A DNA stretch of 64,000 bases from Hyphomicrobiaceae bacterium (lineage in GTDB: Bacteria > Pseudomonadota > Alphaproteobacteria > Rhizobiales > Ancalomicrobiaceae): the NCBI GenBank assembly GCA_016793065.1, contig JAEULV010000003.1, positions 1 through 64,000 of the forward strand, in the 5' to 3' direction. Position 1 is the stretch's first letter. Each line of letters starts with the position of its first letter. Shown here one piece after another: positions 1 through 64,000 of this stretch. The notes beneath the pieces are model-generated. The model worked only from the letters and a program-made list of their open reading frames with translations, was not told the DNA's origin and did not search any database. Position numbers and translations under genes: made by a program.

Positions 1-852
1 GATGATGGTGCCGATCTTGCTCGCCGCGTCGGAGAGTTCCTGCACCTTGGCAACGGTGTTGACGGCGTTGCGCACGGCTTCCTGGCCGATCTGGGCCGAC
101 GTCGACACGGTCTGGCTGATCTCGCGCACCGAGGTCGAGAGCTCCTCGGTGGCGGCGGCGACGGCGTGGACGTTGGTGGAGGTTTCCTCGGAACTGGCGG
201 AAACGATGTTGGCCTGGTTGGCGGCATCGACGGCGACGTCGTTCATCGACGCGGCGGCGCCCTTCAGCTGCTGCGCGGCGCTGGTCACCGACATGACGAT
301 CGAGCCGATCGAGTCCTGGAACATCGACGCCAGCGAGGCGAGGGTGACTTCCTTTTCCTTCTTTTCGGCATCGAGATAGATCGAGATCGCCACGCTCATG
401 TCGTAGAGGGCCGCCTTGGTGAAAGCCGCCTGAATATCGGCGATTTCCTTGCGCTTGGCGGCGGAGGCCACCATGCCGAGTTCGGCAGCGAGGCGGGTGA
501 GGAACTCGGTCATGAGGAAATTGTAGCCGCCGATGTACCATTCGGTGGTGAGGCCGAGGCGGTGGTGGGTGTGGCCGATGCGGCGGACGGATGCCTCGTA
601 GGCATCGTCGAAACGGGCGTCGCAGATCAGCGACCAATGCTGCACCTGGGCGCCCTTGGCGCGCTCGGCATGGCCGGTGTCGCGGAACATCCGCTGGGTC
701 TCGGGGAACTTCGACAGGTGGGCATAGAAGTCGACGAGGATGGCGCCGAGCAGTTCCATGATCCGGGGCTTGTGCTGGCGCAGGGTCGCAACGGACTGTT
801 CGTCCATGCGGTTGAAGGCATTGCGGCGAGCGATGTTGGCGTTGGACGACAT
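1..852 (-). CDS. Globin-coupled methyl-accepting chemotaxis protein (partial)
   Basis: Only the first 284 codons lie in the window; the gene runs leftward off the edge. Residues about 15-175 form a protoglobin sensor domain: the family pattern I-G-x-x-H-x-x-x-G-L is at residues 92-101, giving H96 as the likely proximal haem ligand. From about residue 185 the protein becomes the start of a chemoreceptor signalling helix, with Ala/Ser/Glu-rich heptads. No membrane segment is seen before the signalling region, so this is probably a soluble haem (oxygen) sensor that talks to CheA/CheW, as in the HemAT family. The start is the ATG at 852-850; a promoter can be drawn about 100 bases upstream. Ligand specificity is inferred, not shown. 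Confidence 0.88.
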   Translation of the reverse strand, partial: MSSNANIARRNAFNRMDEQSVATLRQHKPRIMELLGAILVDFYAHLSKFPETQRMFRDTGHAERAKGAQVQHWSLICDARFDDAYEASVRRIGHTHHRLGLTTEWYIGGYNFLMTEFLTRLAAELGMVASAAKRKEIADIQAAFTKAALYDMSVAISIYLDAEKKEKEVTLASLASMFQDSIGSIVMSVTSAAQQLKGAAASMNDVAVDAANQANIVSASSEETSTNVHAVAAATEELSTSVREISQTVSTSAQIGQEAVRNAVNTVAKVQELSDAASKIGTII

Positions 853-1204
853 GTGCAGTTCCCGACCTGTCTTTTTTCTCAGGGGTAACCTAAAGGCAAT
901 TGATAAAGGTTCGGTAAATCTGAAAGTAGGTGTTTTCTTCAAATGGTCATATTAATAGTCATGGCATGCCAAAATGGCAAGATTACCCACTTGTTTGCGG
1001 GGGATCCACGTCGTTGCAAATTGCGATCTGTGCGTTGTAGGTAAGAAAATCTGTCATGAAACGGTGAAAAATCCGGTAACGAAGCGATTTAATTTTCATT
1101 TTACTGATTTCACTGATTGCAATTTGCAAACTGAATGGCATGTTTACTTGTAGGTAACTCTAAAGACATTAGGCGCGGAACTGTGCTTCGGGCCTGTGGC
1201 AAGC
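853..1204. other. AT-rich spacer upstream of the chemoreceptor
   Basis: This stretch is much richer in A+T than the genes around it. No open frame in it looks coding. It holds the putative promoter of the leftward chemoreceptor (952-980) and ends at the tyrS terminator. The rest has no recognised feature. Confidence 0.6.
952..980 (-). promoter_or_regulatory. Putative sigma-70-like promoter of the chemoreceptor with a palindrome in the spacer
   Basis: Read on the minus strand there is TTGCCA (980-975), a spacer of exactly 17 bases, then TATTAA (957-952). The spacer contains the perfect palindrome TGGCATGCCA (962-971), placed where a repressor would block polymerase. The 5' leader would be about 95 bases. 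This is pattern matching only. Confidence 0.4.
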
Positions 1205-1240
1205 CGCGAAAAAAGAAGTGCCTCCGAATGCTCGGAGGCA
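1205..1240 (-). terminator. Intrinsic terminator of tyrS
   Basis: On the minus strand a 9-bp perfect stem TGCCTCCGA / TCGGAGGCA (1219-1240, 4-base loop) is followed by CTTCTTTTTT. It lies about 40 bases past the tyrS stop codon, the expected place for a Rho-independent terminator. Confidence 0.8.
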
Positions 1241-1280
1241 TTTCTGCTTAATTCTTGTGCTGAGATTGCTAAAAAAATAA

Positions 1281-2534
1281 TCAGGCCGGCCGAAGCAACA
1301 CGTGCTTCTTTTTGCCCAGCGACAGCTTGATGACGCCGTCGGCGGTGAGATCGGCGAGGGAAAGCTGGCCGCGTTCGTCGCTGATCGCCCTGTCGTTGAC
1401 CTTCAGGCCGCCGCCCTGGATCTGCCGCCGGGCCTCGCCGTTGGACTTGACCAACTCGGCCCGGACGAAGGCCGTGGCGATGCCGAGGCCGGCCTCGAGT
1501 TCGGCGCGCGGGATGTCGATCGACGGCAGGTCGGTCGAAAGCTGCCCGGCCTCGAAGGTCTTGCGGGCGGTTTCGGCGGCGTGCCCGGCCGCGTCGCGGC
1601 CGTGGATCAGGGCCGTCGCCTCGGTTGCCAGCACCTTCTTCGCCTCGTTGATCTCGGCGCCCTGCAACGCGGCGAGGCGGGCGATCTCGGCCATCGGCAA
1701 CAGGGTGTAGAGCTTGAGGAAGCGGGCGACGTCGGCATCCTCGGTGTTGCGCCAGAACTGCCAGTAGTCCCAGGCCGACAGCATGTCTTCGTTGAGCCAG
1801 ATGGCGCCGGCGGCGGTCTTGCCCATCTTGGCGCCGGACGAGGTGGTCAGCAGCGGGCAGGTGAGGGCATAGAGCTGCGACGTGCCCATGCGGCGGCCGA
1901 GATCGATGCCGGTGACGATATTGCCCCACTGGTCGGAGCCGCCCATCTGCAGATTGCAGCCGTAGCGGCGCGACAGTTCGGTGAAATCGTAGGCCTGCAG
2001 GATCATGTAGTTGAATTCGATGAACGACAGTTCCTGCTCGCGTTCGAGCCGCATGCGCACCGAGTCCATCGCCATCATGCGATTGACGGAGAAGTGCCGG
2101 CCGATCTCGCGCAGCATGTCGATGTAGTTGAGCTTGGTCAGCCACTCGGCATTGTCGACCATGATCGCGTCCTTCGGGCCGTCGCCGAAGGTCACGAACT
2201 TGGAAAACACCTGCTGGATGCCGCGCTTGTTGTCCTCGATCTGGTCGAGGGTGAGAAGCTTGCGCGTCTCGTCGCGCCCGGACGGGTCGCCGACGCGGGT
2301 GGTGCCGCCGCCCATCAGGGTGATGACCTTGTTGCCCGTCGCCTGCAGGTGATGCAGCATCATGATCGAGATCAGGCTGCCGACATGCAGCGAACTGGCG
2401 GTGCAGTCATAGCCGACATAGGCCGTCACCTCGCCCTTGGCGGCGAGCGCGTCGAGGCCGTCATAGTCCGAGCACTGGTGGATATAGCCGCGCTCGGTCA
2501 GGACATTGAGGAAATCGGACTTGAGGGTGGTCAT
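1281..2534 (-). CDS. tyrS: Tyrosyl-tRNA synthetase
   Basis: Cytoplasmic class I aminoacyl-tRNA synthetase that charges tRNA-Tyr. The 417-residue length is normal for the family. The HIGH-type motif appears as SLHVGS near residue 52, the tyrosine-binding region as GGSDQWGN, and the KMSKS loop as KMGKT, a usual form in TyrS. The C-terminal about 65 residues form an S4 RNA-binding domain ([17 protein letters not shown]). The ATG at 2534 is preferred because the conserved protein begins at MTTLKSDF; an open frame continues upstream but is not family-like. It is divergent from anmK, from which it is separated by about 170 bases, and ends in a strong terminator. Confidence 0.97.
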
Positions 2535-2706
2535 GTCGGTCTGCTTTTCGGTGATGCGCGGTCGAGGACTGGTCGGGCGCGCGTCTGGCAACAAACCCCG
2601 TGGTCTACGGGGCTCGCGGTGATTACCATCGCCGGGCCGAATTTGCGACCCGGAATCGCGTCGGCGGTCCGATGCCGCGCCAGTGCGGCGCCGGCAAGGA
2701 GAACGA

Positions 2707-3873
2707 ATGATGAGCGGCATGCGGCTGGCGATCGGCACGATGAGCGGCACCTCGATGGACGGGGTGGACGTTGCCCTGATCGAGACCGACGGCGAGACGA
2801 TCGGTTCGTTCGGACCGACCTTGCTGCGGCCCTATGACGAGATGGAGCGCGCCCACATCGCCGCGGCGCTGGCGGAGGGACCGCGCCTGACGCGACGCGA
2901 CGAGCGGCCGGCGGAAACGGCGATCGCCGAGCGAATCGTGACGCGGGCGCATCATGACGCAATCGCGCAGTTTCTCGACATCAACGGACTGGACCGCGAA
3001 GCGGTGTCGGTCGTCGGCTTTCACGGCCAGACGGTGTTTCACGCGCCGAAGCGCCGGCTGACGGTGCAGATCGGCGACGGTCCGGGGCTGGCGCGGGCGC
3101 TGGGGATCGCGGTGGTGCACGATTTCCGCGCCGCCGACGTGGCGGCGGGCGGCGAGGGGGCGCCGCTGGTGCCGGTGTTCCATGCGGCGCTGGCGGCAAG
3201 GGCCGGGCTCCGGGCCCCGGTGGCGATCCTGAATATCGGCGGGGTTGCCAACATCACCCTGATCGACGCCGATGGCGGGCTGCTGGCGTTCGATACCGGG
3301 CCGGGCAACGCGCTGCTCGACGACTGGGTGGGGCGGCATACCGGCAGGTTCATGGACGCGGACGGGCGGATATCCGGGCAGGGCCGGGTGGACGAGGCGC
3401 GGCTGGCGCAATTCCTGGCGCATCCGTTCTTTGCCGCGCCGCCGCCGAAGTCGCTCGATCGCAATGCCTTCGATCTGGCGATGCTCGACGGGCTGACGCT
3501 GGAGGACGGCGCGGCGACGCTGGCGGCGTTCACCGCTGCGGCGGTGGCGCGGGCGCTGGAGCACATGAGCGGACAGGACCCGGCGGCGCGGCCCGGGAGC
3601 GCCGGGGGCTTGGGGCAGGGCGGGGCGATGCGGCCGGCGACCCTGGTCGTCGCCGGCGGCGGCGCGCATAATCCCACCCTCCTGCGGATGCTGGCGGAGC
3701 GGACCGGCGCGCGGGTGCGGCCGGCGGGCGAGATCGGGCTGTCGACGGATTTCCTCGAGGCGCAGGCGTTCGCCTATCTGGCGGTGCGGTCGCTGCGCGG
3801 CCTGCCGCTGACCTTTCCCGGCACGACCGGCGTGGCGGCGCCGACGCCGGGCGGAGTGCTGGCGCGGCCGTGA
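2707..3873 (+). CDS. anmK: Anhydro-N-acetylmuramic acid kinase
   Basis: Phosphorylates and opens 1,6-anhydro-MurNAc to MurNAc-6-phosphate during peptidoglycan recycling in the cytoplasm. The phosphate-binding N-terminal motif [12 protein letters not shown] follows the start directly, and the sugar-kinase motifs [17 protein letters not shown] and VVAGGGAHN follow in order. At 388 residues it is slightly longer than typical, because of a Gly/Pro-rich insertion before the VVAGGG strand. AAGGAG at 2696-2701 places the start at the ATG at 2707 or the adjacent one at 2710. It is divergent from tyrS, a frequent pairing in alphaproteobacteria. Confidence 0.95.
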
Positions 3874-4126
3874 GGCCACGATCGGCCGGCGCGGGGCACG
3901 CGCGGCTGCGTGATTCGCGCGGATGCCGTCACGGGAGAGGAAGCGTCTGAATATTAAGTGGAAAACGCAGCGCTGATTTTTGCTGCGACGCGAATCGGTT
4001 CAGCCTCAATAAGCGCGTTTGATCTACCGTTCTTTAACCGTGAGCCTGTTTTATGGAAAACGCCTCCCGTATGGGGGCCACATGGTCAGTCTTTGACACC
4101 TCGTAGTGCGTAGCGAAGAGAGCCCA

Positions 4127-4486
4127 ATGGCGACCCGTCAACGGAAGAAGTCCGCGCTGAAGCCCCTGATACTGCCGCTCGTCGCCATCGCCATGGGTGG
4201 GTACTTCGTCTGGCACGGCTTTTACGGCGACAACGGCATTCTCGCCCGCAAGGAACTCGACAAGCGCGCCGATGCGCTCGCGGGCGAGTTCAAGCTGGCC
4301 GAGCACGGCCGCAAGGATATCGAGCGACGGGTGAAGCTGCTGCGTTCCGGCGCGATCGATCGCGACATGCTTGACGAACGCGCCCGTGCCTCGCTCGGCT
4401 ACGCCCATTCCCACGACGTGGTGATCCTGGCGGATCGGACGCATACGGCACAGGTGAACTGGAAACCGGTTCAGGTGCGTCGTTGA
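4127..4486 (+). CDS. FtsB/DivIC-like septum formation initiator
   Basis: A 119-residue protein with a short basic cytoplasmic tail (residues 1-14), one membrane helix (about 15-33, LKPLILPLVAIAMGGYFVWHG) and a periplasmic coiled coil (about 38-75, KELDKRADALAGEF). This is the FtsB/DivIC layout: bitopic proteins that bridge FtsL and FtsQ in the divisome. The family usually precedes the pdh operon in Hyphomicrobiales, which supports the call. The start chosen is ATG 4127 (MATRQRKK); an in-frame ATG at 4106 lacks family support. Two GANTC sites lie in the 253-base upstream spacer. Confidence 0.88.
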   Translation: MATRQRKKSALKPLILPLVAIAMGGYFVWHGFYGDNGILARKELDKRADALAGEFKLAEHGRKDIERRVKLLRSGAIDRDMLDERARASLGYAHSHDVVILADRTHTAQVNWKPVQVRR

Positions 4487-4605
4487 ACTTGATTTTGGTT
4501 CATACCGGATTTCCGCCTTTCCCGCAGTCACCTAAATCGAAATAATTTTGCAAACGCCAGCCCTTGGCTAACATGGCGGCACGGTCTACGTTGCCTCGCA
4601 TCAAG

Positions 4606-4619
4606 GCTTCCGCGGAAGC
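4606..4619. promoter_or_regulatory. 14-bp perfect palindrome in the pdhA leader
   Basis: GCTTCCGCGGAAGC is a perfect palindrome ending just before the pdhA ribosome-binding site (GAGGGAGGA). It could be an operator or a small hairpin in the leader. No regulator for it is known from this sequence. Confidence 0.3.
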
Positions 4620-4636
4620 TTTCGAGGGAGGAACGC

Positions 4637-5653
4637 ATGGCAGCGAAAAGCGCCGCAAAGCCCAAGTCGAGCGAGGCCCAAGCGGCCGTCGCCGAGTTCA
4701 CCAAGGATCAGGATCTCGCCGCCTATCGCGAGATGCTCTACATCCGCCGCTTCGAGGAAAAGGCCGGCCAGATGTATGGCATGGGCCTGATCGGCGGCTT
4801 CTGCCACCTCTACATCGGCCAGGAAGCGGTCGTCGTCGGCATGCAGATGTGCCTGACGCCGGGCGATCAGGTGATCACCGGTTATCGCGACCACGGCCAC
4901 ATGCTGGCCTGCGGCATGGACGGCAAGGGCGTGATGGCCGAGCTGACCGGCCGGCGCGGCGGCTTCTCGCGCGGCAAGGGCGGCTCGATGCACATGTTCA
5001 GCGTCGAGAAGCAGTTCTTCGGCGGCCACGGCATCGTCGGCGCCCAGGTGTCGCTCGGCACCGGCCTCGGCTTCGCCAACCGCTACAAGAAGAACGGCAA
5101 TGTCTCGGTCGCCTATTTCGGCGACGGCGCCGCCAATCAGGGCCAGGTCTACGAGAGCTTCAACATGGCGGCGCTGTGGAAGCTGCCGGTGGTCTACGTG
5201 GTCGAGAACAATCGCTATGCCATGGGCACGGCGGTGACGCGGTCCTCGGCGCAGACCGACTTCTCCAAGCGCGGCCTGTCGTTCAACATTCCCGGCGAGC
5301 AGGTCGACGGCATGGACGTGCGGGCGGTGCAGGCCGCCGGCCAGCGGGCGGTCGAGCATGCGCGCTCTGGCGAGGGGCCGTTCATCCTCGAGATGATGAC
5401 CTATCGCTATCGCGGCCACTCGATGTCCGATCCGGCGAAGTACCGCTCGAAGGACGAGGTGCAGAAAATGCGCAACGAGCACGACCCGATCGAACAGGTC
5501 CGCTCGCGCATTCTCGCCGCCGGTTTCGCCACCGAGGACGATCTGAAGAAGATCGACGCTTCCGTCCGCGACCTCGTGCAGGAGGCCGCCGACTTCGCCC
5601 AGACCGATCCGGAGCCGGATGTTGCCGAGCTCTGGACCGACATCGTGAAGTGA
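4637..5653 (+). CDS. pdhA: Pyruvate dehydrogenase E1 component, alpha subunit
   Basis: The E1-alpha subunit binds thiamine diphosphate and decarboxylates pyruvate together with PdhB. Family motifs are clear: [14 protein letters not shown] near the N terminus, HGIVGAQV, and the thiamine-diphosphate motif [12 protein letters not shown]...NN, then the conserved [11 protein letters not shown] loop that carries the phosphorylation sites in mitochondrial homologues. The 338-residue length is normal. An Ala/Lys-rich N-terminal tail of about 20 residues precedes the domain. A strong Shine-Dalgarno (GGGAGGA) sets ATG 4637. First gene of a pdhA-pdhB-orf-pdhC-orf-lpdA operon. Confidence 0.97.
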
Positions 5654-5670
5654 CGGACGGGAGAAAACTC

Positions 5671-7038
<1,368 letters not shown>

Positions 7039-7047
7039 GGTCGGGCG

Positions 7048-7323
7048 ATGTCGGATGCAACGATCATCATGCTGATCGGCATGGCGGGGTGGGCGATCGG
7101 CTTCACCAACGCCACCATCATGTGGCGCGCCGTCGCAGACCTGCCGGAAATGCGGCAGGCCAATGCCCTCAACCGGGGCTGGGTGATGGTGGGGCTGGTA
7201 TCGACCCTGCCGGCCGGCCATCCGGGGCGCGCCGCTCGCTGGCGCGCCATCCTCGGATTCCTCGTCTTCCTTGCCAGCATCGTCGTGCTGCTCACGAGCA
7301 CACACGCTGGCGCAACGCCTTGA
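7048..7323 (+). CDS. Small membrane protein inside the pdh operon
   Basis: A 91-residue protein with two predicted membrane helices: residues about 5-25 (IIMLIGMAGWAIGFTNATIM) and about 66-84 (ILGFLVFLASIVVLLTS), with a polar loop between. I do not recognise the family. It starts 9 bases after the pdhB stop and ends 36 bases before pdhC, so it is transcribed with the complex. It could be a membrane-associated accessory of the complex or an unrelated passenger; nothing in the sequence decides. Codon choice resembles its neighbours. Confidence 0.75.
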   Translation: MSDATIIMLIGMAGWAIGFTNATIMWRAVADLPEMRQANALNRGWVMVGLVSTLPAGHPGRAARWRAILGFLVFLASIVVLLTSTHAGATP

Positions 7324-7359
7324 CGTCGGGCCAGGCCCGATAACCGACGGGACATTTCC

Positions 7360-8709
7360 ATGCCCATCAACGTGCTGATGCCCGCGCTGTCTCCGACCAT
7401 GGAGAAGGGCAATCTCGCCAAATGGCTGAAGGCCGAAGGCGACAAGATCAGGTCCGGCGACGTCATCGCCGAGATCGAAACAGACAAGGCGACGATGGAA
7501 GTCGAAGCCGTTGACGAGGGGATCCTGGCGAAGATCCTCGTCGCCGCCGGCACCGCCGACGTCGCCGTCAACACGCCGATCGCGGTGATCGCGGCGGAGG
7601 GCGAGGATGCGGGTGCGCCAGCACCGACCCTGGCGCCGAAGCCGGTTGCTCCGGTCGCGGCTGCCGCTCCGGCGCCTGTCGCCGCCGCGGCGAACCCGGT
7701 CGTTGCGCCGTCGCCGGCCGTCGGCGCGGCGGCAACGGGGGCGCGGGTGTTTGCCTCGCCGCTCGCCCGTCGCGTCGCACGGGAAAGCGGGCTCGATCTT
7801 GCCCGGATCGCCGGTTCGGGGCCGCATGGGCGGGTGATCCTGCGCGATGTCGAGGCGGCGAGCGCCGCCGGAACGGCGGTTGCGGGTGTCGCGCCGGTCG
7901 CGGCCGCGCCCGCCGCGCCGCCGGCGCCTGTCGCAGCCGCGGCCCCGGCGGCGAAGCCGGTCGGGATGTCGGACGAGACGATCAAGAAGCTGTTCGAGCC
8001 GGGCTCGTTCACCGAGATCCCGCATGACAACATGCGCAAGACCATCGCCCGGCGGCTGACCGAGGCGAAGTCGACGATCCCGCATTTCTACCTGTCTGTC
8101 GATTGCGAGCTCGATGCGCTGCTGGCGCTGCGCGAACAGCTCAATGCCTCGGCGCCGGTGGGCAAGGATGGCAAGCCGGCGTTCAAGCTGTCGGTCAACG
8201 ACATGATCATCAAGGCGCTGGCGCTCGCGCTGGTGCGGGTGCCGGATGCCAACGCCACCTGGACCGACGGGTCGATGCTGAAGCACGCGCATGCCGATGT
8301 CGGCGTGGCGGTGTCGATCCCCGGCGGGCTGATCACGCCGGTGATCCGCAAGGCGGAAATCAAGACGCTGTCGGTCATCTCGGCCGAGATGAAGGACATG
8401 GCGGCCCGCGCCAAGGCGCGTAAGCTGAAGCCCGAGGAGTATCAGGGCGGCACCACGGCGGTGTCGAACCTCGGCATGTTCGGCATCAAGAACTTCTCGG
8501 CGGTGATCAATCCGCCGCATGCGACGATCCTGGCGGTCGGCGCCGGCGAAAGGCGGCCACTGGTCAAGGCCGACGGTTCGCTCGGCGTCGGCATGGCGAT
8601 GTCGGTGACCCTGTCGACCGACCACCGCGCCGTCGACGGCGCGCTCGGCGCCGAACTTCTGGCGGCATTCAAGGGCCTGATCGAAAAGCCGCTCGGCCTG
8701 CTGGTGTAA
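7360..8709 (+). CDS. pdhC: Dihydrolipoyl acetyltransferase (E2) of pyruvate dehydrogenase
   Basis: The 449-residue E2 core enzyme transfers the acetyl group from lipoamide to CoA. Domain order: lipoyl domain 1-80 (lipoyl-lysine K43), Ala/Pro linker, peripheral subunit-binding domain about 130-165 (ASPLARRVARESGLDL), a second Ala/Pro linker, and the catalytic domain from about 205 with the active-site motif DHRAVDGALGAELL near the C terminus. One lipoyl domain here plus one on PdhB. Length is usual for alphaproteobacteria. A REP-like element lies immediately downstream. Confidence 0.97.
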   Translation: MPINVLMPALSPTMEKGNLAKWLKAEGDKIRSGDVIAEIETDKATMEVEAVDEGILAKILVAAGTADVAVNTPIAVIAAEGEDAGAPAPTLAPKPVAPVAAAAPAPVAAAANPVVAPSPAVGAAATGARVFASPLARRVARESGLDLARIAGSGPHGRVILRDVEAASAAGTAVAGVAPVAAAPAAPPAPVAAAAPAAKPVGMSDETIKKLFEPGSFTEIPHDNMRKTIARRLTEAKSTIPHFYLSVDCELDALLALREQLNASAPVGKDGKPAFKLSVNDMIIKALALALVRVPDANATWTDGSMLKHAHADVGVAVSIPGGLITPVIRKAEIKTLSVISAEMKDMAARAKARKLKPEEYQGGTTAVSNLGMFGIKNFSAVINPPHATILAVGAGERRPLVKADGSLGVGMAMSVTLSTDHRAVDGALGAELLAAFKGLIEKPLGLLV

Positions 8710-8732
8710 GATCCTCGCTCCGGGCCGGCCAC

Positions 8733-8844
8733 CCCCTCCGGCGGCTACGCCGCCACCTCCCCCATAAAGGGGGAGAGAGCCGGGGGTAACGGCTGGCGCG
8801 GTGTCTGGAGCGCCCCCGATTTCCCTCCCCTTTATGGGGAGGGA
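8733..8844. repeat. Composite REP-like palindromic element
   Basis: Three hairpins follow one another in the pdhC-orf spacer: GGCGGC-TAC-GCCGCC (8740-8754), CTCCCCC-ATAAA-GGGGGAG (8757-8775) and TCCCTCCCC-TTTAT-GGGGAGGGA (8822-8844). The second and third are related in sequence and opposite in sense. A related hairpin lies at 40152-40178. This is the shape of repetitive extragenic palindromes. Confidence 0.7.
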
Positions 8845-8888
8845 GCCAGGGAAAAGTCGGACGTGGTCTAGTCTGGCGAGGTCGGGTC

Positions 8889-9395
8889 ATGTCGGAGCAG
8901 GGTCGCCGCTTTCAGCTCTCGGCCGGTCAGCTGTCGCTGGCGATCGCGTTGCTGTCCTTGGCGACGGCGATGTTTCAGGGCTACCTCAATGCCCGGAACA
9001 TGGCGACGGTGACCACCGACATCAGCCGGCGGGAAGCCATCCGGACGTGCAAGGAGGCGGTCGAGGCCTGGTTCGAGGTGAAACTCCGGATCGGGCTGAT
9101 GACCGGAACCGGCGACGACCACGGGACCGTGACGGTCGGCACGGCCGCGCCGGAACGGTCGGTCGACGCGGCAATTGCCATCAACCGCTTCGCCGCGCTT
9201 GGAACGGTGCTGGCCAACACCACCGACCAGCCGGAGATGCGCGAAAGCTACACCGCGCTCAGTGGCGAACTGGCGCGGATCCACGCCAGCGCCCGGGCGG
9301 AACCGGGCAAGCCGCTGGCGAGCCTGTTCGAGAAGGCCGACCGCCTGTTCGGCAAGCTCAACGGCGATTGTGTCCACTGGTCGCGCGGCGACTGA
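8889..9395 (+). CDS. Hypothetical N-terminally anchored protein
   Basis: 168 residues, no family recognised. Residues about 12-32 (LSAGQLSLAIALLSLATAMF) form one membrane helix, the rest is a helical soluble domain with a single pair of cysteines (about residues 56 and 158). The open frame has the strong third-position GC bias of the neighbours. It sits between the pdhC-side REP element and lpdA, so it may be co-transcribed with them. Function unknown. Confidence 0.7.
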   Translation: MSEQGRRFQLSAGQLSLAIALLSLATAMFQGYLNARNMATVTTDISRREAIRTCKEAVEAWFEVKLRIGLMTGTGDDHGTVTVGTAAPERSVDAAIAINRFAALGTVLANTTDQPEMRESYTALSGELARIHASARAEPGKPLASLFEKADRLFGKLNGDCVHWSRGD

Positions 9396-9525
9396 AATCA
9401 CATCCCCTGCCGCCGCGACCCGTCGCGCGCGGCTCCAAGATCACCGCCACCCCGGCCCTTGCTGGCCGTTGCGCTGAGATGCAGGCAGCCGGGGTGGATC
9501 GAAACAGCGAATGATGGGAAAAGCC

Positions 9526-10971
9526 ATGTCCTACGACGTTCTGATCATCGGCGGTGGTCCGGGTGGCTATGTCACCGCCATCCGCGCCGCGCAGCTCGGG
9601 TTCAAGACCGCGCTGGTGGAGCGCGAGCATCTTGGCGGGATTTGCCTCAACTGGGGCTGCATTCCGACCAAGGCGCTGCTGCGCTCGGCCGAGATCTATC
9701 ACTATGCCACCCATGCCAAGGACTACGGGCTGACGCTCGAGGGCAAGATGAACGTCGATGTCGGCGCCATCGTCAAGCGGTCGCGCGGGGTTTCGGCGCA
9801 GCTGAACGGCGGCGTCGGCTTTCTGTTGAAGAAGAACAAGGTCGACGTGATCTGGGGCGAGGCCAAGGTGACCAAGCCCGGCGAAGTCGTGGTGGCGGCG
9901 CCGACCAAGCCGGCGCACCAGCCGCAGAATCCGGTGCCGAAAGGCATCCTGCCGGCGGGGACCTATCAGGCCAAGCACATCATCGTCGCCACCGGCGCGC
10001 GGCCGCGGGCGCTGCCGGGGATCGAGCCGGACGGCCGGCTGATCTGGACCTATTTCGAGGCGATGGTGCCGGCGGAGTTCCCCAAGTCGCTGATCGTCAT
10101 GGGCTCGGGCGCGATCGGCATCGAGTTCGCCTCGTTCTACCGCACGCTCGGCGCCGAGGTGACGGTGGTGGAGGTGATGGGGCAGGTGATGCCGGTGGAG
10201 GACGAGGAAATCTCCGGGCTGGCGCGCAAGCGCTTCGAGAAGCAGGGGATGAAGATCCTGACCTCGACCAAGGTCACCAAGGTCACCAAGGTCGAAAAGG
10301 GCGCCAATTCGGTCACGGCGACGATCGAGGACGCCAGCGGCAAGGTGTCGACGATCACGGCGGAGCGGATGATTTCGGCCGTCGGCGTCGTCGGCAATGT
10401 CGAGGGGCTCGGGCTTGAGGCGCTGGGGGTGAAGACCGATCGCGGCTGCATCGTCACCGACGGGCTCGGCCGCACCAATGTCGCCGGCATCTATGCCATC
10501 GGCGATGTCGCCGGCCCGCCGATGCTGGCGCACAAGGCCGAGCACGAGGGCGTCATCTGCGTCGAGACGATCAAGGGGCTGCACACCCATCCGATGGACA
10601 AGCGCAAGATCCCGGGCTGCACCTATTGCCATCCGCAGGTGGCCTCGGTCGGGCTGACGGAAAAGAAGGCGAAGGAACTCGGCTACGATATCCGCGTCGG
10701 GCGGTTCCCGTTCATGGGCAACGGCAAGGCGATCGCGCTCGGCGAGCCGGACGGGCTGGTGAAGACCATCTTCGACAAGAAGACCGGGCAGTTGCTCGGC
10801 GCCCACATGATCGGGGCGGAAGTGACCGAGCTGATCCAGGGCTATGTGGTGGCGATGCAGCTGGAAACCACCGAGGAAGACCTGATGCACACGGTGTTCC
10901 CGCATCCGACACTGTCGGAAATGATGCATGAGAGCGTGCTCGATGCCTATGGGCGGGTGATCCACACCTGA
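9526..10971 (+). CDS. lpdA: Dihydrolipoyl dehydrogenase (E3)
   Basis: FAD flavoprotein that re-oxidises dihydrolipoamide with NAD+. The N-terminal Rossmann motif GGGPGGY, the redox-active disulfide C40-x4-C45 (GICLNWGCIPTK), the NAD-binding GSGAIGIE, the second FAD motif YAIGDVAGPPMLAH and the C-terminal HPHPTLSE (His-Glu pair acting as base; here FPHPTLSEMMHE) are all present. 481 residues from ATG 9526 (MSYDVLIIGGG), which has GGGA upstream; ATGs at 9511 and 9514 are in frame and possible. An unusual Pro-rich loop near residue 125-145 is common in alphaproteobacterial E3. Confidence 0.97.
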   Translation: MSYDVLIIGGGPGGYVTAIRAAQLGFKTALVEREHLGGICLNWGCIPTKALLRSAEIYHYATHAKDYGLTLEGKMNVDVGAIVKRSRGVSAQLNGGVGFLLKKNKVDVIWGEAKVTKPGEVVVAAPTKPAHQPQNPVPKGILPAGTYQAKHIIVATGARPRALPGIEPDGRLIWTYFEAMVPAEFPKSLIVMGSGAIGIEFASFYRTLGAEVTVVEVMGQVMPVEDEEISGLARKRFEKQGMKILTSTKVTKVTKVEKGANSVTATIEDASGKVSTITAERMISAVGVVGNVEGLGLEALGVKTDRGCIVTDGLGRTNVAGIYAIGDVAGPPMLAHKAEHEGVICVETIKGLHTHPMDKRKIPGCTYCHPQVASVGLTEKKAKELGYDIRVGRFPFMGNGKAIALGEPDGLVKTIFDKKTGQLLGAHMIGAEVTELIQGYVVAMQLETTEEDLMHTVFPHPTLSEMMHESVLDAYGRVIHT

Positions 10972-11007
10972 GGGGCGGGGGCGCGAGCGGCTGTCGCGTC
11001 AGTCTCC

Positions 11008-11778
11008 TCAGCCGCCCGCGGTCGTTTGCGGCGGGACGATGCGGTAGCGACGGTTCTCGACGCGAAAGTCGGGAACCTCGCCGCGCGTCTCGAACCATTT
11101 CGCCGCCTGCGCCAGATCGAGCCAGAACTCGCGGTGCGGCGAGGCGTCGATGCGGGCGAGGCGCTCGTCGGTCATCCGGAACGGGAAGGCGTGGACGGCG
11201 ACGGCCTTCTGCCCGGCCGCCAGCGCCGCCTCGACCATGAGGTAGATTTCCTCGATGCCGGCGTCGGTCATGGCGAAGCAGTCGATCGACATGCAGGCGC
11301 CATGGACCATCAGGAAGCTGCCGGTGCGGCCGTTGGCGCGGTCAAGGGCGTTGGGAAAGCCGAGATTGAAGGCAAGGTGATAGCGGCTGGCCGGGTTCAT
11401 CAGGCCGGCATCGACCCGATAGAGGCCCTCCGGCGCCTGGCCGTCGCCTTCGCGCAGTTTCGGCCCCAGGTCGCCCGACCAGGCGCAGATGGGATAGGTC
11501 TTGACGCGGCGCCATTGATCGCGTGCCCGCGCCCAGACCTCCAGCTCGCGGCTTTCCTTGAAGATGCGGATATGGACCGGCGCGCCGGGATCGGCGCCGG
11601 CCTGCGCCAGCAATGTCCGGACCGTCGGCCCGACGCGCCGCCGAACGGCGGGCAAGTCGGCCGAATGGGGGATGTAGGCAAGGTTCGGCAGGTCCGCCAA
11701 CCGGTGCTTCGAACGCGCGAACAGCACGACGGCAAGCGCCGCCACGGCGAAAGCAAGAAGGATCAGGACGCGCTTCAT
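11008..11778 (-). CDS. L,D-transpeptidase (YkuD/YafK-like), membrane-anchored
   Basis: 256 residues. An N-terminal hydrophobic segment (about 4-21, VLILLAFAVAALAVVLF) acts as signal anchor, so the enzyme is periplasmic. The catalytic YkuD-type motif is seen as MVHGACMSIDCFAM, with the expected His, Gly and Cys of the HGxC core; the following CFAM matches the YafK branch. Upstream, KTYPICAWSGDLGPKLREGDG is the conserved substrate strand. YafK-type enzymes cleave or form L,D cross-links or cut lipoprotein-peptidoglycan links; which applies here is not shown. The start is ATG 11778 (MKRVLIL). Convergent with lpdA. Confidence 0.87.
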   Translation of the reverse strand: MKRVLILLAFAVAALAVVLFARSKHRLADLPNLAYIPHSADLPAVRRRVGPTVRTLLAQAGADPGAPVHIRIFKESRELEVWARARDQWRRVKTYPICAWSGDLGPKLREGDGQAPEGLYRVDAGLMNPASRYHLAFNLGFPNALDRANGRTGSFLMVHGACMSIDCFAMTDAGIEEIYLMVEAALAAGQKAVAVHAFPFRMTDERLARIDASPHREFWLDLAQAAKWFETRGEVPDFRVENRRYRIVPPQTTAGG

Positions 11779-12354
11779 CGGATGCGGCTCGCATCGAAAC
11801 CGGCCGGTTTCAAGGCAAGTCCGGCCGGAAAATCTGCAAGTGGTTTGCCGCTTCGTCACTCGCTGGAAGGGCAGTCACAATAACGAGGTGTTTAGCTGCC
11901 TGATAGGTGTCGTTCGATCTGTTGGATACACTTAGTTGGGAGGACTCAGACCCGGAATGCCATGTTCGCACGGCAGGTGATGGAGCGAGCGCGGCAAATG
12001 CGTCTTGCCTCAGGCCGCGATATTCTCATAGTCATCGCATCCATGATCGTGCCGCAAGCCAGCAGCAGTGCCTCTGGTGGCGGATGCAGGGTGCCGCGCG
12101 TGACCCTCGGATCGTCGATCGGCCCTAAAATGTTCGGGCGATGCCCGGAGCCACGACTTGGCGTCTCATTCCTTTTCCCCGCAAGTATTCATCGTGGCCT
12201 CCGAATCAGGGCAGCGCACGGAAGCCGCCAGTGCGCAACGCGTCCCCCCTGTCATTTGAGTCGGAACCGTGGACAGCGAGCGGCGCCGCTGACAAAGGGT
12301 GGCGCTTGCGATAGTCTCCCGCAAGGGCGTCACTGGCGCGAGAGGAGATTATCC
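11779..12354. other. Spacer with no recognised gene
   Basis: About 575 bases between the L,D-transpeptidase start and the GlsB-like gene. Open frames exist but lack the codon bias of the neighbours and match no family I know. It must hold the promoters of both flanking genes; none could be assigned with confidence. It might contain decayed coding sequence. Confidence 0.5.
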
Positions 12355-12603
12355 ATGGATATCAAGAGCCTGTTGATCATCGCCGTTGTCGGTATCGTCG
12401 CCGGCTGGCTGGCGAGCTTCGTCGTCGGCGGTCATGGCATCCTGCGCTATCTGGTGACGGGCGTCGGCGGGGCGTTTCTCGGCGGCATGCTGTTCGACCG
12501 GATGGGCTGGCGGTTGGGGCTTTCCAACCCGCTGATCGAACGGGTGCTGATCTCGGCGATCGGCGCGGCGATCATCGTCGTCATCTTCCGCATCGTCTTT
12601 TGA
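12355..12603 (+). CDS. GlsB/YeaQ/YmgE-family (transglycosylase-associated) membrane protein
   Basis: 82 residues with three hydrophobic helices (about 5-24, 30-50, 62-81) and the family's small-residue glycine pattern (GIVAGWLASFVVGGHG, GVGGAFLGGMLFDRMG). Members are stress-associated small inner-membrane proteins; the name transglycosylase-associated is historical and no enzymatic role is implied. AGAGGAGA seven bases upstream sets ATG 12355; an open frame extends upstream without coding character. In related genomes a gene of this family lies between lpdA and lipA. Confidence 0.88.
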   Translation: MDIKSLLIIAVVGIVAGWLASFVVGGHGILRYLVTGVGGAFLGGMLFDRMGWRLGLSNPLIERVLISAIGAAIIVVIFRIVF

Positions 12604-12633
12604 CAAAAAGGCGCCCCCCTCGCGGGAGGCGCC
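12604..12633 (-). terminator. Terminator of the TRAP operon
   Basis: On the minus strand GGCGCC-TCCCGCGAGGGG-GGCGCC (12633-12610, with inner CCC/GGG pairing) is followed directly by TTTTTGTCAAAA. It lies about 70 bases past the dctM stop. Confidence 0.65.
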
Positions 12634-12659
12634 AGTTGGTCTGCGGCGGATCTCGGGAT

Positions 12660-12688
12660 CGGGCATGGCGGCCATGCCCGGTCTTTTC
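12660..12688 (+). terminator. Probable terminator of the GlsB-like gene
   Basis: CGGGCATG-GCGG-CCATGCCCG (12660-12680 region) followed by GTCTTTTCG on the plus strand, about 55 bases past the stop codon. The T-run is short, so this is less sure than the opposite terminator beside it. Confidence 0.45.
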
Positions 12689-12699
12689 GTTCGCGGCGG

Positions 12700-14025
12700 C
12701 TACAGCATGCCGAGCATGCGCGGCAGGAACAGGCTGATCTCCGGCACGTAGGTGACCAGCGCCAGGAAGCCGAGCATGGTCAGGAGCCAGGGCATGACGG
12801 CGATGGTCAGCTCGGTTATGCCCATTTTCGTTATGCCCGACGCAACATAGAGGTTGAGGCCCACCGGCGGGTGGCACATGCCGACTTCCATGTTGACGAC
12901 GATCAGGATGCCGAAGTGGACCGGATCGATGCCGAGCTTGACCGCGACCGGGAACAGGATCGGGGCGAAGATCAGGGTGATCGACGACGGTTCCATGAAG
13001 TTGCCGGCGACCAGCAGGATGATGTTGCACATCAAGAGGAACATCCACCAGCCGAGGCCCTTGGCGATCATCCACTCGGCCATGGCCTGGGGAATGTTCT
13101 CGTGGGTCATGAGGAACGAGAACAGCACGGCGTTGGTGATGATGTAGAGCAGCATCGCCGACATGTTGGCCGATGACAGCAGTACGCGCGGCACGTCCTT
13201 CAGCGTCAGGTCCTTATAGACGAACACCGAGATGACGAAGGCATAGACCGCCGACATGGCCGCGGCTTCCGTCGGGGTGAAGGCGCCGGTGTAGATGCCG
13301 CCCATGACGATGATGATCAGCGCCAGACCCCAGATCGCCTTGCGGAACGAGTCGATGCGCTGGGCCAGCGTCGCCTTGGCCATGCGCGGATAGCCGTTCT
13401 TCCAGGCGCGGTACCAGGTGGTGAGGCCGAGAAGTCCGGCCAGCATCAGGCCGGGGATGACGCCGGCCATGAACATCTGGCCGGTGGAGGCGGAGCCGAC
13501 GACTTCGCCGTTGGGGCCGGTCGCCTGCATGCCCGAGGTGGCGACCGTGTACATCACCATGACGATCGACGGCGGGATCAGGATGCCGAGGGCGCCCGAG
13601 GTGGTGATGACGCCGGCGCCGAAGCGGTTGGGGAAGCCCTGCTTGACCATGGCCGGCAGGATGATCGAGCCGATGGCCACCACGGTCGCCGGCGAGGAGC
13701 CGGACACGGCGGCAAACAGCGCGCAGGCGACGACGCCGGCCAGGCCAAGGCCGCCATGCCAGTGTCCGACCATCGACGAGGCGAAATTGATCATGCGCTT
13801 GGCGACGCCGCCATGGGTGAGGAAGTTGCCGGCGAGGATGAAGAACGGGATCGCCATGATCTCGAACTTCTCGATGCCGGTGAACAGCTTCAGCGCCACC
13901 GTGTCGATCGGCACATGGGTCATCGTGAACAGGAAGGTGAGCACGGTGAGGCCGAGCGCGATCGAGATCGGCATGCCGGTCAGCATCAGGACGACGAGAC
14001 CGCCAAAAATCAGAACTGCGTCCAT
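12700..14025 (-). CDS. dctM: TRAP transporter large permease subunit (DctM)
   Basis: 441 residues, about 12 hydrophobic helices, typical of the large membrane subunit that couples Na+ flow to substrate uptake. Family motifs include GMPISIALGLTVL near the N terminus, FFILAGNFL, SGSSPATVVAIGSIILPAM and PPSIVMVMY. It begins three bases after the dctQ stop, so the two are translationally linked. Substrate is set by DctP; the DctS/DctR-like genes alongside favour C4-dicarboxylates. Confidence 0.95.
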   Translation of the reverse strand: MDAVLIFGGLVVLMLTGMPISIALGLTVLTFLFTMTHVPIDTVALKLFTGIEKFEIMAIPFFILAGNFLTHGGVAKRMINFASSMVGHWHGGLGLAGVVACALFAAVSGSSPATVVAIGSIILPAMVKQGFPNRFGAGVITTSGALGILIPPSIVMVMYTVATSGMQATGPNGEVVGSASTGQMFMAGVIPGLMLAGLLGLTTWYRAWKNGYPRMAKATLAQRIDSFRKAIWGLALIIIVMGGIYTGAFTPTEAAAMSAVYAFVISVFVYKDLTLKDVPRVLLSSANMSAMLLYIITNAVLFSFLMTHENIPQAMAEWMIAKGLGWWMFLLMCNIILLVAGNFMEPSSITLIFAPILFPVAVKLGIDPVHFGILIVVNMEVGMCHPPVGLNLYVASGITKMGITELTIAVMPWLLTMLGFLALVTYVPEISLFLPRMLGML

Positions 14026-14028
14026 GGC

Positions 14029-14667
14029 TCAGCCCTTTCCGCCGTTGGTGCCGGCGACCGGCAGGTCGTCGACTTCGTCCATGCCGTCGACATGGCCGTG
14101 GTCGTGGTGTGGCAGTTCGCCGGTGCGCAGGAAGTTGACGGCCACCTGCAGGAAGCGGAAGCACATCAGGTAGGAACCGATCGGGATGGCGAGGTAGACG
14201 ATCCACATCGGCATTTCGAGGTCGGGCGAGGTGGCGTCGGTGTGGGCCATGTGCCAGACGAAATTGGCGCCGAGCGAGCCGATGATGCCGGTGAACAGGG
14301 CGCCGGCGAGCAGGCTGAGGACCACGAACTTGTCGCGGTTGGACTTCGAGAGCTTGTTGACCATCACGTCGACGCCGACATGGATGCCGGTGCGCACGCC
14401 ATAGGCGGCGCCGAACTTGGCCATCCAGACGAACATGATGATGCACAGTTCCTGCGCCCAGGTGAGGTTGATCGAGCGCACGGCGAGGAAGATGTCCTTC
14501 ACCACCGCGGTCAACCCCGGCATGTCGTGGCTGCGGCCGTAGTTGAAGACGGCGGCGATCATCGACAGGCCGTAGCGGTGCATCACCGCCACGAAGATGA
14601 TGGTCGTGGCGGCTGCCATCAGGAATCCGACGAGGATTTCCTCAAGTCGGTCGAGGATCCGGAGCAT
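14029..14667 (-). CDS. dctQ: TRAP transporter small permease subunit (DctQ)
   Basis: 212 residues with four membrane helices (about 10-32, 58-82, 95-118, 130-155), the DctQ layout. The WAQELCIIMFVWMAKFGAAYGVR stretch and its R-G-I-H-V-G-V-D continuation are the conserved core. A loop insert near residue 35-50 and a His/Asp-rich C-terminal tail (HHDHGHVDGMDEVDD) are slightly unusual and could bind metal. Start ATG 14667. It lies downstream of dctP and just upstream of dctM. Confidence 0.93.
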   Translation of the reverse strand: MLRILDRLEEILVGFLMAAATTIIFVAVMHRYGLSMIAAVFNYGRSHDMPGLTAVVKDIFLAVRSINLTWAQELCIIMFVWMAKFGAAYGVRTGIHVGVDVMVNKLSKSNRDKFVVLSLLAGALFTGIIGSLGANFVWHMAHTDATSPDLEMPMWIVYLAIPIGSYLMCFRFLQVAVNFLRTGELPHHDHGHVDGMDEVDDLPVAGTNGGKG

Positions 14668-14797
14668 GACTGTCTCCCGGTCAGCGGTGGCGGGGATACG
14701 GCTTCCCGTTCACGGCGCGCCATTCCGGCCGGTTCGGCGGGGGCGACGGCGCGGCAGGAGGCCGGGCGAAGGATGGGCTCGGGGGGGCGACGTCTGG

Positions 14798-14860
14798 CCC
14801 TTCCTGCGAAGGGAGCGGCGCTTCCCGGCCCGGCTGATCTTGAAATGAGCCGGGAAGCGC
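14798..14860 (-). promoter_or_regulatory. Two hairpins in the dctP-dctQ gap
   Basis: Sixteen bases past the dctP stop is a 12-bp perfect stem, GCGCTTCCCGGC (14818-14829) pairing with GCCGGGAAGCGC (14849-14860), loop 19 bases; a second, CCCTTC-CTGC-GAAGGG, is at 14798-14813. No T-run follows on the minus strand, so these look like intercistronic mRNA-stabilising or attenuating structures that let the binding protein be made in excess over the permeases, as is common for binding-protein operons. Confidence 0.55.
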
Positions 14861-14875
14861 AGGGCGGTCCGGCGC

Positions 14876-15874
14876 TCAGTTGGCGCCGGTCGCCTTGTAG
14901 ATCTGCTCGATCAGATCCTTGCCAACGCGGGCGGCCATCTCGTCATGCACCGGCTTCAGGGCCTTCATCCAGGCGGCCTTCTGGGCGGCGTCGAGTTCGA
15001 TGAAGGTGGTCTTGCCGGCGGCCTTCATGGCGGCGAGGGCGTCGTCGTTTTCCTTCTGGGCGATCTGGTTGGCGTAGTCGGTCGCTTCCGCCATCGCCTT
15101 GTCGAGACCGGCGCGGGCATCGGCCGGCAGCTCGTCCCAAAACTTCTTGTTCACGATCACCGCATAGCCGAGATAGCCATGGTTGGAGACGGTGGCGTGC
15201 TTCTGCACTTCGTGCATCTTCTGGGTATACATGTTCGACGGCGGATTCTCGGTGCCGTCGACGACGCCGGTCTGCAGCGCCTGATAGACTTCCGAGAAGG
15301 CCATGACCTGCGGCACGGCGCCGAGGGCCTTCATCTGGGCCTCAAGCACCTTCGACGACTGGATGCGCAGCTTCAGGCCGAGGAAGTCGTCCGGGGTCTT
15401 GAGGGCCGAGTTGGCCGACATGATCTTGAAGCCGTTGTCCCAATAGGCGAGGCCGGTGATGCCCTTGGCCTCGAGCTTCGACAGCAGCGACTTGCCGACT
15501 TCGCCCTTGGTGACCTTGTTCAGCGCGTCCTTGGACGGGAAAATGAACGGCAGGTCGAACACCTCGAATTCCTTGACGCCGAGGGGGCCGAACTTGGCCA
15601 GCGACGGGGCGAGCATCTGCACGGCGCCGAGCTGCAGCGCCTCGAGCTCTTCCTTGTCCTTGTAGAGCTGGGAGTTCGGGTAGACCTCGACCTTGACCTT
15701 GCCGGCGGTGTACTGGCCGGCCAGTTCGGCGAACTTGGTGGCGCCCTTGCCCTTGGGGGTATCCGGGGCGACGACGTGGCTGAACTTGATCACGATCGGT
15801 GACTGCGCCAGAGCCGGCGACAGGCTCACCATCACGCCGACGGCGAGGGCGGCGGCATATTTCATCACGCGCAT
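14876..15874 (-). CDS. dctP: TRAP transporter solute-binding protein (DctP)
   Basis: 332 residues. A type I signal peptide (residues 1-23, ending LSPALA-QS) sends it to the periplasm. The mature part has the DctP-family fold: IKFSHVVAPDTPKGKGATKFAEL, DLPFIFPS and, most diagnostic, the LGLKLRIQ-S strand with the conserved carboxylate-binding Arg, then EVYQALQTGVVDGTENP. This strongly fits a carboxylate-binding protein, probably C4-dicarboxylates. ATG 15874 has GGGAG eight bases upstream. Confidence 0.95.
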   Translation of the reverse strand: MRVMKYAAALAVGVMVSLSPALAQSPIVIKFSHVVAPDTPKGKGATKFAELAGQYTAGKVKVEVYPNSQLYKDKEELEALQLGAVQMLAPSLAKFGPLGVKEFEVFDLPFIFPSKDALNKVTKGEVGKSLLSKLEAKGITGLAYWDNGFKIMSANSALKTPDDFLGLKLRIQSSKVLEAQMKALGAVPQVMAFSEVYQALQTGVVDGTENPPSNMYTQKMHEVQKHATVSNHGYLGYAVIVNKKFWDELPADARAGLDKAMAEATDYANQIAQKENDDALAAMKAAGKTTFIELDAAQKAAWMKALKPVHDEMAARVGKDLIEQIYKATGAN

Positions 15875-16061
15875 GTGGTCTCTCCCTGGATCTCAACGAC
15901 AGGCCCTTCCGGATCGAGCCGACCGGCGGGCGTGTTCTGCTGGCGGTTTCCTCTGTCCGGACCCTCCGGTTCTCCTCCCGCGGGATCCTTGCAGCTAGCA
16001 CTAGGGAAAGCGCCGGGCCGGCGCTATTGTGGATTCCCGAAACCGCCGCTAAACCGCCGGA

Positions 16062-18140
16062 TTGTCGCCTCAATCGATTGGGAAAGGCCCAAATCACGTG
16101 CTGGCCGGCCCTGCCGACGAACAACCGACCGTACTCGCGCCGCCGGCCTGGCGGTCGCGGCTGGCGCTGCTCGGCCGCAAGCTGATCGAGGCGCTGCCGA
16201 TCCTGACGATCGGAGCGATCGTCGGGCTGATCGGGCTGGTGGTGGCGATGGTCGAGCGCGACGAGCGCGAGGCGGGGCAGCGCTCGTTGATCGATGCCAC
16301 CCTGTGGGTGGAACAGGCGATCGAATTCCAGGTGACCAGCCTCGAGGACGGCTTGAAGCGGCTGGCCCTCGACATGGAAGGCCGGCTTGATCCGGGCGTG
16401 GTGGCGGCACGGGCGCAGCTGCTGGTCTCGGGATCGCCGGAAATCCTGCGGCTGAGCGCGCGTTTCGAGGGCGAGCCGGCCTTTGCCCATCCGGCGTCGA
16501 GCCAGCCGGAACCGGCAACCGTCAGGGCGGCGATCTCCGATGCATTGAAGATCGCGCGGCTGTCGGGCCGGCCGCAGGCGGGAAGGCCGATCCGCATGAG
16601 CGACGGCGGCGACGCGATCGTGGTGCTGGTGGTGCCGTTCATGGCGGGCGGCAAGTCGCAAGGGGCGCTTGCCGCCGAAATTTCGCTGACCCAGCTGCTG
16701 CACAGGCACGTGCCGTGGTGGGTTTTGCAGACCAACCGGGTGGCGATCCAGGATGTGGGCGGCGAGGTGCTGGCGACCAAGTCGGTGCTCGACCGGTTCG
16801 AGCCGGGCGCCAGCCAGGTGATCGCGCTGAAGGCGCCGCTCGATGACCTTTATCTGGCGGTGGCGGCGCGCAACACCCGCACCCGGCTTCTGGACAACGG
16901 CATCGTCGCGGTGGTGGTGATCTTCGGCATCGGCGCCGCCGCCAGCCTGCTGGCGGTGCACAAGCATGTGCGCGGACGGCGGCAGGCGGAGGCGCGGCTC
17001 AGGGCGGAGACGGCGTTTCGCAAGGCGATGGAGGACAGCCTCACTGTCGGCATGCGGGCGCGCGATCTGGAGGGGCGGATCATCTACGTCAATCCGGCGT
17101 TCTGCCAGATGGTCGGCTATCCGGAGGCGGAGTTGGTCGGGCGCGGGCCGCCGATGCCCTACTGGAATCCCGAGGATGCCAACTATACCGAAGCGGTGCA
17201 CGACATGATCCTCGCCGGCCAGCCGATCTCGCACGGGTTCGAACTGCGGTTCCGGCGCAGCGACGGCGGGCTGTTCGAGGCGCTGGTGTATGAGGCGCCG
17301 CTGATCGACGCCGACGGGCGGCATACCGGCTGGATGGGATCGTTTCTCGACGTCACCGACCGCAAGCGGGCCGAGGCGCGGGCGCGCCAGCAGATGGAGG
17401 CGATGCAGCGGACGGCGCGGATGGTGACCATGGGCGAGACGGCGTCGACGCTGGCGCATGAACTCAACCAGCCGTTGGCGGCGATCGCCAGCTATGCCGC
17501 CGGCGGGCTGAACATCGCCCGGTCCGAGGCGCCCGACGCGGCGATGATCGAGGATGCGCTCGACAAGATCGGGGCGCAGGCGCAGCGCGCCGGCTCGATC
17601 ATCGGCCGCACCCGCGATCTGATCCGCCGTTCGGAGCCGCGCCTGGCGCCGCTCGACATGGCGGAAGTGGTCAACGAATCGGTCGGACTGATCGCCGGCG
17701 ACCTGCGCAAGAGCGGCGTCGCGGTCGATGTCGTCGTCGACGGGCGCGCCGATGCGGTCAGCGGCGACAAGGTGCTGCTGGAACAGGTGCTGGTCAACCT
17801 GATCCGCAACGCCGTCGAGGCGATGGCGACGTTCTCGGCGCCGGAGCGGGTGGTGCGCGTCGAGATCGCCGGCGAGGCCGAGCGGGTGGTGGTCTCGGTC
17901 GCCGATCGCGGGCCGGGCGTGCCGCGCGAGGTCGAGGAGGCGATGTTCTCGCCGTTCATCACTACCAAGCCGGACGGCATGGGCCTGGGGCTGAACATCT
18001 GCCGCTCGATCGTGGAAATGCACCGGGGACGGCTGAGCTACCGGCAGCGGCCGGGGGGCGGGGCCGTGTTCGCCTTCGATCTGCCGCGCGTCGGTGCGCC
18101 GGCGACGACCGTGGCGCCCGTGGCGGAGGTGACGGCATGA
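16062..18140 (+). CDS. dctS: Sensor histidine kinase of DctS type
   Basis: 692 residues from TTG 16062; GTG 16098 is an equally possible start. Two membrane helices (about 45-65 and 285-305) bracket a periplasmic sensor region, followed by a PAS domain (about 325-440, GRIIYVNPAFCQMVGYPEAELVG), then HisKA with the phospho-accepting H466 (STLAHELNQPLAAIASY), and HATPase (LVNLIRNAVEAM, DRGPGVP, GMGLGLNICRSIVEMH). This layout, next to a LuxR-type regulator and divergent from dctPQM, matches the Rhodobacter DctS/DctR pair that controls dicarboxylate TRAP uptake. The stop overlaps the next start (ATGA). Confidence 0.88.
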   Translation: MSPQSIGKGPNHVLAGPADEQPTVLAPPAWRSRLALLGRKLIEALPILTIGAIVGLIGLVVAMVERDEREAGQRSLIDATLWVEQAIEFQVTSLEDGLKRLALDMEGRLDPGVVAARAQLLVSGSPEILRLSARFEGEPAFAHPASSQPEPATVRAAISDALKIARLSGRPQAGRPIRMSDGGDAIVVLVVPFMAGGKSQGALAAEISLTQLLHRHVPWWVLQTNRVAIQDVGGEVLATKSVLDRFEPGASQVIALKAPLDDLYLAVAARNTRTRLLDNGIVAVVVIFGIGAAASLLAVHKHVRGRRQAEARLRAETAFRKAMEDSLTVGMRARDLEGRIIYVNPAFCQMVGYPEAELVGRGPPMPYWNPEDANYTEAVHDMILAGQPISHGFELRFRRSDGGLFEALVYEAPLIDADGRHTGWMGSFLDVTDRKRAEARARQQMEAMQRTARMVTMGETASTLAHELNQPLAAIASYAAGGLNIARSEAPDAAMIEDALDKIGAQAQRAGSIIGRTRDLIRRSEPRLAPLDMAEVVNESVGLIAGDLRKSGVAVDVVVDGRADAVSGDKVLLEQVLVNLIRNAVEAMATFSAPERVVRVEIAGEAERVVVSVADRGPGVPREVEEAMFSPFITTKPDGMGLGLNICRSIVEMHRGRLSYRQRPGGGAVFAFDLPRVGAPATTVAPVAEVTA

Positions 18141-18745
18141 CGACGCCGGTGATGATTGTCGATGACGATCCGGCGATCCGCGATTCGCTGGTGTTCCTGT
18201 TCCGCTCGCGCGGCGTGGCGGCGACGGCGTGGGACTCGGCGGAGGCGTTCCTCGCCAGCGGCCATGCCGAGCGGACGGGGTGCCTGGTGCTGGACGTGCG
18301 GATGGAGGGGATGAGCGGGCTGCAGCTGTTCGACCGGCTGCAAGCCTTCGAGGTGCGGCCCGAGGTGGTGTTCCTGACCGGGCATGCGGATGTGCCGATG
18401 GCGGTCGAGGCGTTGAAGAAGGGGGCGGCCGACTTCGTCGAGAAGCCGTTCAACACCAACGAACTGGTCGACCGGGTGCTGGCGGTGCTGGAGCGGCTGA
18501 AGGCGCGGCTGGCGGAGCGCAGCGCCGAGGGCGAGGAACGGCGCCGGCGCGAGGAGCGGCTTTCGTGCCTGTCGCCGCGCGAGCGCGAGGTGCTCGACCG
18601 GGTGGTGACCGGAGCGCCGAACAAGGTGATCGCCCACGATCTCGGCATCACCGAGCGGACCGTCGAGGTCCACCGCGCCCGCGTTCTCGAAAAGATGAAG
18701 GTGCGCAACGCGGTGGAACTGGCCCGGCTGATGGGGCGGGGCTGA
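18137..18745 (+). CDS. dctR: LuxR/FixJ-family response regulator of DctR type
   Basis: 202 residues. The receiver domain (1-120) has the acidic pocket D10/D11, the phospho-acceptor D53 in LVLDVRMEGMSG, the conserved Thr-Gly (FLTGHAD) and Lys (KPFNTNE). The C-terminal LuxR-type HTH (about 140-200, LSPREREVLDRVVTGAPNK) binds DNA. FixJ-type regulators activate sigma-70 promoters, consistent with the absence of a sigma-54 domain. Start overlaps the dctS stop by four bases, so the pair is co-translated. The likely target is the dctP promoter in the 15875-16061 gap. Confidence 0.88.
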   Translation: MTTPVMIVDDDPAIRDSLVFLFRSRGVAATAWDSAEAFLASGHAERTGCLVLDVRMEGMSGLQLFDRLQAFEVRPEVVFLTGHADVPMAVEALKKGAADFVEKPFNTNELVDRVLAVLERLKARLAERSAEGEERRRREERLSCLSPREREVLDRVVTGAPNKVIAHDLGITERTVEVHRARVLEKMKVRNAVELARLMGRG

Positions 18746-18772
18746 GGGCCCGGCCCGCGAGCCTTGAAGGGA

Positions 18773-19123
18773 TCAGCGCGCCGCGGTGGCGATGATCTCG
18801 ATCTTCCAGCCCGGATTGGCGAGCTTGGCCTCGATGGTGGCGCGGGCCGGCGGGTTCGACGTGTCGACCCAGGACGACCAGACGCCGTTCATCGCGGCGA
18901 AGTCGTTCATGTCGGCCAGGATGATCTGGCAGCGCAGCAGCTTCGACCTGGAGCTGCCGGCACGGGCGAGCAGCGAGTCGATGGCGGCCAGGACCTCGGT
19001 GGTCTGGGCCTCGATCGACTGGCCGGCGGTCTCGGCGGCGATCTGGCCGGCAAGATAGACGGTGTCGCCGTGGACGACGGCCTCCGACATGCGCGCGCCG
19101 GGATCGATGCGGGTAATGGTCAT
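18773..19123 (-). CDS. RidA/YjgF-family enamine/imine deaminase
   Basis: A 116-residue single-domain protein. Family features: VYLAGQIA in the first half, LVRCQI-like strand (LLRCQIILADMNDFAAMNGVWSSW) and the substrate-binding Arg in PPARATIEAKLANPGWKIEI. RidA proteins form cytoplasmic trimers that hydrolyse reactive 2-aminoacrylate; the subfamily here is not settled. It is convergent with dctR and stands alone. Start is ATG 19123, with GGAGA upstream. Confidence 0.92.
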   Translation of the reverse strand: MTITRIDPGARMSEAVVHGDTVYLAGQIAAETAGQSIEAQTTEVLAAIDSLLARAGSSRSKLLRCQIILADMNDFAAMNGVWSSWVDTSNPPARATIEAKLANPGWKIEIIATAAR

Positions 19124-19698
19124 GAACAGGGTCTCCTCGGATCGGGATTTCGCGGTGACTTCCTTATAGAGGGCCGGCCGGCGAAGCTATCCCCGAAGCG
19201 GCGCAAAAGGACACGACGAAGTGCCGCGAAGGCGCTGGTACCACGGTCGGTTCGTCAGGCGAACCTTGTTCGATTGTCGTACTTTGTCGCAATCCGGACA
19301 AAAACTTGCGGTTGTTTCGATCTTTAATTTGCGGCAGATCAAGTAACTTGGCATGGTTGCGAGTCGATCTCATGTCGCGGAGGCGTATCGTCCGAAGTTA
19401 TCGACCAGACAGGCGATGAATTGACTACAAAATGGGCAGAAAAATGCGAGAGTCCGGTGATCCGGATGGTTCGACTACGAAAGTCGGTGATCCCAACATT
19501 TAATCTTGCCTAACATTTGCGCATTGATCAGCGCTTGCTGAAACACACAGTTAAGACCTTCCCTCTACGTTATTCATTAATTGAACAAATACACGTTCCG
19601 CATTCTTGCCTGTCGTGCGGACCGCAAGGATCAACGAGACCGGGCGCGGCCTTTCCGGCAGGGGAGGGGCGCCGGCCAGGCTCCAGGGGTTGGGAACC
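19124..19698. other. AT-rich spacer between ridA and the Cache receptor
   Basis: About 575 bases, richer in A+T than the genes. Two near-copies of a short motif (AGTCCGGTGATCC near 19450 and AGTCGGTGATCCC near 19481) lie about 30 bases apart. No coding frame is convincing. It presumably carries the promoters for both flanking genes. Confidence 0.5.
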
Positions 19699-20769
19699 AT
19701 GTCGTCAGACGTCGCCATCGCAGACATCGTCCGTTCGACCGTCAATACCCGCCGCATCACCGAGCGCAAGGTCGCCGACATCCGCGTCGTCACCAACCGG
19801 CTTCGCATCCTGGCTCTGAACGCTTTGATCGAGGCGAAGCGCGCCGGTGACATGGGGCGGGGGTTCTCCGTGGTCGCCGACGAGGTCAAGGGGATTTCGG
19901 CTGAGGTGGAAACGCTCTCGGGTCAATTGAGTCAGGAGCTGGTCGGCGAGATCAACCAGCTCGAGCGCCTGACCCGCGACATGGCCGAGCAGGCGCAGGG
20001 CACGCGCATGATCGACCTGGCGCTGAACGCCATCGAATTGATCGACCGCAATCTCTATGAGCGCACCTGCGACGTGCGCTGGTGGGCGACCGACACCGCG
20101 ATCGTCGACGCGGCGGCGCAGCCGTCGCGCGAGGCCTGCGACTATGCCGGGCATCGTCTCGGCGTCATTCTCGATGCCTATACCGTCTATCTCGACATCT
20201 GGCTGATCGATCTCGATGGCCGGGTGATCGCCAATGGCCGTCCGGACCGGTTCCAGGCGGCGGGGCATTCGGTGGCGGACCGGCCGTGGTTTGCCCAGTC
20301 GAAGCGCCTGCTTGACGGCAATGCCTATACGGTCAACGACATCGACCAGGAACATCTGCTGCGCGGCGCGCAGGTGGCCACCTATGCCACCGGCGTGCGC
20401 GAGGGCGGCGCCGCCAACGGCCGGCTGATCGGCGTGCTCGCGGTGCATTTCGACTGGGAACCGCAGGCACAGACCATCGTTTCGGGCGTGCGGATGTCGC
20501 CGGAAGAGGCGCAGCGCACCCGGGTGATGCTGGTCGACGGCAAGGGGCGGGTGATTGCCGCCTCGGATCGCTCCGGCATCCTCACCGAGCGCTTCCGGCT
20601 GGAAACCAACGGCAAGGCGTCGGGGCACTATCACGACGCGTTCGGCAATCTGGTGGCCTACCACCACACGCCCGGCTACGAGACCTATCGCGGCCTCGGC
20701 TGGCATGGAGTGATCGTGCAGAAGGCCGAGGCCCCGGCGCAATCGGCGCCGATGCGCCGCAGCGCCTGA
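19699..20769 (+). CDS. Soluble receptor: short chemotaxis signalling hairpin plus C-terminal Cache domain
   Basis: 356 residues from ATG 19699 (GGGGTTGGGA upstream). Residues about 10-100 form a short chemoreceptor-type hairpin, the tip being ALNALIEAKRAGDMGRGF (39-56) followed by SVVADEVKGIS; the canonical tip reads ALNAAIEAARAGE-GRGF. Residues about 115-350 form a Cache sensor (IDRNLYERTCDVRWWATD, LDIWLIDLDGRVIANGRPD, VADRPWFAQ). No membrane helix is visible, so it should be cytoplasmic. The order, signalling part before sensor, and the very short stalk are unusual. It may signal to a CheA array or regulate a partner; no che genes are nearby. Confidence 0.8.
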   Translation: MSSDVAIADIVRSTVNTRRITERKVADIRVVTNRLRILALNALIEAKRAGDMGRGFSVVADEVKGISAEVETLSGQLSQELVGEINQLERLTRDMAEQAQGTRMIDLALNAIELIDRNLYERTCDVRWWATDTAIVDAAAQPSREACDYAGHRLGVILDAYTVYLDIWLIDLDGRVIANGRPDRFQAAGHSVADRPWFAQSKRLLDGNAYTVNDIDQEHLLRGAQVATYATGVREGGAANGRLIGVLAVHFDWEPQAQTIVSGVRMSPEEAQRTRVMLVDGKGRVIAASDRSGILTERFRLETNGKASGHYHDAFGNLVAYHHTPGYETYRGLGWHGVIVQKAEAPAQSAPMRRSA

Positions 20770-20818
20770 CGATCGAACATCAGGCTCGCCGCGGTCCGCG
20801 CGCCGATGGCGCGGCGCT

Positions 20819-22198
20819 TCAGGTGCCGCAGCGGATCGCCACCAGCGCGGCGGCGGAGGTGGCGACGATCTGGCCGACCGACAGCACGGTCGTGTCCCCA
20901 CCGGCGGCCGAGACGGATTCCTTCACCGGCAGCATTGCATAGGCCCGGGCCGGCGTGACGAGGCCGGCAATGCGGGTGCGCTCGTCCGGTCCGGCCTCGA
21001 GAACGCCGACCAATCGGCCAGCGCGGGTGAAGACGGCGGCGCCGGCGGAACCGGGCTGGATGCCGGCAAGGACGCGCATGCCCTTCGCGCCGGTGACGAA
21101 CTCTCCCGATGAGGCGACGAGGCGTGGCGTGCCGCCCTCGGCGGAAAAGCCGAGAACCACCGCCGCCATGCCGGGCTGAACCGGGACGGCGGCGCCGGCC
21201 TGCGGCTGTTTTCCCGCCAATTGCAGCAGGGCGACGCCCTCGGCCTCGCGCGCCACGACCACCGGCTGGCCGGCGATGCTGGCGCCGGGGCAGGCCTTCA
21301 GCGCCGGGGCGCTGGTGGCGACGAGTTCGGTCGAAACGCGGATGCCGCTGATCAGCCGCGTCGTCGCCGGCCCGGCGGTGGCCGTCGGCAGCCCGGCCGG
21401 CTGTTGCGGCGTCTGCGCGACCGGTGTCGCGGCCGGCGCGGCATCGGGGCGGAAGCTGTTGGACATGGCAACGGAGACGCGGTCGAGCTGCGGCCCGAGG
21501 GTCTTGTCGTAATCGAACTGGAAGCCGCGCGGCGCGCCGCCGGCGACCGGCACGCCGATGCGGATATAACTGCGGATCTTGTCGGTTTCGCTCGTCACCA
21601 CCAGCCAGTCGGCGCGCAACACCGCATAGGTGATCTTGACGCCGGGGCGCTCGGTCTTCAGCAGGTCGAACAGCGACGGCAGGTCGGTGCCGTTATAGAC
21701 GCGGGTGACGACGCGCACCTTGCCGTCGGCGGCGGCATAGGTCTGGCCATCGGCGCTGGCCTTTGGAGCGCCGAGGCGGGCGAGCGGCAGGCCGATCGTG
21801 ATGCCGGTCGGCTTGTCGGGGCCGATCTTGAAGCGTTCGGCGGTCTTGAACTGGGTGCCGGCGGCGAGCAGCGCCGTGCGCTCGGGCGGCGGCAGGATGC
21901 CGTCGACCACCAGCTTGGCGCGCTTCTCGAAGGCCTGGATGGCGTTGAAGCTGCCGCGGCCGAAGGCGCCGTCGAGCGGGCCGGAATAGTCGCCGGTCCA
22001 GACCAGCGCGTCCTGGATGGCGGCGCGGTCGGGTTCGGCCATGGCCTCGAAGGCAAGGCGCGCAGCCTCCAGCGCCGGGTTGACGGCGGCGGCCGGCACC
22101 GGGGCGGCGAGCGGCGTCTGGGCGTGGACCGGCGCGGTCGAGGCCAGGAGCAGCGGCAGGAGCGTCGCGGTCAGACAGGCCATATCGCGGCAATGCAT
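20819..22198 (-). CDS. Secreted peptidoglycan-binding protein with degenerate trypsin-like domain
   Basis: 459 residues. A signal peptide (1-27, ending VHA-QT) exports it. Residues about 57-115 are a peptidoglycan-binding-type helical repeat (IQDALVWTGDYSGPLDGAFGRGSFNAIQAFEKR). A middle domain spans about 130-250. Residues about 280-425 resemble a trypsin-like serine protease fold (LVATSAPALKAC, GVALLQL, PGSAGAAVF), but the three catalytic positions read Pro298, Gly321 and Ala385 instead of His, Asp and Ser. It is therefore probably a pseudo-protease. Start ATG 22198 has GAGGT seven bases upstream. Divergent from the alpha-2-macroglobulin gene. Confidence 0.8.
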   Translation of the reverse strand: MHCRDMACLTATLLPLLLASTAPVHAQTPLAAPVPAAAVNPALEAARLAFEAMAEPDRAAIQDALVWTGDYSGPLDGAFGRGSFNAIQAFEKRAKLVVDGILPPPERTALLAAGTQFKTAERFKIGPDKPTGITIGLPLARLGAPKASADGQTYAAADGKVRVVTRVYNGTDLPSLFDLLKTERPGVKITYAVLRADWLVVTSETDKIRSYIRIGVPVAGGAPRGFQFDYDKTLGPQLDRVSVAMSNSFRPDAAPAATPVAQTPQQPAGLPTATAGPATTRLISGIRVSTELVATSAPALKACPGASIAGQPVVVAREAEGVALLQLAGKQPQAGAAVPVQPGMAAVVLGFSAEGGTPRLVASSGEFVTGAKGMRVLAGIQPGSAGAAVFTRAGRLVGVLEAGPDERTRIAGLVTPARAYAMLPVKESVSAAGGDTTVLSVGQIVATSAAALVAIRCGT

Positions 22199-22441
22199 GG
22201 GCAATACCTCATGAAAGCGAGGGGCCGTGTTGCCGGTGCATCCGGCCCCAGAATGAATTCGGATTTCGCATTCGCATCAAAGCACGCGGACTATCGCACC
22301 CGATCCGGCGAGCCGTCGAGGCGCAAGCCGCCACGGCGGGCCACGGATCGGCGATATGCGTGTTTGCACGTAGTCTGTTTCGATCTTGGTCCCGCCACGA
22401 TCCCGGTTACGATGGCCGCATTGCTCCTGGAGTTTCACGAT

Positions 22442-25400
22442 ATGCGCATTCGTCCGCTTCTCGCCGCCGCCGCGACGGCCTTCGTGCTCTTCGGTTCCGG
22501 GTTGGTCCCGGCGCCCGTGTTGATCCCCGCCGTTTCGGCGCAGACAGCCGCGCCGGCCAAGGCGTGGGTGCGCGACGATCTCGCCAGCGAGGCGATCCGG
22601 CTGGAAGCGACGATCCTCAAGGAAATCAAGCCGTCCGGGCGGCCGCAGGCGCAACTGAAGGCCGAGGCGATTCGCCTGGCCGGGCTCGGCGAGTGGCGCA
22701 AGAGCTACGATTTCGCCCGGCAGTCGATCGCGGCGCTTCCGACGGACTGGCAGGCTTGGCGGCTGCTGGCGGAGGCGGCGGTCGAGATCTCGCCGAAGGA
22801 CTATTCCGAGAAATGGCAGATGCAGCAGGTGGGCCTGACCGCCGCCTATGCCGCCTACCAGCGGACGACGTCGGCGTCCGACGAGGCCGATGCGCTGGCA
22901 ACCCTCAGCTATGCCTATTCGCACCGGGAATATTGGCGGGCGGCGATCGACACGATGAAGCTGTCGATCGAGCGCAAGGACGATCCGGAGCGGCGCGACC
23001 GCTATGTCGAGCTGCGCGAGGAGCACGGCTTCCGCATTCTCGACTACAAGGTCGACAGCGATTCCGCCTCGCCGCGCGTCTGCGTCGAGTTCTCCGAGGA
23101 CCTGTCGCGGACGCAGAAGGATTTCTCGCCGTTCGTCGTGGTTTCGGGCGCCAAGAAGCCGGCCATCGTCGCCGAGGGCCAGCAGCTGTGCGTCGAGGGG
23201 ATGGAACATGGCGGCAAGTACCAGATCGTGGTGCGGCAGGGCCTACCGTCGACGGTCGGCGAGGCGCTCCTGAAGAATGCCGACTATGACATCTACGTGC
23301 GCGACCGGGCGCCGGCGGTGCGGTTCTCCGGGCGCAACTATGTGCTGCCGCGCACCGGGCAGGAGGGTCTGCCGGTCACGTCGGTGAACACCAGCGAGGT
23401 GGCGATCGGCCTTTATCGCATCGGCGACCGCAGCTTGCTGGAAACGCTGCGCAATGGCGGCTTCCTCGATCAGATCTCGCCCTATCAGGCCAACCAGATC
23501 GGCGAGGAGAAGGGCAAGGCGATCTGGCGCGGCTCGCTGGCGACGAAGTCGGACCTCAATCAGGACGTCGTCACGGCGTTTCCAGTGCTGGAGGCGGTCG
23601 GGCGGCTGGAGCCTGGGCTCTATGTGATGACGGCCGAGCCGGGTCCGCTGAAGGCGACCGGTTCGGACGAGGAGGACTGGGACGAGCGGGCGACGCAGTG
23701 GTTCGTCGTTTCCGACATCGGCCTGACCGCGCTCAAGGGCAATGACGGCGTCAACGTTCTGGTGCGGTCGCTGGCCAGCGCCAAGCCGATGGCGGATGTC
23801 GAGGTCCGGCTGATCGCGCGCAACAACGAGGTGCTGGCGTCGACCAGGTCGGATGCAAGCGGGCTGGTGACGTTCGCCGCCGGCCTCACCCGGGGTCAGG
23901 GCGGTTCGGCGCCGGTGCTGCTGGTGGCCTCGACGGGCGAGGGCGACTACGGCTTCGTCGATCTCGACAAGTCGGCGTTCGATCTGGCCGATCGCGGCGT
24001 CAAGGGCCGGACCGCGCCGGGGCCGCTCGATGCGCTGGTGGTGACCGAACGCGGCGTCTATCGCTCGGGCGAGACGGTGCAGGTGACGACTCTGCTGCGC
24101 GATGCGCTCGGTGCCAGCGTCGGCGACATGCCGCTGACGCTGATCGTCTATCGCCCGGACGGCGTCGAATACCGCAAGGTGTCGGTCGCCGATCAGGGCG
24201 AGGGCGGTCGGGCGCTGTCGGTGACGCTCCTGTCGGGCATCCAGACCGGAACGTGGCGGGTGGCGGCGTTTACCGACCCGAAGCGGCCGGCGATCGGCGA
24301 GACGACCTTCCTGGTCGAGGACTATCTGCCCGAGCGGCTGGACGTGACGCTGGCGCCGAAGAGCGAGAGGCTTGCCGCCGGATCGCCGGCCGAAATCGGC
24401 GTCGACGTGCGCTATCTCTACGGCGCGCCGGGGGCGGATCTGAATATTGCCGGCAATATCGCGGTGACGCTGGCCGAGGGGCTGACGATTCCGGGGCTCG
24501 CCGGCTATGAGGCCGGACTGGCGGACGAGGAATTCGAGGCGATCGACCAGCCGCTGGAGGAGACGGCGACGACCGACGCCAAGGGCCATGCCGACATGGC
24601 CATCAACATTCCCGAAACGACGACGTCGCGGGGATTGCAGGCGACGATCACGCTCAGGGCGGAAGAGACCGGCGGGCGGGCCGTGGCGCGGTCGGTGACC
24701 TTGCCGATCCTGCCGCCGCAACCGGTGATCGCGGTGAAGAAGCTGTTCGATCCGGGCTCGATCAGTGCCGGGGCACAGGCGAAATTCGCCGTGGTGGCGG
24801 CGGGGCCGGATGGCACGCGGCTGAACCTGAAGAATGTCCGCTGGGAACTGCGCAAGGTGACGACGCGCTGGCAGTGGTTCCGCTCCGACGGTTCGTGGAA
24901 CTCGGAGAAGGTGGTGAACTCGGCGCGGGTCGCCGACGGGCAGATGGCGCTCGGCGCCGGCGATCCGGCGCAGCTGGCGGTGCCGGTGGACTGGGGCAGC
25001 TACCGGCTGGACGTGGTCGCCGATGGCGGCGAGGCGGCGCGGGTCAGCGTGATGTTCAACGTCGGCTGGGGCAGCGGCGGTGCATCGGCCGATGCGCCGG
25101 ACGGGCTCGACGTGGCGATCGACAAGGCCGCCTACAAGGCGGGCGAGACGATCGAGGCGCGGATCACCTCGCGGTTTGCCGGAACGGCGACGATCGCGGT
25201 GATCGCCGATACGATCAAGTCGACGCAGGTCATCGACATTCCGGCCGGCGGCTCGACGGTTTCGCTCAAGGCCGATCCCGCCTGGGGCGCGGGGGCCTAT
25301 CTGGTGGCGTTCGCGCATCGGCCACTCGACGTGCAGGCGCATCGCATGCCCGGCCGGGCCATCGGCCTGAAGTGGTTCGCGATCGAGCCGGAGGCGCGGC

Positions 25401-27718
25401 GGCTGGAGGTGACGCTGTCGGCGCCGGCGCAGATGCGGCCGCATGGTCCGCTGGCGATCCCGGTGAAGCTTTCGGGCATGGCTGCGGGCGAGAAGGCGTT
25501 CGTGACGATTTCGGCGGTGGATGTCGGCATCCTCAACCTGACCGGCTACAAGACGCCGAACCCGCATGAGCACTATTTCGGCCAGCGCTCGCTCGCCACC
25601 GAGATCCGCGACATCTATGGCAGCCTGATCGACGGCATGCAGGGCGCGCGTGGCGCCATCCGCTCGGGCGGCGACGAATCCCAGGCCGAGCTTGGCGGTT
25701 CGCCGCCGCGCGAGGCGCCGCTGGCGTTCTATTCCGGCGTGGTGGAAGTGGGCGCCGACGGCACCGCCAGGGTGGCGTTCGAGATTCCGGGCTTTGCCGG
25801 CACCCTGCGGGTGGCGGTGCTGGCCTGGTCGAAGTCGCGGGTCGGCAGTGCCTCGGCCGATGTGATCGTGCGCGATCCGGTGGTGACGACGGCGACGCTG
25901 CCGCGCTTCATCAGCCTCGGTGACGTGTCGACGCTGCATGTGGACGTCGACAATGTCGAGGGTGCGGCCGGCGACTACACGGTCGACGTCGACATTCGCG
26001 GCCCGATCAGCATTCCCGCCGATGTGGCGCGCTCGACGCTGAAGCTGGCGGCGAAGGGGCGGGCCGGCATCGACCTGCCGGTCACCGCGACCGGCATGGG
26101 CACGGCGCATGTCGACCTGCGGCTCATCGGTCCGGGCGGCATCGACGTCACCCGGCAGATGGTGCTGGGGGCACAGCCGGCGACGCCGGTGGTCGATCGC
26201 CGGACGATCCGCCCGCTGGCGGCGGGGGCGTCGGTGACGCTCTCCAACGATCTCTTCGCCGAATTCCTGCCCGGCACCGGGCGGCTGTCGGTGTCGGTGG
26301 CGCCGCTGTCGGCGCTGGACGTGCCGGCGCTGCTGGCCCAGCTCGACCGCTATCCCTATGGCTGCTCGGAACAGATCACCTCGCGGGCGATGCCGCTGCT
26401 CTATGCCAACGACCTGGCGGTCAGCGAGCATCTGAGCCTCGACGTCAAGATCGAGGATCGGCTGAAGGACGCGATCGACCGGCTGATGGCGCGGCAGGGG
26501 GCGAACGGTTCGTTCGGCCTGTGGTCGGCCGGCGGCGACGACATGTGGCTCGATGCCTATATCGCCGACTTCCTCACCCGGGCGCGGGAAAAGGGCTTCG
26601 CCGTGCCGCAGAAGGGCTTCGAGATGGTGCTCGACCGGCTGCGGAACTTCGTCGCCAACACCTCGGAGGTGAAGGGCAACAGCGAGGAACTGGCCTATTC
26701 CGTCTATGTGCTGGCCCGCAACGGCCGGCCGGTGATGGGCGACCTGCGTTATCTCGCCGACACCAAGCTCGGCGAGTTCAACACGCCGCTGTCGCGGGCG
26801 CAGATCGGCGCGGCGCTGGCGCTGCTCGGCGATCGCGGCCGGGCGCAGCCGGTGTTCGCCTCGGCGTCGGATGCGTTCCTGGCGGCCAAGCGCGACACCG
26901 TCTCGCGGGTGGACTTCGGCTCGAAACTGCGGGACGGCGCCGGCATCGTGGCGCTGATCGCCGAAACGGGTGTCGGCCGCGGCGATATCGGCCGCATCGG
27001 CCCGGCGCTCGATGCCGAGCGCTCGGCCTTGAGCCATGTCTCGACCCAGGAAATGGGCTGGCTGATCCTGGCGGCGCATGCGATGGGCAAGGATCTCGAC
27101 AAGCTGCAGCTCGACGTCAACGGCGAGAGCCGCACCGGTGCCTTCCACCGCACCTGGCGCGGGCTGGCGCTCGACGACAAGCCGGTAATGATCACCAACC
27201 GCTCGACCATCCCGGCGCAGCTCGTCGTGTCGGCGGCGGGTCATCCGATGCAGCCGACGCCGGCGATCGAACGCGGCTACAAGATCGAGCGCAGCTACTA
27301 TTCGATGGAGGGCAAGAAGGTCGATCCGTCGAAGGTGCGGCAGACCGACCGCTTCGTCGTCGTGCTGCGGATCACCGAGCCGGAATCGAAATACGCCCGG
27401 CTGCTGATCGTCGATCATCTGCCGGCGGGGCTTGAAATCGACAATCCCAAGTTGGTCGAAGGCTCGGAGACGGCGAATTTCAACTGGCTGAAGCGGGAGA
27501 TCGAGCCGGAAAACACCGAATACCGCGATGATCGCTTCGTCGCGGCGATCGACCGCGCCAGCGGGCAGAAGGCGGTGTTCGAACTGGCCTACATCGTCCG
27601 CGCCGTGTCGCCGGGCCGCTACATCCATCCGCCGGCGATCATCGAGGACATGTACCGGCCGGACCGCTATGCCTCGACCGGCTATGGCGTGATGGAAGTG
27701 ACCAAGGCGAAACCCTGA
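22442..27718 (+). CDS. Bacterial alpha-2-macroglobulin family protein
   Basis: 1758 residues, the usual size for bacterial protease-trapping alpha-2-macroglobulins (YfhM type). A signal peptide (1-34, ending VSA-QT) precedes N-terminal repeats of MG domains, a bait region and, at about 1300-1600, the thioester domain with the CxEQ motif C1308-S-E-Q1311 (YPYGCSEQ). The thioester crosslinks attacking proteases. The signal peptide has no lipobox cysteine, unlike the lipoprotein YfhM of E. coli. ATG 22442 has GGAG nine bases before it; open frames further upstream are not real. Operon-like with pbpC, the standard pairing for this family. Confidence 0.95.
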   Translation: MRIRPLLAAAATAFVLFGSGLVPAPVLIPAVSAQTAAPAKAWVRDDLASEAIRLEATILKEIKPSGRPQAQLKAEAIRLAGLGEWRKSYDFARQSIAALPTDWQAWRLLAEAAVEISPKDYSEKWQMQQVGLTAAYAAYQRTTSASDEADALATLSYAYSHREYWRAAIDTMKLSIERKDDPERRDRYVELREEHGFRILDYKVDSDSASPRVCVEFSEDLSRTQKDFSPFVVVSGAKKPAIVAEGQQLCVEGMEHGGKYQIVVRQGLPSTVGEALLKNADYDIYVRDRAPAVRFSGRNYVLPRTGQEGLPVTSVNTSEVAIGLYRIGDRSLLETLRNGGFLDQISPYQANQIGEEKGKAIWRGSLATKSDLNQDVVTAFPVLEAVGRLEPGLYVMTAEPGPLKATGSDEEDWDERATQWFVVSDIGLTALKGNDGVNVLVRSLASAKPMADVEVRLIARNNEVLASTRSDASGLVTFAAGLTRGQGGSAPVLLVASTGEGDYGFVDLDKSAFDLADRGVKGRTAPGPLDALVVTERGVYRSGETVQVTTLLRDALGASVGDMPLTLIVYRPDGVEYRKVSVADQGEGGRALSVTLLSGIQTGTWRVAAFTDPKRPAIGETTFLVEDYLPERLDVTLAPKSERLAAGSPAEIGVDVRYLYGAPGADLNIAGNIAVTLAEGLTIPGLAGYEAGLADEEFEAIDQPLEETATTDAKGHADMAINIPETTTSRGLQATITLRAEETGGRAVARSVTLPILPPQPVIAVKKLFDPGSISAGAQAKFAVVAAGPDGTRLNLKNVRWELRKVTTRWQWFRSDGSWNSEKVVNSARVADGQMALGAGDPAQLAVPVDWGSYRLDVVADGGEAARVSVMFNVGWGSGGASADAPDGLDVAIDKAAYKAGETIEARITSRFAGTATIAVIADTIKSTQVIDIPAGGSTVSLKADPAWGAGAYLVAFAHRPLDVQAHRMPGRAIGLKWFAIEPEARRLEVTLSAPAQMRPHGPLAIPVKLSGMAAGEKAFVTISAVDVGILNLTGYKTPNPHEHYFGQRSLATEIRDIYGSLIDGMQGARGAIRSGGDESQAELGGSPPREAPLAFYSGVVEVGADGTARVAFEIPGFAGTLRVAVLAWSKSRVGSASADVIVRDPVVTTATLPRFISLGDVSTLHVDVDNVEGAAGDYTVDVDIRGPISIPADVARSTLKLAAKGRAGIDLPVTATGMGTAHVDLRLIGPGGIDVTRQMVLGAQPATPVVDRRTIRPLAAGASVTLSNDLFAEFLPGTGRLSVSVAPLSALDVPALLAQLDRYPYGCSEQITSRAMPLLYANDLAVSEHLSLDVKIEDRLKDAIDRLMARQGANGSFGLWSAGGDDMWLDAYIADFLTRAREKGFAVPQKGFEMVLDRLRNFVANTSEVKGNSEELAYSVYVLARNGRPVMGDLRYLADTKLGEFNTPLSRAQIGAALALLGDRGRAQPVFASASDAFLAAKRDTVSRVDFGSKLRDGAGIVALIAETGVGRGDIGRIGPALDAERSALSHVSTQEMGWLILAAHAMGKDLDKLQLDVNGESRTGAFHRTWRGLALDDKPVMITNRSTIPAQLVVSAAGHPMQPTPAIERGYKIERSYYSMEGKKVDPSKVRQTDRFVVVLRITEPESKYARLLIVDHLPAGLEIDNPKLVEGSETANFNWLKREIEPENTEYRDDRFVAAIDRASGQKAVFELAYIVRAVSPGRYIHPPAIIEDMYRPDRYASTGYGVMEVTKAKP

Positions 27719-27734
27719 GGCGCGGGGACGGGCC

Positions 27735-29849
27735 GTGAGCGCATTGGCATCGCCGCGAACCGGACAGGATCGCCGCTGGCGGACGGGGCTTGCCGTCGGC
27801 GCGGTGGCGGCGGCGTTCGTGCTGTCGACGGCGATCGCCACCGGCGTGGCGTTCGTCGACCGACTCGGCCCGCTCGACCTGGCGCCGACGCGGGTGCATT
27901 CGCCGATCGTCGTCGACCGGTCCGGACAGCTGTTGCGGCCGTTCACCACGGCCGACGGCCGCTGGCGCCTGCCGGTCGGGGTCGACGATGTCGATCCGCG
28001 CTTCCTGGCCCTGCTGCAAACCTACGAGGACCGGCGCTTCCATCGCCATGGCGGCGTCGACTATGTCGCCATGGCGCGGGCGAGCTGGCAGATGCTGACC
28101 AGCCGGCGGGTGATTTCCGGCGGTTCGACGCTGACGATGCAGGTGGCGCGATTGCTGGAGCCGCGCGAGGAGCGCAGCCTTGCCGCCAAGGCGCGGCAGG
28201 TGGCGCGGGCCTGGCAGCTGGAAGGCCGGCTCGGCAAGGGCCGCATTCTAGATCTCTATCTGACGCTGGCGCCCTATGGCGGCAATATCGAGGGCATCCG
28301 CGCCGCGTCCTTCGCCTATTTCGGCAAGGAGCCGAAGCGGCTGTCGCTGGGCGAGGCGGCGCTGCTGGTGGCGCTGCCGCAATCGCCGGAAACGCGGCGG
28401 CCGGATCGTTCGCCGGCGCAGGCGCGCGCCGCGCGCGACCGGGTGATCGACCGGGCGCTTGCCGCCGGCACGGTGACGGCGCTGGAGGCGAACGACGCCA
28501 AGGCCGAGCCGGTGCCGCAGGCGCGCGCACCGTTTCCGATGCACGCGGCGCATCTGGCGGAAGCGCGGGTGGCGGCGCAGCCGAAGACGGCGATCCACCG
28601 CACCACCATCGACGCGTCATTGCAGATATCGCTGGAGGCGATGCTGCGCGACCGGGTGTCGCCGATGGGGCCGAAGCTGTCGGCCGGGGCGCTGGTCGTC
28701 GATGTCGCCAGCGGCGAGATCCGCGCATCGGTCGGGGGTGTCGACTATCTCTCGGGCGACCGGGCCGGCTCGCTCGACATGACGCGGGCGCTGCGTTCGC
28801 CCGGGTCGGCATTGAAGCCCTATGTCTATGCGATGGCGTTCGAAAGCGGGCTCGCCCATCCCGAGACCATCGTCGAGGACCGGCCGTCGCGGTTCGGGGC
28901 GTGGGCGCCGGAGAATTTCGACCTCACCTATCAGGGCACCCTGACGGCGCGGCGGGCGCTGCAGATGTCGCTGAATGTGCCGGCGGTCGACATGCTGGCC
29001 GAGGTCGGGCCGTTGCGGTTTCTCGCCCGGCTGAAGACGGCGGGGGCGGAGATCGCCATGCCCGACGCGTCGGCGCCGGGGTTGGCGGTGGTGCTCGGCG
29101 GGCTCGGCACCCGGCTCACCGATCTGGCGCGGCTGGCGACCGGGCTGGCGCGCGGCGGCGAGGTGATCGACCTCGTCGACCGGCCCGATGCGCCGCGGGC
29201 GACGCCGACGCGGATCTTCGATCCGGTGGCGGCCTGGTACATCTGGGACATCCTGAAATCGGCGCCGCCGCCGCCCAATGCCGCCTCGGGGCGGATCGCG
29301 TTCAAGACCGGCACGTCGTTCGGCTATCGCGACGCGTGGGCGATCGGCTACGACCGGCGGCAGGTGATCGCGATCTGGGTCGGGCGGCCGGACGGGATGT
29401 CGGTGCCGGGGCTGGTCGGGCGACAGGTGGCGGCGCCGCTGCTGTTCGAGGCCTATGCCCGCAGCGGCCAGCCGCCCGAGCCGATCGAGCGGCCGGCGGA
29501 TGTGCTGCTGGCGACGACGGCGACGCTGCCGCCGCCGTTGCGGCACCTGCGCTCGGATGTGCCGAAGACCATTGCCGCGACGACGGATGTGCCGTTGCGC
29601 ATCGCCTATCCGCCGGACGGGGCGCTGATCGACCTGGGGCTGAAACTGGCGGGGGGCATGGCCGAGCCGCTGGCGCTGAAGGCCTCGGGCGGGGTGCCGC
29701 CGTTGCGCTGGCTGGTCAACGGCGTGCCGGTCGGGGCGGCGGACGTGCGCCGGCAGGCGGCGTGGCAGCCGGACGGGGCCGGATTCGCCGAGGTTTCGGT
29801 GATCGACGCGCGCGGCGCGACGGCGTCGGCCTCGGTTCGCGTCGAGTGA
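27735..29849 (+). CDS. pbpC: Penicillin-binding protein 1C
   Basis: 704 residues from GTG 27735, 16 bases after the alpha-2-macroglobulin stop. One N-terminal membrane helix (about 17-37). Glycosyltransferase (GT51) motifs: YEDRRFHRHGGVD with the catalytic Glu, and GGSTLTMQVARLL. Transpeptidase motifs: SPGSALKPY (SxxK), SLN (SxN), KTGTSFGYRDAW (KTG). The C-terminal 90 residues match the PBP1C-specific domain (PPDGALIDL...LKASGGVPPLRWLVNG). It is a periplasmic peptidoglycan synthase thought to repair the wall where the alpha-2-macroglobulin acts. All active-site motifs are intact. Confidence 0.95.
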   Translation: MSALASPRTGQDRRWRTGLAVGAVAAAFVLSTAIATGVAFVDRLGPLDLAPTRVHSPIVVDRSGQLLRPFTTADGRWRLPVGVDDVDPRFLALLQTYEDRRFHRHGGVDYVAMARASWQMLTSRRVISGGSTLTMQVARLLEPREERSLAAKARQVARAWQLEGRLGKGRILDLYLTLAPYGGNIEGIRAASFAYFGKEPKRLSLGEAALLVALPQSPETRRPDRSPAQARAARDRVIDRALAAGTVTALEANDAKAEPVPQARAPFPMHAAHLAEARVAAQPKTAIHRTTIDASLQISLEAMLRDRVSPMGPKLSAGALVVDVASGEIRASVGGVDYLSGDRAGSLDMTRALRSPGSALKPYVYAMAFESGLAHPETIVEDRPSRFGAWAPENFDLTYQGTLTARRALQMSLNVPAVDMLAEVGPLRFLARLKTAGAEIAMPDASAPGLAVVLGGLGTRLTDLARLATGLARGGEVIDLVDRPDAPRATPTRIFDPVAAWYIWDILKSAPPPPNAASGRIAFKTGTSFGYRDAWAIGYDRRQVIAIWVGRPDGMSVPGLVGRQVAAPLLFEAYARSGQPPEPIERPADVLLATTATLPPPLRHLRSDVPKTIAATTDVPLRIAYPPDGALIDLGLKLAGGMAEPLALKASGGVPPLRWLVNGVPVGAADVRRQAAWQPDGAGFAEVSVIDARGATASASVRVE

Positions 29850-29996
29850 CGGGACCCGCGCGGTCGCGGCGCGGCTGTCAGCAAGTCTTCATCTAACCCC
29901 TTTCCCTTAAGCCATTCATTTGTCACGATGCCACAACCGGGCAGGACGGCTGACACAGCCGGTCCGCTCGCCCGAGGCAGAAGGCGGCAAACGACT

Positions 29997-30347
29997 ATGG
30001 GGCGTCTCACCACGCATGTGCTCGACACCGCGACCGGCCGGCCGGCAGCCGGGGTCCGCATCGATCTCGAAAGCATCGACCAGGGCGGAAAACCGCTGAA
30101 ATCCGTGGTCACCAACGCCGATGGCCGGGTCGACGGGGCGATCCTCGAGGGCGCCGCGATGGTGCCGGGGACCTATCAGCTGGTGTTCCACGCCGGCGAC
30201 TATCTGCGCGCCGGCGGGGTCGAGCTGCCGCGGCCGGCGTTCCTCGATGTGATTCCGATCCGATTCGGCATCGCCGACCCGCAGGCGCACTATCACGTGC
30301 CGCTGCTGATCTCGCCCTACGGCTATTCCACCTATCGGGGCAGCTGA
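29997..30347 (+). CDS. uraH: 5-hydroxyisourate hydrolase
   Basis: A 116-residue transthyretin-like enzyme of urate breakdown that opens 5-hydroxyisourate to OHCU. Diagnostic motifs: [19 protein letters not shown] at the N terminus (His of the active site), RVDGAI near the middle, and the C-terminal tetrapeptide YRGS preceded by [17 protein letters not shown]. The start is ATG 29997 rather than the upstream ATG 29928. It opens a purine catabolic cluster and lies 48 bases before xdhA. Confidence 0.96.
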
Positions 30348-30395
30348 TGGCTGATCGACCCGATCCCGCCGACAGCCGGCATTCTGGAGGTTCGC

Positions 30396-31883
30396 ATGCG
30401 TGACACGATCCGGTTCCTGCGGGCTGGCAAGGTGGTCGAGATCGCCGATTTCGCGCCGATGACGACCCTGCTCGATTACCTGCGGCTGTCTGAACGCGCC
30501 AGCGGCACCAAGGAAGGCTGCGGCGAGGGCGATTGCGGCGCCTGCACCGTCGCCCTGGGGCGGGTGCGCGACGGGGTGCTGACCTATGAGCCGGTCAATG
30601 CCTGCATCCTGCTGCTCGGGCAGGTGGACGGCGCCGACGTCGTGACGGTGGAGGATCTGGCCGACGGCACGGCGCTGCACCCGGTGCAGCAGGCGATGGT
30701 CGATACCCACGCCTCGCAATGCGGCTTCTGCACGCCGGGCTTCGTCATGAGCCTGTTCACGCTGCACCATGCCGGCTTCGCGCCGGGGCGGGCGGACGTG
30801 ACCGAGTGGATTGCCGGCAATCTCTGCCGCTGCACCGGCTACCGGCCGATCATCGACGCGGCGCTGGCGAGCTGCACCGGCACCGCGTCCGACCGCTTCG
30901 CCCGCGAGGAGGAGAACACCCGTGCGCTGCTCGACTTCATCAGCGACGAGCGCGACGTGTTCCTCGGCGACGACGACAGCTTCTTCGCGGCGCCGGCCTC
31001 GATCGACGCGCTGGCGGCGCTTTATGCGAGGCATCCGGATGCGACGCTGGTGGGGGGCGCCACCGACGTCGGCTTGTGGATCAACAAACAATTGCGGACG
31101 CTGCCGAAGATCATCTGGCTCGGGCGGGTGACCGGCCTCGACCGGGTGGAGGTCGGAGAATCCGGCGTGCTGATCGGCGCGGCGGCGACATTCGCCACGG
31201 CGGAAGCGGTGATGGCACGGCTCGACCCGGATGTGGGCGAGGTGTGGCGGCGGATCGGCTCGAAGCAGGTGCGCAGTTCCGGCACGGTCGGCGGCAATAT
31301 CGCCAACGGCTCGCCGATCGGCGATACGCCGCCTTTGCTGATCGCGCTCGGGGCGACGCTGGAATTGCGCAAGGGCGACGACGCGCGGGTGATGCCGCTG
31401 GAGGATTATTTCCTCGGCTACGGCAAGCAGGATCGCGGCAAGGGCGAATTCGTCTCCGGCGTGTTCGTGCCGTGGCTGGAGGATGCGCACGCGTTTCGCG
31501 CCTACAAGATCTCCAAGCGGTTCGATCAGGACATCTCGTCGGTGCTGGCGGCTTTCCGCCTGACGCTGGAGGGATCGGTGATCGTCGAGGCGCGCGTCGC
31601 GTTCGGCGGCATGGCGGCAACGCCGAAGCGGGCGACGGCGACGGAAGCGGCGCTGGTCGGGGCCGATCTCGGCCGGGCGGTCACCTGGGCGCCGGCGCTG
31701 GCGGCGCTGGCGCAGGATTTCCAGCCGATCAGCGACATGCGGGCCTCCGCCGCCTACCGGCAGGAGACAGCCAAGGCCTTGCTCGGCAAGGCCCTGGCGG
31801 AAGTCGCCGGCTCGCCGACCACCCGCACCCGGGTGCGGGGCATTCGCGAAGGCCAGGGAGGCGGATATGGACGGGTTGCCTGA
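30396..31883 (+). CDS. xdhA: Xanthine dehydrogenase small subunit (2Fe-2S and FAD)
   Basis: 495 residues. Residues 1-85 form a plant-type ferredoxin domain with CGEGDCGAC; the second 2Fe-2S cluster is in CGFCTPGF...CRCTGYRPI (about 108-150). The FAD domain follows (about 190-365, [33 protein letters not shown]), and a CO dehydrogenase flavoprotein C-terminal domain ends it. Electrons pass from the molybdenum site to NAD+. The split subunit organisation XdhA+XdhB is the normal bacterial form. Its end overlaps xdhB by 17 bases. Confidence 0.97.
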
Positions 31884-34347
31884 GACCGCGCCGGTGGAAC
31901 CGGAGAAGACCGGGGCCGGCACCGTTGCCGCCGATCCGACCGTCGCCGATGCGGTCGTCGCCGACGTCGCGGAGCTTGTCGGGGCAAGCGATCCGGCGGC
32001 GGCGCCCGACGTCGCGGCCGAGCTTGCCGCCGTTGCCAAGGCCTCGCCGGCGGCGGCGGAACTGCGGATCGTCGGCAAGGCGCGGCCGCATGAGAGCGCC
32101 GAGAAGCATGTCCAGGGCAGCGCGACCTATATCGACGACATTGCCGAGCCGCATGGAACGCTGCATATCGCGCCGGGCGGCAGCCCGGCGGCTTTGGGGC
32201 GAATCCTCGCGGTCGATCTCAGCGCGGTCGAGGCGGCGCCGGGCGTGGTGGCGGTTCTGACCCATGCCGACGTGCCGGGCCGCAACGATTGCTCGGCCTC
32301 GCCGCTCGGACCCGAGCCGGTATTCGCCGAGGATCGGGTCGAGTTCCACGACCAGGTGGTGTTCGCCGTGGTGGCGACGACGCGCGACGCGGCACGGCGT
32401 GCGGCGCGGCTGGCGCGGATCGAGATCGAGGCGGAGCGGCCGTTTGTCGATGTCGACGAGGCGCTGCTGGCCGATCAGGACCTGATGCCGGCCTATGAAT
32501 TCCGTCGCGGCCATCCGGAAATGACCATTGCCGGCGCGGCGCGGATGGTCGAGGGCACGTTCCGGCTCGGCGGACAGGAGCATTTCTATCTCGAACCGCA
32601 GATCGCGCTGGCGAGCCCGCGCGAGGGCGGCGAGATGCACGTGTTCTCGTCCACGCAGGGGCCGAGCGAGGTGCAGCACATCGTCGCGCGGGTGCTGGGC
32701 GTGCCGGACGCGGCGGTGGTCGCGGAGGTGCGGCGCATGGGCGGCGGCTTCGGCGGCAAGGAGAGCCAGGCGTCGCAATGGGCGGCGATCGCGGCGGTGG
32801 CGGCGGTGAAGACCGGGCGGCCGTGCAAGGTCCGGCTCGATCGCGACGCCGACTTCACCATGACCGGCAAGCGCCACGATTTCCGCTTCGGCTACAAGGT
32901 CGGCTTTTCCGAGGATGGCGTCATCGACGCCGTCGACACCGAACTCGCCGGGCGCTGCGGCTTCTCGCCGGACCTGTCGCTGCCGGTCAACGACCGGGCG
33001 ATGTTCCACACCGACAATGCCTATTACTATCCGCATGCGCGCATCCATTCGCGTCGGCTGAAGACCAACACTGTCTCCAACACGGCGTTTCGCGGGTTCG
33101 GCGGGCCGCAGGGCATGGTGCTGGCCGAGCGGATGCTCGATGCCGTTGCCTATTCGCTCGGACTCGATCCGTTCGACGTGCGGATGCGCAATCTCTATGG
33201 CGAGGGGCGCGACATCACCCCCTATGGCATGAAGGTCGACGACGACAGCCTGCCGAAGCTGATGACGCAGCTGGCGAAAACCGCCGACTATGCCGGCCGG
33301 CGCGCGGCGATCTCCGAGTTCAACGCCTCCAGCCGGATCCTGAAGAAGGGGCTGGCGCTGACGCCGGTCAAGTTCGGCATCTCGTTCACGCTCACCCACA
33401 TGAACCAGGCCGGCGCGCTGGTGCATGTCTATTCGGATGGCTCGATCACGGTGAACCATGGCGGCACCGAGATGGGGCAGGGGCTCTACGTCAAGGTGGC
33501 GCAGGTCGTCGCCGAGGAGTTCGGCGTCGACTTCGAGCGGGTGCGGGTGACGTCGACGGTGACGGACAAGGTGCCGAACACGGCGCCGACGGCGGCATCG
33601 TCGGGCACCGACCTCAACGGCGCGGCGGCGCGGGTGGCGGCGCGGGCGATCAAGAACCGGATCGCCGCCTATCTGGCGAAGAGCCAGGGCATCGACCCGG
33701 CGACAGTGACGTTCCACGACAACCGGGTCACGGCGGGCGCCAAGTCGCTGCCGTTTGCCGAGGTGGCGCGCACCGCCTACATGAACCGGATCAGCCTGTC
33801 GTCGACGGGACACTACCGCACGCCGCGGATCAGCTGGGACCGGCCGAAGGTGCGCGGCCGGCCGTTCTTCTACTTCTCCTGCGGCGCGGCGTGCTCGGAA
33901 GTGACCATCGACACGATGACCGGCGAGATGGTGGTCGACCGCGTCGACATCCTCCACGACGTCGGCAACTCGATCAATCCGGCGATCGACATCGGCCAGA
34001 TCGAGGGCGGCTTCGTCCAGGGCATGGGCTGGCTGACAACCGAGGAACTGGTGTTCGATGCCGACGGCCGGCTGCGGACGCACGCGCCGTCGACCTACAA
34101 GATCCCGACCGCGTCGGATGTGCCGGCGGATTTCAACGTCGCGCTGTTCGATGGCGGCGGCAATCGGGAAGAAACCATCTACCGGTCGAAGGCGGTGGGC
34201 GAGCCGCCGCTGATGCTGGCGATCTCGGTCTGGTGCGCCATCGCCAATGCCATCGCGACGATCCGGCCGGGGCGGGTGCCGGATCTCGACGCGCCGGCGA
34301 CGCCGGAGGCGATCATGCGGGCGGTCAAGGCGCAGCGGCAGGGGTGA
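31867..34347 (+). CDS. xdhB: Xanthine dehydrogenase large subunit (molybdopterin)
   Basis: 826 residues. After residue 68 the fold is standard: [38 protein letters not shown], the [11 protein letters not shown] substrate strand, and [10 protein letters not shown], with the base Glu in [10 protein letters not shown] near the C terminus. It hydroxylates hypoxanthine and xanthine to urate. The first about 68 residues are an Ala/Pro/Val-rich, low-complexity tail ([16 protein letters not shown]...) not seen in most homologues; an alternative start farther downstream could be argued, but GGGAGG sits just before ATG 31867. Confidence 0.96.
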
Positions 34348-34351
34348 GGCG

Positions 34352-35368
34352 ATGAAGCCGGTCTTCGCGACCCTGCGCGACATGGTCGCGGACCACGGCC
34401 GCGCCGGGATGGTCACGGTGGTGACGGCGCGCGGGTCGACACCGCGCGAGGTCGGGGCGCGGATTCTGGTGCGGCCGGACGGCGGGTTCAGCGGCACGAT
34501 CGGCGGCGGCACGCTGGAATGGCAGGCGCTGGCGCGGGCGCAGGCGATGCTGCGCGCCGCCGACCTTCCCGAATACGAGGTGCGGGCGTGGTCGCTCGGG
34601 CCGGATCTCGGCCAGTGCTGCGGCGGGCGGGTCGACCTCGGTTTCGAGCTGTTCGTCCGCGCCGATCTTGCCGAACTCGATCGGCTGGCCGTGGTCGAGG
34701 CGCGGGGCAACTGGCGCTGTCGCGGCCGGGTCGGCGCCGACGGGCGACTGCGGCGCGAGGCGCTCCGGGAGGACCAAGCCTCGCCGCTCGACGCGATGCC
34801 GGGCGTCGGCCTGCACCTCGCGAGTGACCGTGTCGTCGACGAGCGCTTCGCCGATGGACGGCGGACGGTGGTGCTTTATGGCGCCGGGCATGTCGGGCGG
34901 GCGCTGGTGCTGGCTTTCGCGCCATTGCCCTTCAGGTTGCTGTGGATTGACCCACGGCCTGATGCATTTCCGGGCATGACGCCCGCGAATGCACAGGCTA
35001 GGATTTCGGCATGTCCAGCGGAGGATCTGGCGAACGCGCCCGACGGGGCGTTCGTGCTCATCATGACCCATTCCCATGCGCTTGATCTCGACATAGCCCA
35101 CGCGGCGCTGACCGCCGGGCGCTTTCCATTCGTCGGGGTGATCGGCAGCGACAGCAAGCGGGCCCGCTTCGTCAAGCGGCTGAGGGAAATGGGACATTCG
35201 CTCGACGAGGCCCAGCGGCTCGTCTGTCCGATCGGCATTGCCGGGCTGTCGTCGAAGCTGCCGGCGGTGATCGCGGCCTCGGTCGTCGCCGACTGCCTGG
35301 GACGGGATCAGGTGTTGCGGGCGGCGGCGGATACCGGCACAATCCGGGCGATGGCGGAGCGCGGTTGA
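34352..35368 (+). CDS. xdhC: Xanthine dehydrogenase accessory protein
   Basis: 338 residues. XdhC loads the sulfurated molybdenum cofactor into XdhB. The N-terminal XdhC/CoxI domain is marked by VTARGSTPREVGARILV and GTIGGGTLEWQA, and LGPDLGQCCGGRVDL; the C-terminal Rossmann domain by VLYGAGHVGRALVL, FVLIMTHSHALD and VGVIGSDSKRARF. Starts four bases after xdhB. The stop overlaps the ABC gene start as TGATG, so the chaperone is co-translated with the importer. Confidence 0.95.
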   Translation: MKPVFATLRDMVADHGRAGMVTVVTARGSTPREVGARILVRPDGGFSGTIGGGTLEWQALARAQAMLRAADLPEYEVRAWSLGPDLGQCCGGRVDLGFELFVRADLAELDRLAVVEARGNWRCRGRVGADGRLRREALREDQASPLDAMPGVGLHLASDRVVDERFADGRRTVVLYGAGHVGRALVLAFAPLPFRLLWIDPRPDAFPGMTPANAQARISACPAEDLANAPDGAFVLIMTHSHALDLDIAHAALTAGRFPFVGVIGSDSKRARFVKRLREMGHSLDEAQRLVCPIGIAGLSSKLPAVIAASVVADCLGRDQVLRAAADTGTIRAMAERG

Positions 35369-36981
35369 TGGCGGTGGCGGGGGCGGAAATCGACATGGCC
35401 GGGGCAGGGACGCTGGATCGTTCGGTCGCCTCCAATGCCGCGACGGCGCTGATCGCGGCGCTCGGCATTTCCAAGCGCTTCGGCTCGACCCAGGCCAACG
35501 ACAAGGTCGACCTGATCATCCAGCCAGGCGAGATCCATGCCCTGCTCGGCGAAAACGGCGCCGGCAAGTCGACGCTGGTGAAGATCCTCTACGGCGCGCT
35601 GCAGGCCGATTCCGGCGCGCTGGTCTGGGAAGGCACGCCCGTCGCCATCGCCAATCCGGCCGCCGCGCGGGCGCTCGGCATCGGCATGGTGTTTCAGCAT
35701 TTCTCGCTGTTCGAGGCGCTGACGGTGGCCGAGAACATCGCGCTCGCCATGCCGGGCAAGCTCGACCTCGCCGGCCTGTCGAAGACCATCGCCGAGGTGT
35801 CGCAGGTCTACGGCCTGCCGCTGGTGCCGACGGCGCGGGTGGCCGACCTGTCGGTGGGCGAGCGCCAGCGCATCGAGATCGTCCGCGCCCTGTTGCAGGA
35901 GCCGAAGCTGTTGATCATGGACGAGCCGACCTCGGTGCTGACGCCGCAGGAAGCCGATCAGCTTTTCCTGACGCTGGAGCGGCTGAAGAGCGAGGGCAAG
36001 TCGATCCTCTACATCTCGCATCGGCTCGACGAGGTGAAGCGGCTGTGCGACGCGGCGACGATCATGCGGCACGGCAAGGTGGTCGGCCATGTCGATCCGC
36101 GCGCCGAGACGGCGGCGAGCCTCGCCCGGTTGATGGTCGGCGCCGACATTCATGTGGTCAAGGGCCGCGCGGCGCGGGATGCCGGCGCGGTCCGCTTCGC
36201 GCTGAGGCAACTGACATTGCCGAAGAACGGGCCGTTCTCGGTGGCGCTCGATCACATCGATCTTGAGGTTCGCGCCGGCGAGGTGGTGTGCATCGCCGGG
36301 GTGGCCGGCAATGGCCAGACCGAGCTGTTCGACGCGATCTCCGGCGAGCGCGTCGCGGCCTCGGCCGGCGCGGTGCTGATCGACGCCCAGCCTGTCGGCC
36401 GGCACGGGCCGAACGACCGGCGCCGGCGCGGCGCGGCGTTCGTCGCCGAGGAGCGGCTCGGCCATGGGGCGGTGCCGGTCAGGGTGCTGTCGGACAACGT
36501 GCTTCTGACCCGCCACGCCAGCGACGCCGGGTTGACCGGCGGCGGTTGGCTGTCGTTCCTGCGCAAGGGCGCGGCCAATGCGGTGGTCGACCGGGTGACG
36601 CAGGCCTATGACGTGCGCAAGGGCAAGCGCGATCCGGAAGCCCGGTCGCTGTCGGGCGGCAACCTGCAGAAATTCGTCGTCGGCCGCGAAATCGACCGCG
36701 CGCCGGGGGTGCTGGTGGTCAACCAGCCGACCTGGGGCGTCGACGCGGGCGCGGCGGCGCTGATCCGTCAGGCGCTCGTCGATCTCGCCGCCACCGGCTC
36801 GGCGGTGCTGGTGATCAGCCAGGATCTCGACGAAATCTTCGAAATCGCCGACCGCATTGCCGTCATCCACCACGGCGCGCTGTCGCCGGCCTATCCGGCG
36901 GCGACGATGACGCTGGAAAAGGTCGGCCTGCTGATGGGCGGCGCCCATCCGGAAAAGCTCGACACGGAAGGGCAGGGGTGA
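35368..36981 (+). CDS. BMP/nucleoside-type ABC transporter ATP-binding protein
   Basis: 537 residues with two nucleotide-binding domains. NBD1: Walker A GENGAGKST, signature LSVGERQRIEIVRAL, Walker B LLIMDEPTS. NBD2: degenerate Walker A (GVAGNGQTELFDAI), signature LSGGNLQKFVVG, Walker B VLVVNQPTWGVD; the degenerate second site is normal for this RbsA/NupA-like subfamily. Together with two permeases and a BMP-type binding protein it forms a nucleoside or purine importer. Start ATG 35368 in TGATG overlap with xdhC; a TTG at 35365 is in frame. Confidence 0.93.
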   Translation: MAVAGAEIDMAGAGTLDRSVASNAATALIAALGISKRFGSTQANDKVDLIIQPGEIHALLGENGAGKSTLVKILYGALQADSGALVWEGTPVAIANPAAARALGIGMVFQHFSLFEALTVAENIALAMPGKLDLAGLSKTIAEVSQVYGLPLVPTARVADLSVGERQRIEIVRALLQEPKLLIMDEPTSVLTPQEADQLFLTLERLKSEGKSILYISHRLDEVKRLCDAATIMRHGKVVGHVDPRAETAASLARLMVGADIHVVKGRAARDAGAVRFALRQLTLPKNGPFSVALDHIDLEVRAGEVVCIAGVAGNGQTELFDAISGERVAASAGAVLIDAQPVGRHGPNDRRRRGAAFVAEERLGHGAVPVRVLSDNVLLTRHASDAGLTGGGWLSFLRKGAANAVVDRVTQAYDVRKGKRDPEARSLSGGNLQKFVVGREIDRAPGVLVVNQPTWGVDAGAAALIRQALVDLAATGSAVLVISQDLDEIFEIADRIAVIHHGALSPAYPAATMTLEKVGLLMGGAHPEKLDTEGQG

Positions 36982-38072
36982 TGCGTCTCGTCCTGGAAAA
37001 GCGGCAGGAAGCGTCCGACTTGATGGCCTATGCCTCGCCGCTCATCGCGGTGGCGATCACCTTCGCGTTTTCGGCCATCGTGTTCGCGGCGATGGGCAAG
37101 CCGGTCGGTGCCAGCCTGTTCACCTATTTCATCGAGCCGCTGACCGACCTCAATTCCCTGCAGGAACTGGCGGTGAAGGCGACGCCGCTGGTGCTGATCG
37201 CGGTCGGGCTGTCGCTTTGCTACATCTCCAACAACTGGAACATCGGCGCCGAGGGCCAGTATGTGATGGGCGCGGTGTTCGGCTCCGGCGTGGCGCTGGC
37301 GGCACAAGGCACCATGAGCGGCCCGCACGTTCTTGCCGCCATGTTGGCCGCCGGCATTCTCGGCGGCATGCTGTGGGGGGCGCTGCCGGCGCTGCTCAAG
37401 GTGCGCTTCGGCGCCAGCGAGATCCTGACCAGCCTGATGCTGGTCTATGTCGCCGAGAAGGTGCTTGACTATCTGGTGCGCGGACCGTGGCGCGATCCCA
37501 AGGGCTACAATTTCCCCCAGTCTGTTGCCTTCGACACCACCGTGCCGGTCCTGTTCGAATCCGGTCGGCTGCACCTGGGCTCGGTCATCGCGCTCGGCGT
37601 CGTCATCGCCGCCTTCGTGCTGGTCGGGCGCACCCTCAAGGGCTTCGAGCTGCAGGTGGTGGGCCAGGCGCCGCGCGCCGCGCGCTTCGCCGGCTTCTCG
37701 CCGGCCCGGGCCACGCTCTTCGTCTTCGCCGTGTCGGGCGGGCTCGCCGGGCTTGCCGGCATCATCGAGGTCGCCGGGCCGATCGGCCAGCTGCAGCCGT
37801 CGATCTCGCCCGGCTACGGCTTTACGGCGATCATCGTGGCGTTTCTCGGCCGGCTCAACCCGATCGGCTGCCTGATCGCCGGCCTGCTGCTGGCGCTCAC
37901 CTATATCGGCGGCGAAAATGCGCAGATAGTGCTGAAACTGCCGCTCGATCTCACCAAGGTGATCCAGGGCTTTCTGCTGTTCGCGGTGCTCGCCTGCGAC
38001 AGCCTCATTCTCTACCGTCCGCGCCTGATCGCCGGCGGCTCGCACGGGGGCACGGCGCATGGGGCTCATTGA
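36981..38072 (+). CDS. BMP/nucleoside-type ABC transporter permease 1
   Basis: 363 residues with about ten membrane helices. The RbsC/BPD-type membrane core is visible: LVLIAVGLSLCYISNNWNIGAEGQY, then FGASEILTSLMLVYVAE, and the cytoplasmic GQAPRAARFAGFSPARATLFVF coupling region. Begins at ATG 36981, overlapping the ATP-binding gene stop (TGATG). Overlaps the next permease by 14 bases. Confidence 0.93.
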   Translation: MRLVLEKRQEASDLMAYASPLIAVAITFAFSAIVFAAMGKPVGASLFTYFIEPLTDLNSLQELAVKATPLVLIAVGLSLCYISNNWNIGAEGQYVMGAVFGSGVALAAQGTMSGPHVLAAMLAAGILGGMLWGALPALLKVRFGASEILTSLMLVYVAEKVLDYLVRGPWRDPKGYNFPQSVAFDTTVPVLFESGRLHLGSVIALGVVIAAFVLVGRTLKGFELQVVGQAPRAARFAGFSPARATLFVFAVSGGLAGLAGIIEVAGPIGQLQPSISPGYGFTAIIVAFLGRLNPIGCLIAGLLLALTYIGGENAQIVLKLPLDLTKVIQGFLLFAVLACDSLILYRPRLIAGGSHGGTAHGAH

Positions 38073-38973
38073 GGCGATCCTGATTACCGTCATCACCGCG
38101 TCGACGCCGCTGCTGATCGCGGCAATCGGCGAACTCGTGACCGAGCGCTCGGGCGTGCTCAATCTCGGCGTCGAGGGCATGATGCTGATGGGGGCGGTGA
38201 CCGGGTTCGTCACCGGCTATTCCACCGGCTCGGTGGTGCTTGGGGCGATCGCGGGCATCGTTGCCGGCATGGCGATGGCGGCGCTGTTCGCCTTTCTGGT
38301 GCTCGGCATCGTCGTCAACCAGGTCGCCTCGGGACTGGCGTTGACGATCCTCGGCATCGGCCTTTCCGGCCTGATCGGCGCCAACTATACCGGGCTGCGC
38401 CTCGAACAGAAGCCTCCGGCGATATTCGGTGCGCTCGCCGACCTGCCCTATGCAGGCAAGCTGCTGTTCTCGCACGATTTCTTCGTCTATGCCGCCTTCG
38501 CGCTCGTCATCCTCGTCGCCTGGTTCCTGACGCGGACGCGGGCCGGGCTGACGTTGCGCGCCGTTGGCGAGAGCCATACCTCGGCGCACGCGCTCGGCGT
38601 GCCGGTGCGGCGGCTGCGGCTTTATGCCATCCTGTTCGGCGGCGCCTGCGCCGGGCTGGCCGGAGCGCATCTGTCGCTCGCCTACACGCCGTTCTGGGTC
38701 ACCGGCATGACGGCGGGGCGCGGCTGGATCGCGCTCGCCATCGTCGTTTTCGCCTCATGGCTGCCGTGGCGGGCGATGGCCGGGGCCTATCTCTTCGGCG
38801 GCGTCACCATTGCCCAATTGCAGGTGCAGGGGTTTGGTCTCGGCATACCGAGCCAGCTGATGTCGTCGCTGCCGTATCTTGCAACCATCGTGGTTCTGGT
38901 GATCATCTCCAGGACCCGGACCGGGAGCAGCGCGCCCGCGCATCTCGGCGTGCCATTCTGGCCCGACCGCTAG
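38059..38973 (+). CDS. BMP/nucleoside-type ABC transporter permease 2
   Basis: 304 residues, about eight membrane helices. The YufQ-like second permease motif is [23 protein letters not shown] at residues 22-45, and the [24 protein letters not shown] coupling loop is conserved. Starts inside the 3' end of permease 1, so the two are translated together and presumably form a heterodimeric channel. Confidence 0.93.
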
Positions 38974-39044
38974 CCAAGGCGACGGGACCGGCGAAACCGC
39001 GACGCTCCGGGAGGGCGCGCGAACGAAAAGAAGGGGAAGGACAG

Positions 39045-40127
39045 ATGAGCTTGAAGAACCTGACATTTGCCGCCATGACGGCGGCCTTCGTCGGCATTGC
39101 CGGCGCCGGCGTTGCCGAGGCCCAGGACAAGCTGAAGGTCGGCTTTGTCTATGTCGGCCCGGTCGGCGATTTCGGCTGGTCCTATCAGCACGACCAGGGC
39201 CGCAAGGCCGTCGAGGCGGCTTTCCCGGGCAAGGTCGAAACCACCTTCGTCGAGAATGTGCCGGAAGGTCCGGACGCCGAGCGCGTCATCGAGACGCTGG
39301 CCAAGTCCGGTCACAAGCTGATCTTCACCACCTCCTTCGGCTTCATGGAGCCGACGCTGAAGGTCGCCAAGCGCTATCCGAACGTGATGTTCGAGCACGC
39401 CACCGGCTACAAGCGCGACAAGAACGTCGCCACTTATTCGGGCCGCTTCTATGAAGGCCGCTACATCATCGGCCAGATCGCGGCGAAGATGTCGAAGTCC
39501 GGCACGGTCGGCTACATCGCCTCGTTCCCGATTCCGGAAGTCGTCTCCGGTATCAACGCCTTCATGCTCGGCGCCCAGTCGGTGAAGCCGGACATGAAGA
39601 TCAAGGTGATCTGGGTCAGCTCGTGGTTCGATCCGGGCAAGGAAGCCGACGCGGCCAAGGCGTTGATTTCCCAGGGCGCCGACGTGCTGTCGCAGCACAC
39701 CGACAGCCCGGCGGCGATGCAGGAGGCCGAAAAGGCCGGCGTCAAGGCGTTCGGCCAGTCCTCGGACATGGTCAAGTTCGGCCCGAAGGCGCAGCTGACC
39801 TCGATCGTCGACGATTGGGGCCCGTACTACATCAAGCGCGTCAAGGCGGCGCTCGACGGCACCTGGAAGTCCGAGGATTTCTGGGGTGGCCTGAAGGACG
39901 GTGACGTGGTGATGGCGCCCTATGCCAACATGCCCGACGACGTCAAGGCGATGGCCAAGGCGACCGAGGACAAGCTGCGCTCCGGCGCGATGCACGCCTT
40001 CACCTGCCCGGTCGTCGACCAGGCCGGCAAGACCATCGAGTGCAAGGGTGGCAAGAACCTCGACGACGGTCAGGTCCTCGGCATGAACTTCTACGTCAAG
40101 GGCATCGACGACAAGTTGCCGCAGTGA
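39045..40127 (+). CDS. BMP-family solute-binding protein
   Basis: 360 residues. A type I signal peptide (1-26, GVAEA-QD) is followed by the BMP/PnrA-like fold: KVGFVYVGPVGDFGWSYQHDQGRKAVEAAF. The family binds nucleosides or purine bases in the periplasm. There is no lipobox cysteine, so it is free rather than lipid-anchored. A good Shine-Dalgarno (AAGGGGAAGGA) precedes ATG 39045. Neighbour genes point to a purine ligand; guanosine, adenosine or xanthine are all possible. Confidence 0.93.
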   Translation: MSLKNLTFAAMTAAFVGIAGAGVAEAQDKLKVGFVYVGPVGDFGWSYQHDQGRKAVEAAFPGKVETTFVENVPEGPDAERVIETLAKSGHKLIFTTSFGFMEPTLKVAKRYPNVMFEHATGYKRDKNVATYSGRFYEGRYIIGQIAAKMSKSGTVGYIASFPIPEVVSGINAFMLGAQSVKPDMKIKVIWVSSWFDPGKEADAAKALISQGADVLSQHTDSPAAMQEAEKAGVKAFGQSSDMVKFGPKAQLTSIVDDWGPYYIKRVKAALDGTWKSEDFWGGLKDGDVVMAPYANMPDDVKAMAKATEDKLRSGAMHAFTCPVVDQAGKTIECKGGKNLDDGQVLGMNFYVKGIDDKLPQ

Positions 40128-40151
40128 TTCCAACATCACCTTTCAACACGA

Positions 40152-40178
40152 TTTCCCTCCCCTTCACGGGGAGGGAAA
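40152..40178. repeat. REP-like hairpin between the BMP gene and puuD
   Basis: A perfect 11-bp stem TTTCCCTCCCC / GGGGAGGGAAA with a 5-base loop. It resembles the third hairpin of the element at 8822-8844. It may also reduce read-through into puuD. Confidence 0.6.
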
Positions 40179-40209
40179 ACCGGGTGGCAATGTTCCTGCG
40201 AGAGGGTTG

Positions 40210-41388
40210 ATGGAAACGTTCCTGCTTGACTGGTCGAACCTGCTGCTGCGGTGGGCGCATCTGATCCTGGGGATCGGCTGGATCGGGACGTCGTTCTATT
40301 TCATCGGGCTCGATGTATCGCTGCGCAAGCGCGAGGGGTTGCCGGCGGATGTCTACGGGTCGTCGTGGCAGGTGCATGGCGGCGGGTTTTACGATGTGCG
40401 CAAGTACACCGTGGCGCCGAGCCAGTTGCCGCCCGATCTGATCTGGTTCAAGTGGGAAGCCTACCTGACCTGGGTGACCGGGTTCGCGCTGATCGTCGTC
40501 CAGTACTATTTCAACGCCACCGCCTATCTGATCGATCCGGGCAAGCTGGCGCTGACGCCGGCAATGGCGATCGGGATTTCGGTGGTGTCGCTCGGGCTCG
40601 GTTGGCTCGTCTATAACGGGCTCTGCCGCTCGCCGCTCGGCGCCAGCCAGCCGGCGTTGATGAGCGTGCTGTTCGTTATCGTGCTTGGCGCCGCGTGGGG
40701 CTATACCCATGTCTATTCCGGGCGCGGCGCGCTCATTCATGTCGGGGCGCTGGTCGGCACATGGATGGCGTTCAACGTCTTCATGATCATCGTGCCGAAC
40801 CAGAAGAAGATCGTCGCCAGCCTGTTGAAGGGCGAGGCGCCGGATGCGCGGCTGGGGGCCATCGGTAAGCAACGCTCCGTGCACAACACCTATCTGACGC
40901 TGCCGGTCATCCTGATGATGGTGTCGAACCATTATCCGATGCTGACCAATCATCCGCATTCATGGCTGCTGGTCGGGCTGGTGCTGGTGATCGGCGCGCT
41001 GGTGCGCCATTTCATCGTCCGGCACGAAGCCGGCGACGCGATGGGGAAAATCGCCTGGACGCTGCCGGTGGCGGCGGTGGCGCTGCTGGCGGCGATGGTG
41101 CTGACGGCGCCGCGGGTCGATCCGGCGATGGCCGGGCTGAAGGTCAGCGACGCCGAGGTGCTGGCGATCGCGCAGAAACATTGCGTCCAGTGCCACGCCG
41201 CCAAGCCGACGCATGAGGGCTTCAGCGAGGCGCCGAAGGGCGTGGTCTTCGCGAGCCCGGCCGACATCCGCCGCTACGGTCCGCTCGTATTGCAGCAGGC
41301 CGTGCAGTCGGACGCGATGCCGCTCGGCAACGAGACCGGCATCAGCGACGCCGAACGGCGCCAGCTCGGCGCATGGCTGCTGAAGTGA
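40210..41388 (+). CDS. puuD: Membrane urate hydroxylase with C-terminal cytochrome c domain
   Basis: 392 residues. The first about 310 form the DUF989 integral membrane part with eight or so helices (WAHLILGIGWIGTSFYFIGLD at 15-35), and a periplasmic cytochrome c domain ends the protein with haem motif CVQCH (about residues 324-328). PuuD oxidises urate to 5-hydroxyisourate and passes electrons to the respiratory chain instead of O2. UraH and UraD, which process the product, are nearby. ATG 40210 is used; TTG 40207 is in frame. A REP-like hairpin lies just upstream. Confidence 0.95.
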   Translation: METFLLDWSNLLLRWAHLILGIGWIGTSFYFIGLDVSLRKREGLPADVYGSSWQVHGGGFYDVRKYTVAPSQLPPDLIWFKWEAYLTWVTGFALIVVQYYFNATAYLIDPGKLALTPAMAIGISVVSLGLGWLVYNGLCRSPLGASQPALMSVLFVIVLGAAWGYTHVYSGRGALIHVGALVGTWMAFNVFMIIVPNQKKIVASLLKGEAPDARLGAIGKQRSVHNTYLTLPVILMMVSNHYPMLTNHPHSWLLVGLVLVIGALVRHFIVRHEAGDAMGKIAWTLPVAAVALLAAMVLTAPRVDPAMAGLKVSDAEVLAIAQKHCVQCHAAKPTHEGFSEAPKGVVFASPADIRRYGPLVLQQAVQSDAMPLGNETGISDAERRQLGAWLLK

Positions 41389-41410
41389 GGCAACCCCTGT
41401 CGGTGCGATC

Positions 41411-41926
41411 ATGAGCGCGATCTGCCTTTCGGACGTCAACCAGCTGCCGCCGGCGGCCTTCGCCGAACGGTTCGGCGACATTGCCGAGCATTCGCCGTGG
41501 GTCGCCGCGACGGCGCTCGCGGCCCGGCCGTTTGGCGGGCGCGAGGCGATGATCGCCGCCTTTGTCGCGGCGATCGGCGGGGCCGGGCGCGATGCCCAGC
41601 TGGCGCTGATCCGCGCCCATCCCGACCTTGCCGGCAAGGCGGCGCTGGCCGGAAACCTCACCGACGACAGCAAGCGCGAGCAGGCCGGCGCCGGGCTCGA
41701 CAGCCTGACGCCCGACGAGTTTGCCCGCTTCACCGGACTGAACGGCGCCTATCTGGCGAAGTTCGGCTTCCCGTTCATCTTCGCCGTCAGGGGCGCGACC
41801 AAGCACATGATCCTCGATGCGTTCGCGGCGCGGCTGGACAATGACGCCGGGACGGAATTCAACACAGCACTGGCCCAGATCGCCCGCATCGTGCGGTTTC
41901 GGCTGGAGGACCGGGTGAGCGAATGA
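41411..41926 (+). CDS. uraD: OHCU decarboxylase
   Basis: 171 residues. Converts 2-oxo-4-hydroxy-4-carboxy-5-ureidoimidazoline, the UraH product, to S-allantoin. Family residues: FGDIAEHSPWVA with the catalytic His, RAHPDLAGKAAL, and DSKREQAGAGLDSLTPDE, followed by KFGFPFIFAVRG. Last four bases overlap the next gene (ATGA), so urate-to-allantoin and the following hydrolase are translationally coupled. Confidence 0.96.
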   Translation: MSAICLSDVNQLPPAAFAERFGDIAEHSPWVAATALAARPFGGREAMIAAFVAAIGGAGRDAQLALIRAHPDLAGKAALAGNLTDDSKREQAGAGLDSLTPDEFARFTGLNGAYLAKFGFPFIFAVRGATKHMILDAFAARLDNDAGTEFNTALAQIARIVRFRLEDRVSE

Positions 41927-43197
41927 TTTCCACCGCGACGCAAGCGCTGGGCCGGCGGGCGCAGGCCAAGCTCGATGCCCTTGCCGCCATCAGCGCCGAC
42001 GACGACCGGATCAACCGCCTGTACCTGACGCCGGAATATCGCCGCGCCGCCAATCTGGTGGCCGGCTGGATGGCGGACATCGGGCTGGAGGTGCACGAGG
42101 ATGCGCTGGCGAGCGTGCACGGGCGGCTGGCGCCGACGCTGGCCGGCGGGTCGAACCGGCGGCTGCTGATCGCCTCGCATATCGACACCGTGATCGATGC
42201 CGGCATGTATGACGGCTGTCTCGGCGTCGTCGCCGGACTGATCGCCGTCGACGAGATCCGCAAGCGGGGTCTCAGGCTGCCGTTCGGCATCGAGGTGGTT
42301 GCCTTCGGCGACGAGGAAGGCGTGAGGTTTCCGACGACGCTGTCGTCGTCGACGGCGCTGGCGGGAGCGTTCGACGCGGCGAGCCTCGACAAGCCGGGGA
42401 TCGATGGCGTCAGCCTGCGGCAGGCGCTGACGGCATTCGGCAAGGACCCGGGCGAGATCGCGGCGGCGGCCGCCGATCCGGCGTCGCTGATCGGCTATGT
42501 CGAGGTGCATATCGAGCAGGGGCCGGTGCTGGAACACGAGGGCGAGGCGCTGGGCGTGGTGACGTCGATCGCCGGGCAGTCGCGCTATCGCATCACCGTG
42601 TCGGGCGAGGCCGGGCATGCCGGGACGGTGCCGATGGGGCTGCGTCACGACGCCATGATGGCGACGGCGGAGATCTGCGGGCTGATCGAGGCGGAGGCAC
42701 GCGCCGGCAATGCCGCCCACGGGCTGGTGGCGACGGTCGGCACGCTTCAGGTCAAACCCGGCGCCGTCAACGTCATTCCGGCGGAGGTCACATTCACCCT
42801 CGATATACGCGCCGCCAGCGATGCGCCGCGATTGGCGGCGATCGAGACGATCCGCGCCGGCATCGACGGCATATGTGCCCGGCGTGGGACAAGATGGCGC
42901 TGGGAGAAGTTCCTCGACCAGCCGACGACGCCGATGAATGACGGCCTGCAGGCGCTTCTGACCGAGGCGGTCACCGGGCTCGGCGGCAAGGGGCGGCGGC
43001 TCGCCTCGGGCGCCGGCCACGATGCGATGGCGCTGGCGCCGGTGACCGACACGGCGATGCTGTTCGTCCGGTCGCGCGGCGGCATCAGTCACAATCCGGC
43101 GGAATTCTCCAGCGTCGACGACATGGGGCTTGCCATCGAGGCGCTGATCCGCTTCATCGAAGGCTTGGCCCGCCGCGAAATCGCCCGAGCGGGATAA
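41923..43197 (+). CDS. M20-family Zn-dependent amidohydrolase (allantoate amidohydrolase-like)
   Basis: 424 residues. Metal-binding positions match the N-carbamoyl amidase branch of M20: ASHIDTVIDAGMYDG, FGDEEGVRF and EVHIEQGPVLEHEG, with the catalytic RITVSGEAGHAGTVPM. The placement directly after uraD favours allantoate amidohydrolase; N-carbamoyl-L-amino acid hydrolase is the alternative and the two are hard to tell apart by sequence. The fold has a catalytic and a lid domain and works as a dimer. Confidence 0.88.
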   Translation: MISTATQALGRRAQAKLDALAAISADDDRINRLYLTPEYRRAANLVAGWMADIGLEVHEDALASVHGRLAPTLAGGSNRRLLIASHIDTVIDAGMYDGCLGVVAGLIAVDEIRKRGLRLPFGIEVVAFGDEEGVRFPTTLSSSTALAGAFDAASLDKPGIDGVSLRQALTAFGKDPGEIAAAAADPASLIGYVEVHIEQGPVLEHEGEALGVVTSIAGQSRYRITVSGEAGHAGTVPMGLRHDAMMATAEICGLIEAEARAGNAAHGLVATVGTLQVKPGAVNVIPAEVTFTLDIRAASDAPRLAAIETIRAGIDGICARRGTRWRWEKFLDQPTTPMNDGLQALLTEAVTGLGGKGRRLASGAGHDAMALAPVTDTAMLFVRSRGGISHNPAEFSSVDDMGLAIEALIRFIEGLARREIARAG

Positions 43198-43209
43198 GGA
43201 GTGAGCAAG

Positions 43210-44436
43210 ATGTCCGACGCGCTGGCGTCCCTGATCGATGCCCGGTTTGCCGACGAGGTCGCGTTTCTGAAGGCGCTGGTGCGCGTGCCCAGCGACAATC
43301 CGCCGGGCGACACCGAGGCGCATGCGCTGGAAGCGGCGCGGCTGTTGACCGCCCTCGGCTTCGAGGTGGAACAGCAACCGGTGCCGGCGCCATTCGTGCA
43401 CCAGCACGGCATGAAGAGCGTCGTCAACCTGATCGTCCGCCATCGCTTCGGCGCCGGCAAGGGACCGGTGATCGCGCTCAACGCCCATGGCGACGTGGTG
43501 CCGCCGGGACAGGGCTGGACCGTCGATCCCTATGGGGCGGAGGAGCTGCGCGGGTCGATCTATGGTCGCGGCGTGGCGGTGTCGAAGTCCGATTTCGCCA
43601 CCTATGCCTTCGCGCTGAAGGCGCTGATCGACGCCGACCTGGCGCTTGACGGCACGGTCGAGCTGCATCTGACCTATGACGAGGAAGCCGGCGGCTTCGT
43701 CGGGCCGAAATGGCTGATCGAGCAGGGGCTGACCAAGCCGGACCTGGCGTTCTCGGCCGGGTTTTCCTACGCGATCACCACGGCGCATAACGGCTGCCTC
43801 CATCTCGAGGTGGTGGTGCGGGGCAAGCAGGCGCATGCGGCGATGCCGGAATCCGGCGCCGACGCGCTGGAGGCGGCGACGCCGATCCTGGCGGCGCTCT
43901 ATGGCGAGCGGCACCGGCTGACCGGCATCATGAGCGCGGAAAAGGGCATCGGCACGCCGAAGCTGACGGTGGGGCTGATTTCCGGCGGCATCAACACCAA
44001 TGTGGTGCCGGACCGCATCGCCATGCGCATCGACCGGCGGCTGATCCCGGAGGAAGTCGGCACCGAGGTCGAGGCGGCGCTGATCGCGCTGATCGAGGCG
44101 GCGGTGCCGGCGACGGCGGGGATCGAGGTCGAATGCCGGCGGATCATGCTGGCCGAGCCGTTGCGGCCGGTCGCCGGCGTCGACAGGCTGGTGGCGGCGA
44201 TCCAGGGACCGGCGAAGGCGGTGCTCGGCGTCGACGTCGAGCCGACCGGCGTGCCGCTCTACACCGACGCCCGGCATTATTCCTCGGCCGGCATCCCGAC
44301 CGTGCTCTACGGCGCCGGCCCGCGCTCGATCCTCGAGGCCAACGCCCATTCGGCCGACGAACACCTGAAGATCTCCGACCTCCGGGCCGCGACCGAGATT
44401 GTCGCCCGCGCCCTGGCGAATTTGCTCGGTGGGTGA
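43210..44436 (+). CDS. M20-family ArgE/DapE-like metallo-amidohydrolase
   Basis: 408 residues. Zinc-ligand motifs are LNAHGDVVPPGQGWTVDPY (H and D) and TYDEEAGGF (Glu pair), plus a dimerisation domain with VVRGKQAHAAMPESGADALEA. Family members deacylate N-acyl amino acids or cleave dipeptides; the true substrate is unknown. It follows the previous gene after 12 bases. AAGGAG at 43195-43200 favours ATG 43210 over the GTG at 43201. It closes the purine cluster, and a strong terminator follows. Confidence 0.88.
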   Translation: MSDALASLIDARFADEVAFLKALVRVPSDNPPGDTEAHALEAARLLTALGFEVEQQPVPAPFVHQHGMKSVVNLIVRHRFGAGKGPVIALNAHGDVVPPGQGWTVDPYGAEELRGSIYGRGVAVSKSDFATYAFALKALIDADLALDGTVELHLTYDEEAGGFVGPKWLIEQGLTKPDLAFSAGFSYAITTAHNGCLHLEVVVRGKQAHAAMPESGADALEAATPILAALYGERHRLTGIMSAEKGIGTPKLTVGLISGGINTNVVPDRIAMRIDRRLIPEEVGTEVEAALIALIEAAVPATAGIEVECRRIMLAEPLRPVAGVDRLVAAIQGPAKAVLGVDVEPTGVPLYTDARHYSSAGIPTVLYGAGPRSILEANAHSADEHLKISDLRAATEIVARALANLLGG

Positions 44437-44466
44437 ATAATTGCTCAAAGAGGTTTTTGATTGCAG

Positions 44467-44503
44467 CGGGGCGGCATGCGAGTGCCGCCCCGTTTTGGTT
44501 TTG
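44467..44503 (+). terminator. Intrinsic terminator of the purine operon
   Basis: A 10-bp perfect stem CGGGGCGGCA / TGCCGCCCCG (44467-44492, 6-base loop) is followed by TTTTGGTTTT. It lies 30 bases past the last gene of the cluster. Confidence 0.85.
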
Positions 44504-44663
44504 AGGCGTGAAAGTTTGTTTCCGGATGGGTGTGAAGGTTTCTTTCGGAGGGGCGTTCTTCTGGTTCGGCTGCTCGGACGACGATGGCGGCTTCGCGTCG
44601 GTCCGGGTGTGGTTTTGCTGCGGCCGGCCTGTGGCGCGGCCCTGCGACGGTGCATGGCGCGGA

Positions 44664-44768
44664 CGTGGATTGGGTTCCGGCTCGGGGGCCGGAATGACGA
44701 GTGGGGGAGGTTTGGGGAAATACGCCGTTGCGGCGATGGGCCTGCCCTGCGGTCGCGGGTTTGCGCGG
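44664..44768. repeat. Direct repeat copy 1 with REP-like palindrome
   Basis: The unit starts CGTGGATTGGG, carries the imperfect palindrome TTCCGGC...GCCGGAA (about 44673-44692) followed by TGACGAG, and runs through AAATACGCCGTTGCGGC to GGTCGCGG. It matches the copy at 44911-45013 almost base for base, differing by a one- or two-base change near position 44701. Confidence 0.8.
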
Positions 44769-44910
44769 ACCGGCGAAAGGCGGCGCGATCGGGGTTGGCG
44801 GCGAGACCCGGGCGCGATGGGCTAGCGCGGTGGCAAAATGCGCCGTCGGGGGCGGCCTGGTTTGCGCTGGCAGCCGTGGCGGCCTGACCCGAGCCGGTAT
44901 CTGGCGCCGG

Positions 44911-45013
44911 CGTGGATTGGGTTCCGGCTCGGGGGCCGGAATGACGAGTTTGGGGAGGTTTGGGGAAATACGCCGTTGCGGCGATGGGCCTGCCCTGCGG
45001 TCGCGGCTTTGCG
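44911..45013. repeat. Direct repeat copy 2
   Basis: Near-identical to the copy at 44664-44768, same orientation. The centre-to-centre spacing is about 247 bases, so the whole unit may be longer than the conserved core. Confidence 0.8.
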
Positions 45014-45076
45014 CGAGGGCTGGCGAATGGCGGACTGCCCTCGAAGGGGCAGCCCGGTCGTCGTGGTAGGGGCGGA

Positions 45077-45445
45077 TCAGCCGGGGTTCGGGTCGTTCGG
45101 CGGGCCGGGGCGGATGATCGCGATCAGCGTCTTGATCAGGCGTTCGACCCAGTTGGGGCCAAAGAGAAGGGTCAGATCCGTCAGGAAGCTCAGCACGAAG
45201 CCGACGAACACGGGATAGCCGCTGCCGGGCTGGCCGAGAAGGTATGCAAACCAGACGGTCAGGCCGATGGCCAACGGCAGCGCCACCACGTAGCGCAGGA
45301 TGGTCAGCCAGGGCGCATTGAAGTGATCGTCCGGCGGCGGTTGATGAGCCTCGCCGGTCGGGCGGGGGCCGTCGATTGCCTTGGGTTCGCCCAGATCCGG
45401 CGGCAAAATCTGGGGAATCAGGTCGAGTTCGTCACGTTCAATCAT
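45077..45445 (-). CDS. Small two-helix membrane protein, hypothetical
   Basis: 122 residues from ATG 45445. Residues about 46-66 (ILRYVVALPLAIGLTVWFAYLLG) and about 75-95 (YPVFVGFVLSFLTDLTLLFG) are hydrophobic helices, with an acidic and Pro-rich N-terminal tail. I do not recognise the family. It may be monocistronic. The longer frame to 45670 has no coding character upstream of this start. Confidence 0.6.
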   Translation of the reverse strand: MIERDELDLIPQILPPDLGEPKAIDGPRPTGEAHQPPPDDHFNAPWLTILRYVVALPLAIGLTVWFAYLLGQPGSGYPVFVGFVLSFLTDLTLLFGPNWVERLIKTLIAIIRPGPPNDPNPG

Positions 45446-46063
45446 CGAAGTTGGTCCGCAGAGCCCGTAGAGGGGAGGGTGCCAGGCCTTGGGCAGGCGG
45501 GCGAGGCCTCGTGAGGCTTGCAGAGGGCCGGATGAAAAAACAGCAATCGCCCCTCGCAGTGGCGATGACGTCAGGTTGCGATCGATTGTAATGGAGTCAC
45601 ACTTCCCGGAAAGGGCGATTCCCGGTTGAGTGGTTGTGAAGCAATGGCAAAGTCGTCGCGGAGCAATCAAGTTGTCGGCGGTGTTTCACGGTATTCAATG
45701 CGGCAGCGCGCGAGACAAGGAAAGTAAATCACGCCGAAGCCACCAAAAGCTGATCGGCGGTTGTGCCATCATAAAGTCGTAGGGTGCTTGATGCAGAGCG
45801 ACGGACTGGTCTTGCGTCGCATATTCAAATCCGATCGGTGGCCATGGAGCAGGCACTCTCCACCCGGTACCGAAAGTGTCGCCGATTCAGGTTAATGACG
45901 TATTAATCCTATGTAGGCCTTTGTTGCTCGATTGGTGGCTGTAACTGACCCGCCGGCCGCGCTCCTTCCCTCGCGCCATCCTTGCTTTTGATCCAGCCCC
46001 TCGACAGGGCCTGCGGGCTCGTTCACTCTCGCGGCAACGAAAAGACCGGGAGCGACGTCCGAG
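45446..46063. other. 618-base spacer upstream of the acyl-ACP synthetase
   Basis: No convincing gene. It is more A+T-rich than the surroundings. An inverted repeat TTAAT-GACGT-ATTAA sits at 45892-45906, about 155 bases before the acyl-ACP synthetase start. Promoters for both flanking genes should be here; I could not assign them. Confidence 0.5.
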
Positions 46064-48304
46064 ATGACTGGGGAGCAGGCTGCCTTGGCGGCGGCGGGGG
46101 AGCATGGGGCGGCGCGGGCGCCGAAATCCGGCATGGACCGGGCGGTGCGGGCTTGGGTGCGGGCGAGATATCGCCGGCGTCATGGCTGCGAATTCGAGGG
46201 GATCGACCTGCTGAACGAGCCGGCGCACGCGGTCGTGTGCTGCGCGTCGATGTCGGTTGACGATTTTGTCATCCTGGCGGCATTCCTGCCTGACAACTGC
46301 GTCATCATCGTGCCGAAGGAGCGGGCGGCGACCAAGGCCGCGCTGCTGGCGGCGCGGATCGGCCGGGTGGAGGTGGTGGACCTCGACGACGCCGGCAGCT
46401 TGCGGCGGCTGGTGCGGCTGGTGCAGAGCGGCGTGCGGGTGGTGACGTTCCCGGAGGCGCGATCGAGCCGCACCGGCGGGCTCGACAAGATCCTCGGTTG
46501 GCCGGCAACCGTCGCCGACATGGCGGAAGCGCAGATCGTGCCGCTGCGGATCGATGGCGCGGAATATCTGCCGGGGAGCGACATAGCCGGCTTTGCAAGA
46601 CGGCGCCGCGTCACGCTGACGCTGCGGGCGCATCAGGCGCGGGCGTTGCCCCTGGCGGCGGGCCTGCGCGGGGCGGCGCGGCGCGAGGCGCTGGCGACCG
46701 CGCTCTATGACATCATGCGCGATGCGGCGTTCGATGCCCGGCCGGTGGCGGCGTCGCTGTTCCAGGCCGTGCTGGACGTTGCCGATCGGGTCGGCGGCGA
46801 CAAGATCGTGCTGGAGGATCACGATCGGGCGCCGATCAGCCTGAAGCGGCTGATCCTGGGCGCGTTCGTGCTCGGCGAGAAGATCGCACGCATCACCGAT
46901 CCGGGCGAGCGGGTGGGGGTGTTCCTGCCGAACTCGGTCGGCGGGGTGGTGGTGTTCTTCGCGCTGATCGCCCATGGCCGGGTGCCGGCGATGCTGAATT
47001 TCTCCGCCGGCGCGACGGCGCTGAAGGCGGCGGTCGAGACCGGGCCGTTGCGCATCGTGCTGTCGTCGCGCAAGTTCGTCGAGATCGGCAAGCTGGAACC
47101 GCTGATCGAGGCGATGGCGAGCGCGGCGGAGATCCGCTGGCTCGATGATATCCGCGGTGACATCGGGCTGGTCGACAAGCTGCGCGGGCTGTTCCGGGCG
47201 CATTTCGCCCGTGCCACCGTCGCGCGGCTGACGCCGGAGGCGAAGGCCGACGATGCCGGCGTGGTGCTGTTCACCTCCGGCTCGGAGGGAGTGCCGAAGG
47301 GCGTGGTGCTGAGCCATGCCAACATCCAGGCCAACGCGGCGCAGATCCTGGCGGTGGCGGATTTCGGCCCCGACAATGTGGTGTTCAATCCGCTGCCGAT
47401 CTTCCATTCCTTCGGCCTGACGGCCGGCACCTTGATGCCGCTGCTCGCCGGGATGAAGGTGGTGATGTATCCCTCGCCGCTGCACTACAAGCAGATCCCG
47501 GGGCTGATCCACGAGGTCGGGGCGACGATCCTGTTCGCCACCGACACGTTCCTTTCCGGCTATGGCCGCAACAGCCACGTCTACGATTTCCGCACCATCC
47601 ATTCGGTGGTTTCGGGCGGCGAGAAGGTCAAGCCGGAGACGCGGGCGCTGTGGTCCGACAAGCACGGGGTGCGGATCTTCGAGGGCTATGGCGCCACCGA
47701 ATGTGCGCCGGTGCTGAGCTGCAACACGCCGATGCACCAGAAGCCGGGGACGGTGGGACGGATGTTCCCCCGGGTCGAGTATCGCATCGAGCCGGTGCCG
47801 GGGATCGAGCGCGGCGGCCGGCTGGTGGTCGCCGGGCCGAACGTCATGCTCGGCTATCTGCGCCACGAGCATCCGGGGGTGCTGCAGCGCCAGCACGATC
47901 GCTGGTACGACACCGGCGACATCGTCGACATGGACAGCGACGGCTTCGTCACCATTCTCGGCCGGGCCAAGCGCTTCGCCAAGCTCGGCGGCGAGATGGT
48001 GTCGCTGGTGGCGGTCGAGAGCCAGGTGATGCAGATCTGGCCGGACGGCGCCCACGCGGTGGTGGCGGTGCCGGACGCCAAGAAGGGCGAGGCGCTGGTG
48101 CTGGTGACGACCGAGGCGAACCCGGACGTGCGGCAATTGCTGGCCGGCGGGCGGGCGCGCGGCATGCCGGAACTGATGCTGCCGCGCACCATCATCCGCG
48201 TCGACGAGATCCCGCTGCTCGGCTCCGGCAAGACCGACTATGTCAGCGTGCAGAAGATCGCGCTGGCGAAGTCGGTGCAGGTCTCGGACGAGCCGACGGA
48301 CTAG
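46064..48304 (+). CDS. Acyl-ACP synthetase with N-terminal PlsC-like domain (Aas type)
   Basis: 746 residues. Residues about 45-190 align with the 1-acyl-glycerophosphate acyltransferase part of Aas proteins, but the HX4D motif reads Ala61...Asp66 (CCASMSVDD) and the FPEG motif reads FPEA (129-132). The AMP-binding domain is intact: LFTSGSEGVPKGVVLSH, YGATECAP, YDTGDIV. Aas proteins reacylate lysophospholipid and activate fatty acids; here only the acyl-ACP (or acyl-CoA) ligase part looks active. No MFS part is fused, unlike some rhizobial homologues. ATG 46064 is used; ATG 46133 is another possible start. Confidence 0.87.
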   Translation: MTGEQAALAAAGEHGAARAPKSGMDRAVRAWVRARYRRRHGCEFEGIDLLNEPAHAVVCCASMSVDDFVILAAFLPDNCVIIVPKERAATKAALLAARIGRVEVVDLDDAGSLRRLVRLVQSGVRVVTFPEARSSRTGGLDKILGWPATVADMAEAQIVPLRIDGAEYLPGSDIAGFARRRRVTLTLRAHQARALPLAAGLRGAARREALATALYDIMRDAAFDARPVAASLFQAVLDVADRVGGDKIVLEDHDRAPISLKRLILGAFVLGEKIARITDPGERVGVFLPNSVGGVVVFFALIAHGRVPAMLNFSAGATALKAAVETGPLRIVLSSRKFVEIGKLEPLIEAMASAAEIRWLDDIRGDIGLVDKLRGLFRAHFARATVARLTPEAKADDAGVVLFTSGSEGVPKGVVLSHANIQANAAQILAVADFGPDNVVFNPLPIFHSFGLTAGTLMPLLAGMKVVMYPSPLHYKQIPGLIHEVGATILFATDTFLSGYGRNSHVYDFRTIHSVVSGGEKVKPETRALWSDKHGVRIFEGYGATECAPVLSCNTPMHQKPGTVGRMFPRVEYRIEPVPGIERGGRLVVAGPNVMLGYLRHEHPGVLQRQHDRWYDTGDIVDMDSDGFVTILGRAKRFAKLGGEMVSLVAVESQVMQIWPDGAHAVVAVPDAKKGEALVLVTTEANPDVRQLLAGGRARGMPELMLPRTIIRVDEIPLLGSGKTDYVSVQKIALAKSVQVSDEPTD

Positions 48305-48493
48305 GCGCGGGGCACATTAACAATCGGACACAATTGACTTGTCTCATTTAATATCTGTTGCTGATGTTTACCCTGCGACATCGTCGGGCCCGCACATCCG
48401 GGCCTGGCGCGGCTGATCCGGCCGGCGCCATCGCCCGGCGGGTCGGCACCGCCGCGACCGCCGGACGGTTGCGGCAACGACAGGGGGACAATC

Positions 48494-49384
48494 ATGGTCC
48501 GTTCGGCCTTTCACTGGCGCAGCTTCGTTTCGCTCCTCACCACGACGACGTTCCTGGTGATGATCTTCACCTCGCTGGCGGTCTATATCGACCCGGTCGG
48601 CCGGATCGCCTTCTGGATCGACTGGCGTTTCCTCGGCCTCGACAAGGAGGCGTGGGGCGGCCTGCACACGGTCATCGGCTATGCCTTCCTGCTGATCGGC
48701 TTCGTCCATGTGGTGCTGAACTGGAAGCCGCTGAAGGCCTATATCGTCGAGCATGCACACGGGCTGGCGGTGGTGCGCCTGCGCGAGGCGATCGCGGCGA
48801 CGGTCGCCACGATCATCGTCGTTGCCGGCACGATCGGCGGCTGGCCGCCGTTTTCCTATGTCGACTGGCTCGGCTCGCAGCTCGAGGAGCGCTGGGCGGC
48901 GATGCCGGGCGCCGAGCCGCCGGTGCCGCATGCCGAGACGCTGACGGTCGAGGCGCTGGCGCGGCTGCTCGGGTTCAACGGAGCGCGGGCGGTCGAGTCG
49001 CTGAAGGCGGCGGGACTGGGCGACGTTAGCCAGAAGGATGCGCTCGGGCGGATCGCCGTCGCCAATGACCGCACGCCGGCCGAGGTCTATGCGGTGATCA
49101 GCGCCGGCGAGCGCGCCGCCCAGGCGCAGGCGCCGGCGAAAGTGTGGAGCGCGGCCGAACTCGACACGCGCTATGGCGGCACCGGCATCGGCCGCCGGTC
49201 GGTCGTGCAACTGGCCGAGGAGTTCGGCCTGACGCCGGCCGTCGTGCAGCAGCGCCTTGCCGGGATCGGCATCGCCGCGCGCGGCGAGGACCGGCTGAAG
49301 GACCTGGGCGACAAGGCCGGGCTCGACGCGATGGAGCTGTTCAAGACCGTGCTGATCGAGGGCTATCGGCCGCCGGGCAAATAA
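48494..49384 (+). CDS. DUF4405-type membrane protein with duplicated C-terminal helical domain
   Basis: 296 residues. Three membrane helices: about 9-31, 57-78 (with H58 and H72, likely haem or quinone-site residues of a cytochrome-b-like bundle) and 97-117. The soluble part contains two copies of a roughly 52-residue helical domain at 151-202 and 236-287; both show V-x2-LA, G, V-x3-L-x3-G-[LI], D-x-L and A/E-[VL] at matching positions. DUF4405 proteins are thought to bind haem and work in electron transfer; this is inferred. GGGGG six bases before ATG 48494 supports the start. No co-operonic partner is obvious. Confidence 0.78.
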   Translation: MVRSAFHWRSFVSLLTTTTFLVMIFTSLAVYIDPVGRIAFWIDWRFLGLDKEAWGGLHTVIGYAFLLIGFVHVVLNWKPLKAYIVEHAHGLAVVRLREAIAATVATIIVVAGTIGGWPPFSYVDWLGSQLEERWAAMPGAEPPVPHAETLTVEALARLLGFNGARAVESLKAAGLGDVSQKDALGRIAVANDRTPAEVYAVISAGERAAQAQAPAKVWSAAELDTRYGGTGIGRRSVVQLAEEFGLTPAVVQQRLAGIGIAARGEDRLKDLGDKAGLDAMELFKTVLIEGYRPPGK

Positions 49385-49412
49385 GCCCGGCGGGATTCAG
49401 GCGAAGGCCGGC

Positions 49413-50252
49413 TCAATGCGGATGGGCATGGCCTTCGTGGCCGTGACCATGGCCGAGGGGAGCGCCGGCGGCGGGCAGGGCGCTGCCCTCGCGGTATTCG
49501 GCCAGCGACTGGCGCAGGATCAGGAAGGCGGAATTGAGGAACAGCGCGGCCATCAGCGCGGCGACGGCGAGATCGGGCCAGGCGCTGGTGGTGGCCCAGA
49601 CGCCGGCGGCGGCGAACATGACGACGACGTTGCCGATGGCGTCGTTGCGCGAGCAGAGCCAGACCGAGCGGACATTGGCGTCGCCGTCCTTGTAGGGCAG
49701 CAGCAGCAGCACGCTGGCGACGTTGGCGGCCAGCGCCAGGACGCTGATGACGCCCATGATCTCGGCCCGCGGCAGGCCGAGGACCAGCACCTGCCAGACG
49801 GTGGAGCCGAACACCCAGAGCCCCATCAGCGCCAGCGACGTGCCCTTCACCAGCGCGGCGGTGGCGCGGACCTTGAGGCTCATGCCGATGACGGCGAGGC
49901 TCATGCCATAGGTCAGCGTGTCGCCGAAGAAGTCGAGCGCGTCGGCCTGCAGCGCCTGCGAGCGGGCAAGATGGCCGGCGACGATCTCGGTGACGAACAT
50001 CACGGCGTTGATGGCGATCACCAGCCAAAGGACGCGCTTGTAGCGGGCGTCCATGCCGTCGAACACCGGGTTGCCGTGGCAGCCGCAGGCATCGTCGGCG
50101 CAGCCGATCACGGCGGGCTTAGCGGCAAGCGGGGCGATCGTCACCAACGGCACAGCCGGCGCCGCGGTCTCGCCGTGACAGCCGCAATGATCGTCATGGC
50201 AGGCACCCGACTTGGCGGTCGGGGCGTGAACGGGGGCGTGGTCGTGGGCCAT
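49413..50252 (-). CDS. Cation diffusion facilitator family metal exporter
   Basis: 279 residues. A cytoplasmic N-terminal region rich in His, Cys and Asp (MAHDHAPVHAP, GACHDDHCGCHG, GCADDACGCHG) looks like a metal-binding tail, followed by six membrane helices with the CDF-type site QADALDFFGDTLTYG (D and D) in helix 2 and CSRNDAIGNVVVMF (N and D) in helix 5, and a His-rich C terminus (HGHGHEGHAHPH). The usual long cytoplasmic C-terminal domain is missing. A MerR-controlled promoter drives it. Metal not settled; Zn, Cd, Co or Pb are possible. Confidence 0.9.
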   Translation of the reverse strand: MAHDHAPVHAPTAKSGACHDDHCGCHGETAAPAVPLVTIAPLAAKPAVIGCADDACGCHGNPVFDGMDARYKRVLWLVIAINAVMFVTEIVAGHLARSQALQADALDFFGDTLTYGMSLAVIGMSLKVRATAALVKGTSLALMGLWVFGSTVWQVLVLGLPRAEIMGVISVLALAANVASVLLLLPYKDGDANVRSVWLCSRNDAIGNVVVMFAAAGVWATTSAWPDLAVAALMAALFLNSAFLILRQSLAEYREGSALPAAGAPLGHGHGHEGHAHPH

Positions 50253-50293
50253 GGGCGGTCCTTTGCGGCGGTGCATTGCAAATCGTCGGCACC

Positions 50294-50324
50294 AGCCTAC
50301 AATCTCCAGCGACTGGAGGATCAA
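50294..50324 (-). promoter_or_regulatory. MerR-type promoter and operator of the CDF gene
   Basis: On the minus strand TTGATC (50324-50319), a 19-base spacer and TAGGCT (50299-50294). The spacer includes the dyad CTCCAG-CGA-CTGGAG (50304-50318). An overlong 19-20 base spacer with a dyad inside is the mark of MerR-family activation by DNA untwisting. The dyad also lies just upstream of the merR-like gene, so one operator could serve both directions. Confidence 0.7.
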
Positions 50325-50335
50325 GAGGTTTTTTC

Positions 50336-50758
50336 ATGCGGGATATTGCGATCGGGGTGTTGTCGCGCGAAACCGGGGTGAAGGTGCCGACGATCCGGTT
50401 CTATGAGGAAATCGGCCTGATGCGGGCGCCGGCGCGCACCGGCAGCAACCGGCGCATCTATGGCGACGACGATATCCGGCGGCTGAAGTTCATCCGCCAT
50501 GCCCGCGACCTGGGATTCGAGGTCGACGACATCCGCACCCTGATCAGCCTGACCGAGCGGCCGCAGGCGCCGTGCGCCGAGGCCGACAGCATCGCGCGGC
50601 GGCATCTGGCGACGGTGGAACGGCGGCTCGCCCAGCTCGGGGCGCTGCGCGACGAACTGGCGCGGATGGTCGGCGACTGCTGTCACGGTCAGGTCTGCGA
50701 CTGCCGGGTGATCGAGGTGCTGGCCGATCACGGCCAATGCGCCGGCGGGCACGGCTGA
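50336..50758 (+). CDS. MerR-family metal-responsive regulator
   Basis: 140 residues. The N-terminal winged helix (MRDIAIGVLSRETGVKVPTIRFYEEIGLMRAPARTGSNRRIY) is the MerR DNA-binding domain, followed by a dimer helix. Cysteines at about residue 79 (QAPC) and in CCHGQVCDC near 119-127 match metal-ligand positions of the ZntR/CadR/PbrR branch. Divergent from the CDF gene with the operator between them, so it very likely controls that gene. Start ATG 50336. Confidence 0.9.
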   Translation: MRDIAIGVLSRETGVKVPTIRFYEEIGLMRAPARTGSNRRIYGDDDIRRLKFIRHARDLGFEVDDIRTLISLTERPQAPCAEADSIARRHLATVERRLAQLGALRDELARMVGDCCHGQVCDCRVIEVLADHGQCAGGHG

Positions 50759-50873
50759 AAGCCGCCTCGGCCGCGCGACGCGATCGGCAGGCGGGGCGGT
50801 TTCCCCGGGGATTTGCGGGGGTAGGGGCTCGAGTGTCCTTGCCGGGTGGCGCGGATCGGGTTAGCCAGAACGT

Positions 50874-53156
50874 ATGGGAAACAGGGTGATTCCGCCCGGA
50901 TCCGGCGACGGCTCCGACGGCGATGATCAAATCGAACCGATCAATCTGCGCGAGGCGCTGGAAGAGCGCTATCTCGCCTATGCGCTGTCGACCATCATGC
51001 ACCGGGCGCTGCCGGACGTGCGCGACGGGCTGAAGCCGGTGCATCGGCGGCTGCTCTACGCGATGCGGATGCTGCGGCTCGATCCCGGACAGGCTTTCAA
51101 GAAATGCGCCCGCGTCGTCGGCGACGTCATCGGCAAATACCATCCGCACGGCGATCAGGCGGTCTACGAGGCGATGGTGCGCCTCGCCCAGGACTTTTCC
51201 CAGCGCTACCCGCTGGTCGACGGGCAGGGCAATTTCGGCAATATCGACGGCGATAATGCCGCCGCCATGCGCTACACCGAGGCGCGGCTGACGGACGTGG
51301 CGTCGCTGCTGCTGGAGGGGCTCGACGACGACGCGGTCGATTTCCGGCCGAACTACGACGGTTCCGACGACGAACCGGTGGTGCTGCCGGGGGCGTTCCC
51401 CAATCTGCTCGCCAACGGCTCGAACGGCATCGCCGTCGGCATGGCGACGTCGATCCCGCCGCACAACGCCTACGAACTTTGCCAGGCGGCGATCCATCTG
51501 ATCGACAATCCCGAGGCTGTCGCCAAGGATCTGCTGGCCTTCGTGCCGGGGCCGGATTTCCCCACCGGCGGCATCATCGTCGAAAGCCAGACGTCGATCC
51601 GCGAGGCATACGAGACCGGGCGCGGCGGCTTCCGGGTGCGGGCGCGCTGGCACAAGGAAGACCAGGGTCGCGGCGGCTGGGTGGCGGTGGTCACCGAGAT
51701 TCCGTATCAGGTGCAGAAGGGCCGGCTGATCGAGAAGATCGCCGAGCTGATCACCGACAAGAAGCTGCCGCTGGTCGACGACGTCCGCGACGAGTCGACC
51801 GAGGACGTGCGGCTGGTGCTGGTGCCGAAATCGCGGACGGTCGATCCGGAATTGATGATGGAGAGCCTGTTCAAGCTGTCGGAGCTTGAAAGCCGCATCT
51901 CGCTCAACATGAACGTCCTGTCGCGCGGGCTGGTGCCGAATGTGCTGTCGCTGCGCGACGTGCTGAAGGAGTGGCTGGAGCACCGCAAGGACGTGCTGGT
52001 GCGCCGCTCGCGGCATCGGCTCGGTGTCATCGAGAAGCGGCTGGAGATCCTCGGCGGCCTGCTGGTCGCCTATCTCAACATCGACGAGGTGATCCACATC
52101 ATCCGCACCGAGGACGAGCCGAAGCCGGTGCTGATGGCGCGGTTCTCGCTCAACGAGGTGCAGGCGACGGCGATCCTCGACATGCGGCTGCGCAACCTGC
52201 GCAAGCTCGAGGAATTCGAGATCCGCAAGGAATTCGACGAGCTGACGGCGGAGAAGGCGCGGATCGAGGCGCTGCTTGCCTCCGAGACCGCGCAGTGGAA
52301 GGTGATCAAGTTCGAGGTCAAGGACGTCGCCAGGAAGTTCGGACCGGAGACGAAGATCGGCAAGCGCCGCACCACCTTCGCCGATGCGCCGACCCATACG
52401 CTCGACGCGGTGAAGGAAGCGATGATCGAGCGCGAGCCGATCACCGTCGTCGTCTCGGAAAAGGGCTGGATCCGGGCGTTGAAGGGGCACCTCGACGACT
52501 TCTCCAAGCTCGACTTCAAGCAGGGCGACAGCCTGCACCTGGCGTTCAAGGCCGAGACCACCGACAAGCTCCTGGTATTCACCTCGGCCGGCAAGGCGTT
52601 CACGCTCGAGGCGTCGAAGCTGCCGGGCGGGCGCGGCGCCGGCGAGCCGATCCGCATCATGTGCGACATGGAGGAAGGCTCGGAGGTGCTGGAGGTGCTG
52701 GTGCATCGGCCGGACGTCAAGCGGCTGGTGCTGACGAGCGAATCCAAGGGCTTCATCGTCGCCGAGACCGATTGCGTCGCCTCGACCCGCAAGGGCAAGC
52801 AGATCGTCAACATCCCCGACAAGCACAAGCTGCTGATGACGGTGGTGATGCCGGAGGCGGCCGACCACATCGCGGTGATCGGCAACAATCGCAAGCTCCT
52901 GCTGTTCCCGCGGGCGCAGGTGCCGGAGATGGGGCGCGGCGCCGGCGTGCGCATCCAGCGTCACAAGGAAGGCGTGATTTTCGACGTAAAGCCGTTTGTC
53001 GGCGCGGACGGCATTTCGTGGATCGACACGTCGGGACGGGTGTTCCAGCGGTCGCTCGACGACATGCGCGACTATGTCGGCGATCGCGGCGATGCCGGGC
53101 GGTTGGCGCCGATGGGGTTCCCGCGATCGAACAGGTTCGATAACGGCAAGGCTTGA
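50874..53156 (+). CDS. parC: DNA topoisomerase IV subunit A
   Basis: 760 residues. The catalytic Tyr is Y134 in [12 protein letters not shown]; the winged-helix motif [36 protein letters not shown] lies at the N terminus. The tower and coiled-coil follow, and the C-terminal third has the pinwheel blades ([25 protein letters not shown], and [15 protein letters not shown]). The absence of the GyrA box and the ParC-like N terminus separate it from GyrA. The stop overlaps the next gene region (TTGAGTGTGG). Confidence 0.96.
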
Positions 53157-53179
53157 GTGTGGCGGAGAGGGCGGTGACG

Positions 53180-55237
53180 ATGGCGAAGGCGCGAGCGATC
53201 AAGAATGGCGACATGGCGCGCCTGGTCGCGCTGGTCGGCGCCGGCAAGCTCGCCGAGGCCGAGCCGCTGTTCGACCGGCGCTTCAAGCTCGGCGACCGGG
53301 CGGCGGAGCTGATCGACATCGGCAAGCGCATCAAGTTGAGCCTGAAGCGCTGGGAGGACGTGCTGACGCTTGGCGCGCTGCTCGACAAGCGCGATCCGGT
53401 CAGCGCCCTCGATCTCAACGACATCGCGGCGGCGCAGGCAGCGCTCGGACGGCTGACCGAGGCTGAGGTGACGCTGGTGCGCGCTGCCAAGATCGAGCCG
53501 AACCTGCCGAGCATCTGGCTCAATCTCGGCCAGGTGCTGCGCCAGCGCGGCAATCACGTCGGCGCTGCCAAGGCATTCGAGCAGCTGGTGAAGCTGGCGC
53601 CGGGCGCGGCGGATGCGTATTTCCAGCTCGGGCAGTCGCTGCGCGAGCTGCGGCAAAACCCGCAAGCCGCGCAGTGCTTCGCCAAGGCGGTGCAGCTGAA
53701 GCCGGAGATGATCCTGGCGCAGGCGGCGCTGGCGCGGACGCTTGACCAGCTCGGGCGCAAGGCCGACGCGGTCAGGCACTACGAGATCGCGGTGGCCGGC
53801 GAGCCGAATTCGATCGAATTGCGGTTCCAGTACGGGCGGGTGCTGCACGAACTCGACCGGATCGAGGACGCGATCCCGCTCTATCGGCGGGTGCTGGAGA
53901 TCAATCCGCAGCACCTCGGCGCCCTCAACAATCTCGGCGTGGCGCTGGCCAAGGGCGGGCGCGAGGACGAGGCGGCGGCACGCGACGTCCGCGCCAAGCG
54001 GCGCGACGACGCGGCCGAGGAGATGAACCGGCTCGACGAGGCGATCTCGATCTATCAGCGGGTGGTGGCGCTCGACCCGAACTATGCCCCCGGCTGGAGC
54101 AATCTCGGCAACGCCTATTTCACCCTCGGCGACTTCCCCAAGTGCCGCGATGCCTATGCGCGGGCGCTGGCGATCAATCCGAAGGAGGCCGATCCGTATT
54201 CGAGCCTCGGCTCGACGCTGCAATGGGGCGGCGAGTTCGAGGAAGCCGAGCGGCTGTTCCGCACGGCGTTGGCGATGCGGCCGGACTTTCCCAATTGCGA
54301 ATTCAACATCGCGACGCTGCTCTTGCTGCTGGGGCGCTGGGAAGAGGGCTGGCACCATTACGAGAGCCGGTTCCGCTGGCATCGCGACAAGTACGACCGG
54401 CCGGACCTGAAGCGCTGGGACGGCAAGGACCCGGTCGATCCGGGGCTGCTGGTGATCGCCAACGAGCAGGGGCTCGGCGACTCGCTGCAGTTCATCCGCT
54501 TCGTGCCGCTGATGCGCGAGCGGGGCTACAACGTCGTCATCCAGATGGAACCGCGCATCCACACCATCATCAAGGATGCGTTCCCCGACTATCCGACGGT
54601 GACGATCGGCGACCGGATTCCGGCCGGGGCGAAATACTGGTTCCCGTTGATGAGCATTCCGAAGTTCGTCGGCACCACGGTCGATACGGTACCGGCGAAG
54701 GTGCCCTATCTCAGGGCGCGGCCGAAACTGGTGGAGAAGTGGTCGCAGCGGCTGGGGACGCACGGGTTCAAGATCGCCTTCGCCTGGCAGGGCAACCCGA
54801 AGCGGCGGGTCGATCTCGGCCGGTCGTTCGCGCTCGACGATTTCGCCGCGTTCGCCGATATCCCCGGCGTGCGGCTGATCGCGATCCAGAAGGGCGTCGG
54901 GCTGGGACAGCTGGCAACCTGTGCCTTCCGCGACCGGATCGAACTGCCGGGCGAGGATTTCGACAGCGGACCGGATGCGTTCCTCGACACGGCGGCGGTG
55001 ATGCAGATGGCGGATCTGGTGATCACGCCGGACACCTCGATCGTGCATCTCGCCGGCGCGCTCGGCCGGCCGGCCATGCTGGGGGTGAAGAAGGTGCCGG
55101 ACTGGCGCTGGCTGCTCGACCGGGAGGATTCGCCGTTCTATCCGACGGTGAAGCTCTATCGCCAGAGCGTCATGGGCCAATGGGGCGACGTGATCGCCCG
55201 GATGGCGGCGGACGTGCGCAAGCGGGTCGCGGGATAA
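53180..55237 (+). CDS. TPR-repeat glycosyltransferase
   Basis: 685 residues. Residues about 10-420 hold many TPR units (for example NLPSIWLNLGQVLRQRGNHV, YAPGWSNLGNAYFTLGDFPK) and the C-terminal third is a GT-B type domain resembling heptosyltransferase/O-GlcNAc transferase-like enzymes: ANEQGLGDSLQFIRFVPL, FAWQGNPKRR, ITPDTSIVHLAGALGRPAMLG. No signal peptide, so it is cytoplasmic or membrane-peripheral. Acceptor unknown. The start ATG 53180 has GGAGAG upstream; TTG 53153 and GTG 53159 are in frame and would overlap parC. Confidence 0.85.
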   Translation: MAKARAIKNGDMARLVALVGAGKLAEAEPLFDRRFKLGDRAAELIDIGKRIKLSLKRWEDVLTLGALLDKRDPVSALDLNDIAAAQAALGRLTEAEVTLVRAAKIEPNLPSIWLNLGQVLRQRGNHVGAAKAFEQLVKLAPGAADAYFQLGQSLRELRQNPQAAQCFAKAVQLKPEMILAQAALARTLDQLGRKADAVRHYEIAVAGEPNSIELRFQYGRVLHELDRIEDAIPLYRRVLEINPQHLGALNNLGVALAKGGREDEAAARDVRAKRRDDAAEEMNRLDEAISIYQRVVALDPNYAPGWSNLGNAYFTLGDFPKCRDAYARALAINPKEADPYSSLGSTLQWGGEFEEAERLFRTALAMRPDFPNCEFNIATLLLLLGRWEEGWHHYESRFRWHRDKYDRPDLKRWDGKDPVDPGLLVIANEQGLGDSLQFIRFVPLMRERGYNVVIQMEPRIHTIIKDAFPDYPTVTIGDRIPAGAKYWFPLMSIPKFVGTTVDTVPAKVPYLRARPKLVEKWSQRLGTHGFKIAFAWQGNPKRRVDLGRSFALDDFAAFADIPGVRLIAIQKGVGLGQLATCAFRDRIELPGEDFDSGPDAFLDTAAVMQMADLVITPDTSIVHLAGALGRPAMLGVKKVPDWRWLLDREDSPFYPTVKLYRQSVMGQWGDVIARMAADVRKRVAG

Positions 55238-55390
55238 GGCGCGGGGCGTTTTTCGGCGGCGGAGGCCTGCCTCGCGGTTTTCCGCCCTTGACCTCGCGCG
55301 GCGACGGGACGATGTGATAGCGCTTTCCGGGGCAGCGGTTGGCGACAGGCCGGCAGCACGGCGGCGCGGGCCGCAAGCGAGTGACGACAG

Positions 55391-56383
55391 ATGGTGACGC
55401 TTCTCGATACGACCAACGCGCCCGGCGAGCAGCCGGCGGCCAAGGGCGACGGCAAGGCCAAGGCGCGGCATCCGGAAAAGGCGCATAGGCCCGACCAGCC
55501 GGTGCAGCGCAAGCCGGCGTGGATCCGGGTGAAGGCGCCGACCTCGCCGGTCTATCGCGAGACCCAGGACATCGTGAAGGAGAACAAGCTCCATACGGTG
55601 TGCGAGGAAGCGGGCTGCCCGAATATCGGCGAGTGCTGGTCGAAGAAGCACGCGACGTTCATGATCATGGGCGACACCTGCACCCGCGCCTGCGCCTTCT
55701 GCAACGTCAAGACCGGCATGCCGGGGGCGCTCGACGCCGACGAGCCGCGCAAGGTGGCCGAGGCGACGGCCAAGCTCGGCCTCAGCCATGTGGTGATCAC
55801 CTCGGTCGACCGCGACGATCTCGCCGATGGCGGCGCGGCGCATTTCGCGCAGGTGATCCAGGCGATCCGGCAGGCGGCGCCGGGCACGACGATCGAGGTG
55901 CTGACCCCGGACTTCCTACGCAAGGAGGGGGCGCTCGAGGTGGTGGTGGCGGCGAAGCCGGACGTGTTCAACCACAATCTCGAGACCGTGCCGTCGAAAT
56001 ACCTGAAGGTCCGGCCGGGGGCGCGCTATTTCCACTCGATCCGGCTGTTGCAGCGGGTGAAGGAACTGGACAGGACCATGTTCACCAAGTCGGGGATCAT
56101 GGTCGGGCTCGGCGAGGAGCGCAACGAGGTGCTGCAGCTGATGGACGACCTGCGCACGGCGGAAGTTGACTTCCTCACCATCGGCCAGTATCTGCAGCCG
56201 ACGCGCAAGCATCATCCGGTGATGGGTTTCGTCCCGCCGGAGGAGTTCAAGGCCTACGAGACCATCGCCTATGCCAAGGGCTTCCTGATGGTGTCGTCGA
56301 GCCCGCTGACGCGGTCGTCGCATCATGCCGGCGACGATTTCGCCCGGATGAAGGGCAATCGCCTGCAGCAGCTCGGCTACTGA
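55391..56383 (+). CDS. lipA: Lipoyl synthase
   Basis: 330 residues. The radical-SAM motif [10 protein letters not shown] and the auxiliary cluster cysteines in [13 protein letters not shown] are both present, with the GDTCTRAC ring and the VGLGE SAM strand. It inserts sulfur at C6 and C8 of octanoyl domains, and so makes the lipoyl groups of PdhB and PdhC. The N-terminal about 40 residues ([19 protein letters not shown]) are a poorly conserved tail. It marks the resumption of the conserved housekeeping block. Confidence 0.97.
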
Positions 56384-56392
56384 GCCGCGCCG

Positions 56393-56848
56393 ATGCCGCA
56401 ATTCTCCACCTCGCACCGGGTCAAGCATTCTGCCGCCGACATGTTCGCGCTTGTCGGCGACGTGGAGAACTATCCGCGTTTCGTGCCGCTGTGCCAGGCG
56501 CTGAAGGTGCGCGGCCGGCAGACCGGCGCCGACGGGCGCGAGGTGCTGGTGGCGGACATGACAGTTGCCTACAAGGTGTTCCGCGAGACCTTCACCAGCC
56601 GGGTGACGCTCGACCGCGACAAGCTCCTGATCCTGGTCGAATATCTCGACGGGCCGTTCCGGCGGCTGGAAAACACCTGGTCGTTCGTCGATGCCGGAGA
56701 GCGGGCCTGCGATGTCGGCTTCGACATTTCCTACGAGTTCCGCTCGGCGACGCTCGGGGCGCTGATGGGGGCGATGTTCGACAAGGCGTTCCGCAAGTTC
56801 TCCAAGGCCTTCGAGGCCCGCGCCGACGAAGTCTATGGTGGTGCCTGA
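56393..56848 (+). CDS. SRPBCC-family RatA/Coq10-like protein
   Basis: 151 residues. START-like fold with the conserved opening FSTSHRVKHSAADMFALVGDVENYPRFVPLCQALKV and ending ALMGAMFDKAFRKFSKAFEARA. In alphaproteobacteria such genes are placed beside lipA and are taken as Coq10-like ubiquinone-binding proteins or as RatA-type ribosome factors; which applies is unclear. Starts 9 bases after lipA. Confidence 0.9.
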   Translation: MPQFSTSHRVKHSAADMFALVGDVENYPRFVPLCQALKVRGRQTGADGREVLVADMTVAYKVFRETFTSRVTLDRDKLLILVEYLDGPFRRLENTWSFVDAGERACDVGFDISYEFRSATLGALMGAMFDKAFRKFSKAFEARADEVYGGA

Positions 56849-56958
56849 GTCGATCACCGGTTTCGGCCTTGTAACCGCCTTGGTGTTCGGCTTGAAGGAA
56901 ACCCCGGCGGATGCTTGGGCGCTGTCGCGTTCCATCAACCTGCGATATCGAGACCCGC

Positions 56959-57420
56959 ATGAGCCAGATCGAGATCAAGGAACTGATCAATGTCGACGCC
57001 GAGCGCGTGTTCGCGATGCTGCTCGACACGGGAGCGCTGGTGAAGATGTTTTCGGTGGTGAGGTCGGTCAAGGAGATCGGTCGGTCGCTGAACGATGACG
57101 GGACCGAGGAGACGCGCTGTCGCATCAGCGGCGGTTTCAACATGATCAACCTTGATGTCGACGTGGTGCAGCGGGTCGACCGGGCGGGGCGCGTGCTGGT
57201 TTCGGAGCTCTCCGGCAGCCTGTTGAAGGCGATGACCGTGCGGATCGAGGTGACGCCGGAAGGCGAACGGTTCTGCGAGGCGACCTTCAACATCGACTAC
57301 GAGTTCGGGCTGCTGTCGCCGCTGCGGCTCGTCGTCAACAAGCCGCTGCTCGATCTGGCGGTCGACGGCTACATGCGCAAGATCGCCCGGCGGGCCTCGC
57401 GCTTGACAGTGGCGGTCTGA
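56959..57420 (+). CDS. Second SRPBCC-family protein
   Basis: 153 residues from ATG 56959 (MSQIEIKELINVDAERVF). Same overall size and START-like pattern as the gene before it: opening strand with a charged VF helix, SGGFNMINLDVDVVQRVD strands and C-terminal helix LLDLAVDGYMRKIARRA. The two proteins are only distantly similar. It may have arisen by duplication or by separate recruitment. Function unknown; a hydrophobic ligand is inferred from the fold. Confidence 0.75.
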   Translation: MSQIEIKELINVDAERVFAMLLDTGALVKMFSVVRSVKEIGRSLNDDGTEETRCRISGGFNMINLDVDVVQRVDRAGRVLVSELSGSLLKAMTVRIEVTPEGERFCEATFNIDYEFGLLSPLRLVVNKPLLDLAVDGYMRKIARRASRLTVAV

Positions 57421-57529
57421 CGGTCGCGGCGCGGGTCGGTGCCGCGCCGGCGTGTTGCCCGGGCGGAACGCGGCTTTCTTAATCTTTGTCGGAGACTATC
57501 GGGCGGCTCACGTTCAAGCGGACCCCGTC

Positions 57530-59863
57530 ATGGCTCTCACCGACAATTGCAGCACCGTCACTCCCGTTGCCAGCCGTTCGGCGAAGGTCGACGTGGCGCT
57601 GTTCGCGTTCACGCTGTTCGTCTCGGCCTTCCTGCTGTTCTCGATCCAGCCGATGTTTGCCAAGTTCGTGCTGCCGAAGCTCGGCGGCGCGCCGGCGGTG
57701 TGGTCGGTGGCGATGGTGTTCTTCCAGTCGGTGCTGCTTGCCGGTTACGGCTATGCCCATTGGCTGAGCGCGCATCAGCCGGTGCGGCGGGCGGTGATGA
57801 TCCATCTCGGGGTGATGGCGGTGGCGGTGTTCGCGCTGCCGATCGGGGTGGCGGCCGGGTTCGGCGCGCCGCCGGCGACGTTCACCGCGCTGTGGCTGAT
57901 CGGGCTGTTCGCGGCATCGGTCGGACTGCCGTTCTTCGCGGTGTCGGGCAATGGGCCGCTTTTGCAGGCGTGGTTCGGCCGCACCGGGCATCCGCATGGT
58001 TCGGACCCGTACTTCCTTTATGGCGCCTCGAATGTCGGTTCGTTCGTGGCGCTGCTCAGTTATCCGTTCCTGCTGGAGCCGCTGATCGGGGCGGGCCAGC
58101 AGGCCGAATTGTGGACCGGTGGCTTCCTGGTGCTCCTGATGCTGATTGCCGCCTGCGGCGTTCGGGTGATGGACGCCGACCGCGAGCGGACCGGTTTCAC
58201 CTTGCCGTCGGTCGCGGCCCGACCGGCGACAATGGCCGTGGCGGCGGCGAAGCCGAGCCTTGCCGCGCGCGGGCGCTGGGTGGCGCTGGCCTTCGTGCCG
58301 TCGGCGCTGCTGGTGGCGGTGACGGCGCATCTTTCCACCGATGTGGCGGCAGCGCCGTTCCTGTGGGTGTTGCCGCTGGCGCTGTTCCTGCTGACCTTCG
58401 TCATCACCTTCCAGCGCCGGCCGTGGCTGAAGCATGGCTGGATGCTGGCGATGCAGGCGCCGATCGTCTGCGCCATGCTGCTGGTGACGCTTGGCAGCCT
58501 GCAAATGCCGATGGTGGTGATGGTGGGCCTGCATCTGGCGACGTTCTTCGTTGTCGCCATGGCCTGTCATGGCGAATTGGTCCGCCAGCGCCCGGACGCG
58601 GCCAACCTCACCGAGTTTTACCTGTGGATGTCGTTCGGCGGCGTGCTGGGCGGCATTTTTGCCGGGCTGGCGGCACCGGTGCTGTTCAATTCGGTGCTGG
58701 AATATCCGCTGGTGCTGGTTCTCTCGCTCGCCATCCATCCGCGCCTCTGGCGCACAGGGCGGGCGGAGCTGTTGCGGTCCGTCGCGATCGCGGCCGGGCT
58801 TGCGCTGGTGGCGGCGGTGCCGGTGATCGGCTTCGGCGTGCGGGCGACCAGCGGTCCGGTGATCTTCTGGATCCTCGGACTGGCGCTGGTCTGGGGGGCG
58901 ATCACCCTGCAGCGCGAGATCCCGCTGCGGCACATGGCGCTGACGCTCGCCGCGATGCTGGCGGTGGAACTGCACCTGCCGGCGGACATGGGGACACGGA
59001 CGGTGCGCAGCTTCTTCGGCGTGCACAAGGTGTCGACCAGCGCCGACGGACAGTTCCGGGTGCTGATCCACGGCACGACCATCCACGGCGCCGAGCGCAT
59101 CCGCAATGCCGATGGCACGCCCTTCGCCGGCCGGCCGGAGCCGAGCACCTATTACTGGCACGGCTCGCCGATGGCCGAGACCATCAACGTGGCGCGGGCG
59201 CTGCGCGGCGGGCGGCTGGAGCGGATGGCGGTCATCGGGCTCGGATCGGGCAGCATTGCCTGTCATCGCCGGCCGGGCGAGCAGTGGAGCTATTACGAGA
59301 TCGATCCGCATGTGATCGAACTGGCGCGCGATCCGGCGACGTTCCGCTTCCTGTCGGAATGCGGCGCCGACCAGCCGATTGTGCTGGGCGACGCGCGGTT
59401 GACCATCGCCGACAAGCCGGCGGGGGCATATGAGCACATCATCGTCGATGCGTTCTCGTCGGATGCGATCCCGGTGCACCTGCTGACGCGCGAGGCGCTT
59501 GCGACCTATTTCAGCAAGCTCGACGAGCGCGGCTTCGTCGTCTTCCACATTTCCAACCGGCACATGGAGTTGTCGCGGGTGCTGGCGGCGATCGGGCGGG
59601 AGGCGGGGCTCGTCACCTATGCTATGCAGCGCAACCCCAACGATGCCGATGCCGAGCAGCGGATGTTCGCCGGCTCGAAGGTGGCGGTGGTGGCGCGGCG
59701 CACCGCCGATCTCGGCACGATCGCCACCAGCGGCGACTGGACCCGGATCGAGCCGCTGCCGGGGCAGCGGGCGTGGACGGACGACTTCTCCAACGTGCTG
59801 GAGCCGATCCTGCGTCACTATGTCGACGGCGATCAGCCCTATCGGATCGTCACCGCCGATTGA
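57530..59863 (+). CDS. Fused MFS transporter/spermidine synthase-like protein
   Basis: 777 residues from ATG 57530; upstream starts are possible. The first about 490 residues contain about 12 hydrophobic helices (LFAFTLFVSAFLLFSIQPMFAKFVLPKLGG at the start is typical of this fusion family). The C-terminal domain is an aminopropyltransferase-like Rossmann fold with VIGLGSGSIACH, YYEIDPHVIELA, GDARL and VDAFSSDAIPVHLLTREA. The family is widespread but its reaction is not established. Convergent with pncC. Confidence 0.87.
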   Translation: MALTDNCSTVTPVASRSAKVDVALFAFTLFVSAFLLFSIQPMFAKFVLPKLGGAPAVWSVAMVFFQSVLLAGYGYAHWLSAHQPVRRAVMIHLGVMAVAVFALPIGVAAGFGAPPATFTALWLIGLFAASVGLPFFAVSGNGPLLQAWFGRTGHPHGSDPYFLYGASNVGSFVALLSYPFLLEPLIGAGQQAELWTGGFLVLLMLIAACGVRVMDADRERTGFTLPSVAARPATMAVAAAKPSLAARGRWVALAFVPSALLVAVTAHLSTDVAAAPFLWVLPLALFLLTFVITFQRRPWLKHGWMLAMQAPIVCAMLLVTLGSLQMPMVVMVGLHLATFFVVAMACHGELVRQRPDAANLTEFYLWMSFGGVLGGIFAGLAAPVLFNSVLEYPLVLVLSLAIHPRLWRTGRAELLRSVAIAAGLALVAAVPVIGFGVRATSGPVIFWILGLALVWGAITLQREIPLRHMALTLAAMLAVELHLPADMGTRTVRSFFGVHKVSTSADGQFRVLIHGTTIHGAERIRNADGTPFAGRPEPSTYYWHGSPMAETINVARALRGGRLERMAVIGLGSGSIACHRRPGEQWSYYEIDPHVIELARDPATFRFLSECGADQPIVLGDARLTIADKPAGAYEHIIVDAFSSDAIPVHLLTREALATYFSKLDERGFVVFHISNRHMELSRVLAAIGREAGLVTYAMQRNPNDADAEQRMFAGSKVAVVARRTADLGTIATSGDWTRIEPLPGQRAWTDDFSNVLEPILRHYVDGDQPYRIVTAD

Positions 59864-59893
59864 GCGCCCCGAAACGAAGCGGACTTGGGTCTT

Positions 59894-60397
59894 TCAGTCT
59901 TCGAGGTCGGCGAGGTCTTCGAGCAGGCGCAGTGCCTCGGCGACGGTCGCGGCGCGGATTTCGGCGCGCGTCAGCGGCCCGAAGCGGCGCTCGACATGGA
60001 CGGGCGGATGGCCGCGCCGCATGGCGGCGAAATGCACCAGTCCGACCGGCTTGTCGCTCGATCCGCCGCCCGGGCCGGCGATGCCGGTGACCGCCACGGC
60101 GCAATCGGCCTTCGACCCGATGATGGCACCCTCGGCCATGGCGCGCGCCACCGGCTCGCTGACGGCGCCGTGGGCATAGAGCATCGCTTCCGGCACCTTG
60201 AGCAGGTCAGCCTTGGCGGCGTTGGAATAGGTGACGAAACCGCGATCGACGACGGCCGACGAGCCGGCGACCTCGGTCAACAGCCCGGCAATCAGGCCGC
60301 CGGTGCAGGATTCGGCCGTCGCGATCATCAGGCCGTTCTCGGCATAGCGCCGGATCAGGGCCTCGGCGCGGGGCAAGAGCGGCGCGAGATCGGTCAT
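59894..60397 (-). CDS. pncC: Nicotinamide-nucleotide amidohydrolase (CinA C-terminal family)
   Basis: 167 residues. The family signature is TAESCTGGLIAGLLTEVAGSSAVVDRGFVTYSNAAKADLL, with the catalytic Ser in SCTGG, and GIAGPGGGSSDKPVGLVHFA near the middle. It deamidates NMN to NaMN in the cytoplasm. It is the short, stand-alone form without the MoaB-like N-terminal domain. Start ATG 60397. It lies next to ispDF, as is usual in the order. Confidence 0.93.
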   Translation of the reverse strand: MTDLAPLLPRAEALIRRYAENGLMIATAESCTGGLIAGLLTEVAGSSAVVDRGFVTYSNAAKADLLKVPEAMLYAHGAVSEPVARAMAEGAIIGSKADCAVAVTGIAGPGGGSSDKPVGLVHFAAMRRGHPPVHVERRFGPLTRAEIRAATVAEALRLLEDLADLED

Positions 60398-60430
60398 GAC
60401 GGGTCCTTTGGCCTTGAACAGCGGGAACGG

Positions 60431-61639
60431 CTAGAGCGGCAGGCGGATGGTGGCGGTGGCGATGGCGGCGATGCCCTCGCGGCGGCCGACGAAGCCGAGC
60501 TTTTCGTTGGTGGTGGCCTTGACGCCGACCCGGTCGATGGTGATGCCGCAATAGTCGGCGATGCGGGCGCGCATGGCCTCGCGGTGCGGGCCGACCTTCG
60601 GGGCCTCGGCGATGATCGAGACGTCGCAATGGGCGAGGCGGCCGCCGCGGGCGGCGAGCCGGCGCATGGCGTCCTCGAGGAAGATGCGCGACGGCGCGCC
60701 GCGCCAGCGCTGGTCGGAGGGTGGGAAGTGCTGGCCGATATCGCCGTCGCCGAGGGCCCCGAGAATGGCGTCGGTCAGCGCATGCAGCGCGACATCGGCG
60801 TCGGAATGGCCGTTGAGGCGGGCGGCATGGGGGATCTCGACGCCGCAGAGGGTGACGAATTCGCCCGGTTCGAACGAATGGACGTCGTAGCCGGTGCCGA
60901 CGCGGATATCGGCGAGGCGGGCCCATTCGGCGGTTTCGAGGGTGACGCGGGCGGCGTCGATATCGGTCGAGGTGGTCAGTTTGCGGTTGGAGGCGTCGCC
61001 CATGACCATTTCCACAGTGCGGCCCGCCCATTCGGCGACGCCGGCGTCATCGGTGAAGTCGGCGCGGCCGGCTGCGGCGGCGGCGCGGTGATCGGCAAGG
61101 ATGGCATTGAAGGCGAAGGCCTGCGGCGTCTGCGCCGCCCACAGGCCGTCGCGGGGGACGGTATCGACGACGGCGCCGGTGGCGTCGGCCTTCTTCAAGG
61201 TGTCGACGACCGGCACGCCGACCAGCACCGCCTCGCTGCCGCCAACGAGCGCGGCGATGGTGCGGTCGATGATGGCGGCGGAGACGAAGGGGCGGGCGGC
61301 GTCGTGGATCAGCACATGGGCGCTGCCGGTCGCGGCGAGCGCCTCCAGCCCGGCAAGCACCGAGCCCTGGCGGGTGGCGGCGCCGCGGACCGGCGGGGAG
61401 AGCTTGGGATCGGGAAGGACGGCGGCTTGATACAGTTCGAGATGGTCGGGATGGATCGCCACCACGACCTCGGCAATCCACGGATGCCGAACGAAGGCCG
61501 CGACGCTATGTTGCAACACGCTGGCGGGGCCGAGGCGGCGGTACTGCTTGGGCAGGGGATCGCCATCGGCGACCCGGCTGCCGCTGCCGGCGGCGACGAT
61601 GAGAACCGCTATTCTGGGGATTGCCGCTTCCGCCGTCAT
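60431..61639 (-). CDS. ispDF: Bifunctional IspD/IspF of the MEP isoprenoid pathway
   Basis: 402 residues. N-terminal IspD (CTP-dependent cytidylyltransferase): AVLIVAAGSGSRVADGDPLPKQYRRLG and IHDAARPFV. C-terminal IspF (2C-methyl-D-erythritol cyclodiphosphate synthase): RVGTGYDVHSFEPGEFVTLCGVEIPH, NGHSDADVALHALTDAILGALGDGDIGQHFPP with its zinc-binding Asp and His. Two steps of the pathway in one chain, a fusion common in alphaproteobacteria. Start ATG 61639 (MTAEAAIPRIAV) or 61657; neither has a strong Shine-Dalgarno. Confidence 0.95.
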   Translation of the reverse strand: MTAEAAIPRIAVLIVAAGSGSRVADGDPLPKQYRRLGPASVLQHSVAAFVRHPWIAEVVVAIHPDHLELYQAAVLPDPKLSPPVRGAATRQGSVLAGLEALAATGSAHVLIHDAARPFVSAAIIDRTIAALVGGSEAVLVGVPVVDTLKKADATGAVVDTVPRDGLWAAQTPQAFAFNAILADHRAAAAAGRADFTDDAGVAEWAGRTVEMVMGDASNRKLTTSTDIDAARVTLETAEWARLADIRVGTGYDVHSFEPGEFVTLCGVEIPHAARLNGHSDADVALHALTDAILGALGDGDIGQHFPPSDQRWRGAPSRIFLEDAMRRLAARGGRLAHCDVSIIAEAPKVGPHREAMRARIADYCGITIDRVGVKATTNEKLGFVGRREGIAAIATATIRLPL

Positions 61640-61803
61640 TGTTTCGCACCCGTCCATGGGCTAGCCGCTGATCCGATGGTTTGCCGCCGCCGTGTTTACC
61701 ACGTTGGCGCCAAAGGCCAACCCGGTCGGCGGGCAACAGGAAAACACTTGCGGTTTTTGATGAAACTGCCGAATATTGGCCAGGAAATAAGCGCGCCTAA
61801 ATA

Positions 61804-62829
61804 ATGAGCACAGACATTCCAGCAACTTCGATGCCCTCCGGTTTTCGCATCGGCCGATTCAGTTTCGGCCGGCCGGCGCTGCTTGCGCCGATGTCGGGCA
61901 TCACCGATCTGCCGTTCCGGCGCATCGCCGCGCGGTTCGGCGCGCCCTACGTCGTCTCCGAGATGGTCGCCAGCGAGAGCCTGGTGATCGGCAACGAGGA
62001 GATGGCGTTGCGCACGGCCGGAGAGGGGATGAGCCCGCATGTGGTGCAGCTCGCCGGGCGCGAGCCGCGCTGGATGGCGGAAGCGGCGCGGCTGGCCGAG
62101 GGCGCCGGCGCCGACATCATCGACATCAACATGGGCTGTCCGTCGAAGCGGGTGACGACCGGCTATTCCGGCGCGGCGCTGATGCGCGATCTCGAACTTG
62201 CGACCGCGATGATCGAGGCGACGGTTGCCGCGACCGCCTTGCCGGTGACGCTGAAGATGCGCCTCGGCTGGGATCGCGGCTCGATCAACGCGCCGGAGCT
62301 GGCGCGGCGGGCGCAGGCCGCCGGGGTGGCGATGATCACCGTGCACGGCCGCACCCGCGACCAGTTCTATGACGGGACCGCCGACTGGGGCGCGATCCGG
62401 CCGGTGGTCGAGGCGGTGTCGCTGCCGGTGATCGCCAATGGCGACTGCCTGTCGGCCGGCGATGCCGTGGTGATGATGGCGGCATCGGGGGCGGCGGGTG
62501 TGATGGTCGGGCGCGGCGCCCAGGGCAAGCCGTGGCTGCCGGCGGTGATCACTGCCCAGTTGGAAGGCCGTCCGCGGATCGAACCGCCTCAGGGTGAGGC
62601 ATTCGCCGATGTGGTTGCTGCCCATTATGACGGCATTCTTGCCCATTATGGCGTCAAACTAGGCATACGCTGTGCGCGTAAGCATCTCGGCTGGTATCTC
62701 GATACGCTGACCGAGGCCGGGCATGACGTCGAAACGTTCCGTCGCTCCGTCCTGACTTGCGACAATCCTGCCACAGTCGTCGTGCTGATGCGCGAGGCTG
62801 CCGGCGCCGACATGATGAGGGCCGCCTGA
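61804..62829 (+). CDS. dusB: tRNA-dihydrouridine synthase B
   Basis: 341 residues. FMN TIM barrel that reduces specific uridines in tRNA. Motifs are [15 protein letters not shown], the catalytic Cys in [11 protein letters not shown], and [16 protein letters not shown]; a helical domain ends the chain. It is divergent from ispDF, with about 160 bases between. ATG 61804 is taken as start; the upstream region is AT-rich with an AATAAG-like leader. The stop overlaps the ntrB start (TGATG), which couples it to the nitrogen regulators, as in other members of the order. Confidence 0.95.
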
Positions 62830-63947
62830 TGTCCAAGCCGTTCGAGGCCGGCAATACCGCCACCGCCCAGATCCAGGCCCAGGCCGCGCTGGTCAACGCC
62901 CTGCCGCACCCGGTGATCATGATCGGCAAGGACGACAAGATCGCCTCGGCCAACGATGCGGCGCAGCACTTCTTCCAGTCGTCGGCGGCGGTAATGGCGC
63001 GGCATACCTTGAAATATTTTGTACCTTTCGGCAGTCCGGTGCTGGAATTGATCGAACAGGTACGGGAGCGGCAGGCGCCGGTCAGCGAGTATCGGGTCGA
63101 CATTTCCTCGCCCCGGATCGGCGGCGAGAAGATCGTCGACATCTATGCCTCGCCGATGCCGGACCGGGCCGAGGGCGTCGTGGTGATGCTGCAGGAGCGC
63201 ACCATGGCCGACAAGATCGACCGGCAGCTGACCCATCGCGGCGCGGCGCGCACCGTCACCGGGCTCGCGGCGATGCTGGCGCACGAGATCAAGAACCCGC
63301 TTTCCGGCATTCGCGGCGCGGCGCAGCTCTTGGAACAGGCGGCTTCGGCGGAAGACCGGGCGCTGACGCGGCTGATCACCGACGAGGCGGACCGCATCGT
63401 CAAGCTGGTCGACCGGATGGAGGTGTTCTCCGACGAGCGACCGGTGGAGCGCGAGGCGATCAACATCCACACGGTGCTGGACCATGTGAAGCGGTTGGCG
63501 CAATCCGGATTTGCCAGACATATCAAGATCGTGGAGGAATACGACCCATCGCTGCCGGCGGTCTGCGCCAATCGCGACCAGCTGGTGCAGGTGTTCCTCA
63601 ATGTGATCAAGAACGCCGCCGAGGCGATCGGCGACCTGCCGGATGGCGAGATCGTGCTGTCGACCGGGTTCCGGCCGGGCATCCGCCTGTCGGTGCCGGG
63701 ATCGTCGAGCCGGGTCAGCCTGCCGCTGGAGTTCACCGTGCGCGACAACGGGCCGGGCGTGCCGGCCGACATCCTGCCGCACCTGTTCGATCCGTTCGTC
63801 ACGACGAAGACGAACGGAACTGGCCTGGGTCTTGCTCTGGTCGCCAAGATCGTCGGCGACCATGGCGGGGTGATCGAGTGCGACAGCCAGCCGAGGCGCA
63901 CGACGTTCCGCATACTCATGCCGGCATTTACCAAGGCCCGGGCCTGA
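62829..63947 (+). CDS. ntrB: Nitrogen regulation sensor histidine kinase NtrB
   Basis: 372 residues from ATG 62829. A PAS domain (about 18-125, [22 protein letters not shown]) senses through PII signalling; HisKA follows with the phosphorylated H152 in [19 protein letters not shown], and HATPase has [19 protein letters not shown] and [13 protein letters not shown]. There is no membrane segment, as expected for NtrB. It is co-transcribed with dusB and followed 35 bases later by ntrC. Confidence 0.95.
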
Positions 63948-63982
63948 TCTCCGGGTGAAGCGACATACAGGGACCCCGATCG

Positions 63983-64000
63983 ATGCCAACCGGCCAGATC
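63983..64000 (+). CDS. Start of a downstream gene, probably ntrC (partial)
   Basis: Only ATG plus five codons (MPTGQI) are in the window; GGGA lies upstream. Position directly after ntrB makes ntrC, the sigma-54-dependent partner, very likely, but the sequence itself cannot show it. Confidence 0.55.

Follow-up and report, generated by a model that had tools for sequence, protein, structure and literature searches.

The window analysed here, a stretch of 64,000 nucleotides from the genome of a Hyphomicrobiaceae bacterium, carries a gene for a peptidoglycan (PG)-binding pseudoprotease (PGT) that lies head to head with genes for a Type I alpha-2-macroglobulin (A2M) and penicillin-binding protein 1C (pbpC). 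The span and strand given to the PGT gene by the first-pass annotation were correct, and sequence and profile matches bore out its description of the divergent neighbour as an A2M with an intact CSEQ thioester followed by pbpC. The genes and features of the locus are as follows.

20819..22198, minus strand: PGT gene, an open reading frame of 459 aa
22118..22198, minus strand: predicted signal peptide, residues 1-27, ending APVHAQ (from the sequence, with the cleavage site placed by eye)
21893..22033, minus strand: PG_binding_1 domain, residues 56-102 (Pfam E 5.4e-8; SleB PG-binding domain 6tci)
21452..21838, minus strand: middle domain, residues 121-249, predicted PsbP-like fold (pLDDT >93 per block; Foldseek 2xb3, E 2.2e-5)
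20822..21358, minus strand: trypsin/HtrA-fold pseudoprotease domain, residues 281-459 (profile and predicted structure)
21305..21307, minus strand: catalytic His position, Pro298 (alignment to intact homologues)
21236..21238, minus strand: catalytic Asp position, Gly321 (same alignment)
21044..21046, minus strand: catalytic Ser position, Ala385 (same alignment)
21290..21292, minus strand: Cys303, retained almost throughout the family, in active and inactive members alike
20828..20830, minus strand: Cys457, putative disulfide partner of Cys303
22199..22441, no strand: shared intergenic region of the head-to-head PGT/A2M pair, 243 bp (gene coordinates)
22442..27718, plus strand: Type I (thioester) A2M, 1758 aa, with an N-terminal signal that has no lipobox Cys
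26363..26374, plus strand: CSEQ thioester motif, A2M residues 1308-1311 (sequence)
27735..29849, plus strand: pbpC, penicillin-binding protein 1C, 704 aa (TIGR02073, 665.8 bits against a cut-off of 494.2)

A TTG at 22204 is a possible alternative start for the PGT gene. The PG_binding_1 domain of its product scores 33.3 bits against a curated Pfam cut-off of 23 and is present in 60 of 76 family members; PGT has the architecture of a secreted protein and, by domain homology, is a predicted peptidoglycan-binding protein. At the C-terminal end, the Pfam Trypsin_2 match over residues 285-399 is sub-threshold (E 9.8e-4, 20.3 bits against a curated cut-off of 27.6). The best PDB sequence match of the family alignment profile is Rv3671c (3k6z, E 6.4e-24), with HtrA, DegP and DegS next. 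A full-length AlphaFold model built from the 76-row family alignment has a mean pLDDT of 87, and Foldseek links its C-terminal region to V8, Rv3671c and SplA. When residues 279-459 were modelled alone with 66 homologues (pLDDT 91, pTM 0.88), Foldseek returned SplA, V8, DegP and Rv3671c with probability 1.00, at TM-scores of about 0.5-0.6, which point to an S1 fold that is shortened or has diverged. Because the family profile and the predicted structure agree on S1 proteases, the assignment of a trypsin/HtrA double-barrel fold is firm despite the weak single-sequence score, and the trypsin-like domain first proposed for this region can be described as that of a degenerate S1 protease. The S1C domain of RsgI9 (7sjy) is also found among the profile and fold matches of this domain.

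Alignment to intact homologues, which carry the motifs TNAHVV, TNDIALL and QPGNSGGPL, places the three catalytic positions at Pro298, Gly321 and Ala385, exactly as had been read from the window. Only two histidines occur in PGT (residues 2 and 25), both inside the predicted signal peptide, and a sequence count of residues 28-459 found none in the mature protein, so that a classical triad hidden elsewhere in the domain is excluded. Judged by its residues, then, PGT lacks the H-D-S triad of an active S1 serine protease. The triad is likewise degenerate in all 14 homologues found in the Ancalomicrobiaceae, the family of the window, one of which (L036) is a truncated sequence that stops short of the Ser position. 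These homologues have A, R or S at the His position, G, A or T at the Asp position, and L, V, Q, T, F or H at the Ser position; the replacements differ between genera, and the flanking strands and the two cysteines are retained. Cys303 and Cys457 are also found in 26 of 26 intact members, and this conservation in working proteases suggests a disulfide and not catalysis; a Cys303-Cys457 disulfide is likely.

Homologues were sampled from 397 genomes of the order, together with a scan of named records and with retrieved neighbourhoods. This yielded 147 full-length sites, 135 of them distinct in the tree set, where 26 are H-D-S intact and the remainder are partly or fully degenerate. A careful 79-row tree was rooted on the assumption that intact proteases are ancestral; in it, the degenerate Hyphomicrobiales members form a single clade (52 rows, support 100/100), and sister homologues in other families that share the PG-binding and PsbP-like domains retain H-D-S. 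The inactive clade holds a Xanthobacteraceae-type clade that has lost His and often retains Asp and Ser (LDS, QDS), a small second clade with GDG or AGA at the triad positions, and a 38-row clade (98/98) that contains every A2M-paired member and the window protein. The members from Rhodobacteraceae are also degenerate and carry E, D or A in place of the catalytic His; where they branch with respect to intact members is weakly supported. Over the 79-row tree, the His position changes only twice, the Asp position eight times and the Ser position five times.

The dead domain does not appear to be decaying. In seven close homologue pairs, which do not include the window's copy, its dN/dS by the Nei-Gojobori method is 0.11-0.28; for the same pairs, the PG-binding and middle region gives 0.13-0.31 and the linker 0.24-0.74. 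These low values, and a frame that stays open in all full-length homologues, rule out a pseudogene or a relaxed domain. As measured by substitution rates, purifying selection acts on the domain, which hence has some role. The window's PGT sits on a long terminal branch (1.21, compared with a median of 0.46). With the predicted fold retained, the catalytic residues gone and the domain under selection, PGT is, by homology and modelling, an S1 pseudoprotease.

The neighbouring A2M has the CxEQ thioester and the MG, BRD and TED domains of Type I, and the pbpC product carries SPGSALK and KTG motifs. Type I A2Ms are often encoded in an operon with pbpC, and it has been proposed that the A2M traps proteases, in a reaction set off by cleavage of its bait region, and that PBP1C repairs the wall (PMC4498604). 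The A2M-pbpC pair of the window resembles yfhM-pbpC of E. coli: its A2M aligns with YfhM across 1470 residues (4ziq, E 2e-152), the CxEQ is intact and pbpC lies directly downstream. YfhM, however, is an inner-membrane-anchored lipoprotein (PMC4498604), whereas the window A2M has no Cys until residue 214 and therefore cannot carry a lipid anchor of the YfhM type. The lipobox is likewise missing from the A2M of genomes without PGT pairing, so its absence does not point specifically to PGT. The CxEQ is intact in all A2Ms examined that have the thioester domain within the retrieved DNA; in one fragment (L091) that domain falls outside. A2M is present in 308 of the 397 genomes and is far commoner than the PGT-A2M pairing. 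A different arrangement is seen in the mag operon of P. aeruginosa, where proteins encoded alongside the Type II A2M MagD bind and stabilise it (PMC5764988); MagD gives protection from T6SS effectors that target the wall (PMC12663445). That operon comprises six co-directional genes and an A2M without a thioester, unlike the thioester A2M and pbpC of the window, which is not of the mag type.

The pairing of PGT with A2M-pbpC is not peculiar to the window genome, for it recurs in many genera and across several families, whose members are bacteria of soil and plants. The PGT gene occurs in 14 of the 15 Ancalomicrobiaceae genomes sampled, a set that includes Siculibacillus, Pinisolibacter and Prosthecomicrobium hirschii, and 11 of these 14 have it head to head with A2M-pbpC. 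Two genomes of Prosthecomicrobium type (G001 and G007) carry it about 6 kb beyond pbpC, separated by transporter, channel, sulfotransferase and glycan genes; in another genome of the family (G013), contig ends hide the arrangement. The family that contains Methylobacterium, including Methylobacterium gnaphalii, is paired in 13 of 14 cases, and the exception (G225) has its A2M-pbpC on another contig. Pairing is also found at named Chelatococcus, Salinarimonadaceae and Beijerinckiaceae loci; family names beyond Ancalomicrobiaceae and the Methylobacterium-containing family are less certain. Distances from domain start to domain start are mostly 165-600 bp in the pairs. Within the shared intergenic regions, no k-mer stood clearly above shuffles except for GC-rich words.

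Adjacency is not universal. Eight named Methylobacterium loci, viewed with 10 kb of flanking DNA, showed no pairing, and both genes are retained in this unpaired subclade, which also takes in G225. No pairing was seen among 16 genomes of the family group f35, or among the H-D-S intact homologues; every paired member is catalytically dead. The pseudoprotease therefore does not always sit beside A2M-pbpC: it is apart from it in some Methylobacterium and in the Prosthecomicrobium-type genomes, and the inactive members of Xanthobacteraceae-type genomes and Rhodobacteraceae are unlinked. Among the genomes sampled from Ancalomicrobiaceae and the Methylobacterium-containing family, 28 have both genes, three have A2M only (G004, G055 and G157), none has the pseudoprotease only and three have neither (Fisher p 0.003, uncorrected for descent).

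As read from the tree and the neighbourhoods, the linkage has a single origin and was later broken at least twice, in the Methylobacterium subclade and in the Prosthecomicrobium-type genomes, with both genes retained. Divergent transcription is therefore not indispensable, and a single origin means that conservation of the pairing could partly reflect slow loss of gene order. The His position changes twice, compared with eight changes for Asp and five for Ser, and pairing is confined to the 38-row clade; the phylogeny therefore places the loss of His first, further losses after it and A2M pairing in the last clade only. Pairing as the cause of triad loss is not supported, given that the unlinked Xanthobacteraceae-type relatives had already lost His.

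With a confidence that falls a little short of even, we favour the reading that PGT is a conserved, wall-anchored pseudoprotease that would serve as a non-catalytic accessory of an A2M-PBP1C envelope-protection module. Since the gene is conserved and the pairing recurs in many genera, a functional link to A2M-pbpC, as suggested in the first-pass annotation, is plausible; the specific roles named there (decoy, tether or sensor of the trap) are not supported as stated, and a wall tether is the one among them that fits the domain layout best. The ancestor was a serine protease of the HtrA/Rv3671c type with PG-binding and PsbP-like domains. It lost its catalytic His first and its Asp and Ser afterwards in separate lineages, while selection maintained the fold, the two cysteines and the domain that binds the wall. 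The PGT gene came to lie head to head with A2M-pbpC later, in an ancestor shared by Ancalomicrobiaceae, Methylobacterium, Chelatococcus, Salinarimonadaceae and relatives in Beijerinckiaceae, and most descendants have retained this arrangement. The wall-binding domain would keep the old protease cleft close to peptidoglycan, and the cleft would bind, and leave uncut, a protein or peptide partner (A2M, PBP1C or an incoming substrate). Conceivably, wall-bound PGT could localise an A2M for which no lipid anchor is evident in this order of bacteria. It is rather unlikely that PGT goes further and is an obligate third component of Type I A2M-PBP1C in much of Hyphomicrobiales, its dead cleft binding A2M or PBP1C, positioning the trap at the peptidoglycan and replacing the enterobacterial lipid anchor.

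A real, if minority, possibility is that PGT has an envelope role of its own, for example with wall peptides or an HtrA-type client, and came to lie beside A2M-pbpC through chance rearrangement and descent. The single origin of the pairing, an inactivation that predates it, the persistence of unlinked inactive members in Xanthobacteraceae-type, Rhodobacteraceae and some Methylobacterium genomes, and the want of a motif common to the shared intergenic regions would all agree with this. Yet the short head-to-head spacing has been kept in at least five families despite surroundings of only about 35-40% identity, which is more than gene-order drift usually leaves, and the pseudoprotease was not seen without A2M in the sampled genomes of the linked families. 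A role as decoy, sensor or regulator of the trap itself is improbable; in such a role, PGT would dock, without cutting, on the bait region or the thioester domain of A2M and so prime, block or report on the trap. A protease fold does adjoin a protease trap, and all paired members are dead with no intact member paired, but the loss of His is older than the pairing, having taken place in a larger clade with unlinked members. Moreover, a protein unable to cut would not trigger a trap that closes on bait cleavage (PMC4498604), and neither the residues nor the surface of the PGT domain yielded a pattern that would link it to A2M.

Two further readings concern the dead domain itself. An ability to bind cellulose has been reported for the S1C-like domain of RsgI9 (PMC12203970), and by analogy the S1 domain of PGT might have become a ligand-binding module that senses wall fragments. 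The PG-binding domain on the same chain and the RsgI9 match would suit such a glycan or peptide sensor, which we nevertheless consider very unlikely for a protein with no transmembrane or signalling part. Residual or alternative catalysis, through a Lys or Cys dyad elsewhere in PGT, is scarcely credible: conserved Cys303 and Cys457 could be cited for it, but the mature protein has no His, both cysteines are shared with intact proteases in a manner that suggests a disulfide, and the residues at 298, 321 and 385 vary among homologues.

The separate parts of this locus have precedents. PGT resembles the S1 proteases of the HtrA/Deg and Rv3671c (MarP) types in fold and in secreted or periplasmic location and differs in having lost all three catalytic residues, and in having PG-binding and PsbP-like domains where those proteins have membrane helices or PDZ domains. 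MamO, like PGT, is an alphaproteobacterial trypsin-fold pseudoprotease, and its roles are non-catalytic; it is, however, a magnetosome protein that binds metal via a surface di-histidine motif (PMC4794232), whereas PGT has no mature His and another domain layout. Such proteins are a known kind: in 966 proteins from 91 genomes, a 2008 survey of prokaryotes counted 42 serine protease homologues without catalytic activity (PMC2605481). A third, divergent pseudoprotease gene goes without mention in the cited literature on Type I A2M-pbpC, and the literature searched gave no description of the PGT family, the three-gene arrangement or a pseudoprotease beside A2M, an absence there that is not proof of novelty. 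The pairing of A2M with pbpC and the existence of bacterial pseudoproteases are each already known. PGT represents a conserved and apparently undescribed family of pseudoproteases with a link to a known defence module, and the system is not new in kind.

The reason why thioester macroglobulins lie beside a cell-wall synthase is still hypothetical (trapping of proteases, then repair of the wall), and a conserved, inactive, wall-binding protease in a head-to-head unit provides a concrete candidate partner for that question. The PGT family also offers a well-resolved case of the stepwise death of a protease, His first, with active sisters of the same domain layout. Long antisense open frames that run across A2M and the PGT gene in the window are read as a high-GC artefact.

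The pseudoprotease of the window (20819-22198) has an unusually long terminal branch in the family tree, 1.21 against a median of 0.46, and its genomic setting is unchanged despite this. Three loci, given with their positions, concern the surroundings of this gene or of its relatives:

window 19606-20766, + strand: MCP-domain gene, tail-to-tail with the pseudoprotease gene
window 21221-22441, + strand: antisense open frame of 407 codons, upstream of the A2M start
L221 1075-16603: locus of the Prosthecomicrobium type, with the pseudoprotease apart from A2M-pbpC

The product of the first gene carries an MCP signalling domain at residues 59-146 and a weak dCache_1 match at 125-326, an inversion of the usual sensor-then-signalling order. 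Long open frames also lie opposite the pseudoprotease or A2M in three relatives (L030, L035 and L037), where they reach 1700-1900 codons, and such frames are probably an effect of high GC content.

In Prosthecomicrobium-type genomes, the pseudoprotease sits about 6 kb past pbpC, with one gene each for transporter, ion-channel, sulfotransferase and glycan functions in between. One genome, G303, holds two family copies (L163 and L186), one dead and A2M-paired, the other with an intact catalytic triad.

Some Xanthobacteraceae-type members (f35; among L043 and L162-L209) have lost His alone, with Leu or Gln in its place and Asp and Ser often retained; these are intermediate stages of protease death. 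A further large group of peptidoglycan-binding trypsin-fold proteins, from Rhodobacteraceae and a few others (L108-L154), has a degenerate triad in nearly all members: Glu, Asp or Ala stands in place of His, Gly in place of Asp, and the Ser motif reads LPGDAGGPV. A2M pairing is absent from this group.
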